Assembly: GCA_011033025.1 (NCBI GenBank)
Contig: WFMF01000295.1
Span: 124,001-188,000, forward strand
Origin: Beroe forskalii
Taxonomy: Eukaryota > Ctenophora > Nuda > Beroida > Beroidae
Direction: 5' to 3'
DNA: 64,000 nt
The first letter of the stretch is position 1, and every line of letters begins with the position of its first letter. Of the stretch, positions 1 through 64,000 are shown piece after piece. The position numbers and the translations under genes are program-made. The notes under the pieces were generated by a model, which saw only the letters and a list, made by a program, of their open reading frames with translations, made no database searches and was not told the DNA's origin.

Positions 1-204
1 AAACAGACTGTAGTACCCATTGTTTGGAATAAGAAAATTTTTTAAATTCCCAAAAAACAAAAATTTTTTTGTTTTGCGAAAATTTAAATTACAATTTATT
101 TTACGGCCGTACCCCCTTTTTTTCAATTTTTTAAAAAAAAATTTTTTTTTTTTTTTGGGGGGGGGGGAAAAAAAACCCCCAACCGAATTTTTGATAACGT
201 ATAT
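1..204. other. Low-complexity homopolymer sequence at left edge
   Basis: This stretch is made of A, T, C and G runs, including G runs of about ten, with almost no ordinary sequence complexity. It lies directly before a damaged copy of the GMD-GFS gene. It looks like unreliable consensus rather than biology. No gene is supported. Confidence 0.5.
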
Positions 205-2380
205 TTACGGCTCCTTACCATGTCATCAATAGAATATTTCGCAAATACAATTATCACACAGGTTCAAGGTCTTTGGGATCATCTGACATCAGTAGCCCCT
301 CACGGGGAAAAACGGGACAGGATGGTTTTCCCACCCCCTCGATTTCCTCCTGGGGAAAGGTTACTATGTTCATGGCATGACCCGAAGAGTCTCCAGTATC
401 AATACTAAGCGAAATTTACCACGTGTTTGGGCTGAGAGACTCAGTCTGCACTTTGGTGATCTGAGGATACAGTATCCTGGTGGGGATATTCCCACATTCA
501 AGAAGATGATGATCTGAAAATACTGGAGGTGTAAACCTGGGCCAGTCTCATGTCAAAGTCTTTTAATTTCTGAGTTTACTGCCAAGTTATGGTTGGGCAT
601 TGGGATGCTGGAACAATCAGGATGTGGGACGAAAAAAAGACAAGACTCCAAGCCTCACATCAGATCTACGGACTGGAAGGAAACCTAAAACTGAAACAAA
701 ACCCTTTCTACCCAGATCCCGAGGGGGCGCGCTCTATGCTCACTGACCAAGAACTGAGTCCATGGCACCATGCCCCAATGGCATTTTTTTTTAACCACAG
801 TCCCCGAGGGGAGAGACATTTTGGGAAAATCACAAGAGAATAGCCATCTCAAAAGGGCACAAGATTTTCTGGGGTTTGGGGAACCTGGGTTCCTTCGACT
901 GGGGTGATGTTAGGACTTGTCAGAGCCATGTGGATGATGCTTCAAAGAGAGGGCCAGATGATTATGTCATTGCTACAGGAAAACAGTACAGTGTTCGTAA
1001 CTTTGTGAGGTGCTGCTCTGCCATGGGCTGGACTATTCGGGGGGAGGGAGAAGAGGAAGAGGTTGGGATAAGGGGGAAACTGGTAAAGTGATAGTGAAAG
1101 TAATCTCCAGGTACTTCAGGCCTGCTGAAGTTGATCCCCTGCTTGGAGACCCAACCAAACAAAAAAACGTTCGGTGGGAACCAGAATACACTCTTGATGA
1201 TACAATCCATGACATGTTGTCTTCTGATGGGGCACTTGTAAAGTCCATAAAAAGTCTCTGAACGTAAAGGAATCAGGGTTCTGGTTACAGGTGGTTCTGG
1301 TTATTTGGGAAATGCCATTAAATCCTCCACCCAGAGTGGTATTATCCAACATCCAAAGAATGTAATTTTTCTGGATAGATCTGTCTTAGACTATTCAAAG
1401 AATTTTAGAAACACATGTCTTACACTTAGCAGCAAAAGTAGGGGATTGTAAAAAATATGGGGAACCAGTGGAAATGCTGGAAGAAAATGTGATATGAACA
1501 CCAACATCATCAGGGCATGTCTAAAGTTTAAAACCAAGCAGCTAGTCATGTCCTGTCAACATGCATCTTCCCAGATGGTCTTGCATTTACTGAAGCTGAC
1601 CTTCACAGTGGTCCACCTCATGATAGAACTTTGTATGCATGGGGGAAACATGGCTGAGATACAAGCTCAGCTTACAGAAGAAGTACAACACGAATATCAA
1701 GTTCATCATTCCAACCAATATCTATGGAACTCATGATAACTTCAGTCTTGAGGACTCTCATGTGATTCAGGACTCATCCACAAAACTCTGATAGCAAACA
1801 AGCTGGAGAGAAGTCATCAGATAATGGGGACGGGAAAACCCCTCCAGTTCATTTTTGGGGAAGATTTGGCTAAAATTTTCCATGGTCATGGGGGATGAGG
1901 AAGTCAGATATATGAAGCTCAGATGGAGAAGGGGCACTTGGAGGTCCCCAAAAAATTTTTACCCATGAACTTGAAATGAAGTGTGAAAGTAAGTCTGAGG
2001 ACATTAAAAGAATATACCAGCTACCCAAAATTTGGGGAAAAAATTTAACGGGACCCCTTTCAAAAAGGAAAAAGAAATAAAAATTTCAAGAAAATTTCAG
2101 AAAGTAAGAATTGAAAATAAAATTTGATTGTTAAACAGATGAATGCCATAAGCAGAAACCCCAAATTTAAATTTTATCCAAAATGAATCATGGTTATTCT
2201 TAACATTTTTTCAGGGTGGGCCAGTAAGATTTAGATATTAAGTTTTTAAAAATTATTAAAATTTTCAGTACAAATTATATCCCCGATATTCCGGGGCTTT
2301 TCAAAAACATTTTGATTTTTTTCATTTCAAAAACGTTTTTCAATGTTTTTTACTCGGGATAAAACCCGGAGCCATTTCAA
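205..2380 (+). pseudogene. Shattered copy 1 of GMD-GFS fusion gene with 3' flank
   Basis: The sequence follows the intact gene at 34491-36479 from its upstream flank (near 205) through the dehydratase half and the fucose synthase half. It continues into the 3' flank, up to about 2380. Recognisable coding blocks appear in changing frames, for example the peptide [17 protein letters not shown] near 955-1010 and the [12 protein letters not shown] block near 1190-1220. There are dozens of one- and two-base indels, many of them expanding homopolymers. In the 3' flank, mixed sequence in the intact copy is replaced here by A, T, G or C runs. Either this is an old pseudogene or, more likely in my view, a real copy read badly. 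As written it cannot encode a protein. No separate function should be assigned. Confidence 0.75.
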
Positions 2381-5089
2381 AAAATGCAGGCAGTTAATTT
2401 AAAATTTTTCATCCCAAAATTTGGATGGGAAATAAATTTATTCATCAGTAACAACTGAAAAAAAAATTTTGGCCAAGGGCCCAAACTCGTCGTTCTTAAA
2501 ATACCAAAATTATCTCTCCCCTTTTTACGATTCACACAAAAATTGATTTTTTTTCATGGCATTAGGCAAAATTTTTCGTTTTTAAATTTAAAAATTTCCC
2601 TTTATTTTATTTTTATTATTGATTGAAGACATAAATTTTCATGAATCAGAAAGATCAATTTTTCCCAGAAGAATATCAAGCCCCAGAAGGGGCCCTTAGA
2701 AGCACCCATTAAATTGTGTCCAGCTTGGGTTCAAAGGGCCTGAAGGTTTCCCCCGTCACATTTTTTTCAAATCAGGCACCTTGTTCCAGTAGTTGGCTAC
2801 CGGTTGCTATTCCCCCCTCTTATTTTTCAGTATTTTTATCCCCCCCGGGGCCCCTGAAAAGTTCTTCCAAGTCTACCTTAAAGGGTTTTTTTAAAGGGTT
2901 TCAATGGGCCCCTCTCTCCTGTTCCAGGAGAGTATTTTTTATCTTTTGGATAGGAGGATCCCAAATTATCAATGCCTCGGAAAGCCCTTGACTCCTGGGG
3001 GAAAGATTGCCCAATTCCCGGAACAGGGTAGTTCCATTTTAAAGATATTGATATGGGGTCTATGGGGCCCAAAATTTTACATAACAACTTAGGGCGAGAT
3101 TTTTCCCCAAAAATAACGGGGTTTTGTTTTCTTTTTTAAATATGAAACCCCAATTGAGGATTTGTCCTTTAAACAAAGTTTTTTAAATACCGTTTTGGGG
3201 GAAAATTCAATTCATTGAAAAATTTTCGGTTTCCCCAAATGAAGTACTTTTTTTCCTATTAACATTGAATGGCAACCCTTTCTTCCCCCAATTTAAGTTT
3301 ATAAAATTTCCCCTTTTGGACGTAAATGACAAAATAGTGACAAGTTTAAGGTCATCTGCAAAGAGTGAAACAAAACTTTTTAGTCCATCAGGCAGGTCAT
3401 TGATGAAGATGAGGAAAAGAAAGGCCCAAATGTTCCTGAGGACACCAGAGAACATCAACCATTCAAATTTGGGACCAAATTTCATAAAATTTTCTTTTCA
3501 AAAGGGAAATCCTTCACTATCGGGATTTTAAACCCCAGTTTCTAGTTTTGAACAATCTTTTGTGGGACCAAATCAAAAGTTTTTAAAAAATCGAGATAAA
3601 ATTAAAGGACCCTTTCCCTTTGATACTGCCAAAACCAAGACATTCAAAAATTTTGGAAACAAAATTTTTTTGGCAAGGTGGTTGCCTGTCACAATATTGT
3701 TTTGGTCTGGGGATGTGGTTCCCCAAAAATCTTTCAACTTGGGGGAAAACTTAGGCTGTTTTGGGCTGTGGTTGTTTTTACTTTCACCCTTTTTTTGAGG
3801 GGAATTTTGTTTCCACCGGAAGCTTTCAAAGCAAAAGAGTTGGGGAACAGCACTAACAAAATTTTGTTTTGGGGGGGATTTTTAACAGTTTGGGATGAAT
3901 TTATCAGACCACTGATCAAAGTTTAAATTCAGAGAAGACTTTTTTCTTTCTGGGGCAAAAAAATCCCAAAATTTCCCTAAGGGGATTCGAGATTCAACGT
4001 TGGGGTTAATTTGGGCTTTGACAAAAACGAAAAAGATCCAACATTCATTATTTTTGGGGATTATTTACCCCCGGGATTGCAGAATGAAAGCACCGTTTTC
4101 CTTTTTTATATACCTGTAAAATTTTTTGGGTTAGTTTGATCCCCGCTGGGGTTTTCAAAAAAACCATAAAAGTTTCCCCTTCAAAAAATCCCCGCTGGCA
4201 TTTAAAAATTCAAAATTTTTGATGGGGTTATTTTAATTTATGCTCTTTTTTTTTTCCTTCCTTGCTTTCACCAAGAGGGCCCATGCTGAGGGGTGACTTA
4301 AAAACCCCCGAGCGAAAACACCCCGGTTTTAAAACCGAAAATTGAATTTAGCTTTTATGGTGGCTTCCAAGTTTTTCTTTTTTTACGAAAAGTGGGTTTT
4401 ACAAGAAGGTCACCCCAACTTTGTCAGTTTTTTTGACCATAGCTATGCACTGCCTGTTTGTAATTTTCCATTTTGAAACCACGTGACAGATTTCCCCAAA
4501 AGGGGGGGAAAATTTTGAAAATATTAACATTAAGTTAAAATATTTCAATTTTGTCGACTAATTTCGCTAAAACCCCTCAAGGTTTTAATTTTATCACCCA
4601 TTATCCACCTGAGATCTTTTTTTTTAAAAAAAACAAAAAAAACTGTTAAATAGAAATATGATTTTCGAATCACCCTTTTAACAATCCCTAAGCCCCGCAA
4701 CGCGAAAATTGAAACCCCTTTTATGTATTTGAGGGGGTAAATTGTTGGCAGGATAATTTGTCAAATTGTTTTTGGCATTTGAAAGTGACAAAGCTTAAAA
4801 CAAAAATACCCATATTGATAAATCAAGTTTTAGAAAAATAAAATCGGGAACTTTATTGAAGGGATTTCAAAGAATTATGAACATATTTTTCAAAAACCCC
4901 CGCTTTCCAGTAATCATTGCCCCTTTAAATAAATTAGGAACAAAACCAGATCTAAATATCCCAAAAATTTATTTTTGTGACCCAACACTTTAAAACCCGG
5001 TTTCGCTTTTTTTATTTCCTTTTTGTTTCTGTTTAGGTTTTTGTGTGAAAATTTCATAAACTGACTCGCATTGTTTTAATTCTTTTAGT
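2381..5089. other. Homopolymer-rich, low-quality-looking stretch
   Basis: Apart from minus-strand reverse transcriptase remnants near 3200-3660, this stretch shows no intact coding sequence. Runs such as AAAATTTT, CCCC and GGGGG recur far more often than to the right of about 5.1 kb. The change in texture is abrupt at about 5.05-5.1 kb. Confidence 0.5.
3200..3665 (-). mobile_element. LINE reverse transcriptase remnant
   Basis: The minus strand encodes a reverse transcriptase palm fragment. A block LFLIFINDLPDGLKS is followed by the polymerase motif FADDLKLV (variant of the Y/F-A-D-D box) at about 3330-3440. Upstream on the same strand (about 3560-3600) a damaged block reading FKNFDLVPQKIVQN corresponds to the SKAFDxVPH motif of non-LTR (CR1/L2/Jockey-like) elements. 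The reading frame changes between the two blocks. It has the same orientation as the coiled-coil coding region at 5090-5935, so both may belong to one decayed LINE, with ORF1 near 5.9-5.1 kb and ORF2 to its left. The clade is not resolved. Confidence 0.7.
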
Positions 5090-5935
5090 TTAAGGCAGCG
5101 GTAACGGCGGAGCCGCACTTTCGCTTGCCCATCGCAGACCTGTTCCTTCTCCTCCTCTTCTGTCGGCCAAAGTTAGCCCCTCCAGGGGAAAGTTTATGAT
5201 CCAGAGAACACCCCCAAAGCTCCTGACAGCGACATATTTTGTTTGCCCTGCCAGTTCTCCGAGAGCACCAAATTTATTCTGGTGTTGTTCTGTTTTGGAC
5301 CATGCCCGGGGAGAAGCCTTGACCCCTGTCATCTGCAGAGATCTTAGGGCCTCAGCGCGAAAATTGTCCCGGGGATGTTTGTCAGTCAGGTCCTGAACAG
5401 TGGTGATCACAAATTTGATCCTCCTTTTCAGCAGTGTCAGTTTTGGGGAGAAGTCTGAGCCCGATTTCAGACTGACTTTTTTTAAGGGGGGTAGGCTCTG
5501 TAAGATTTTTGGGCTCTTTGCCAATTACATTTTGGGAGTTTACAACAGCCTCTGCAAAAGTCTTCTTCATCTTGTCAGTGCTGACAATCTTGTCAACAGC
5601 CTCTTTCATGACATCTTTGAGGTTCAGATCTTTCACAGCGTCATTCACCTCCTGCTTGATTGAAGATTTCACAACGTCCAAGTCGCTCTTCCAGTCGTTT
5701 ATCACGTCCTGTACCTTGGTGATAGCTTTATCGTAGTTTTCTCGAGGTTTTCCTTCAGAATACCGAGTATCACCGGTAGATTCACTGATAATACTGATTT
5801 AACATCCATTAGTTTCTTGACTAGTTCGTCTCTTTTGGGGTTTTTAGCAATGACCTCGTCAATTGTGTTCACTGTACTTGCAATACTGTTATAGCCGTGT
5901 AATGCTGAAGTTAGCGTTGTGCGGTTAGGCATTAT
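5090..5935 (-). pseudogene. Frameshifted coiled-coil protein, possible LINE ORF1
   Basis: Three overlapping minus-strand frames read as one protein interrupted by frameshifts. The first starts with Met at 5932 (MPNRTTLTSALHGYNSIAST), the second covers about 5705-5382 and the third about 5524-5090. The first two are rich in Lys, Glu, Val and Leu with heptad-like spacing, suggesting a coiled coil; the third ends in a basic and then proline-rich tail. No known domain is evident. The polarity matches the reverse transcriptase remnant about 1.5 kb downstream, and coiled-coil first ORFs are usual in L2/CR1-like LINEs, so ORF1 is my preferred reading. A decayed host gene is the alternative. The frameshifts lie near the border of the poor-quality region and may be sequence errors. 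Confidence 0.4.
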
Positions 5936-5991
5936 CGTATTTCACGGCCGAAGTGTTAAAAGTGACTGAGAGAAAACGAGACGCAAAAGAA

Positions 5992-6048
5992 AATTGTAAA
6001 ATCAGAACTGAATTGTAAAATCAGAACTGAATTGTAAAATTAGAACTG
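5992..6048. repeat. 19 bp tandem repeat, three copies
   Basis: The unit AATTGTAAAATCAGAACTG occurs three times in a row, with one base changed in the last copy. It lies just upstream (minus strand) of the coiled-coil reading frame and borders the GC-rich repeat patch. Confidence 0.85.
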
Positions 6049-6480
6049 ATTAACGCCGATCGGCAAAGTTTTGCGGAATAGAACGGTGGCGCGCACCGCC
6101 CGCTTCTAAAGCCCGCATATGGCATAGGTGTACGTGTGTACGCGCCGCGCGCTTGCTCTAACCAGATCCCTAGTTGCTAGGTTCACGCGCGCGGCGCTTC
6201 CCTGTGGAAGTGCACCGCACATCGCAAACAGGAATATACGTGGCGTGTTTAGAAAGCCGCGCACGAAGGACTAAAAGAAGAGGGCTCTGGTTATATAAAC
6301 ATTTTTTAACAAAGTGTTTGTACGTGTATGCACGCCAAGCAGCGCTACAATTCGGTGCCGCGCCGCGCGTTTCCATTTTCCTCATTTCCTGCGGTGTATG
6401 GGTACGGTTCCCCTAATCAGGGGCGCAAAACCAGGGCGCAGGTTAGGACAGGTACGCGCGCCGCCGCGCTGCACGCTTCC
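6044..6480. repeat. GC-rich dispersed repeat, copy 1 (pair with 36973-37410)
   Basis: Starting at AACTGATTAACGCCGATCGG, this about 430 bp stretch matches 36973-37410 nearly base for base, including the CGCGCGC-rich blocks and the TACGTGTATGCACGCC and TGGTTCACGCGCG-type segments. It is dense in CG dinucleotides, unlike the AT-rich surroundings. It contains pieces of the short palindromic element described at 6701-6765. No credible coding sequence was found in it. Confidence 0.8.
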
Positions 6481-6700
6481 CTACGGGACACACTGTTGAC
6501 TGTGCTTGGGAGCGTGCCGCGCGAGCCAAACACGGATATACGTGCGCGAAACCAGGGCGGTGGTTAGGGTAAATGCGGTTTTAAGCTTAGGAACGCATAC
6601 TCAGCTCAGCTCATATCTATGCGGGCTTATGAATGCGCGCTGTCGCGCGGTGCTGACGCCAGCCTAGCCGCTTCGCAGCTACTGTCAGCGGGTCAGGCAT

Positions 6701-6765
6701 TGCTAAACACGTATATTCCTGTGTGGCTCGCGCCGCGCGTACACACACCTATGCGGGCTTAGGAA
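6701..6765 (+). mobile_element. 65 bp palindromic mini-element with 10 bp target duplication
   Basis: The element runs from TGCTAAACACGTATA to ATGCGGGCTTAGGAA. It is bounded on both sides by the perfect 10 bp direct repeat GGTCAGGCAT (6691-6700 and 6766-6775), and the bases outside the repeat differ. Its two ends are imperfect inverted repeats: CTAA, C, G and ATA are conserved in register over about 15 bases. The centre is CG-rich. It has no coding capacity. The same termini with a different 10 bp duplication occur at 36860-36944. Older fragments are scattered across 6.0-8.2 kb and 36.8-37.8 kb. I recognise no named family. Confidence 0.8.
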
Positions 6766-6784
6766 GGTCAGGCATAGCGATCGT

Positions 6785-7200
6785 AAAAATAACTTATCCT
6801 TCTTCTGAGACATTGTAAAACAAGGATAGTGTTATTTTTTCTTTCAAAATAAAAAAATAACTTATCTCTTCAGGGGATTGACAATGTACTGTAATGATAC
6901 TTATTCTTTTCTTTTCAAAAAGTCAGAAAAATAACTTATCCTTCTGGGACACACTCGTGTTTCAGAGAGGAATTTTTCTTTCAAAATAGAAAATAACTTA
7001 TCCTTCTGGACACACTCGTAATAGGATGAGATTATTTTTCTTTTCAAAAATAAAAATAACTTATCCTTTGGGACACCTGTACCAGAGTGATAAGTTATTT
7101 TTTTAAAAAATAAAAATAACTTATCCTTTTGGGATATTCCCATGATGTTATTTTCTATTTTTAAAATGTATAACTTATCCTTCTGGTACACCGTATCAGG
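6785..7200. repeat. Tandem array of about 60-70 bp units
   Basis: The core AATAACTTATCCTTCTGGGA recurs at about 6790, 6857, 6931, 6993, 7056, 7116 and 7170, each followed by a short variable piece and a T-rich then A-rich block. The pattern produces a repetitive minus-strand reading frame (KDKLFLFLK motifs) that reflects the repeat and is not a gene. Units differ from each other by substitutions and small indels, so the array is not fresh. Confidence 0.85.
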
Positions 7201-7478
7201 TTGGTGTTCAAATAAGGAGTTGGAGAAAAGTCTTGCAGATTGATGTCTCGAAGAAAGATTTCTTTTTAATTCAAATAAAATTATCCTGCTATCTAAAATG
7301 TCACATTTTGAAAAATAATTAGCTATTCCTATTAAGGCAGCGTTTAATAATGCTATAATGTCTAATAAATCGGAGTTATCTTGCCTGGTGTTGCTAAACA
7401 CGTATATCCCTGTTTGGCTCGCTTCCCCCCGTAGCGTAGGGAAGCGGGCGGCGCTTGCTAAATGCGTATTTCGGTAGG

Positions 7479-7685
7479 TCTCCCATATAAACGGGAGCCT
7501 TCATTATCTATGACAATGACGTCACTCAGAAAAATATAATTAAGCGCACCTAGCGCTTTAAGGACTAGGGTTAGGGTCTGGATTAGGGTCAAGATTTATT
7601 AGGGTTAGGATTAGGGTTATGGTTAGGATACAGAAAAATTGACGTTTAGATCTGTGACGTCACTCAGAGCCGTTTATATGGGAGA
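7479..7685. mobile_element. Inverted-repeat element enclosing a telomere-like tract
   Basis: TCTCCCATATAAACGG at 7479-7494 is repeated in inverse orientation at 7670-7685. Just inside, GACGTCACTCAGA occurs on both sides (about 7520 and 7657). The centre (about 7560-7628) is a degenerate series of TTAGGG-type hexamers. The arrangement resembles a small non-autonomous element of about 207 bp that carries telomere-like sequence. Confidence 0.65.
7560..7628 (+). repeat. Degenerate TTAGGG-type (telomere-like) tract
   Basis: Motifs TAGGGTTAGGG, ATTAGGG and GGTTAGGA recur through about 70 bases with interruptions. TTAGGG is the telomere repeat of most animals outside arthropods. The tract is internal and interrupted, so it is not a chromosome end. 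Confidence 0.75.
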
Positions 7686-8213
7686 GATACCCGTATATCC
7701 CTGTTTGCGTTGCGCGCTTCCTCAGAAGGGAAGCGCCGTGCGCGTACACACTGTTTCCTAAGCCCGCATAGGTGTGTTTACGCGCCGCGCGCTTCCCACA
7801 CAGGGATATACGTCGCGTGTTTAGCGTAGGCTTAGGAAGAGCGGCGCGTACACACATAGCCAGACGTTGCCTGCCCCATATTTTTTCTCATTTCTGCGAG
7901 TCGGGGCGCGCGCGCGAGGGGGCCAGGCAACGCCTGGCAATACACACACCTATGCGGGCCCGGGCTTAGAAGTTAGAAAGAATAAACCCGGCAACCTGCA
8001 TAGGTGTGTGTACAGTTTGTTAAACACGTATACCCTTGTTATCGTCGCGCTTCCTCAGTGAAGCCGCGTTGTCAGACCCCTACACCTTCGGTGGGCGCGC
8101 GCGGGCTTTTTTACAGTGCACGCGCCGTGTTAAGCAAAGGGAAGCGCGCGGTGCGTACAAACATCTATGCGGGCTTTAGACTTGTTCAGAATTTTGATAA
8201 TTCAGATTTTTGA
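7685..8213. repeat. Nested fragments of the CG-rich mini-element
   Basis: Pieces of the 6701-6765 element occur in both orientations. The reverse end TTCCTAAGCCCGCATAGG is near 7768, the forward start GTTAAACACGTATACCC near 8018, and the forward end CTATGCGGGCTT near 7950 and 8167. CG-rich centres lie between them. Nesting has scrambled the boundaries and I find no intact flanking duplication here. Confidence 0.6.
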
Positions 8214-9256
8214 CATTGAGTCAAATAGTATAGATATAATTATAATCAAATTGATTTTGTCACCATATTGGAGAAAACGGGCCTATAAATGATGACCCAA
8301 ACGATTTCGAATGAAACTTCAGTCGTCGGTAATGTTATTGCAGCTTGCGGACGTTTGTGGACAAGAACATATGTGATTATGAAGAACAGAGTCAAATATA
8401 CCAGTCGCAGTCTAGTTCAACAAGTTTTTATCTTAATTTAATTTTATGCTGTGAATCTTTGACTTATCAAAAATCAAAATGGAATTATCAAGTGCAGTGT
8501 AATCTGATGTAATTAACAAAAATGTTTGTCATGAAATTAACTATAAAAAGTTTGATGGTACGAGTCATACTATTACTAAGGAATTCATAATCATATTTCA
8601 TCAGACATGTGAATTTAACTTAAACTTTAAGTTGATTTCTAACGAATATTAAATCATAAGAATCCGATATCAAAGAATTCATAGAATTAGAATCCATTAA
8701 TTAAGAATCCATATTCTCAGAAATCGAAGAAAACCTTATCCGTTATCAAGAATGAGCCAGTAAAGACTTCCTCATGTGGTTATTAAAGAGACACATTATA
8801 ATTCAGAGCGTTGCAACAGATAGTTTTAGGGCACTGGCTTTAGCAACACCCCAGCAGGTCAGGGAAAATAAAAGTATAGCTTCGGTCAATCCATCATTTA
8901 AATAAGGTGTAGTAGTGTTCGAAAACATCCAATTCCAATCAGAGCCGCAACTGATCATAGTGTTGAGAAGAAAGAAGGGTCAACTTGCAATCATTTCATA
9001 TCACTCGACATGTCGCCTCTTTCGTATATCTGAAAGTGAAACGTCTGTAATTATTTCACAACTTTTCTGAGCAAAATCAATTATCAAACCCTACGACAAT
9101 CAAGTGATCTGCACACATATGTGTTATAGCAGGTAATAAAAACAAGCGACGAATTGAAAATATGGTTCGATTGAAAATAGGTCTTTCAAATTCCCTGGAT
9201 AATATCGACTTAAAACAATAAAACATTAGTAAGGGTCGTATGTGCTCTGAACTGTA
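8214..9256. other. AT-rich intergenic sequence
   Basis: No open frame of useful length, splice-bounded exon-like block, RNA gene or clear repeat was seen in this interval. Confidence 0.5.
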
Positions 9257-9257
9257 C

Positions 9258-12199
9258 CCCCCTGTGAACTAAATAGTTAAGTAGGTCTGAGAACGTTTTT
9301 CGGTAGTTCATAGTCCATAGATTCACCAGAAAAAACTCCCCGGATTCCGAGTTGGGGAAACCCCTTTTTTGGACCCCTTTTTCTCCCGAATTGGGGCACA
9401 AACTTCAACCGGCAATATCTCAGCTTCTGATTGAGATACAGGCCATATCGTTATACCAAACTATGCAGGATGAGCACATCATAGGCGACGAAGCATAGTT
9501 TCAAAGTCGTAACCCCTTTAGTTTTGGAGTTATGGACGAAAAACCTCTTTTTAGCCCTACGCGTAACCCCAAAATTGCCCCTTTTTGATAAATAGAATCT
9601 GAAGGACCTAGAGAACTCAACGAGGACACTACCTCATGCAGAATCATCACATTATGGGGGGTAGAACATGGTTTCAAAGTCCTATCCCCTTTCGTTTAAG
9701 AGTTATGGACGAAAAACCCCTTTTGAGCCCTACGCATAACCCCAAAATTGCCCCCATTTGAAAGATAAAATCTGAAGGTCGTAGAGACCTGAAGGAGGAC
9801 CCTATCCTATGCAGAATCATCACATTTTGGGGGGTAGAGCATGGTTTCAAAGTCCTAACCCCTTCCGTTTAAGAGTTATGGACGAAAAACCCCTTTTGAG
9901 CCCTACGCGTAACCCCAAAATTGCCCCTAGTCAATAAATAGAATCTGAAGGACCTAGAGAACTCAACGAGTACACTACCCTATGCAGAATCATCACATTT
10001 CGGGGGGTAGAGCATGGTTTCAAAGTCCTAACCCCCCGTTTCGTTTGGACAAAGAGTTATGGACGTAAAACCCCCATTTGAAAGATAAAATCTGAATGGG
10101 GACCTGAACGAGGACTAGCCCCTTTCGTTTTTGAGTTATGCACGTAAACCATTTTATCATGGGTAACAAAGTAACACAATAGTCCCCTTTCTGTGAACGA
10201 CAATGAAAGAAGTTTGTATGATTGAAATTGAAACCATTTGAAAAACTGGACGAATGATGATCGGTGTTGAATTGAGGTTGCTGATGGTTTCCTGGTGTGT
10301 TAATCCAGTGGTAGGAACCTTTAATGAACTTAATAAAGTATTATTATAGTAGACAAAACATTTTCATTTACTATTTTGCTAGGTTAGAATTTCGTGTGCC
10401 TTTTAAGATACAATTTGTTTGGCATTAAATCATCAAGAAGATCTTGAATCGGGTTTTAAAAAAGGTCAGGCACACTACACCAGGTCAAAAAAAGCCAGGC
10501 ACACTACACCAGGAGGAAATCCAAAGCTGTTAGACCGTGAGTCGCGTTCGATAATAATGACATATGAGCCTATGAGGACAATTTTGAGAATACTGAGATT
10601 TTTAAGTTCATGTTACCAAGGCTTTTTATTCCACAATTGGTCGGAAACAAGTTGTCATTTGTGAAGGTATCCTTGATCTAGAACGCCAACTTGATCATGG
10701 TATTGAGAGTTTCACGGGATTTTGTTTTGTGATAATGAAATTAAAGTGGGTTTCACATTCACGTTACGATCAAGGGTGCTGAGGTTAACAATGTACATAC
10801 GTGATATATTGGAGTAATCACAACCAAAAATATTACGTGAGGGCATCGTGCTGCACAACATATTGAATACTGAAATGGTAGAGAGCATCTTCCGGGATAC
10901 CTGGGTATGAATGAAACTATAATATGTAGTATGTACCACAATGACGTGCCACGTTTTTTGGATTTCTCAAGAGGATTCATAGAATGTGTTTTATTTGATT
11001 ATGAGTTGAACATGGTTAGTATGACACTGAGTGTTGATATTCCTTGGGCTCATAACTTCATAACATAAAAACTATTCCGGTCTATGCTGTAAATCAGATC
11101 AGGGTTATCCTAAACCCGATAGCAGCTGTAGTCGTAAACTATTGCAAAAAGAGACATGTTTACATTATAGAAAGTGGAACACTTTAAGTTAGTTAAGATA
11201 TATGTGATGTGTCATAGTTATTCTTTATAAACTTCCTCTGCATTCTTTTAGGAAAAAGGTTCGATTATTCAATGTAAAATTTTACAGTTATATTATTGTG
11301 GAATATCATGCCGTGTTCATTTGATTTTTATCCCTATCGTATATAACCAAGCTCTATTCCATTTTGGATTAAAAATTTTGGAGTTGAAAGAGGTTTTTCG
11401 TCCATGACTCAAAAACGAAAGGGGTTAGGTCTTTGAAACCATGTTCTACCCCCCATAATGTGATGATTCTGCATAGGATAGGATCCTCGTTCGGGTCTCT
11501 ACGACCTTCAGATTTTATCTGTCAAATGGGGGCAATTTTGGGGTTACGCATAGGGCTAATAAGGGTTTTTTGTCCATAACTCTTAAACGGAAGGGGTTAG
11601 GACTTTGAAACCATGCTCTACCCCCCAAAATGTGATGATTCTGCATAGGGTAGTGTCCTCGTTGAGTTCTCTAGGTCCTTCAGATTCTATTTATTGACTA
11701 GGGGCAATTTTGGGGTTATGCGTAGAGGGCTCAAAAGGGTTTTTCGTCCATAACTCTTAAACGAAAGGGGATAGGACTTTGAAACCATGTTCTACCCCCC
11801 ATAATGTGATGATTCTGCATGGGGTAGTGTCCTCGTTGAGTTCTCTAGGTCCTTCAGATTCTATTTATCAAAAAGGGGCAATTTTGGGGTTACGCGTAGG
11901 GCTAAAAAGAGGTTTTTCGTCCATAACTCCAAAACTAAAGGGGTTACGACTTTGAAACTATGCTTCGTCGCCTATGATGTGCTCATCCTGCATAGTTTGG
12001 TATAACGATATGGCCTGTATCTCAATCAGAAGCTGAGATATTGCCGGTTGAAGTTTGTGCCCCAATTCGGGAGAAAAAGGGGTCCAAAAAAGGGGTTTCC
12101 CCAACTCGGAATCCGGGGAGTTTTTTTCTGGTGAATCTATGGACTATGAACTACCGAAAAACGTTCTCAGACCTACTTAACTATTTAGTTCACAGGGGG
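9258..12199. mobile_element. 2.9 kb fold-back element with tandem-repeat arms
   Basis: The outer ends are inverse copies starting CCCCCTGTGAACTAAATAG. The left arm runs from 9258 to about 10140 and the right arm from about 11390 to 12199. They are near identical in inverse orientation over roughly 800 bp. Each arm contains about four tandem units of about 173 bp, marked by GAGTTATGGACGAAAAAC at 9527, 9700, 9873 and 10054, and in reverse near 11401, 11575, 11749 and 11921. The interior of about 1.25 kb has no coding sequence I can recognise. Long inverted arms built of direct repeats are the hallmark of fold-back (FB-like) non-autonomous DNA elements. No target-site duplication is obvious: AACTGTAC on the left, TTCATTAG on the right. 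Confidence 0.85.
10141..11389. other. Loop region of the fold-back element
   Basis: This is unique AT-rich sequence between the two arms. A short direct duplication, CAGGCACACTACACCAGG, occurs twice near 10468-10512. No open frame matches a transposase or any other family I know. Confidence 0.6.
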
Positions 12200-12821
12200 T
12201 TCATTAGAACTATGTTCTGTAAGTGTAATGGATTCGTACCAACCTGGATGTATGACTCTGATAAGGTTATCATTTCTGGTTGGAGTTTTGTAACGTGTAA
12301 ATCCTGCACGTCAAACCACTGACCAGCGCTGAAATTAGCAGTGCTGTAGTTAGGTTATTTATTATTGAAGGTGAGGCATTCCAAGTTAGAGTAGGTCACT
12401 CAGTTCATAATTGGTCACATTTGGTGAACAACTTCTTCAATTTGTTAAGTGGCAAAAGCTCAGGAGGTGATTTTGATGTCGAAGTGTGAGAATCTCAGGA
12501 ATTCAGAGGAAAATTGTCCTATTGGGGTTTAAAAGTGGCCCTGTCCTAAACTTTTGAACGTGTATGTGCCTTCATAGGTCCAAAGGAACAGGTTGGAATG
12601 GTAGAAGGAACCGAGCTTTTCCCCGAAGCCCCAGTTTGGATGGTTTTTCCAAAAGGAACTTTACTTTTTGCCATATTTCTTGAATACTGAAACCATAATG
12701 ATATGCAATTGACAAGTCATGAAGGGTCTTCGTTGAGCCTATATTATTTTTACGAATCTTCCTGTCATAGTTTTCGACCAGTTGCTTTCAATCTATGAGC
12801 ACCCATACCAATTAGTATTAC
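12200..12821. other. Intergenic or intronic sequence, no features
   Basis: This stretch lies between the fold-back element and the isolated USP39 exon. I searched it for the missing last USP39 exon on the minus strand and did not find one. Confidence 0.4.
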
Positions 12822-13016
12822 CTGACAAGGTGAAGATGGGTAGAGTAAGTTCCTCCGTCCGGGGGTCCATCGTGGCAGATGTTGCTCAGCAAGTTGTACT
12901 CCGTGTTGGGGTACTGGTCCGACACCCGGGTCTCTATGTACTCGGCCATGTCGAATGAGATGGGGAAGTTGACGATAGTAGGGTTCTTCTCCACAAAAAA
13001 CCGGTTTTCTGTGAAT
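12822..13016 (-). CDS. USP39: Isolated internal exon of a USP39-like protein
   Basis: The minus strand holds a 195 bp block bounded by a good acceptor (CCCCTGCAG just upstream) and a good donor (CAG followed by GTAATA). It encodes about 64 residues beginning FTENRFFVEKNPTIVNFPIS. They continue through a tyrosine-rich middle to NICHDGPPDGG and THLHLV. The FFVEKNPTIVNFP block and the following ANIVHDG-like block are characteristic of USP39 (yeast Sad1), the ubiquitin-protease-like but catalytically inactive component of the U4/U6.U5 tri-snRNP. This exon corresponds to the penultimate part of the USP domain. I found neither the expected neighbouring exon within 13.0-13.9 kb nor the terminal exon down to 8.2 kb. 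A 2.9 kb fold-back element lies just downstream. It is therefore either part of a gene with very long introns, with the MARCHF-like gene nested upstream, or an orphan fragment. Confidence 0.8.
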
Positions 13017-13901
13017 CTGCAGGGGTTAAGAGTGGGGGTTTAGTGAGCTGTGGGGGAGATTAAATTACAGGTTTGAACTTTGGAGTTCCAGTTGGCTAAT
13101 GGCTAAAGAAGGGGTTAGAGAGGAGGTTCAGAGTAGAGGTCTGATTCAGGGTTACCAGAGTAGGGCTTTAAGAGTGGTTGGGATTTCGAATAGTTAAGTA
13201 GTAAAGTAGACATTAAACAATGTGGGATTTTAAACTTCCAGCTGCCCGCCAATGGAAGACGCTCGTCTTTAGCAAACAAAAGCATACCTATTACCAACAA
13301 AAGAACAAACATTGAGTTCAATTTAGAGGGTCAAAAGAAAATAAATAGATTTAACAAATAGATAAAACTTCGAAAAATATTTTACAGTACAAATTTTCAA
13401 AAAAGAAAAAAAAAAGGCTACACAATCATTCATTTTCATGCGTGCTAGGCCATCAAAATGAGCTCATCATTTCCGTAACAAACATACACGCTACCTCATC
13501 AAACATACAAACTCATGCGATGAGCTCATTTCTGATTGGCACCTACCTATATAATTGAAATTAGTTCTTCAGTTCAATACTTCAATGAAATACAAAAAAA
13601 ATCTAATCTGATGATAAACAGCTAATGGTATTTTCCTAGCTTTTCTGAAATATTGTAAGGATAAGGGCGTCACAATTCCAGCAAAATAAGGTACATATTT
13701 CTGCCAGGCGCAGCTATCGATTAAAGGAGTAATTAAAAGTGTTTCCATCTTGTACTGAGTTCCAAAGTTCCTAGTAGAGCACATGAAAGATTGAATGAAG
13801 ATAATTTATGTTGATAAACCAGGTGTTCCCATGAGTTCATGGAGCACAGAAGACTGGCTGTTATAACTGTGCTGCCTACATCACACTATACATGTTAACC
13901 C
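13017..13901. other. Non-coding, between USP39 exon and MARCHF-like gene
   Basis: AT-rich sequence with short G-rich stretches on the plus strand near 13020-13150. It is probably the 3' untranslated or downstream region of the MARCHF-like gene. No further exon was recognised. Confidence 0.4.
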
Positions 13902-14849
13902 CTACACCTGCGGGATTTTAGGAGCACTTTTACTTTTAGGAAGTTTAGAAGAACCAGTAGGTATCCCTGACACGAATACCACCTCATTGGAATCCCTCCA
14001 CCGGGACAAGTAACTGAGGTACAGTGAGCACTGGGACCCAATGAGGTACAGACCACCTAGGAACAGGAAGCAGATAACCCCCGTTTTGATTGCCAGAGTC
14101 AGATCAACTTCCCGTTTACTGTCCTTGACATCCATGAGGAGCTTGGTGAGCAGTGCCACTGTCGTGGAAACAACGGAAAATAGGGCGAGGAAGGTAAAGG
14201 TCAGGGAACAGAGCAGCTTGTGTCGTTCCGATCTGGTTAGTTCGAGTGGTTTCCACTGTCGGAGTGGCTTGCGGACGCTCTTGAAGAGGTAGTCAAAGCC
14301 ACAGAGCTCACACTGTCTCTTGTTCTCCTTGATGGACATGTTGAGCCAGGTGTTTAGACAGGACTGATGGACAAACTGGAGGGTTCCGGTACATTTGCAG
14401 GGGGATATGAGGTCATCCTCCTCCTCCTCTTCTGTACCGCAGTGGCAGATCCGACAGTAGTCCTGAGAGTTGCTGTAAGTCAGGGACAGGATGGAACTGC
14501 TGTCTGTACCGAAACTGGAATGGTGATCACAATAAGCATCACCAGGGGCGACATCAGAGCTGCTGCAATCACAACCTGAAGCATCAGTAAGAGCAGCAGT
14601 TTTACTGCAATCACAATCAGTCTTATCAGGAGCAACAGCAGCACTTTTATTGCAATCACATTGAGTATTACAGCTGCTATCAGCCGCTGTGTTTTCTTCT
14701 GCTGAAGTCAGGGAATCGTTTCCAACAGTTACGAGAGTGACACATTGCTGAGGGAGCCCATTCTCTGCCACTGAATTTGTGCCATCAATCTTCTGATTAC
14801 CATCACCGTCCCCCTGTCCATCATCTGCAGCAATCCTCTGATCACTCAA
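13902..14849 (-). CDS. MARCHF1/8-like RING-CH E3 ubiquitin ligase
   Basis: A single uninterrupted 315-residue frame. Residues about 132-190 form a RING-variant (C4HC3, RING-CH) finger, reading CRICHC then PCKCTGTLQFVHQSCLNTW and CELCGFDY. It is followed by a conserved KPLRQWKPL linker and two hydrophobic segments (about 212-234 and 254-278), as in membrane-bound MARCHF1/MARCHF8. Those ligases ubiquitinate membrane proteins and send them to endosomes or lysosomes. The N-terminal 130 residues are unusual: a low-complexity acidic start, then repeats of a Cys-Asp-Cys motif (QCDCNKS, DCDCSKT, GCDCSSS). That part may be an extra metal-binding or cytosolic region. Length and domain order fit MARCHF8. 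There is no intron in the coding part, unlike vertebrate MARCHF8. The Met at 14849 is the first in frame. Confidence 0.9.
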   Translation of the reverse strand: MSDQRIAADDGQGDGDGNQKIDGTNSVAENGLPQQCVTLVTVGNDSLTSAEENTAADSSCNTQCDCNKSAAVAPDKTDCDCSKTAALTDASGCDCSSSDVAPGDAYCDHHSSFGTDSSSILSLTYSNSQDYCRICHCGTEEEEEDDLISPCKCTGTLQFVHQSCLNTWLNMSIKENKRQCELCGFDYLFKSVRKPLRQWKPLELTRSERHKLLCSLTFTFLALFSVVSTTVALLTKLLMDVKDSKREVDLTLAIKTGVICFLFLGGLYLIGSQCSLYLSYLSRWRDSNEVVFVSGIPTGSSKLPKSKSAPKIPQV

Positions 14850-15110
14850 AGTTCTCTGATTGTTGTCAGCTGACGAATTAGAAATAACGATAACCCGACT
14901 TCTCCTGATGTTCCGGGTCCTTTCCAGGGCGAACTTTGGCAGGGTGGAGGTAGAGCGAGATCGGAAAGATGATTACATCTTTAAAGGACATCGTACTTTC
15001 AAGAGACACGGTTATGTAGAGGCACAGTGCATTAATTGGAGCTTCATGTCACCTGTTCGTTATAGAGGTTTGTAATAATAATAATACCCACTCAATAACC
15101 CGACCTTAAC

Positions 15111-15222
15111 AGACATATTTATGTGGGACAAAAATTCTGGGCATCGAAATTTTTGGAGTTGGAAAATATGGCGATTTTTCGTAAAATCCCCAAATTCCAT
15201 TCAGACATAAATATGTCTCGTA
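15111..15222. mobile_element. Short inverted-repeat element
   Basis: AGACATATTTATGT at about 15112 is repeated inversely as ACATAAATATGTCT at about 15207, enclosing about 80 bp of AT-rich sequence. It resembles a very small MITE or a structured fragment. No target duplication was assigned. Confidence 0.5.
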
Positions 15223-15764
15223 AGGTAATTAAGAAACGGAAATACTGAATTCTCTCATTAATTTGCACGGGCACACCCTATTACCTAATTCTGGGCACCA
15301 TGATGCGTGCGTGTCGTACAGACATAATAGAACACACAATGCAAAACTATAATCAGGGAAGACTGTCGTCTGTCAATCGAAAATAAAACCAGGCATGATG
15401 CAATGCATGAACGTCAAACTGTTACATAACCACATAATGATAGTATTACACGTATTATTGTGAAAGTCGCAGCCTGTCAAGTCGCGTTGGGAATTTAGTT
15501 ATCAAATTCAATTTCAAAATTATTGGATTATTGGAACATAAGGAGCGTCATGTAATGGTATGCATTAAACTGATGGAAATGCCCATGATGCACGTATGCA
15601 TAATCCTATGATGAGTTGACAATGATTAATGAGTTACGCTTTTTGGTCAATTTTATGATATGTTATTTATCTATTTATCATTAACTAGACATTTAGGAAA
15701 TACATAGACACGAGCCCATTGCGTCCATTTTGGGATACTTCCCGAGGGCGTTTATCTGGTTTTG
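15223..15764. other. AT-rich intergenic sequence
   Basis: No gene or clear repeat seen. Confidence 0.4.
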
Positions 15765-15865
15765 GTACGAACCCGTAGGGTGAGAGTCAGGCAAGTGTCC
15801 GAACCCGTAAGGCGAGGGTCAGGCAAGTGTCTGAACCCGTAGGGTCAGGATCAGGCAAGTGCTTT
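15765..15865. repeat. About 37-40 bp tandem repeat, three copies
   Basis: The unit begins CGAACCCGTAGGGTGAGAGT and ends CAGGCAAGTG. It occurs three times with a few substitutions. Confidence 0.85.
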
Positions 15866-17440
15866 ATAATATTATAGACCCGCATTCAACCGTCAGGCGG
15901 TTCTATAAAAGAATACACAAAATACTGAAATCATAGAAATTTCCTTAAAAATTATTTTTTTTTTCAAAAGAATCCTTCAAAAGCATCAAGAATTCACAGC
16001 CGCTAATCTATCATTAGGTGACCCATGCAATTGCAAACAACTATGATGATACCTTTAATATATGATACCCTCCTAATAATTTATGATAACACATGAAAAT
16101 ACCATGAATATTCAGGCACAAATAACCAATTTACTCGGGGAAGAGACCGATAATGATTTTCTCACGAACATTTAAGAGCTTGTGTAAATACTCTGGGAAC
16201 TGCAAGAAGGCGATAAGTGCCACACACTAATATAGGCGATCAAGGAACCATCATTGAAAAAGCATGATTAAGCTTAGGTTGCAGGCAAGCTGACATTACG
16301 CAATACGCACTCGACTGTATAAAACTATAAAAGGCTCCTCGGACATTATCAGGCCTCAAAGTGAGATGATTTTATATTTATAGCAATTATAATTAAACAT
16401 CTGCTCAAATACATGTCATGAAATTCATCACAGGTTACTGGTTAGCTGGATGGGTTAAATAAGTTAATGATGATTTCAAGGAAACATACTGAGCTGGTAT
16501 GTCATGGCCTTAAATTTGACATTGGAGCAAATTCCGTGTTAGGTCATTTCGTACCCCCCTCGGCCTTCCCTCCTTTTTGTCAGTATTTTAAAGTCCTCTC
16601 CTCACTACGGTCACGATTTCAAATGTTTCATTGACTGAAGAATAATACTCTTCACCGTACCGAAAAAATACCCGCCAGAACGAAAGTGATGCATTAAAAA
16701 CAGCTTAACAAGAAGGTTATGATTGCACGCGCATTTACATACGTCACATTTAAGCGGAATAGTACGAGCAACTACAACAATAGTTACGGCGTACTGTTGT
16801 TGTTCCCCTCACCTGGGCAGCCTAAACTGTGTCTATAAAGCCACCAGAGATACTCAGTTCATGATGTCACATTTATTATTAGAGATGGGTAACGCACTCA
16901 GCATTCACTCTTCAAGATGCAGCACTAATATCTGAGTAAGTAAGTATCTAGCACATAAGGCAAATTGGTCCATTTGTTCAGCTCGAGTTCAGATAATTTT
17001 CACCCTTTCGATTACGATAATGTCGCCTTATGATAAAGATAAACATATATTGAATGGATCTCGTACGGGGTTCTTTGATGCTAATGAACCCCACTTTGAT
17101 TGTATTTGTTACTTTCTAATGGATCTTTTGATAAAAATAAAAGTAGAAAGTACCTAATTCATAGCGAATTCAGATAGCTATAGTCGATATAGCATGATAA
17201 GCTTTAGAAATAGAATAAATTGAAAATCTAAGTACTTTAGTAATATTAGCGCATTCCCAGCCATACTCTAAGCGTAGATTATAATAATGATAATGATCAA
17301 TCTACATTTGTCACTGTGACTCAGAGACCAGAAAACGGTTATACCGATGAAAGTCGTCAAACTATCAAGAACCAATATGTACTATCATCTGATTTAAAGT
17401 TGGCACGTGAATAATATCGGTGCTACCGCACACAATAAAG
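15866..17440. other. AT-rich intergenic sequence
   Basis: Only short frames without recognisable similarity. No splice-bounded exon was recognised on either strand. Confidence 0.4.
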
Positions 17441-17505
17441 TTTGACAATGACGAGAAAGGACCTGACGAGAATGGACCAGAGGAGAATGGACCTGTTAAA
17501 AAGGG
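17441..17505. repeat. 18 bp minisatellite, about three to four copies
   Basis: Units of the type GACGAGAATGGACCTG follow one another. On the minus strand they read as a GPFSS repeat in a short frame with no other support. Confidence 0.8.
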
Positions 17506-18430
17506 AGGCTTAGTGGTACCGTTGCTAAAGATATTGGGTACTTGTGCGCGCTTCAAGTAGAAAATGGGCAGTTTGTTAGTGTTCCATGCCCGAATTTTGG
17601 GCTAAGCCATATATTGAGAGACAAAACGAGATATTATGCTTTATGGTGCCGTTACTCTAGAGAATGGGTTTCTGCAACTGGTTGTTTTTATTAGTGTAGT
17701 GGTGTTGAGAGGCTGTTTTCTGTTATTACGCCATATTAAATGCTCTGTCGAAGCTTTTGAAGAGTTGCAATCAAATTCAATTTACTAATCAAGTTCTGAG
17801 GCATAAAACTGCATATAATGAATTTCATATAATGCGTTTGGTGGTACCAAATAAAAACATGTCCAGAGTTCTACAGTTGAGACCAAATGATCATTACGGA
17901 TGAACGGACGATGGTGATAGTCTCGAAAATCAATGAATTTATAACTTGGATTATGAATAGAATTTCAAGGAAACCAAAAAAAAATGAAAACGCGTTCGCA
18001 TCAAGAGTTCAAAGTTATAATAACAATCTGTTTCATGCACAGTCACAAGGAAATTTCCTGATAAAATGATTCAAAAGAATACGATAAAGTAATACTGTAC
18101 ACAAAGAATAAGAATTGCACCTGCCAGAGCATTTCTTGTTGTCCGTTGTTTCCCCTTTCCGTATAGTATGCAGGCGCTTAATTTCCCTCTCTAGACGTTA
18201 AATACTAAATGATCGCAGAAAACCGGACTTCCAACGACTTAAATTGAACATACAGTGGGTCACGTGTGACTGTGACACTGTCATGTGGTTCATACTTCAG
18301 TAGTTCATGGAAATCCGCATAATTTTCTCTGTTACCCTAACTCGGTAGCGTCAGTAGCAGTTATACTGAGGGGAAATACCGGCGGGCTGTCGTTGAAGGA
18401 GGGAAATGGACAATTTGGGCAAAACTTCTA
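17506..18430. other. Intergenic sequence downstream of the transporter
   Basis: No gene seen. The transporter's 3' untranslated region (minus strand) presumably lies in the right-hand part. Confidence 0.4.
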
Positions 18431-19804
18431 TCAGCTTTTGTACTTCCTGTTGTATAAAACAACAGTAACAGCAAACAACCAGAAAAATGGAGTCCCGACG
18501 CAGTAAACCCATTTAAATTCTAACAAATTAAGCAAAGGGCCTGCCACGGCAACCCCAGTTACTGCCCCAATACTTCTTCCAACACACCAAACACTCGTGG
18601 AAACAGACATGGCTTTCTCAGCTGGGAATTCAGAAGACAAATACGATGTGCAGTGAGCTAGGGATGCGTATTGAATAAAGCTGCTGCATCCTAAAAGGAG
18701 GTTGAAAGAAATGACTGACGAAACTACGTCGAGCGTGCAGGAGATGGAGAATACTGGACCAAGGAGGAGAAGGACGATTCCAGCTGTTGCCAGGAACGTT
18801 GTTATCAGGGTGGGCAGAATGCCAGGATTGGAATTGCCGAGATAACCTCCAATAGTAGAGAATGTGCAATACACCAGACTGCCTACCCCAAGAACAGTGC
18901 CACTGAACTCGGGGGACCGGCCATGAACACTGCTGTAGAAGTAAGTCAGGTTCCCCTCCACAAAGTTCATGCAAGCTCCTATACAGAACATGGTAAACCA
19001 GCCATAGACCAGTAGCTCTGGTTGAAAGTATAACTTCAAAACCTTCTTTCCATAAGAAATTCTGTCGGCTCTCTCTTCTTTATCCTCTCTTTCTCCTTCC
19101 AGATCCTCTCCTTTTTCATTTTCCTGTTCCTCGAACTCTCTTTCGACGAAATTCATAGCCTCAAGATCCTTGTTTCCAAGATTTAATATACCGACTGTTA
19201 CAGCAACTGATAGGACCAAAAATCCATTGATGAGCATGGCATTTTGGAACCCAATCTTGGAATTTAGCAATCCTCCAAGATAGGCACCCAATGCCTGGCC
19301 TATGGTCACAGTTGCCTCTAGGAACATCGCAGATCTGCCGGCGTTTCCTTTTAGGCGGCTATTGAAAATCACACCAACTTTGTTGTACAACAGAAAGTGG
19401 ATGGTACCGCTGATGAACCGGGCAGTAATGGCGGTGTAGAGATACCAAATTCCGAATTTAGTTTGAAATAGAAGACACTTGCTGCTGCAGCCCATCCACA
19501 TAAATCCGGCTACAGCAAATTTTCATTCTGCCCCATTTGTTCACGCAGGGTTGGATAAAAAGTGAGTGTTGATGCCAGAGAAGGGCCATCAATACAAGCT
19601 CCGATTCTGTTGATGAGAGAGACCTAGCTCATGGATTCAGTAACCAGAATGGTGAGGAGGTATAATTTCACTGGCACCCAGTACAGCAGCAAAGAGGGAG
19701 ATCAGTATCAAAGGTAAAGCTCGGATGAAATAAGAGATTTTCAGTGCAAATACTGGAATGTCCTCTTTGATGTTCACGTTTCGTAGACTTGTTGTCTGTG
19801 GCAT
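18431..19804 (-). pseudogene. MFS transporter (SLC18B1-like), broken in the N-terminal part
   Basis: The long frame 19501-18431 encodes 356 residues with about eight to nine hydrophobic segments. They are separated by a very acidic/basic cytoplasmic loop (about residues 118-152, EEQENEKGEDLEGEREDKEE). The block RSAMFLEATVTIGQALGAYL and the repeated GG-L glycine-rich helices fit the major facilitator superfamily, closest in feel to SLC18B1/VMAT-type drug:proton antiporters. The true start appears to be the Met at 19804 (MPQTTSLRNVNIKEDIPVFA), followed by a first membrane helix ending AAVLGASEIIP. After that the frame must shift, and at least one in-frame stop separates TESMS from VSLINRIGAC. 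A second frame change is needed near 19510 to join the long frame. The gene is therefore a pseudogene or contains sequence errors. Substrate unknown. Confidence 0.75.
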
Positions 19805-21080
19805 TTTAAATCTGGTGACTGAGATAGAAGTTTTTAAAACTCAACTATAGTTCACTGATAAGGGATGGAACCAAATAGTTTGATAATAATGTTGACTTTG
19901 GTATTAGTTATTGTAGAAACTCTAGTAATAACTCTTTCCTTTTAAAAGCTTTAAAATAAGAAATACTATATGTAAATTAGAGCTGTTGGTATACAGTATG
20001 CAACTATTTTTCTGTCATTAAATGATCATCATAATATGAAGCAGATATCACGAGTTCTAAGGACGTGCCAACTGAAATTTTCATATGGCCACCATAATTT
20101 GTGCATCAACATGCGTGATACTGGTTGGGGATCGTTTCCCAATGATTACTACTAAACGGGAGATGGATCTACGAGAGATCCAAACAGAGTCCCCAGCACG
20201 GGACCTCCCGCTGGAAAGTGGAAAGTCCCTGTTGCCAGGGCTACTGTGGATGGGAACGAATCCCGTACCTCCCCAGGCTCCCAATGATTACGTTACATGT
20301 TATTGTAACAAATACAATTACTGTAAACTTGATTACAAGGGGGAGGTGGTTAGAAAAGGCCAAAAATTGATTACTAAACGATTCCTAAACGATCCCTTAA
20401 ACGATACACCCTACCCACGTACGTACATAGTGCCGTGCGACTCGGAAATTTTCTCAAAATAATTCTTATTTCTCGAACTCGTGACACCTGCGTACATAGT
20501 AACGGCAATTAGCAAACAAATGGAGCAAATACTCATTTACTTAATCTGAACGTAGAACCCTGCTTATTAAATTGCAAGTTTAATACTTTTGAATATATAA
20601 ATTTATATTTGAATATTTTTCTTTTGAATATGTGGAATATTTTGGAACCTCGTACTTGGATAAACACATGATTATTCCCTCAAATCACAACAGAAGTTAT
20701 GTGTACAGGCAGGATATGCGGCAGGTTTAGTGCTTGTTATCGTAGAAATTGTAATAATAACTTTTTCATTTAAAAACTCTAAAATAAGAGCTTGAAGTGA
20801 ACTTTTTTTAAATCCTGTTATTCAACAATATTTTCAATTTTCCTGAATAACAAAATATAGGTGAAGGATTTCATAATTAGATAATTAGATTGAAAGAATT
20901 ATAGATAACTGGTCGGTATCCGTCTATTTTTTTAAATAAAGTTTTGTGTATCGGCAAATTTTGCTATCGGATTGACATATGAACCATGAATTATTATAGG
21001 CTCACGAAAATATTATAAGATACAGTCACGCACCAATCTATCATCAGTGCAATGATCTATAGTTCAACCAGAAAAGTTTG
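19805..21080. other. Intergenic sequence with one orphan frame
   Basis: A 125-codon plus-strand frame (20085-20462) has no recognisable domain, no signal peptide pattern and average composition, so I do not call it a gene. The rest is AT-rich. Confidence 0.4.
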
Positions 21081-21242
21081 CAGATGCGCACCTCCCAATC
21101 GGTGCTGATCAGTGCCGATCCAACGCTGATCAGCGTTTATCGGCGCTGGACCGGCGCTGATCAGCGCCGACGACCGCCGATACATTTTAGATTTTTTTCA
21201 GCACTGATCGGTACTGACAGCTGATTTTAAGGTGCGCATCTG
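21081..21242. mobile_element. Fold-back mini-element with internal GCTGATCAGC palindromes
   Basis: CAGATGCGCACCT (21081-21093) is repeated inversely as AGGTGCGCATCTG (21230-21242). Between them GATCAGC and GCGCCGA-type palindromes are repeated four to five times, giving a strongly self-complementary 162 bp sequence. No open frame. Confidence 0.7.
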
Positions 21243-21381
21243 TCGAAAAGTTAATCAGGCAGGAAAGTTTATCAGGCAGAAGAACAATCAGACTGACAAC
21301 CAGACTGGCACATATTATTATAGCCCTGGCCGAGGATCAAGACACAGGACTCCTCCAATCATAGGCGATTACAGTTATCAG

Positions 21382-21540
21382 TGACCGTATACCGCAACTT
21401 ACACGGTCGAGGCGACAGCCGAGGCTGTGTAAGTTGGATAATGGACGAGGCGTACCGAGTTCATTATCGAAGGTATACGGTCACAGCTGAGATCATGGAA
21501 CCGGATTATACCCCGACCAGAAATAGCCGAGACCGACTAT
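21382..21540. repeat. Palindromic dispersed repeat (copy at 60339-60490)
   Basis: GTGACCGTATACC at about 21382 is answered by GGTATACGGTCAC at about 21472. Inside, CTTACACGGTCGAGG and GGCTGTGTAAG are also inversely related. The 3' part (GCTGAGATCATGGAACCGGA, then TTATACCCCGACC) is shared with the copy near 60430. Probably a non-autonomous element. Confidence 0.75.
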
Positions 21541-22000
21541 TCTCCGACCAAACAACAATGAGGCGAATTGAAGTATGGGAAATGTCGGACTCACGAAATT
21601 CGGGATCAGCCGAATGCGTATAGAACTCTTCAAATCTCTGCCCAGTCACTTTCTGCACCCGTGCTTCTCCAATCACATATGACTCGCTATCCATTCATAT
21701 GTATGACTAGACGACCGATCGACTAGCTAGCTAGGCTCATTTTCCCGCTCATTGCGCATTGTCAATCACAGTAAATGCGTATGTCGTGCGCGCGCGGGTA
21801 GAAGAATTTACAATGGACCGACTAGTGGGACAAACCATGTGCGCTGCGAGCGCGCGACCAAAATGTTTCGGCACTCCATGCGCGCGCGACATCTGCGTGC
21901 TGCCATTTTCAAGAAAGCCTGCCAAAGTTCCCCATAACGGCGGCCGACGGTGAATCTTTGGTTAAGGACAGGGACTTATGGGGCATTTCTTCTCGAACGA
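21541..22000. other. Intergenic, with CG-rich patch
   Basis: A CG-rich patch lies at about 21780-21950 (GCGCGCG blocks). The overlapping short frames are not convincing. Confidence 0.3.
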
Positions 22001-22479
22001 GCACCCAGTCTCAAGGTTTTCTGCTCTGGGCACATTCACATCCACCAAGCCCATTGAGCCACTGTGAACTTCTTTTTCTCCCATCACCCTACAAGAGTAC
22101 AGCACATCAGCCAACATCAAAGTCCCTCACACATGTCAAACCTGTCTATTCTCCATTTACCAGTCCAGTCACCACCACTCCCTCATCAGCTCAGCCCTGG
22201 GGTAAGGAAGGATACCGGCATACGTGCCCTTATCCTGACGTGCGACTTATGCTAGACACCTTAGCCGGGCCACGTCCTCTTATTTGGTGCTCCACCCCAT
22301 TACCTGCCCCATTGGGTTGACAGTTGATCCTGGACAGTTGTGGTACCCCTACCAACTACGTCCATCAGTTGTTACTGATCAGAAGTTCTGTCAGTACCAA
22401 CTTCTCCTCTACAGCTTCAGTTGCTACATGGTCAGGTGTAGCAGTATGGCTGGCTGAGGACATCCTCAACGGATCAAAC

Positions 22480-22592
22480 CCTCCCATCATCACAAAGACA
22501 CTCCCCACCCACAAAGACACTCCCCACCCACAAAGACACTACCCACCCATAAAGACACTCCATACCCACAAAGACATCCTCCACACCACCTC
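22480..22592. repeat. 19-20 bp minisatellite (CACAAAGACACTCCCCACC)
   Basis: Five successive units of the form CACAAAGACACTCCCCACC occur, with minor changes in the later ones. They lie in a C-rich stretch (22000-22640) that resembles the pyrimidine-rich 3' region of the LINE insertion at 33250-34079. Confidence 0.85.
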
Positions 22593-23388
22593 TCACTTCT
22601 ACCCCCCTTCTCCCCTGCTGGGGATCATCTGGACCGCTTGAGAACAGAGATCAGGTAATAACAATACGTGTGCACAGAAAAAAATATCTGCTAAGGCACG
22701 GCCGATCATGGGCTCAAAACGAATCACCTAGGTGGTTCAATCAAAAATCAGATTCCTCATTTTGGGACGTGCCTAAAGAAAAATAGGTCACAAAATGAAT
22801 ATTGAATTGAGCAGGACCGCTCACTTTTTTTAGATCTGCGCGTACTAAAAACTTACGGGATCCCGATTATCATGATCGAAAGATGATTTTCTCGCGTAGG
22901 ACTGAGAAGGTGGCTGAGTGGGTTGGAGTATTGCTGCAATTCATTTGACGTTAGGTTTTAGGATACGAAACAGAGAAACAGTGATACTTACTCTGCTATG
23001 TATGCTGCAAATCAGGGAGCGTTCTTCATTCTTCAACTTTGCAGGAGAAGGAATTGCAGGGAGGAAAGTAAACCAGTTAGGTGGGAGAGGGCAGATTGCG
23101 GGAGCAAAGTGCACCAGTTAGGTGGGAGATGGCAGATTGCGGGAGCAGGATGAGTAGTCATGCGAGGGACGGCTCAATGCTGAAATCACAAATTTCCAAG
23201 TGTCGTTTAATGGAGCAATAATAGGTGCGAACAATTAGAAATCTAATCGAGTAAACGGTACTGCTAGTGAAAGTTTGCCCTTTCGAATCTGTATTAACAT
23301 TTAACAAAGAGGGATGGACATGTCCAGTCTGCCGACGTAATAGAACTGTACCCAAAGCTCCAGAACTCCACTTGGGAGACTAATCCCA
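22593..23388. other. Intergenic sequence
   Basis: No supported gene. A short direct duplication (CAGTTAGGTGGGAGAGGGCAG and its near copy) occurs near 23074-23135. Confidence 0.4.
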
Positions 23389-23479
23389 GCGCACGAGAAA
23401 TAGGCGGGAAAGATGACGTCATCATCAAAGCGCAATATGATGACTTGATGACATTGAACTGCCTATTTCTCGAGCGCGG
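23389..23479. repeat. 90 bp inverted-repeat element
   Basis: CGCACGAGAAATAGGCGG at about 23390 pairs with CTGCCTATTTCTCGAGCG at about 23459. A GATGACGTCATC palindrome lies in the loop. Confidence 0.6.
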
Positions 23480-25399
23480 GGTATAATCCTCCGTGGTCAT
23501 AGGGTCTCTAAAATGGTACCATTTAGGATATCATCACTCTATCAAACAATAAACTTACCGTCTGAGGTGTTATGTAGTTATTCATCAGTATGAGCTCCAA
23601 AGTTAGCAACAATCCCTTTCCAGTTTGAGGTTAAACTTTTAAATGGCTGGGAATGTAGCAAACTTAGGCCAGCAATAACTCCTGTCTTATCACCTGAAAA
23701 AGTATAATGATAAAAAATAAACGAAATAGGTAAGTTTATAGAAAACATGGGACTCAGATCTTTGAGTGAATGACTTCTGGTTGATAAGGATATAAATGAG
23801 GAGTCTGGGACACGTTATATTTCAACTCCGAGCAAAAGTTTGGTTTGGGTTAAGGTAAAGGTTAGGGTCAGGACGGGGAAATAATTTTTAAATGAAGTGA
23901 TCTGAGATAAAATGTCGTACTACTACCCCTATGAAGAGTTGAAAATAATATTGATTCACAATTGCAAGGGTGAAGTGATAAATTCACTTGGTCTTATTAC
24001 AGCAGTTCCGTGCTGTAGTAAATAGATAACAATACATAGCAGAAGTAATATGAAATTCGAATGCAGGTACCCACCTTCTGTAACCAACAGCTGCTGATGC
24101 AAGACTCTTGCAGCAAGAGGCTAACCATGAAGGCTTTGAGTATCTAAGGCTCCGAGAAGATCGTCGCAGCATATCATATTGTATATCTCAGGGAGCCTTG
24201 GGCTCAGCTAGCAGACTGCAGATGTTGGTCTTGAAGGTACGGTGAGTAGGGTCTCTACCGTATAAAATCGTTCAACCCTCGGGAGAATACGAGTACTCCA
24301 ACATCACGTTCATGACATACACTTGTCCTGAAGTAAGATAATTATTGATATGGAACTATGCAATGAAATGTAAAAAGCCGTCCTGACAAAGGTAAGATTT
24401 TTGAATTTAATTTCCCGTATATCCCTTTCTAATTTAGGTGCTTATTTTCTCTTGATTAGAAATTCTAATTATCAATAGAAATTCTTATCAAAAGACCTGC
24501 TTGATATCTTTATGAAACTTTGAGTAAATTTAGCAATTTACTAGTAAACTTGGGCCTTAGGGCGTTTCGATAATGTTATCAGCTGCCAACAGCCCTACTC
24601 CCCCATAATCAGCCGTAATCATTAATTGAGTTATTGAAATCTCAAGCTTTTCTTCAGCTGATTACGCAAATTTATGTGAATGATTTACCGATGCAACTGT
24701 AGAAGAATCCTGGCAATACACGCTTTGAACTTTGTGGACCTCAATACTCTCATTAAATGTAAAGTACACGTTGCTCAATTTGATAGTTTAATTTGCAGCA
24801 CCAGATGTTTTTATTGAGCTTTCAAAGGAATCAATGTAAATTATAATAAAAGAAAAATTTGCAGCTATCATTGATCAAGTCTCAATTTACACGTGTAGGC
24901 GTGAGATTAGCTTGTGTAATGGTAGCTTATATAGAATAGTAAAACGGGCAATCATGAATCTTGCTCAGATAACTGTCTTTCTCTTGTGGCAGTTCACTCA
25001 AAAGCTCTATTCTCTAACTTCGTTTTCATTTCTGCAGTGATGTTGCAATCAAATTCCTAACTTTCTGAGAAACCACCCCTTGATTTTTGTACCTGATCTA
25101 AATTTCAAATTCGTAATTATATTGTTCTTTTTTAATTATTTCAGTGTTAGTTGGGTAATGTTTGAAAGGCTAGAAAGAACCAGTATTGCTTTTAAAATCT
25201 ACCTTGCTCGCTCTATGAGGAGGGTAATACACCGGGCCTAACAAACTACCATAGTTTATTACCTACAGACAATACTCAATAGTTTATTATCTATAAACAA
25301 TAGCACAATATTTCTTGCGTTATAAGTACGTGTACACACTACACAGTTTACACTTGTCCCTTTCTCATGTTATATGCGCCGACCACAGATAACTCTCAA
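23480..25399. other. Intergenic sequence left of the segmental duplication
   Basis: AT-rich. One exon-like stretch near 24000-24260 has no recognisable product. No gene is called. Confidence 0.4.
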
Positions 25400-28818
<3,419 letters not shown>

Positions 28819-30627
28819 TGCAGGATAAAACATTTAAAATGGCGATGTACTTGTATTGATTAAATCTTCATTATTTGAGGCAAAACTCTTTCGTCATATT
28901 ACACATCATCAGTAGGTAGGTATCATGAAGCTATCATTATTATAAAGGATTAAGGGGGTTTAAGCAACCGTGCTTAGTCGGGCTCGTGTGCCGGCTAAAA
29001 ATGGAGTTGAAATACAGCGATTTTTTGCAGGGTAGTAGAAAAATAAATTCTGATTTGAATTAAGGCTTTGCGTAATTAATGCCCAAAATTGGAAATATCG
29101 CGAAAAACAAGATCGAGTTCAAGGTTTAATTCACCAGCTGCACGTGTAGCTAGGTGTGCGAGCGCACGCGCAAAACTGCACGAGCATTTTAACGAAGAAT
29201 CCGCCATTTCGTCATATTGCGTATTTTGGAAACGTTTCAACTGTTGAAATTCATAATTTAAGTTTTCTATGGAATTGTCGAGAACAGAAAAAAGTTTAAA
29301 CAGAAGACTATCGACCATTATGAAAATTACCGATGATTCTTTCATATCAAGGTATTTGTAGTCTCGATGGATTGCTGCGAGAATTCGACGAAAGGAGGAA
29401 TTAATGTTTACTTAAGTTTAAAGTGGGTTATAAACAGATAAAATTTTGATCTCAATGATCTTGGATTCAAATTTTTCGCCCAGACACACAAACTTTAAAA
29501 ACGCAATTGATCATATTATTTCAATTTCAACTGTTCATAATTTTGGTTCTATACCCCCTCTATAGTTCGACCAATTGACCGTGTGTTCAATGGACTATAC
29601 ATCGAATTAAAGAGAAAATCTAACGGGTTTTCCCGTAGCTCTATGATGAAAAAATGCAGTTTATGCAATGTCATCATTGTTTAACACTTAATTAATTGAG
29701 TCTATTGTAAAAATTTCTATGATGTTCTTTCCATGTTGTTCTTTGTTAGTCTTTGTTTTGAATACTTATTACAATACTCATTTCGATAATCATCAATGTT
29801 TGGGTGCAGTATCAATTATAATTTATAAATTTGCGAGGTTTTGAACTATTTTATTTGTACAATGTGCAAGGGTGCCTTTGGTTGATGTACATTTCATTTC
29901 TCTTGCTATGTTGCTATAGACAAAGAGCTAAGTTATTGATTTTCATAATTAATTCGCAAAATTGACACCCAACAAACCCACATTTATAACGGACATTTTT
30001 TATCGACCTGATTTCTAAAAAGCTAAAATGAACATGACCATACAGCAAAGACCCTTTGAATATCCGGAAAATTGCGAAATTTCTCGTTGTAATATTTTGT
30101 CTTAATCTTTGTCCATAATGTCGATTTTAACATGTTACCTAGACACCTGGTGGACAGACACTTGATGGCTGTTACGATATTTGAAAAAAATAGCAATAGG
30201 TATTCCAGATTTCTATTAATATACATGTACATTGTGTGCAATATACATGTTCTGCAAACACGAGATACTTGCTTGTTACTCTGTTTTATTACACTTTTTA
30301 TATGACATTATTTTGTATGCTTTACATGTACGTCACGTATTCTTGTGTAAAGTAAGTGCTTTAGTCACTGTACATGCTATGACAAACTTTTGTTCCAACT
30401 GTTGTGACTTGTGTTTTTCTCTGGTTTTCTGAGGGGGTGGGGACAAAACTGGAAGGAATATGATCGCTTCATTTTCATATTATGCTCATTTAAGCTTTAG
30501 AGCTTTAGGTTTTGACCTTGCATATAGTTTAACGTATAATTGACCGCATAATTGAACGTATCATTTTGTTCCAAACAACCATGGTTTTTTCAAAGACTCG
30601 GATGCTTTTGTAAAAGTACGTTTTATC
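28819..30627 (+). repeat. Segmental duplication unit C (partial, rearranged)
   Basis: The first about 100 bp (AATGGCGATGTACTTGTATT and onward) match the start of units A and B. About 28925-29645 is unlike either. From about 29650 to 30627 the match to unit A resumes (25725-26990), with an internal loss of about 270 bp relative to A near 30130. It ends at about 30627, where unit B starts. There is no gene copy in it. Confidence 0.75.
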
Positions 30628-32800
30628 AAGTTCCCAATTTACCCTGACAACATTGAAATGGCGATGTACTTGTATTGATTAAATCTTCATTATTTGCGGC
30701 AAAAATCTTTCGTAATATTACATATCATCAGTAGGTATCTATAAAGCTATATATAATGTTCATGTAGAGAAGATATGTAGAGAAGATCATATTGATGCGG
30801 TGTCGGATTTATCAAATAGAGCTCATGTTATAGATGGGTTTTTCATTTAGCATGTTCATAAAATGTATGTGAGATACGCTAGATATCAAGGGATGTAATT
30901 CGCAGAGGAGCTATGTTAAATATACGTGAGACTATTATAACTCTTTTATGAAAAACTGCAGTTTATGCAATGTCATCATTGTTTAACATTATTTGATTTA
31001 ATTACACTTATTGAGTCTATTGTGAAAATTTCAATGATGTTCTTTCCATGTTGTTCTTTGTTAGCCTTTGTTTTGAATACTCATAACAATACACATTTCA
31101 ATTATCGTCAATGTTTGAGGGCAGTATCAATTATAATTTATAAGCTTGCGAGGGTTTGTCCTTGATGTGCACTGTTCAAGGGTGCCGGTGCTTCATGTAC
31201 ATCTCATTTTCTTGCTACCTATGTTGCTATATCTCTATACATAAAGAGCTAAGTTATTAATTTTCATAATTTATTGGCAAAATTGACACTCAACACACCC
31301 ACATTCATAACGGACACATTTTTCATAGACCTGATTTCTAACATGAACATGATTATACAGCAAATACCCTTTGAATATCCGGAAAATTGCGAAATTTCTC
31401 GTTGTAATATTTTTTCTTAATATTTGTCCATAATTTCGATTTTTCATGATCAATTTTCATTTTCTCTGTGTTTTTTGCACTAATTAATTTAGTGCGCACA
31501 TCTTTAAGTGCGCACCATTTAGATAATGTACTTCTCATTAAATGTACAGTACACGTGTACTGCAGTACTAAGACGCTTCATTTTTCACTGCACCTACCAG
31601 CTTCCCAGTAGTTGTAGTTACAGTAACAAGACGTGTAGTAAGAACTTATTTCAATCTCTCGACACTTTTTACATCCTAATGCATCATACCAATGTCTATC
31701 ATTCGTTTCATTTTCTTTTCTCTTCCTATGTTAACATGTTACCTAGACAGACACCTGGTGGACAGACACCTGATGGCTGTTACCATATTTGAAAAAAATA
31801 GCAATAGGTATTCCAGATTTCTATTAATATACATGTACATTGTGTGCAATATACATGTTCTGTAAACACGAGATACTTGCTTGTTACTCTGTTTTTATTA
31901 CACTTTTATATGACGTATTTTGTATGCTTTACATGTACGTCACAGATTCTTGTGGGAAGTAAGTGCTTTAGTCACTGTACATGCTATGACAAACTTTTGT
32001 TCCAACTGTTGTGACTTGTGTTTTTCTCTCTGGTTTTCTGAGGGGGTGGGGACAAAACTGGAAGGAATATGATCGCTTCATTTTCATATTATGCTCATTT
32101 AAGCTTTAGAGCTTTAGGTTTTGACCTTGCATATAATTGAACGTATAATTGAACGCATAATTGAACGTATCATTTTGTTCCAAACAACCATGGTTTTTTC
32201 AAAGACTCGGATGCTTTTGTAAAAGTACGTTTTATCCTAGTTTTATCATTCTCATCGATTATAACATCAGAATTACTGCGAGTATATTTAAGTTCACGTG
32301 GATTTAAGAATTCAAACCCAGCTGGGAGATTAATGAGAACCAGGCTATTGTAATCCCATGAGGCCCACAGATTTTGAAAACACTGCATCATGGGACTACA
32401 CCCAGGCCCACTAGTTTTGAAACGGCCCCCTCTAGAAGAATCTTAGTGGGGGGGTCTTGGCCTAGGATTCTCTCAAAAATTTTAATAGATTCTTAATCAA
32501 CACTGCCAGTTACCAAATAACCAAATGACCAGTTACCGAATAACCTCTCGTTACCATTGATTTACTTTTTACTGATAAGTACTCGCTACTAGTAATTGTA
32601 GTATTCGAGAGCCGTCACATATTACGTCAGCACTTTTTCGGCTATTTTCAACCCCCTCCCCCGTCTGTTAGCATATGTCATCATTGGCTGCCTCCTCCCT
32701 CATGTTGACACCAGGATTGACCAAACCCCCTCCTTTTTGAATACAAATTTTGATTATAAATTCGTATAAAAACAGCGTGCATGATATGTACCAATCATAT

Positions 32801-34079
32801 GAAATCGGCTGGGAAGCTTACCTTGACCACTCCCGCTCATATGATGACAGGAAAATATCCTCAAGACTCCGCTGTAGTGCACACAAGCTACACATCGAAA
32901 CTGGAAGACACTCGAACACGCCAAGAGCCGACAGAGTGTGCGATTTCTGTTCAGCAGAAAAAAATGGCACGCAGATCATCGAGGATGAAGACCACCTCCT
33001 TTCAATCTGTCCAGTTGGTGAAGCACACAGACAGAAGATGAATTCTCTGCTCAGTGAGCTTCATGGCTCTTCTGACCTTTTATTAGACAGCATCAGCATA
33101 GCGAGGATAATCCCAGTTTTTACAAACACCTCAAACATCAACGAGGATCATTATTCCAGGCACATACAAATAGTGACAAGGGCCATCAAATGTATGTATA
33201 ATTGTGCCCTGAAATACAAAAAAAGTCATCAGCTTATCAATAGAACCTGAGATATCCATCTTCATTCAGCAACCAGTTCTTCCCTTTGCTCCAGCAGCCC
33301 TTTTCTTCCATTCTATTTCTTCTTCCTGGTAGCGATGATGTCTAAGTGTCCCACTCAGTTTGGATCCCAGATGGCTGAGTGGAAAAGAGGGGGTGTTTCC
33401 GACTTGCGCTGGTAGTGATCCAGCCACCTGCTACATATGTGTGGGAAGCGGGTGCCCCTCCGATGCTCGCCTGGTTGCGTACCGTTGGGCTCGTGTCCCA
33501 TGCGTGGGGCATGCGCAGATCAGGGGATGTCATCGTTACCAATCATCTTCTTCCTCCCAGTTCTTCCATAGCCTATTCCGCCATCAGCACCCCATCAGTT
33601 TGCGTCTCATCTGGACCTGTCCTCCCCCTTTCAGTCGCCAGAGCAGGGTCTCCTGTCGACAGGACACTGACTCCCACACATTTGTTCCCATGTTGCTTAC
33701 CCCACCCCTGTGCACTCCTTGACCTTCCGATCCCTGCTCCACCCTATCACCTTTTGCCTGTTCTACCTCTTAGTTTCGCTCCCCTGCCCCTTCCCCAATC
33801 CGTGAATTGCCTCCTTCCCTGTCCCCACTTCCCGTCAGCACACTGGTCAAATCACATTTTAGTATCATAACTCAGCTTCATCAGTTTCAGTTTCTCTGAG
33901 GTTACCACACTTACTTGACCTCTCTCATCTGATCATCAACGCACCATTAGTTCATATTATCACCAACTCACCACATCACTGTATTTAACATACTGCTGAA
34001 TTGTATGTGAGATTTGTATAACAATGCTTTTGTTATAAATTATATTTAAAATTCCTGTTAAAAAAAAAATTCCTGTTAT
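32801..34079 (+). mobile_element. 5'-truncated LINE insertion (3' end of ORF2 plus 3' UTR)
   Basis: Unit A reads straight through the point CCAATCATAT/ACGTGTGG. In unit B 1279 bp lie exactly there. The insertion opens with coding sequence for the C-terminal tail of a LINE ORF2, beginning EIGWEAYLDHS and running through SAHKLHIETGRH to a Cys/His cluster (CDFC, then EDHLLSICPV, an H-x4-C spacing). The stop is at 33250. A pyrimidine-rich 3' UTR follows, ending in AATTCCTGTTAAAAAAAAAA and a repeat of ATTCCTGTTA. Truncation at the 5' end and a short-repeat tail are typical of L2/CR1-like elements. A target duplication longer than TAT is not visible. Confidence 0.9.
33372..33421 (+). other. tRNA-like (Pol III box) segment inside the LINE 3' region
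   Basis: TGGCTGAGTGG at 33372-33382 matches the internal A box of Leu/Ser-type tRNAs. GGTAGTGATCC at 33411-33421 is a B box with two or three mismatches, at a plausible distance. There is no full cloverleaf. It may be a SINE-like module or chance similarity. Confidence 0.35.
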
Positions 34080-34490
34080 ACGTGTGGTGTGATTCATAAT
34101 ATTGTTAAAGTCGCTGAAAAATCCAAATAAGGTTCTACTTGTTTCAGACGAACCACATTTACTAATTACTTATATTTAGTTATCAAACGGCCTGTCACGT
34201 ACCCAGGTTGTTTGGAAATGAAGAAATCATACTGCAGAAATAAAATGGGTACTCAAAAACAAAATATTGTGAACGAAAAAGTTTGGAAATCGCATCCAAA
34301 GGATTCGAAATTTTTGCTGACGTCAGAAAACCTCAAACCCCCTCCGTCCCCCTTTCATCACCTGTCACCATTTGGAACCCCCCCCCCAACGGTTGATAAC
34401 GTGATATGTGACGGCTCCCTTACCATGTCATGCAATAGAAGATGTTCGCTAAGTACAATTTTCACACAGGTTTAAGGTTGTGGAATCATC

Positions 34491-36479
34491 ATGACATCAG
34501 TAGCTCTCATCACGGGAATAACGGGACAAGATGGCTCCTACCTCCTCGATTTCCTCCTGGAGAAAGGTTACTATGTTCATGGCATGACCCGAAGAGTCTC
34601 CAGTATCAATACTAAGCGAATTGACCACGTGTTTGGGCATGAGAGACTGAGTCTGCACTTTGGTGATCTGAGTGATACAGTATCCATGGTGGGGATACTT
34701 CACCACATTCAGGAGAAGTATGATGATCTAAAAATACTGGAGGTGTACAACCTGGGCGCTCAGTCTCATGTCAAAGTCTCGTTTGAAGTTCCTGAGTTTA
34801 CTGCCAATGTTAGTGGGTTGGGCACCCTTAGGATGCTGGAATCAATCAGGATGTGTGGACTGAAAAACAAGACAAGATTCTACCAAGCCTCTACATCGGA
34901 GATCTATGGACTGGTACAGGAAACTCCTCAAACTGAAACTACACCTTTCTACCCCAGATCTCCGTATGGGGCTGCCAAGCTCTATGCTCACTGGATTACT
35001 AAGAACTACCGAGAGTCCTATGGCATCCATGCCTCCAATGGCATTCTGTTTAACCACGAGTCCCCACGACGAGGAGAGACCTTTGTGACAAGGAAAATCA
35101 CAAGAGCAATAGCTGCCATCTCAAAGGGTACACAAGATTTTCTGGTGCTGGGCAACCTGGATTCCCTTCGTGACTGGGGTGATGCTAGGGACTATGTCAG
35201 AGCCATGTGGATGATGCTTCAAAGAGAGGAGCCAGATGATTATGTCATTGCTACAGGAAAACAGTACAGTGTTCGTAACTTTGTGGAGAGGTGCTGCTCT
35301 GCCATGGGCTGGACTATCCGGTGGGAGGGAGAAGGAGTGGAAGAGGTTGGGATAAGAGAGGAAACTGGTAAAGTGATAGTGAAAGTGTCTCCAAGGTACT
35401 TCAGGCCTGCTGAAGTTGATACCCTGCTTGGAGACCCAACCAAAGCCAAGAAAACGTTCGGGTGGGAACCAGAATACACTCTTGATGATACAATCCATGA
35501 CATGCTTGTCTCTGATGGGGCACTTGTAGCAAGTCCATCCAAAGTCTCTGAACGTAAAGGAATCAGGGTTCTGGTTACAGGTGGTTCTGGTTTAGTTGGA
35601 AATGCCATTAAATCCCTCCACCCAGAGTGGTATTATCCAACATCCAAAGAATGCAATCTTCTGGATGAAGAGTCTGTCTTTAGACTATTCAAAGAACTTA
35701 GACCAACACATGTCTTACACTTAGCAGCAAAAGTAGGGGGATTGTACAAAAATATGAGGGAACCAGTGGAAATGCTTGAAGAAAATGTGATGATGAACAC
35801 CAACATCATTAGGGCATGTCACAAGTTTGAAACCAAGCAGCTAGTCATGTGCCTGTCAACATGCATCTTCCCAGATGGTCTGGTGCCATTTACTGAAGCT
35901 GACCTTCACAGTGGTCCACCTCATGATAGCAACTTTGCTTATGCATATGGGAAACGTATGGCTGAGATACAAGCTCGAGCTTACAGACAGAAGTACAACA
36001 CGAATATCAAGTTCATCATTCCAACCAATATCTATGGAACTCATGATAACTTCAGTCTTGAGGACTCTCATGTGATTCCAGGACTCATCCACAAAGCTCT
36101 GATAGCTAAACAAGCTGGAGAGAAGTCACTCCAGATAATGGGGACAGGGAAACCTCTCCGCCAGTTCATTTTTGTGGAAGACTTGGCTCAAATAATGTCC
36201 ATGGTTATGCAGGATGAGGAAGCTCCAGATATGATGATAGCTGCACCCCCAGATGGAGAAGTGAGCATCTTGGAGGTCGCCAACAATATTGCTACCTGCA
36301 TGAACTTGAGCAATGTGAAGTGTGATGAGAGTAAGTCTGATGGACAGTTCAAAAAGACAGCTGATACCAGCGTACTCCAGCAATATTTGAGTGGAAAAAA
36401 CTTCAACTGGACCCCTCTTCAAGAAGGAATAAAGAAAGTATGTGACTGGGTCCAGCATGTAGAACATTTCAGAAAGTAA
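34491..36479 (+). CDS. Bifunctional GDP-mannose 4,6-dehydratase / GDP-L-fucose synthase
   Basis: A single-exon frame of 662 residues joins two enzymes that are separate in most animals (GMDS and TSTA3/GFUS). Residues about 1-350 are the dehydratase: the NADP-binding [10 protein letters not shown] lies at 8-17, STSEIYG at 134-140 supplies the Thr/Glu pair, and YGAAK at 159-163 is the catalytic Tyr/Lys. The DWGDARDYV block near 230 is also typical. Residues about 358-662 are the epimerase/reductase. They have a second Rossmann motif (VTGGSGLVG), CLSTCIFPD with the likely catalytic Cys458, YAYGK with Tyr484/Lys488, the likely catalytic His527 ([10 protein letters not shown]), and SDGQFKKT near the end. 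Together the two halves would convert GDP-mannose to GDP-L-fucose in the cytosol. All key residues are present. Upstream sequence is shared with copy 2. AATAAA follows the stop within about 20 bases. Spliceosomal introns are absent, suggesting retroposition of the ancestor or an intronless foreign origin. Confidence 0.95.
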
Positions 36480-36491
36480 GAAATTGTATTG

Positions 36492-36500
36492 AAATAAATT
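36492..36500 (+). terminator. Polyadenylation signal of GMD-GFS gene
   Basis: AATAAA occurs within about 20 bases after the stop codon, in GAAATAAATTTG. The cleavage site is not determined. Confidence 0.45.
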
Positions 36501-36859
36501 TGATTGCTTACATTCAGATGAATGCTCATTAGCAGAATTCCCATATTACATTATCGCATATTATGACTCCATATGCAGTATTATTCTTAACACTTTTTCA
36601 GGGGCTGGGGCCCTAGTAAGACTTAGATATTAAGCAATCTTTAAGCAATTATTATTTTTCAATACATTAATTATATCCCCTGATATTCCAGTGCAATTTC
36701 CGTGAAACATTGAATTGATTTTTCTTCATCTTCAACAAATCAGTTTTTCAATGTTCTTTGAATTCCAGGGATAAAGATCATGAGCTTCATTTCAAGGAGA
36801 CTGAAACACTTAGATTTTCAGTTACAAAAATTGTTCATGCCAACTTTGGCATCGGACAT

Positions 36860-36944
36860 TGCTAAACAAGTATATCCCTGTCTGCGCGCTTCCTCAGGTA
36901 GCGCTGCGCGATCGCGAGTACGCACACCTATGCGGGCTTAGGAA
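36860..36944 (+). mobile_element. 85 bp palindromic mini-element with 10 bp target duplication
   Basis: It starts TGCTAAACAAGTATATCCCT and ends ACCTATGCGGGCTTAGGAA, the same termini as the 65 bp copy at 6701-6765. It is flanked by the perfect 10 bp direct repeat CATCGGACAT (36850-36859 and 36945-36954), a different target from the other copy. The centre is CG-rich (AGCGCTGCGCGATCGCGA) and about 20 bp longer. Non-coding. Confidence 0.85.
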
Positions 36945-36972
36945 CATCGGACATGCAGCGCGCTATTCAACT

Positions 36973-37410
36973 AACAGTGAAACAACTGATTAACGCCGAT
37001 CGGCAAAGTTTTGCGGAATAGAACGGCGGCGCGCGCCGCGCGCTTCTAAAGCCCGAATAGGTGTACGCGCCGCGCGCTTGCTCTAACATCTAACCAGATC
37101 CCTAGTTGCTAATAGGTTCACGCGCGCGGCGCTTCCCTGTGGAAGTGCACCGCACAACGCAAACAGGAATATACGTGTTTAGAAAGCCGCGCACGAAGGA
37201 CTAAAAGAAGAAGGCTCTGGTTATGTAAACGTTTTTTACAAAGTGTTTGTACGTGTATGCACGCCGAGCAGCGCTTATACAATTCGGTGCCGCGCCGCGC
37301 GTTTCCATTTTCCTCATTTCCTGCACGGTGTATGGGTACGGTTCGGTTCCCTTAATCAGGGGCGCGAAACCAGGGCGCAGGTTAAGGCAAGTACGCGCCG
37401 CACGCATCCC
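36973..37410. repeat. GC-rich dispersed repeat, copy 2 (pair with 6044-6480)
   Basis: This is the near-identical partner of the stretch at 6044-6480, starting CAACTGATTAACGCCGATCGG. Differences are mainly small indels. Lying next to the insertion at 36860, it makes the layout around this gene copy resemble the left end of the window. Confidence 0.8.
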
Positions 37411-37737
37411 TACGGGACACACTGTGTACCTTTTTTAGATGATTAGCAACACACAGATATATACCTGTTTACTGTTTGGTGCTTTCTCAACATATAGCTT
37501 TTTACTTTTTAATTGTTATATGTTCTGTGGCTTGACTACAAAGATGACTGCATTTGTTCTACAAAGAAGATAATTTTTATATGTAATATTTTACTCTCTT
37601 GAGAGATTTTTCACACAAATGTGGCTAGGTATCCCATATAGCTGCACTAGATTTTGCTACCTTGCTGTTAGACTTGATGCTATCTTTGACAGACTGTGCT
37701 ACATCACTGTAAGACTTCCAGCTCTTTTGCTAAACAT

Positions 37738-37811
37738 GTATACCCCTGTTTGTGCTGTATGGCATGTACTCACCTAATTCTACACATCTATGCAGGCTTA
37801 CTGCTTAGGAA
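37738..37811 (+). mobile_element. Older copy of the mini-element
   Basis: TGCTAAACATGTATACCCCTG opens it and CATCTATGCAGGCTTA plus a second GCTTAGGAA close it. The centre has lost CG dinucleotides compared with the young copies, consistent with age and CpG decay. Flanking 10-mers no longer match. Confidence 0.6.
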
Positions 37812-37817
37812 TAAGCT

Positions 37818-38019
37818 GTATCAGACTGGTAAGGCAGATGTGACAGGAGGTAAAATTGTATCAGTTGTAAAGAAAGTTGTTGAAGATGAAGACCAAAGCT
37901 GCAACATCATGGTGTTCAGGCTTGCAGAGGATGACCTCAAGGAACTCAAAGAAGAGATTTTGGATGCAATAGAGTTTATCAGAGAAAATCCTAAGATATT
38001 TCTAGAGGGGGCCTTTTGA
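37818..38019 (+). mobile_element. LINE ORF1 fragment
   Basis: A short frame reads KIVSVVKKVVEDEDQSCNIM, then VFRLAEDD, then a helical Glu/Lys-rich block. The sequence E-D-x-S-x-N-(I/L)-(M/V)-(V/I)-F-x-L is the start of the RNA-binding-like domain in many invertebrate LINE first ORFs. The frame ends where a different dispersed repeat (CTAGAGGGGGCC) begins at about 38003. Confidence 0.6.
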
Positions 38020-39780
38020 AAACCAGGGGGCATGGCCCTCCCTAAGGGGGGTGCGTTGTCCCATGCTCATAGATTCTTCCCCTGTTTAGTAGCTAGTGGG
38101 GCCAAGCCCCTCCCCCTAGATTTTTTTCCTAGACAGAGCTTTTGAAAACTAAGGGGGTCTAAAATCTATGTAAGTAAATTTTCATTTTTCATAGCCCTTA
38201 TTTTCCCTATTTTGCATAAACATGCAACTAAAATCATGTTTTATTGATTGATTTAACTCTGAAGAGGGTGAATTTTAGGAAAATGTATGTTTAACTAAAC
38301 TTAATCTTAACTTCCTTTTGATGTTCAAATTTTTGAGAATATGGGATCGTCCACATATTACATAATCACCTAGGGGGAGGGGGGCTGTTTTCAAATGATA
38401 ACATTTGATTACAGGGAGGGGGAGGGGGTTTGGTGGTTGATTACGTAATCAAAATATCCAATTTTAGACACAATTTTTGAAATTTTTGCCACAAATTCTT
38501 GATATTTTTAGCAAAATTTTCAGAAAATCAACTCAAAAGCACTAATTTTCAGCAACATTTTTTAAAACTTACCTCAATATTTTCTTAAACTTTTCCAAAG
38601 AAACATAATCAATTTTAAAGTATTTACAATGTTTGAATTAAAAAGAAATCTTTCTTCAAGACATCAATCTGGTGGGGTTTTCTTCAACTGCACCATGTGA
38701 ACAATCAACATGATTCCTTTAGGTAATGCAATGTGGAGACAGTAGGATCTTAATGAGTCACACCAAGATGAGTGGTGTGCAGGCATCTTCAGTCCAGAAT
38801 TGCGAGCTTTTGTAACCTCATCCCCCAGCAGTCACCCCTGGTACCAGGGTAGCACTGTCAAGTGCAGTGACCTGCCTGAATGAATCTGAAATTTGCTCTT
38901 TGGTCTTTGTCTTTCACTCCAAGCACCAAGGAATTAAGCAACACAGTGGAAGAGAAGTAGAGGACTGAGGATCATTGGGTCATTTGTTTTTCTTTTCTAT
39001 TTAATGGATGCATCCTGATCCAATACTTCATTTTAATTAATCTTCCTAAAATCATGTTTAAAATTGATTGATTTAAAACTCTGAACAGGGTGAATTTTAG
39101 GAAAATGTATGTTAAACTAAACTTAATCTTAACTTCCTTTTGATGTTCAAATTTTTGAGAATATGGGATCATCCACATATTATGTAATCACCTAGGGGGA
39201 GGGAGGCTGTTTTCAAATGATTACATTTTTATGGGAGGGGAGGGGTTTGGTGGTTGATTGTCAATCAAAGTGACCAATTGAATGAATTTGAAATTTGCTC
39301 TTTGGTCTTTTCTTTTCCAAGCACCAAGTATTTTTAGCAAAATTTTCAGTGAAGAGAAGTAGAGGACTGGTGGATGGATCCGGTCATTTGTGTCATTTTT
39401 AAACTTGCACATTAATGAAATTAAACTTTTCAAAGAAACATCATCAATTTTAAATGTTGATTTACAATGTTGATTTTCTTCACTTTCTACTCAAAAAGGT
39501 GGGGGGGGGGTAAAGCCATGATTACGTAATATTCTCCTCAAGAGAGGGGGGTTGGGCTTTGATTAAGTTTGATTATGAGGGGGAGGAAGGGGTGTTGAAA
39601 ATGGTTAAAATTGATTACATAATATGTGGAGGATCCCTATCCTAGGTAGGGCCATGGGCCCCCTAAGATTTTTCTAGAGGGGGCCTTTTGAAAACCAGGG
39701 GGCCTGCCACCCCCCCCCCCAGGGGGGCTGTGTAGTCCCATGCTCATAGATCCATCCCTGTTTAGTACCCTAGTAGTAGC
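38003..39780. repeat. Dispersed G-rich repeat family with internal duplications
   Basis: TCTAGAGGGGGCCTTTTGAA and the following block occur at about 38003 and 39673. The segment from about 38225 to 38460, including CACATATTACATAATC and two runs of GGGGGAGGGG, is repeated at about 39045-39280. Smaller blocks (GAAATTTGCTCTTTGGTCTT) are repeated near 38890 and 39288. In inverse orientation the same family is present inside units A and B (about 27130-27240 and 32370-32490). No coding sequence. Confidence 0.7.
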
Positions 39781-40150
39781 AGTAGACTTTCATAATAACT
39801 TAATAAACAGTCAACAATTCAGATCTATACAGTTTCATGTATTTGTGATCTGCAGACTATGTTACATGCATTGCTAGTGCTGTGCTCTACAATCTACAAA
39901 TGTTAATGTACCTGGCAGATGATCATGATGTAGGTAACTGGCAGATGATGTTACTGGCTGATTACTAATGTGGGGGGGGGGGGATGTCACTGTCCCAATT
40001 GCCCCAAACTCAAGAAAAAGTGGATTGGGGCAGGGACAAATGGTACAATTAGGACAAATGAGACAGAGAGAAATGGGCTCTTTAAGTGAATTGGGATTGG
40101 GAAAATGGGACATTTGGAACATTTTGGATAATTAGGACAAAGGTGACAGA
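39781..40150. other. Non-coding sequence
   Basis: A run of G (39973-39983) and AT-rich sequence. The GACAAATG/GGACAAATGGGAC-type phrases at 40000-40140 are repeated in inverse form near 42270-42370. Confidence 0.35.
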
Positions 40151-41005
40151 GGTCTTAGTCTTAGTAAAACAGCCAGGGTCGTTTTAATCGACCAGGCGGG
40201 TGGCAGCCATGCTGAGCATGGAGACTATCCATAATACTTTTTAGGGTCAAGGGTGTGAACTCCTGGGTGGTTTTTTAGGCCACCCGACTGCCGGGGATAT
40301 CCTGAGCTGAGAGCAGCTAACTTTCCAGGACCTCTCTGGATCAGCAAGCTGCCAATGCCCATGGCATCAATCAGACTGCAAAGCAAGACAAGGCTTGCCT
40401 GCAGATTAAGTCAGAGATCTGCCAAAGGTGGCTATGTACCACCTCCCTTCGTCTAGATGAGTCACTGGGAGGTCTGACCCAGCCAGACTGTGTAAATAAT
40501 ATTCCATCAATTGGGATTTAACTGGACTCAATGGGCAAAGCCCAGTTCCAGGATACTGCCTGGAACAACAGAGAAGTAATGAGGTGGTATTTTTGTTTGG
40601 TTTATCTTCTTATTGAGGAAGCCTCAGTTAGTTTCGATGAAAAAACATTACTAGTTTGTAGTGGTTAGTGAGAGTTGATAATTTTGCCAAGATTAGGTAA
40701 TTTTGAAGTGGTATATTCTCTGTAAGGAGAATGCTGGACAGTGTTATTCTATTGTATTGCTGTTTCGTCTGGACAGAATACAGGGTCTATTTCAGCATTT
40801 TTAACTTGTAGGTCACAGGATCTGAAAAGATGTTAGAAGTTTCCTGTTTAGGGTAAGTTTAGAGTAAGTTTATTATTTATTTTCAAATTCAAATTCAAGT
40901 TCATGACTGTTGTTCATTAATCATGATAATGTTGCTAAATCAGATTTATTGGGAGAGGACATCATTTTCATAAGGGCAGCAGTTTATAGTATTTATTTCT
41001 AAGGG
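40151..41005. other. Repeat-like sequence, product not recognised
   Basis: The interval about 40170-40580 is GC-balanced and looks formerly coding, but no frame stays open and no family could be identified. It lies upstream of a LINE tail on the same strand and may belong to it. Confidence 0.3.
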
Positions 41006-41340
41006 TCTAGATGTACAGAAATTTGTTGCTTGACAGAGTGGGTGAGGTAATGGGACTTAGCTGGTTTGAAGTATGGAGTACCCAGCAGGTGAGGGTGATG
41101 AAAGTGGGGGAAGATAACGAAATAAAATGTCGTTTATTAATTGGATATAATATGGGAGAGTTGGACAGTGGGATAAGTTTTATAGCAGTAAGATGGTTGA
41201 TAATCCAACCAGGGATCGCCAATGTAACTGCTGCTTCCAGAATGAAACAGAAATTATTCTGGCTGATGGTGCTGAGGAACCTTGGAGGGTCTGAACTTGT
41301 GAGAAGGGGTTTGGGGACCCCTTTAACAAGTTGATTGTGG
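41006..41340 (+). mobile_element. LINE ORF2 C-terminal remnant, frameshifted
   Basis: One frame gives EIKCRLLIGYNMGELDSG. After a shift near 41160 another gives WDKFYSSKMVDNP, then CNCCFQNETEIILAD. The Cys-x-Cys-Cys cluster followed by an acidic ETE block is the degenerate zinc motif seen at LINE ORF2 C-termini. A diverged duplicate of the neighbouring text (CTTAGCTGGT, GAGTACCCAGCAGGT) occurs at about 41672-41715, so a second fragment lies just downstream. Confidence 0.55.
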
Positions 41341-42640
41341 TTAAAATCTTATCAGGGGTTCTTGAGTGGCCTTTGAAAGTTTGATTTACTTGTTTCACTG
41401 GTTTACTTGTTTCACTGAGGGAGGAAGCCATATTGGATGTTTTGTTGTACAATATTGGGCTGCGCCCATGTTGTTACAATATATAATATGTACCTATCGG
41501 TTGATCATTCCTTTGAGGACAGTCTTCAAGTTAATGTACCTGGATTATGATGAATTAAGTAAAAAGATTAAATATTAATATAGGTATAGAAAGAGGGGGC
41601 TAGGGTGGTTATATAAATGTAATATTGTAAGTTAATATAACATGAGGGGTTGGATAGTGAGGTTATGATACTTAGCTGGTGAGTGGTACTAGAGAGTACC
41701 CAGCAGGTTGAAGGTGTGGATGACACCTGACTGCATGGGGAAGTGCAGCTGGCACACTTGGGTGGGCCCAGTTGGAAAGAACCAGGTCCCTGCCCATAGG
41801 TGACAGGTATCTGGGGCTCAAATGATTGTGTTTTTGAGCAGCAGTTATATTGTTTTTGTCTCATAGCCTGTGACATAGCCGCACTTGCTGTGTTGCAACT
41901 GCCACTGTGTTTTTCCTATCATAGATTTTGGGATAGGGAAGTGGGAACACTGAACCACTGCAAACAAACACAACCAAAATATGTACTTTGTATGGTAGTG
42001 TGATTTTTAATTTAATTTCAAAAATCAAACTAAAATTTTTCCAATCAAACTAAAATTTTATTGTTCTCGACACAATCAATTCATATGCAATATATCCCTT
42101 ACAACACTTCATAAATCTTAGCTATATATTAAGTATCCGACTCATGAGAGAAGTATGGGTCTGTTTTAATCCTGTCAGCAAAGTGTCAAATCGTTATTCA
42201 TCTTCACAGCCTACTCACTACTAGTTACATGGGGGAATGTGTCGAAGGTCACCCAAAATAAATGACTGATTTTTTTCAACTCTTTATTTGTCCCAAATGT
42301 CCCAGTTGTCCCAATTTTCCCAATTGTTCCAAAAACCAGTCCCAAACTAAAAAAAAAGTAAATTGGGACAGTGAAACTGGCCCCGATATGGAAAGTATAA
42401 TATTCAGAGTCTATATGAATTATACCTCGAGGTTTAGATAGATTCAGACAAACCTCTAAATTTAATATTATGAATGATGCATTTTCTACAAAGTGAAACA
42501 TGTGGTTTGAGACCAATATTGTGGCAGTTGGCACACTCAGTTAAGAAACACCCAGATCAATGCCAACAGTCTCCCTGTTCATGGGCTCAGTTCGTTAATT
42601 TAATGTGCTGTGTTGTAAGTTTAAAATTTATCTGGGTCAT
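41341..42640. other. LINE debris and AT-rich sequence
   Basis: It contains the second diverged LINE fragment (about 41660-41820). Beyond that no gene is supported up to the hairpin at 42642. Confidence 0.35.
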
Positions 42641-42641
42641 A

Positions 42642-42737
42642 GTATACTAATGACCCCCTGCTGACCCCCTACTGACCCCCGGCTGACCCCCTACTGACCC
42701 CTGCAGTAGGGGGTCAGCAGGGGGTCATTGGTATACC
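42642..42737. repeat. Hairpin built of CTGACCCCCT repeats
   Basis: GTATACTAATGACCCCCTGC opens and GCAGGGGGTCATTGGTATAC closes an inverted repeat. The left half contains five direct copies of a 10-11 base unit (CTGACCCCCTA). The structure lies about 85 bp before the zinc-finger start codon. Confidence 0.85.
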
Positions 42738-42821
42738 TATACGACCCTTATCTGATTTGTTCTTTTTGCTTTTGTTTGGTTGAAAGAGAAAAATGTTTGC
42801 TGTTCAGGTAATTAAGATACT

Positions 42822-45134
42822 ATGTCTAATGGGGCTTTACTGGCCACCCTTACACCTTCTCAAGTGATGGTTTCAGACATGAATGAACCCACTTATGATA
42901 GAGTACTTTGTAATATCTGTGTTGAGGAATTCAAGAACAAAGCAGTTCTCAAAGAACATATCCAATCAGTTCATTTTGGCATAAAAAGTTATAGATGTGC
43001 TATGTGTTCAGAATCATTTCAAAGTAGGGTCTTAGTAATAAAACATTACAATGAGTGTAAAGGCCAATCAGCTGAGTTAGATTTTGGAGAGAAAAAAACA
43101 AATGTCAGTAATGTGAAGTCTGGATCAAATGCAAATGATTCAAGTGAGCCAAAAGCTCTAGATTCTACTGAACCAAAATCCATAGAAAACACAAAGAGGA
43201 AAAGGAGCAAGAAAACAACTGCATGTACCAAAAAATCTGTCACGAAAGTCAAAAGATTCAACAAAAAAGGAAAGCAAAAATCTCAATCTAATATCAACAA
43301 AAGAAGATCATCCAGATTGAAATGTGTGAAAAATGAGAGCAATCATTTTTCAAAGAGCCAAGCTGAGCAGTCTGGATCAAACAAAAGTGCTTTAGGTAAG
43401 CCAAAAGGTCTAATATCATCTAAAACAAAATCCATTAAAAACAGTAAAAATAAAGCGCGTCAGAACAAGCCTGTGTATGCCACAAAATCAATCAGAAGAA
43501 CCAGAAAATGCCGTAAAAAAGTTGAGCAGTCAAAGAAAAATAATACTGACACTAATGATATCAAGGTTACAAATGATTGCACAGCTGCCTGCGTTTGCTA
43601 CATATGCCAAGAAGGAGGCCTTAATGAATTGTCTGATTATGTTTCCCATATGGAAGATAAACATTCTTGGTCACAGCAAGAATTAGATTCAGAGTTGCTT
43701 CTTTTACAAAATCTTATTAATAAGCATGATGATGACCTTTTTATAGCTCAAAAATGCTTGAGATGTGGAGTTGAAGTGCTTCTCAAGTATGAATCTGAAC
43801 ATGATATAACCTCAGAGCTAAAAGATCAGCTCCTCGAAATACAACTTCATCTACAGTTTGAGTGTATAAGAAAGCCCTTCAATGATAAATTTATTCTCTT
43901 AAAGGAATCGTACTGCACAATCTGTGGTGAATTCTTCGAAAATACTCAAGCTCATGATGTTCATGTTGCTTCAGTTCACTATCCTGATTTATTTGACAGT
44001 AAAAACTGTGAAAGAGCTATCCACTGGCCTCACATTCTCCATTTCAATATTGCAAGAGAGGGACTTCTAAGATATGGGCAATATGTATGCCCTTACAAAT
44101 GCTTAGCCAAACCATACTCTTCAATTGATGGTATGCTAGAGCACAGTAGATTCTGCCACAAACGATTTGGTATCCTTGCTTTGCAATGCAATTATTGCTT
44201 TAAGATGATCTTGAGTGATAACAGTTCAGAACAGATAAATCAGCTAAGTTTATTGATTGCATGTAAGAATTTACAATGTTGTGATGATACAAATAAGACA
44301 TTCAAGTGTTATTGCTGTAAATGTGATTACAGTTGGGATGTTGTTTCTACTCAGCTTCGAGAATCAATTAAATGTATTAACATGATGCGATCAGGGATCA
44401 GTATTGTTCGATATTCTGCCAAAATTTGTTCAGATTTCAGAAGACATCCAACTATTCACAATAGATTATCCCATACCCCATTTCGTGGATCAATACAAAA
44501 TTCTCCTTTTCTGAGTGATCATCAAAAGTGGCTAAAATTTAAAGGTAATAAAAACTTTGCGAACATCCGGAATTTAAGAGAAAAATCTGCTTTTGATTTT
44601 TCCATTGATGTACCAATTGTTGAAGAAAAAACAAAAGTTGCAGAAGTTAAGGAAACTTTTACCAAAGAACCAGTGGCCAAGACTACATCAAGTAGAGAAT
44701 GTAAGTCTACATGTTCTGTGTCATGTTTTGTTGATGCTGGTCTTGTTTGCTTTCAGTGTGATCACCGAATTCCTGCAAAGCTCAGAGTTTTTACCTGCAA
44801 GGAAGCTTACATTCAACATATGACTCGTCATGAATCTAGAAAATCTACTAAGTTACATGGTGTAGCTAAACTTCAATGCTTTGATTGCAAGTTGTCTTTC
44901 AGGGGTTTTACTAATTGGAGAAGTCATATCATGAATGAACACCCAAGCTGTACTCTACTGAAATGTGGTGCAGCACATTGCTTCATGGAATTTCAGCGCC
45001 CAATTGATTTACAAAGTCATATCTTGAAGGTTCATTCAACAATTAATGAAATATATGAATGCAGTTTTTGTTTCTCAAAGTTTAGTTCAGAGGACGACCT
45101 GCTCGTGCACATGTCTACTTCTCATAATTGTTAG
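42822..45134 (+). CDS. C2H2 zinc-finger protein, intronless
   Basis: A continuous frame of 770 residues. C2H2-type fingers are spread out rather than in one array. Two lie near the N-terminus (about residues 28-52 and 57-80, the second ending in Cys rather than His). Further fingers are near residues 365-390 (CTICGEFFE...HVASVH), 424-445, 680-706 (CFDCKLSF...HIMNEH), 710-735 and about 743-767 (CSFCFSKFSSEDDLLVHMST). Between about residues 90 and 240 the protein is highly basic with Lys/Ser-rich stretches, and two segments around SEPKALDSTEPKS and SKTKSIKNSKNK look like degenerate internal repeats. It is likely nuclear and nucleic-acid binding. No recognisable effector domain (KRAB, BTB, SCAN) and no known orthologue. 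The Met chosen is the first in the open frame, followed after about 20 codons by the first finger. Confidence 0.85.
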   Translation: MSNGALLATLTPSQVMVSDMNEPTYDRVLCNICVEEFKNKAVLKEHIQSVHFGIKSYRCAMCSESFQSRVLVIKHYNECKGQSAELDFGEKKTNVSNVKSGSNANDSSEPKALDSTEPKSIENTKRKRSKKTTACTKKSVTKVKRFNKKGKQKSQSNINKRRSSRLKCVKNESNHFSKSQAEQSGSNKSALGKPKGLISSKTKSIKNSKNKARQNKPVYATKSIRRTRKCRKKVEQSKKNNTDTNDIKVTNDCTAACVCYICQEGGLNELSDYVSHMEDKHSWSQQELDSELLLLQNLINKHDDDLFIAQKCLRCGVEVLLKYESEHDITSELKDQLLEIQLHLQFECIRKPFNDKFILLKESYCTICGEFFENTQAHDVHVASVHYPDLFDSKNCERAIHWPHILHFNIAREGLLRYGQYVCPYKCLAKPYSSIDGMLEHSRFCHKRFGILALQCNYCFKMILSDNSSEQINQLSLLIACKNLQCCDDTNKTFKCYCCKCDYSWDVVSTQLRESIKCINMMRSGISIVRYSAKICSDFRRHPTIHNRLSHTPFRGSIQNSPFLSDHQKWLKFKGNKNFANIRNLREKSAFDFSIDVPIVEEKTKVAEVKETFTKEPVAKTTSSRECKSTCSVSCFVDAGLVCFQCDHRIPAKLRVFTCKEAYIQHMTRHESRKSTKLHGVAKLQCFDCKLSFRGFTNWRSHIMNEHPSCTLLKCGAAHCFMEFQRPIDLQSHILKVHSTINEIYECSFCFSKFSSEDDLLVHMSTSHNC

Positions 45135-46363
45135 TTTTCATTTACAGTAATTGTGAAAAGATACTGAGATCAGATTATGTAGTCTGCTTCCTGGCCCATC
45201 TGTTGCAAATTATTAAATTAAGGCATAGCTAGTGAAAGTGGTTAGCAGTAAAATTTGGAAAGATGACACATTGGATAATTGATGAACTGGAAGAATGACA
45301 TCTGTACAGTGGGCAGCTGCATTCACCAGATATTTATGCTGCATTCACAAACCAGATACTTACCTATGTTTTAACTTTTTAAACATTTTATATTTTTAAT
45401 ATAATTTCCTATTTTAATCATTTTTACTGTAGGATGTTTCATATTGTTTCAGAGGTTTTTTATCTAACTTAATTCTGATTATTACAAGTACCAAATTTTA
45501 GCGTTAATCAATGTAAATCGAGGTTTTCTATATTGGTATCAAGACTGTATAGTATATTTTCCTTTTTGGGAACTTTGGGATTTGATTATGTTTCATTACG
45601 AGAGAGAGGTTGAAAATTGCCAAAGATTGACTATTATGTACTTTGTGAACGATTCCTCACAAGCCGTTATCAGTTATTCATAACCATGTATAATAGCAAA
45701 TATAATAGTAAATAGTGATAGCTCAATAAATCCCATGCTGTCGGGATTTATTGATTAACCTCTCGGAAGTACAGTCCAACATGAGGGAAAGTTCTTTTAA
45801 CATGCAGGATGCCAGCACTCTTATCTACATTTTAATGCAGAGAACCAATTGTGTTCACTTAGTGTACCTGAGAGAGGTAGAGAGGGATTGCAATAATTTT
45901 CATTTTGTGACATCAACGGACAGCAATCTCGACTAGGCTTATACAGAATACATCCTATTTTGATGTCTTATATACCTCTTGTAGTTGAATTGTTATAGTT
46001 TTTTATTATTATAATCTAATTAAGTCATTAAATTGTACTGTGAATACAATGCCGTACCATGATTTGACTGTAATCAATTATCTTCCACCTTATCACTCAG
46101 TGATATCAAACAAAACGTGTCTTCTGATCATACATCGATGCGATTCATTTTGAATGACCTATCGTTTCCTCCATTCATATATATTTTTCTTTATTCTATA
46201 AGTTCCAATCGTTCTTCTCACAGTGGAAATCCACTTTTGAGAAACGGACGACACCTGCAAGTTCATATGTCTGCTTCTGGATCAAAAAGTGGCCGTCCGC
46301 TTTTGGGGTTCGAACTTCCTCCAGTATGCATGTTCTAACCCATTTAATACCCCTAGCTATAGG
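45135..46363. other. Intergenic sequence, 5' region of RAD23
   Basis: AT-rich. A small stem-loop (AATAAATCCCATGCTGTCGG, then GATTTATT) lies at about 45725. No gene is supported. The RAD23 promoter presumably lies in the last few hundred bases, but no core elements stand out. Confidence 0.4.
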
Positions 46364-49082
46364 ATGAAAGTCACGCTCAAAACGCTAAGTAGGGAAACGT
46401 TTGAAGTTGAGATCGATGAGAACCTCACGGTGTCAGATCTGAAGAAGAAGGTCGAGGAGGTGAAGGGGGCTGGATATGTTGCCGAGAACCTCAAACTTAT
46501 ATACGCAGGTGGGTTGTCTTTGATCTTAAAGTAGACACGGGTGATAGAATAGGTGGGAGGGTCAATTCCCCAACTGTTGGTGGATTTAGAAAATTCAAAT
46601 GATGATTATAGGGGCCTAATTCCTTAATTTAGAAACCATACCAATCATTTTTTCGATCCATAATTTGTTCTGATGACTGATTTCTTATTTTTCAATGATG
46701 GGGTCAAAATGTTGAAATAGATTTAGAAATTGGGATAAATTTTCATATGCTCGGAGCCAATTTTGTTCTAATTTCAAAGAAACATCTGCGGATTCTGAGG
46801 ATTTGTATAAGATTCGTATCAGCTGCCATTGCGCGGCTCAATTAGACTAAAAACTGTTAGCATTTAGCATAATTTCTTGTGAAAAGCCAATTTAATTGGT
46901 CGAATGCGCGTCACGTACCGCGCGCGCGTAGCCTATTACCGAACGCGCGTTTGTAGAAATTATGCAAGATGTGGTTATTATCGTGAAAGTCATGTGCTCC
47001 GATTTCAACACAAGATGCCGGAAAAGAGACAGCCTCAGATGAATGATCACGCATTTTACTCAATGATTTTAACATTATGACGTCGCTGCCTCGATTGTTA
47101 ACGTCAAATTCTCACCGTTACAGGTAAAATACTGAGCGATGAGAAAACAATAAAGGAGTACGAAATCAGTGCCTTCATTGTTGTGATGGTGTCTAAGCCC
47201 AAGCCACCGACTAACCCTGAGGTAACACACTGCAATTATTAGAAATGTTTATTGAATCATGCTGTTTTTGATGGATTCATATTTCATTGAATATATTTGT
47301 TGGACAAATCGCCATACGGACATTAAACGACCGTTGTGCTGCTCGAACGGGCTCAGTAGTCCCCAACTATTAAAAAACGAAATTTTGCCACACGGTCTAT
47401 TTCCCACTCCTCAGTCCTCGTTTGACCATTTCCTCCGATATTTGACCCTACTCCGCCCCTGAGCAGTCGACATCAGCGGCTGCAGCACCTGCTGCTCCAG
47501 CCCCCGCTCCTGCTCCAGTAGCCACCCAGCCACCTGCTGGCACCACACCAACTACTCCAGCCACCCCTGCAGAGACCACGACCCCTGCAGCCCCGCCCCC
47601 CACCGCCACGCCCACCACCGCCCCCGCCGCCACTGCGGGCAGCGACAGTCTGTTCGTGTCAGGGCCGCAGTACGATGCTGTCATTGCGGACATGGAGAGC
47701 ATGGGCTTCGAGAAGGCGGCGGTTAGTACTCTTACATTCATTCCAGTCGAACTGACATGATTCTTCATATCATGTCAAGGGTGATGAGCCCTTCATCTCA
47801 TCACGTCACAAGATCATCCTCCAATTCTTCTGCAGATTCAGAGAGCGATGGAAGCCAGTTACAACAACCCTCACCGAGCTATTGAGTACCTCTGCAACCC
47901 TGGCTCGATGCCCGCTGTCCGGCCTGCCCCACAAGCCACTCCCCCGGCTGCTGCCCCCGGCGGCGGCACCCCCACTGCCCCTCCCCCCGCTGCGACGCCC
48001 CCAGTGGACGTGGTCGCACCGCCTGCCGCCACCCCTCAGGCTGGGGCTGGCAACCTGGACTTCCTCCGCAACCACGCGCAGGTAGGACCCCAAATATAGT
48101 CGGCCCTCGTCACCTACCGCGGTACATACTGTGTTGCATTTCAAACTGCACGTCTTTAACTCTTTTTACTCGAAAATTTTGTCCGCCTTGTGCGATAATA
48201 TCGACGTTTTGAAATTTACTCTGTGTGAATCACACAGAGTAAATCACAGTGTGTGATTTTTGAATTTTGACGTGATACCAATCCTTTCATGTAATAAACC
48301 CCCCATTTCCTGCAGTTCCAGACTCTGAGGACCATGATTGAGAGAGATCCTGGTATGCTGCAAAGTGTGCTTCAAGAACTCGGGCAAGCCAACCCAGAAC
48401 TTCTTCAGGTATAATACAGCAGTTGTAGGAGTTGTATTGTCGTAGTTCTTTATGTGCGATTTCAATGATCCGACGAAACTCTACGTGATAGAAAAATTTT
48501 CAATAGCTGGGACAGTTCTACAGTTTTATTTGCGCGGCGTTAACTGTTAAGATATATAATTATAAATATTTAACATGTCTGTACGCCGCGCAAACAAAAC
48601 TGCAGTTCGAACTGCCACTGTACGCTTCATCCCGTCAATAAATTAAGTACCTTCCTCTCTATTGAATGAATCCTTCAGGCGATCCAGGAGAACCCGCAGC
48701 AGTTCATCAACCTGTTGGGAGAAGGAGGGGGCGGGGGTGCGGAACCCCCCGCAGCCGGGGGCGCCGCCCCACCTCCCGCCACCACTGTGCACATAACTCC
48801 CGAGGAGAAGGCCGCTATTGACAGGGTCAGTGGAGGAATTGCATCAATTTCTGTGATGCGTAATTTCTTGAATATCATTTAATGTTTGTCACCGAATAGC
48901 TTTAAACCATTCTCGTTTTGTTCTTGTGATCTGTCTCTTACAGTTGAATATCGTTTCAGATAAAGGAGCTCGGATACCCGGAACATCTCTGTATCCAGGC
49001 TTACTTTGCGTGCGACAAAAACGAGAACTTAGCAGCAGAGTTCCTATTTTCAGAGCCGCAAGGCGACGACAACAACTCATAA
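46364..49082 (+). CDS. RAD23: RAD23 (UV excision repair / proteasome shuttle factor)
   Basis: Seven exons with GT-AG borders: 46364-46508, 47124-47221, 47467-47721, 47836-48081, 48316-48408, 48679-48825 and 48960-49082, giving 368 residues. Exons 1-2 encode the ubiquitin-like domain ([20 protein letters not shown] to [10 protein letters not shown]), which docks on the proteasome. Exon 3 has an Ala/Pro/Thr linker and the start of UBA1 ([15 protein letters not shown]), completed in exon 4 ([17 protein letters not shown]). A second Pro-rich linker leads to the XPC-binding STI1-like domain ([20 protein letters not shown] to [18 protein letters not shown]). Exons 6-7 encode UBA2 ([11 protein letters not shown], then [20 protein letters not shown]). 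Domain order and length match human RAD23A/B. The role is to carry ubiquitinated clients to the proteasome and to stabilise XPC in nucleotide excision repair. All reading frames join cleanly. Confidence 0.95.
48216..48246. repeat. Perfect hairpin in RAD23 intron 4
   Basis: TTTACTCTGTGTGA pairs with TCACACAGAGTAAA around a one- or two-base centre, near 48217-48245. It is the smallest of several intronic palindromes. Confidence 0.75.
48508..48612. mobile_element. Inverted-repeat element in RAD23 intron 5
   Basis: GGCAGTTCGAACTGCAGTTT (as read from the right end) pairs with GGACAGTTCTACAGTTTTAT on the left, and TTTGCGCGGCGT with ACGCCGCGCAAA. It is about 105 bp with an AT-rich loop. It lies within an intron and does not touch splice sites. 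Confidence 0.7.
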
Positions 49083-50647
49083 ACACTCAATTCAAATCCG
49101 CTAATCCGCGTGTTTCTGGAAATTATATACTGGCGATCTGGCTGGGCGCGCCAATCGCAACACAATACTTAATTTGGTCTCGCGGAGTTGTAGTGAAACT
49201 TTAAATTACAGACTTGAATTTTCAAATAATTTCATATAGACACCTGATGATCAAAACCTTTAAATAATAACAATATTAATGATATTAGAGGGCTAATAAC
49301 ACAGTTTAAGATTTCTATGTGGAGCTTATCGTATTTGTGAATATTATCTAACTATGGATATGAGTTATACAATATACAACCGTTTCCAAGTGATACTGTT
49401 CAAGATATTGAACAGAATGTTGTTGAGTAACAATAATTTCATTAATAGAACTTTTCTCGAAAATAAGTGGTGATTGATTTTCTCAGTGTTTACTGTTTGA
49501 TCATTGATCATTTCTGTATCTATTTTTCAGCGGGCAGTATTCATTTTAAAAGTTTATAGCTCTTTTCGCATTGAAGATTTTGTACAATCCGAGAGTAGCA
49601 TATAAAAGCTTTTTTTTCATCAATATAAATAACCTTTCCATTATCTGTTACTTTTGATTGATCACTTGATGTGGCATAATACCCATATGTCAATGTGCTC
49701 AAATGGACGATCAAATGAGGGATTGATAAAGACGCACAAATTGGTTTGTGCGTTTACTTTCTATAGAAGTAGAATTTCTATGTTCGACGAAAGTAGACGC
49801 GCGAACGGCGAAATTGCACGTCTTCATCCATCCCTTCTTTTATTGATCCGTCTACCAACATATGCGTACTAGACACGCTATTGATTCCTGCATTTCACGC
49901 TGATCGGTATCTAAACCAATTTCTCGATTCTCCTGCTGGTGATATTATATCAGGTTGAAAATTATTGCAAAATCATGTCTATAAACAACAATTTTCACAA
50001 CTATACGTTCGTGTTTTAATATCGATTTAATTTAACAGTTGAAGGATGCAAATTGCAAGTTGGCGATTTCAATCTATATCAAAATAAAATGGTTTCCCAG
50101 CACACCCAACGGTAATTAGGCGAACATCCGCTCTTACTTTTTTAAGCCAAATTTAGAATTTTCCGGGTTTTATGAAAATTATTCAATGAAACAGGAATAA
50201 AGTGGTGGATTATCGTAATCAGCATTTTTTCGTTATATACACTATTCACAATAAAACTGATATTGATAAATCTCAAGCTTACAGATCCAGGGTTTCTTTG
50301 ACCTCGGTCAGACGTTGCCTGGCCCATTATTTTAAATTTAAATCCTTTCAAATAAGGCCAGATGTTTTATAGTGCTACGGAATGGTGCGGTATACGGATT
50401 CTGACTGCGAGTTGGAGATCGTGCTAAGGGTTGTAAGGGACAGACAACGTCTGGCAAGTGTTTCAATGGACAAACAATGTAATCTTTTCCTCTTATTCTT
50501 CCATTGTGCAACACAGCTACTTGCCTTGTCAATTGCAATTTTATGAGTCAATGCGTGTCGATAGCTGCACAGAATTACAAGGAATGATTGAAACAAACTT
50601 AAGGAAAAGCGTGCCAATGTCAGCGCTCTAGAGAGGAGAGCTCTGCA
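49083..50647. other. Convergent 3' regions of RAD23 and PRKX-like genes
   Basis: AT-rich sequence containing the untranslated 3' ends of the two converging genes. A short perfect hairpin around ACGCACAAATTGGTTTGTGC lies at about 49730. No other gene. Confidence 0.5.
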
Positions 50648-57310
<6,663 letters not shown>

Positions 57311-58165
57311 CTGGGAGAAGGTTTAGTGTGAAATGAAGGTTTTATTCTAAATTTAATTAGGTTTTAGGTACTTCCACTGCGAGAAGGTTTAGTGTGAGGG
57401 TTTTAGGTACTTCTATTCGAAACAGCGCTACGTGCTGGTGGTGACGTCATTATCATGTGTGGCATAGTGAACTTATGGACAACGCGTCTATTTTTCTTTG
57501 CTTGATTTATAGTGAAGGTTCATTGTGAGGGTTTTAGGTACTTCTATTCGAAACAGCTGGAACAGGCAATGACAGGAATATATGGATTCGCGTCAAATCA
57601 AGTACTACACACCACATTTATTCACCCGAGACTGAATGATTGAAGCTTTGAAGTATGTAAAGATTTGCTCCAGCTGCCAAGCAAACACGCGTTTGCTATC
57701 GTTTGATTACCATTTTTAACACATTCCGTTCACCACTTGCGACAGTAAACACCGTCCATGGTATGGATTTGGATTGTTCTAGAAGAGTACTAAAATTGCA
57801 ACTTTCCGATCACGTACAAAATACGGAATATATTCATTGGCATATAAAGCCGAGCATGGGTATGTACAAAGTGTAGGATGGGCAAGAGATGGGTTGATGT
57901 CATGATAATAGCTGAAAGTAACGAATTGGTGACGCTGACCCGCCTGTATTTCATGCAGCGTGTAATCTTATTCTTATTTCGAAGAAAAGAAGAAAGTCCA
58001 ATGCACTGTAAGTCTGTGAGTCGCTCAAATAATATAGATGGATCGGAAATTTAGAAGAGAAACGTCATTTCAAGGGTTTAAAATGATGAATTGATGAGGT
58101 AAACCCGTCCATTGTAAATGGGGAGCCTCTAATGTATTACTTGAATTACCCCCTCTATGAAATGT
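57311..58165. other. Upstream of the last recognised kinase exon
   Basis: A block around GAGGGTTTTAGGTACTTCTA (then TTCGAAACAGC) is repeated at about 57401-57425 and 57527-57555, with a partial copy near 57358. No further kinase exon was recognised. Confidence 0.5.
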
Positions 58166-58167
58166 AG

Positions 58168-58352
58168 GTAATGTTAATCTGATCGCGTGGAGAGTCCCTC
58201 CCTGAGTACTCTCCGCAGCACAGTGGAGAGTGCCACGGCAGATCCAGGTAACAATGGCTGCTAGGCCAAGTCCTCCAGTACCTTAGTAACTTATCTTCTC
58301 TCTTAATTTCAGAAGATTTCCGGTCAATGGGCAGGGTTATATAGATTAACAT
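58168..58352. mobile_element. 185 bp MITE-like element
   Basis: GGTAATGTTAATCT at the left end pairs with AGATTAACATTACC at the right end. The interior is non-coding and contains a smaller inverted pair (GGAGAGTCCCTCC / ACTCTCC). Confidence 0.7.
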
Positions 58353-58815
58353 TACCCAGTAAAACCAGCCTGCGGTGGGAGCGGTGTACGGATAATTAAG
58401 TATATGGAGCTTACTGGCAGCAGGGTGAAGCCAGGAGGTTGATTCGCAATGCATGGCCATAAGATCATAAGACATGTTCAGAGGTTGATATGTTGCTAGC
58501 AACACAAAGAAATCTCAGAGTATCAGCATGGGAGATTGCTGAAGAAGAGAGAAAGGTAGCTACTGGGAAGGTGCCGTCTGACTTGGGATCCATACCTATT
58601 GACTCTTAATACTTTTATAGTTTTATATGGAGCAAAACTTGTGTAACATTTATTGACTTACATAGTACACTACCTTCGTAATGAATTAAAATAACCAGCT
58701 GTTACCACAGGTTACAACAGACTCATAGAGACAGAGGTTAGTAGCAACTTAAAGGTAGACAAATGACAACCTTCAGGCAACCAGGATTGTTTTTGACTGC
58801 TCACTGTTCAGGTGT
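58353..58815. other. Non-coding sequence
   Basis: No gene supported. Confidence 0.35.
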
Positions 58816-58912
58816 GTGAAGTATGTTGCTACTGGCAACCCAAAGATTGCTAGCAACAGGTGTTTGAAGTATGTTGATTGCTACTGGCAACCCAAAAGGT
58901 TGCTAGCAACAC
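58816..58912. repeat. 48 bp direct repeat, two copies
   Basis: GAAGTATGTTGCTACTGGCA then ACCCAAAGATTGCTAGCAAC occurs twice. The sequence is itself palindromic around GTTGCTAGCAAC, a motif also present at about 58492. Confidence 0.8.
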
Positions 58913-60338
58913 ATAGGAGCTGATGGATATAGATGCATAACATGCAATACATTATCAACTTCATAATACATAACATGTACAAACATACAAGCTTATGTGT
59001 GTTAGGAATGTGCAGTATACCAGTGGCTGGGGAACACTTAGCAATGACGTTCATGTGGTTGTTGTAGTAATGAATCATGACTGTAGAAGCAGCGATATTA
59101 TTATCGAGATGTAGCAATATTATGTAGCTTGAAAGCTGCACAATGTTCAAAGATTATGCTATTTACGAATAGCTAGGTGGGATAGACCGTATGATCAGTG
59201 GGAGTGTGTCCTGAAGAATTAAAAAAATTTGCCTTCTGATCATCACGAATTCATGTGGATAAATTCACGCCGCGCACGCTAAACTGAGTTTGAAGTGTCA
59301 CTGTAAGAATAAGGGCTCTGAAGAAAATAGCCTAGCCTATAAAATCTAAATACTAAGGTGTGTGGCGTCAGCAAGTTGCTGTACCATTGGTTTTTTGCGA
59401 TACTTTTAGAACGCAGGCAATTGAAGTTGTAGCATTTCTAAAATGAATATTTATAACCATAAAGCTTTGTCAATAAAAGTAAATATTTATAACAAATACT
59501 TGTAATAAAAGTTAATATAAAAGTAAATACTATTTATTTATGGGTGCGTCAGCAAGCAAGTAGCTTTGGTCAATGGTATTGTGTTAGAATTGTAAGATGC
59601 ATGCGTTTGAAGTCGTAACAATTCGATGAGACAGTAACCACAGCATTGATCGTTTTTATACTGAAACTGTGGTTTTTCAAGCCGAACTTTTAAATTTGCC
59701 CACATTAAAGAAATCGATATTATAGTGAGACGGCACTTGATGATTGAGGGTGTCAGGGACTCGGAGCTCAGATGCCCTCTGCTATTGTGACTTGTGGATG
59801 ATTTGAGTTTCTTGCACATAATAGATTGTTAAAAAACATTGTTAAAATTCAAATGGTGCAATGCCGGATATGATCTGGTGGTGCTAAAATCCTCCTACTG
59901 TAATTCAACTACCTACCATGAAAAGAGCAATAGCTGCTGCTCCATAGAAGAAATTGGAAATTCATGATATTTGAATTCCTCAACATGGTTATATTTTTCT
60001 AAGTGCTGGACTTATTAGAATCAACTTCTAATGAGTAATATACTGATAATCCTGTCTGGTGACAGCTGTATTTGTTCTTTCTAAATTTCGAATCTGTATT
60101 TGTGTAGTAATACTGCAACTGCTAGCAAGGAAGCACATATTTGGATTAGTTTTGTTACGAAACCAAAAAAAACGGGTGGTTCTCGTATAACAAATATTAT
60201 GAAAATATTTTTGTCCCTTATAATGGTTGCAGTATTAGTACGTAATACGGTTCGTTAAAATGGCTCGTAATAATAAGCGGTTACATGTCGATTGTCGAAG
60301 TGGTGACCTTATACTAAGCAGTTACATGTCGAAGTGGT
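58913..60338. other. AT-rich intergenic sequence
   Basis: No gene or clear repeat seen, apart from a short palindrome-like AATATTTATAAC series near 59450-59520. Confidence 0.4.
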
Positions 60339-60490
60339 GACCGTATACCGCAACTTACATGGTCGAGGCGACAGCCGAGACTGTGTAAGTTGGATAATGG
60401 ACGAGGCGTGCCGAGTTCATTATCATGGTCACAGCTGAGATCATGGAACCGGATTATACCCCGACCGAAAACAGCTGGGACCGACTGATC
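60339..60490. repeat. Second copy of the 21382-21540 palindromic repeat
   Basis: From GACCGTATACCGCAACTTAC through GGAACCGGATTATACCCCGA it follows the copy at 21382 closely. The right inverted arm (GGTATACGGTCAC there) is shortened here to ATGGTCAC, which removes most of the long palindrome. Confidence 0.75.
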
Positions 60491-60607
60491 TAAACAGTTT
60501 TCATCCCACTCAGGTCTGACGACCCTCGTCCGGATTCAAAGCAGATTTTGAGTGCTCCTTTATAAAATCAAATTTCATTTCAAGCTTTTTTGCACTGTAT
60601 TTCAGTG

Positions 60608-60790
60608 GAGACCGTATAACCAAACTTACACGGTCGCTAAAACAAGCTTGGGAGGGGTATAACCAAACTTACACGGTCGCTAAAACAAGCGTGGGAGGGG
60701 TATAACCAAACTTACACGGTCGCTAAAACAAGCGTGGGAGGGGTATAACCAAACTTACACGGTCGCTAAAAAAAAGCTTGTAAGGGGTAT
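60608..60790. repeat. 43 bp tandem repeat, four copies
   Basis: Units of GTATAACCAAACTTACACGG then TCGCTAAAACAAGCGTGGGAGGG follow each other four times with very few changes. The core CAAACTTACACGGTCG resembles the end of the neighbouring palindromic repeat (CGCAACTTACACGGTCG), so the array may have grown from it. Confidence 0.9.
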
Positions 60791-60951
60791 AATAATACTC
60801 ACCGTCTGAAGAAATTTAATTCTTCAGACTTATAGTTATCCCATAATGGGTTGTAATGGTAGAAAAATAAAAATAAAAATAAGAAACGATAAGAAAGGAT
60901 GCTATTGATCCCACTTACAATATTAACTGAGCTGCGAAAATCGTTATAGAA

Positions 60952-61050
60952 TGTAACAATAACTGCTAAATTGCGCGAGCAAATTAAATGAACGTGCATC
61001 TGATGCAAGTTCATGTAATTTGCTCGCGCAATTTAGCAGTTATTGTTACA
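60952..61050. mobile_element. 99 bp near-perfect hairpin
   Basis: TGTAACAATAACTGCTAAAT and the following GCGCGAGCAAATTA are inversely repeated at the right end. The stem of about 45 bp has two or three mismatches and a very short loop (GCATCTGATGC). Confidence 0.85.
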
Positions 61051-62242
61051 TATTTCAGTATTTTTGCTCGTAAGTTTTGTTTGTAATGGAATTCTTTAAC
61101 GTGGTGAAACGGAATCGTCAGAAAAACTTTCTTAGATTTCTGACGATTTCTTAGATACAAGACTGCGTTCTGAAGCCTGGTTCTCAGTGTACCCAATGAC
61201 CTATTACAGTTAGTTTAAGTACAAAGCCTTGGTATTTAGTACGTTATATTTTCCAGAAATGATTTTCTATTCCACAAATTAAAATAGATATCCAGAAAAA
61301 AATTAATCAGAGTTTTAAAATTCAAACAATTCTTTATACAATAAAATTTGAGATTATGTATGAGAACAACGTATTGAAAGTGCTGATGATAACAGAAATT
61401 AGTTCACGACCCTGACCGAAAATTTGCTTTTCATTGCTCAAGAGCTGTTTGAAATCCATAAATTTAGAAAAATAGTCGGTTTGACATATTGCTACAATAT
61501 TTTTCTAATTTTTACGGCATTTGAATAAAACATTATATTCTTGCCATACAAGCTTTTTGGGAACAGAATTCTTGACATAAAAACATAAAATATGCCTGTT
61601 GAACAATAAAATTTGTTTTAGTGAGAAGCCTGTCAGGCAATGCGTCTTTTTTATTCAAAATGGGTACGTAGATTTATTGTCATGCCGCATTAATGCATTA
61701 TTATGCAAGGTTCATTAGTTTGCGGTTTTGACACATTATCAAACTGTAATGATTCAAATATATTATGCGATGACTTGTAACAAATGTTACGTAACAATGC
61801 GGCACATATAAAAAGATTTACCTGCTTTAAAATTTTCATTTTTGTTTGAGTGGTTACCGTAGGTAACCACTGAGGATTTCAAACACTGGGGGTTTACCAC
61901 CGATATTGCCAGGCCGGGCTAGGTTTATCGGAGATTATATATATTTATACCTATAGTACAGTTATAGAGACGTTAAAAATGATTCATGCTGTTACTTTAG
62001 GCTAGTTAACAGTATTTTTGCTCCATGTACACTTGTCAGAGTTTCAGGGCCCTGATAAATAGTAAATACTTTATTTATCAGTGAAGGACCATCACAATTT
62101 ACCAGTGTCCAGACTCCAGGATAAAATAGTAACAGTATGACGCCGTATGATCCATAGGAAGGGTACAAATAACCGTTCTTATCCATTAAAATCTTGTAGG
62201 TACTCTCAAAATCTTAATTTCGTTTGAACTTTGCAGGAAGGC
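61051..62242. other. Intergenic sequence upstream of LDLa gene
   Basis: A small hairpin (GTGGTTACCGTAGGTAACCAC) lies at about 61850. A probable splice acceptor (TTTGCAG) at about 62230-62236 suggests a non-coding first exon of the LDLa gene further left. Confidence 0.45.
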
Positions 62243-64000
62243 ATGATGTCCACAAGAATCATAACAACAGTGATAACCATGCTGATTGTGATGCTGCCCT
62301 CAGGCTTTGCTCAAGATTCCTACAAAACTATATACCGTGCAACTGAGGAACCCAACAATCTGGTGGTTTTAACAACGAAACCACTCACTGGTTTAGCAGT
62401 GCACCAATGCACGTTCATGGTTACCCGAGGCTATCTCAAGGAACGGTGTCTCCTAGGCGACAATGAGTGGTATTTTAAGTGCCCATTCTCGGATCACTTC
62501 TACCACGTGCATGATGTTGATTGCAGGTTGGGTCAACTCTTCTCCCACCTCTGTCCAGACGATTCTTCGTTTTATCAATCCTGCGGACACATGAAGTGTG
62601 CCAGTGCCCATGTCAACCCTGGTGAGGGTGTTTGCGGGGAGATAGTGTGTCTCAAGGAGGGATACTCTGTCAGTGTTTTGAAGAATGAACTCAGCATGAG
62701 ATGCGATGGTGAAAGCGATTGTCTCAACACTCTAAACGGTGTCTCGGTTGATGAAAATCAGTGCAACCTAACATCGCTAATGAGCTGTGGCCCCTGCCCA
62801 AGAAGCAAGTCTTTTTATGAAGTTGCAGAAATGTCACGCTGCAACGATCAGTGTGATTGTAAAAACTGTTTTGATGAAGCTAAGTGTAGCAGGAATAACT
62901 ACAGATTAAACGGTTTAATTTGTAAGCTGAAATTTTCATTCCAGCATAGGGCCAGCTGCCTCAATGGAATGGAATACTTAGAGCCATACCGTCTATGTGA
63001 CGGTCTGGCGCATTGCATGAACGGAGCAGATGAAATGGGATGTAATCCAGATGATACCTGTTACTCTGGATCATTTCTATATGGAAGAAGAATCACCGAC
63101 TACCAAAGAAGAAAGTTGCATCCCCAGAGCAAATGCTCGAATCCTGTTGTTTTTCGGAGTTCACAACGAGTATGTGAGGATCACCGAGATCAGATGAATT
63201 GCACCAACTCGCTCATCAGCCCTCTGCTATGCGAAGTGGGTAGGTATCCTACGACCTTGTCAAAGTATGTTGTCTGCAAAGACTTGGACTTGTGCGACGA
63301 CAATATTGACAGCAACTGCAAGACATTCAGTAGGGACTGCATCCTGCATAAGCATCAGATGTGTGACGGTGTGAGAGACTGTCCAGATGCGGCTGACGAA
63401 GAGGCTGAGGTTTGTAGCAGCATGACATCCTCAGAGGTGTCCTGTGTGAGAAGATTCTCGTATGGAAGAGTGAATATTTCCATTCCCTCCTCTTGGGTGA
63501 TGGACGGGGTGAGGGATTGTGACAGCAGCTTGGATGAGGATCCAGGTGTCTGGACCAGAGTTTGTGGGACAGGTAGTAAGGTCCTTTTCTCATTCAAGAA
63601 ACACATTTCTTGTGAGAATAAGGCTTTACTCAAGTGCCCTAAATCTGACAACTCTTTACAAATAAGTAGTGTATGTAGCGATCTGTCCAATTGTGAAAAA
63701 GTTATGTGCAAAAAATCGAGATGGGACTATGAAACAACGAAAGAAATAATGAGATTCAAGAATTCAAAACGTGCATTCTTCTGCCTCCCCGGACTTGAAA
63801 GTCTTGAAAACATGATAGGGCCATGTATGTCAAAGCCAATGAAAAATGTCATTTCAGCTCACGGCGTGAAAGACCCTGCTGTTATTTTGAGTCCCCAATA
63901 CGCCTCTTCAGTGGATTGTTTCAGTGTTTATGGAGAATTGTATCTGTATCTGGCATGCACAGAACTGTGTAGCCAGGCTGTTAAGTGTCCATTAAGGGCA
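62243..64000 (+). CDS. Cysteine-rich secreted/membrane protein with LDLa repeats (partial)
   Basis: The frame is open from the Met at 62243 to the window end (586 codons, no stop). Residues 1-24 (MMSTRIITTVITMLIVMLPS then GFAQ) are a good signal peptide. The rest is very rich in Cys. Several segments follow the LDL-receptor class A pattern: about 152-173 (RCDGESDC...DENQC, weak), 239-267 (LCDGLAHCMNGADEMGC, good), 366-391 (MCDGVRDCPDAADEEAEVC, good) and 400-442 (MDGVRDCDSSLDEDPG, weak). The first 150 residues form a Cys-rich domain I do not recognise (HQCTFMVTRGYLKERCLLGD). LDLa modules bind ligands in a calcium-dependent way and occur in endocytic receptors and in LGR-type receptors, but no membrane part is inside the window, so the type is unknown. 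More than 1.7 kb in one exon is unusual for LDLa genes, whose repeats are usually one per exon. TTTGCAG just before the start suggests an intron in the 5' UTR. Confidence 0.85.
   Translation, partial: MMSTRIITTVITMLIVMLPSGFAQDSYKTIYRATEEPNNLVVLTTKPLTGLAVHQCTFMVTRGYLKERCLLGDNEWYFKCPFSDHFYHVHDVDCRLGQLFSHLCPDDSSFYQSCGHMKCASAHVNPGEGVCGEIVCLKEGYSVSVLKNELSMRCDGESDCLNTLNGVSVDENQCNLTSLMSCGPCPRSKSFYEVAEMSRCNDQCDCKNCFDEAKCSRNNYRLNGLICKLKFSFQHRASCLNGMEYLEPYRLCDGLAHCMNGADEMGCNPDDTCYSGSFLYGRRITDYQRRKLHPQSKCSNPVVFRSSQRVCEDHRDQMNCTNSLISPLLCEVGRYPTTLSKYVVCKDLDLCDDNIDSNCKTFSRDCILHKHQMCDGVRDCPDAADEEAEVCSSMTSSEVSCVRRFSYGRVNISIPSSWVMDGVRDCDSSLDEDPGVWTRVCGTGSKVLFSFKKHISCENKALLKCPKSDNSLQISSVCSDLSNCEKVMCKKSRWDYETTKEIMRFKNSKRAFFCLPGLESLENMIGPCMSKPMKNVISAHGVKDPAVILSPQYASSVDCFSVYGELYLYLACTELCSQAVKCPLRA

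Follow-up and report, generated by a model that had tools for sequence, protein, structure and literature searches.

Genes and repeats at the locus

The window, a 64,000-nucleotide stretch of the Beroe forskalii genome (contig WFMF01000295.1), contains open reading frames that include a RINGv protein, an MFS transporter, a C2H2 zinc-finger protein and a GDP-mannose dehydratase/GDP-fucose synthase. The last of these is one 662-aa frame on the + strand (34491-36479), in which GDP-mannose 4,6-dehydratase (residues ~1-346) is fused to GDP-L-fucose synthase (~357-655), two enzymes that are usually separate proteins. Further copies of the fused gene are found at 284-2077 (88% identity across most of the gene, with numerous gaps) and at 27967-28828 (97% identity in the first ~865 bases, 10 gaps); judged from these alignments, both are likely decayed duplicates. 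A comparison of the window with Rfam yielded no match.

An initial annotation, made from the window sequence alone, had described a 65-bp element between two 10-base repeats, with a second copy at 36860 carrying a flanking repeat of its own. Both pairs of repeats are present: GGTCAGGCAT occurs at 6691-6700 and again at 6766-6775, with TGCTAAACACG...GGGCTTAGGAA between them, and CATCGGACAT lies on both flanks of the second copy, at 36850-36859 and 36945-36954. In the register established in the next section, the features of the family in the window are:

6691-6699, no strand: left 9-bp target-site duplication, GGTCAGGCA
6700-6765, + strand: 66-bp MITE copy, with 2 substitutions relative to a 66-mer present 58 times
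6700-6725, + strand: left terminal inverted repeat, TTGCTAAACACGTATA..., imperfect, differing from the right one at 3 of the first 12 bases
6740-6765, - strand: right terminal inverted repeat, TTCCTAAGCCCGCATAGGTGTGTGTA (as - strand)
6766-6774, no strand: right 9-bp target-site duplication, GGTCAGGCA; the T at 6775 matches the element's first base by chance
8017-8181, + strand: diverged end pair spanning 165 bp; its flanks make no good duplication (3 of 9 mismatches)
36850-36858, no strand: left 9-bp duplication of the second copy, CATCGGACA
36859-36944, + strand: second copy, 86 bp, whose GC-rich middle differs
36945-36953, no strand: right 9-bp duplication of the second copy, CATCGGACA
37044-37185, - strand: third copy, diverged, 142 bp; its flanks GTGCGCGGC and GCGCGCGGC differ at 1 of 9 bases and are GC-rich, which makes them weaker evidence

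Clustered direct and inverted pieces of the 66-bp MITE family and of related GC-rich repeats extend from 6089 to 8181. Directly beside the window element, at 6785-7190, lies a degenerate tandem array of seven AAAAATAACTTATCC... copies with a spacing of 54-74 bp, and a TTAGGG-like run (TAGGGTTAGGG...) is found within the GC-rich repeat cluster at 7566-7629.

Register, length and target duplication

The register of the element was determined in 264 kb of sequence, made up of the window and twenty 10-kb stretches around similar copies. These stretches (L009-L028) were picked by similarity to the window copy and not by their duplications; they form a non-random sample in which the 66-mer is over-represented. 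Each left end TTGCTAAACACG (at most 2 mismatches) was paired with the closest right end on the same strand at a distance of 40-260 bp, and a partner was found for 58 of 89 left ends. Perfect flanking matches among these 58 end pairs measured 9 bp in 32 cases, 8 bp in three and 7 bp in one, and none measured 10-15 bp; at one mismatch or fewer, 40 of the 58 pairs have a 9-bp duplication. The probability of a 9-base match beside fixed ends is about 4^-9 per pair, which excludes chance as the origin of the flanking matches.

The base that follows the right-hand duplication in the 32 perfect copies is T in 7, A in 11, G in 9 and C in 5, so that T appears at approximately the chance rate. Because T comes next in just 7 of 32, the first T is the element's own and the tenth matching base is coincidental in both window copies. 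The target duplication is 9 bp, and the element in the window is 66 bp long with the initial T inside it (6700-6765, TTGCTAAACACG...CGGGCTTAGGAA); the lengths of 10 and 65 bp given by the initial annotation are corrected accordingly. When two copies are all that is seen, one coincidental base can lead to a 9-bp duplication being taken for a novel one of 10 bp.

That annotation had named copies without flanking duplications, or with duplications of varied length, as what would refute it. In the 264 kb, this check did not refute it: the length is nearly constant where a duplication is present, although 18 of the 58 end pairs, several of them nested or rearranged, are without a 9-bp duplication within one mismatch. 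Two of these 18, both in stretch L013, represent a single event whose match is 8 bp.

Evidence of insertion

Twenty of the 58 exact 66-mers in the genome were examined, and 16 of them have a perfect 9-bp duplication, two have one with a single mismatch and two have a shorter one (8 and 7 bp). The 32 perfect duplications of the end-pair sample comprise 29 distinct sequences, which bears out the earlier reading of a short transposed element with independent target duplications. The target preference is mild and roughly symmetric: G occupies position 1 in 19 of the 29 distinct 9-mers (base frequency ~0.20), and T at position 3 or A at position 7 is found in 29 of 58 places (base frequency ~0.30).

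Empty sites were sought under loose rules, and a junction-spanning match was obtained for 17 of 42 copies, some of these being a palindromic neighbourhood that matched itself. Six of the 17 alignments were inspected; four were good, one had a 12-16-base gap beside the junction and one was poor. The empty sites, at which the target is present once, include L019 against L038 (92% over 85 bp, with one base of the 9-mer different), L011 against L021 (94% over 69) and L024 against L011 (96% over 56). For L021 against L011 (94% over 36), the insertion lies within the left end of another copy, which shows that the family inserts into itself.

A non-mobile origin, in which a GC-rich repeat was dispersed by segmental duplication and acquired its flanking repeats by chance, would draw on the copies that are nested in other repeats and on at least one insertion that was duplicated together with its flanks (L013). 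The diversity of the duplicated 9-mers among the perfect copies, together with the empty sites, in our reading refutes this explanation, to which we attach practically no credence.

Family size and structure in the genome

The 66-bp element is real, mobile, abundant and very short, and forms a new family within an established type of element. Exact-string counts in the 216-Mb assembly, with reversed patterns as control, gave 2067 occurrences of the left end (23 bases; control 0) and 2133 of the right end (22 bases; control 0), in line with the many genomic copies that had been anticipated. One exact 66-mer is present in 58 identical copies. An exact right end on the same strand lies at most 300 bp from 56 of the first 100 exact left ends listed, and the spans of these pairs cluster at 66-68 bp (four at 66, eight at 68), 89-94 bp and 100-108 bp. 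Thus, 66 bp is one favoured length among several and not the sole one.

The ends of the family are imperfect inverted repeats of ~26 bp with three differences in the first 12 bases. A length of 66 bp leaves no space for a gene. The family is short and non-coding, with inverted-repeat ends, a target duplication and many copies, and is therefore a MITE family by the usual definition. In the available text of PMC6245586, generic MITEs measure 50-800 bp, with inverted repeats measuring 10 bp or more and duplications of ~2-10 bp; the present family resembles them in size, structure and copy number, and differs in lying near the lower size limit and in having a variable GC-rich middle that occurs in tipped and tipless versions.

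The exact left-end 22-mer was found 0 times in viral_contigs and 0 times in genome_contigs, counts that are uninformative on other eukaryotes. The 12-base left end, searched as literature text, gave no match, a weak result given that such strings are seldom printed. Likewise, among the records listed by literature text searches, no title or abstract named the 66-bp MITE family, which does not by itself establish its absence from print.

Proposed tip loss and the short form

Longer copies have the same ends as the 66-bp form, together with GC-rich arms and a tip. In some copies of ~94 bp, such as that in stretch L016, both arms around a GC-rich tip carry the 10-mer GCGCGGCGCG in one direction, and deleting one repeat along with everything between gives the middle of the 66-mer. 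The short form thus matches what would result if ~94-bp copies lost their tip, together with one repeat, by deletion between the GC-rich direct repeats. Two or more same-direction occurrences of the 10-mer are present in just 7 of 27 examined end pairs of at least 75 bp, so this route suits only part of the longer copies.

A single insertion that is present twice in L013 is informative in this respect. Until they first differ, the two versions agree over 229 bases on one side and over 15 on the other; they measure 64 bp and 89 bp, and the difference is a 25-bp tip between GCGGCGC repeats. The version with the tip is presumably the older one, and its tip may have been lost by replication slippage or annealing. 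Single-strand DNA folding of five sequences was not stronger than that of shuffles (z -1.44 to +0.11), so hairpin extrusion is a step that we infer.

Two subfamilies differ strongly in their proportion of tipless copies. Exact-string counts in the genome gave 124 tipless and 373 tipped copies for the TGTGGCTC subfamily, against 8 tipless and 502 tipped for the TCTGCGTTG subfamily (Fisher p 3e-32, a descriptive value because the copies are related). The right arm of the TCTGCGTTG subfamily is often GCGCCGCGCG, a sequence that forms no direct repeat with the left arm, and the direct repeat occurs twice in 3 of 8 examined longer copies of the TGTGGCTC subfamily versus 1 of 9 of the TCTGCGTTG subfamily.

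After its formation, the 66-bp form may have multiplied by transposition or may have arisen many times in place. Many separate in-place deletions, with the short form seldom or never transposed as such, would account for the tip difference within the one duplicated insertion of L013. They would also predict the subfamily contrast: tipless copies are common in the TGTGGCTC subfamily, in which some copies contain two occurrences of the direct repeat, and rare in the TCTGCGTTG subfamily, whose right arm is mostly without it. The 58 identical 66-mers would, however, also be expected if one short founder had spread, and because the right arms differ, the unequal ratios fit in-place direct-repeat deletion and a single short founder alike and do not discriminate between them. 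We regard an origin wholly or almost wholly in place as a serious possibility that falls somewhat short of probable. Tipped and tipless versions offer a natural test of MITE shrinkage and of whether an end-to-end unit this small can move alone.

Probable superfamily assignment and the transposase

Among eukaryotic DNA transposons, it is Mutator that typically leaves a 9-bp duplication. The hAT target duplication is 8 bp; of the 58 end pairs, 3 are perfect at 8 bp and 32 at 9 bp, and hAT was rejected as a candidate. The available text of PMC6446971 gives target duplications of 8-11 bp for MULEs, a range within which the 9-bp duplication of the 58 end pairs (264 kb) falls, and that of PMC6245586 gives 9-10 bp as the Mutator duplication and 50-800 bp as the length of MITEs. 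The initial annotation had held that the element fits no MITE superfamily. According to these sources, 9 bp and even 10 bp are ordinary for Mutator-like elements, and the claimed novelty fails because of a one-base misregister and the omission of Mutator MITEs from the comparison.

The genome contains 46 matches to PF10551 (MULE), several of them in long open frames, which constitute a candidate source of transposase; a FLYWCH finger is joined to the MULE domain in 3 of 4 frames scanned. The element is probably a non-autonomous DNA transposon (MITE) of Mutator type that owes its small size to tip loss. A transposase supplied in trans would recognize the two imperfect ~26-bp ends, movement would be by cut-and-paste through a MULE-type enzyme, and insertion at a staggered cut would be followed by repair that duplicates 9 bp. 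Membership of the Mutator group is something we infer, on the strength of the duplication and of the transposases that the genome offers, because no transposase-bearing relative was found. The family adds an abundant MITE, probably of Mutator type, whose size approaches the minimum for mobile DNA.

The longer, transposase-bearing relative with the same ends for which the initial annotation had called was not found in the 264 kb or in the 5 of 46 MULE and 15 of 35 Merlin loci examined. In the five MULE stretches (4.5-5 kb), no MULE transposase was found on an element with TTGCTAAACACG/TTCCTAAGCCCG ends; loci L045 and L047 show a weak likeness to these ends (6-7 of 22 mismatches), the L045 pair being without a duplication. 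The MULE and Merlin stretches span 3.2-5 kb and may miss an end. End coordinates were also compared by eye with MULE places, using the listed 100 of 2067 left ends, 100 of 2133 right ends, and 100 of 112 and 56 of 56 atypical ends. Among the ends listed, one left end lies within reach of a MULE place (C160) and belongs to a separate copy of 347 bp, whose duplication has 1 mismatch. No end pair longer than 300 bp has a perfect 9-mer in the 264 kb, one at 384 bp having a mismatch, and none of the long same-strand end spans on C14, C25 and C1 (1.4, 3.9 and 8.0 kb) has a matching duplication. Comparison of the end-coordinate lists gave one further feature:

C314, 71288-79017: candidate end pair

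Merlin (IS1016/IS1595-type) transposases were considered as an alternative mover, since Merlin duplications are 8-9 bp and PF12762 has 35 matches in the genome. Across the 15 Merlin loci examined, of ~3.3 kb each, the sole end resemblance has 6 of 22 mismatches (L034). Among the matches listed, L033, L040 and L041 have GGCAGT... ends with 8-bp duplications, against the 9 bp of the 66-bp family, and we consider movement by Merlin very unlikely. Long GGCTAGCC/CCGG-type repeat arrays near the ends were observed at two PF12762 loci, L033 and L037, among the matches listed.

A different transposase, perhaps an undescribed one, that cuts with a strict 9-bp stagger would explain why no autonomous partner appeared in the places examined and why the ends are unlike those of any MULE or Merlin locus examined. 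Absence from 5 of 46 MULE and 15 of 35 Merlin matches weighs weakly, and MULE families need not have end sequence in common; such a mover is unlikely. A more specific proposal, that a strictly 9-bp-duplicating family with a transposase of no described clade mobilises a 66-bp unit made almost entirely of binding ends and kept small by repeated tip loss between built-in direct repeats, is in our estimate quite improbable.

Several described systems come close to the present family. The available text of PMC5225508 reports 8-9 bp duplications for the Muta1/Muta5 MULE derivatives of Aedes aegypti. These resemble the present family in duplication length (9 bp here) and in forming many short derivatives with common ends, and FLYWCH-MULE transposases occur in the Beroe forskalii genome. 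Unlike Muta1, which according to the same text has 145-bp inverted repeats and subterminal repeats, the family has ~26-bp imperfect ends and a total length of 66 bp, and its autonomous partner was not found. Similarly, 9-bp-duplicating MULE groups in the available text of PMC6446971 have inverted repeats of 26-400 bp (Rehavkus), 34 bp (Phantom-Ca) and 42-46 bp (group 16 sub-group Sm). They share a 9-bp duplication and short ends with the present family, compared here by description and not by end sequence, and differ from it in being coding elements.

Two other MULE-containing structures were observed in the genome. A 3-kb FLYWCH-MULE element (L044:908-3923), with the 9-bp flanking repeat TTCAAAATA and ends GATTCCAGGTCTGAATACCC (GATTCCAGGTCTG...), is a candidate Mutator element of another family. 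At L048:1696-4168, a MULE-coding stretch lies between 117-bp inverted repeats that are 98% complementary.
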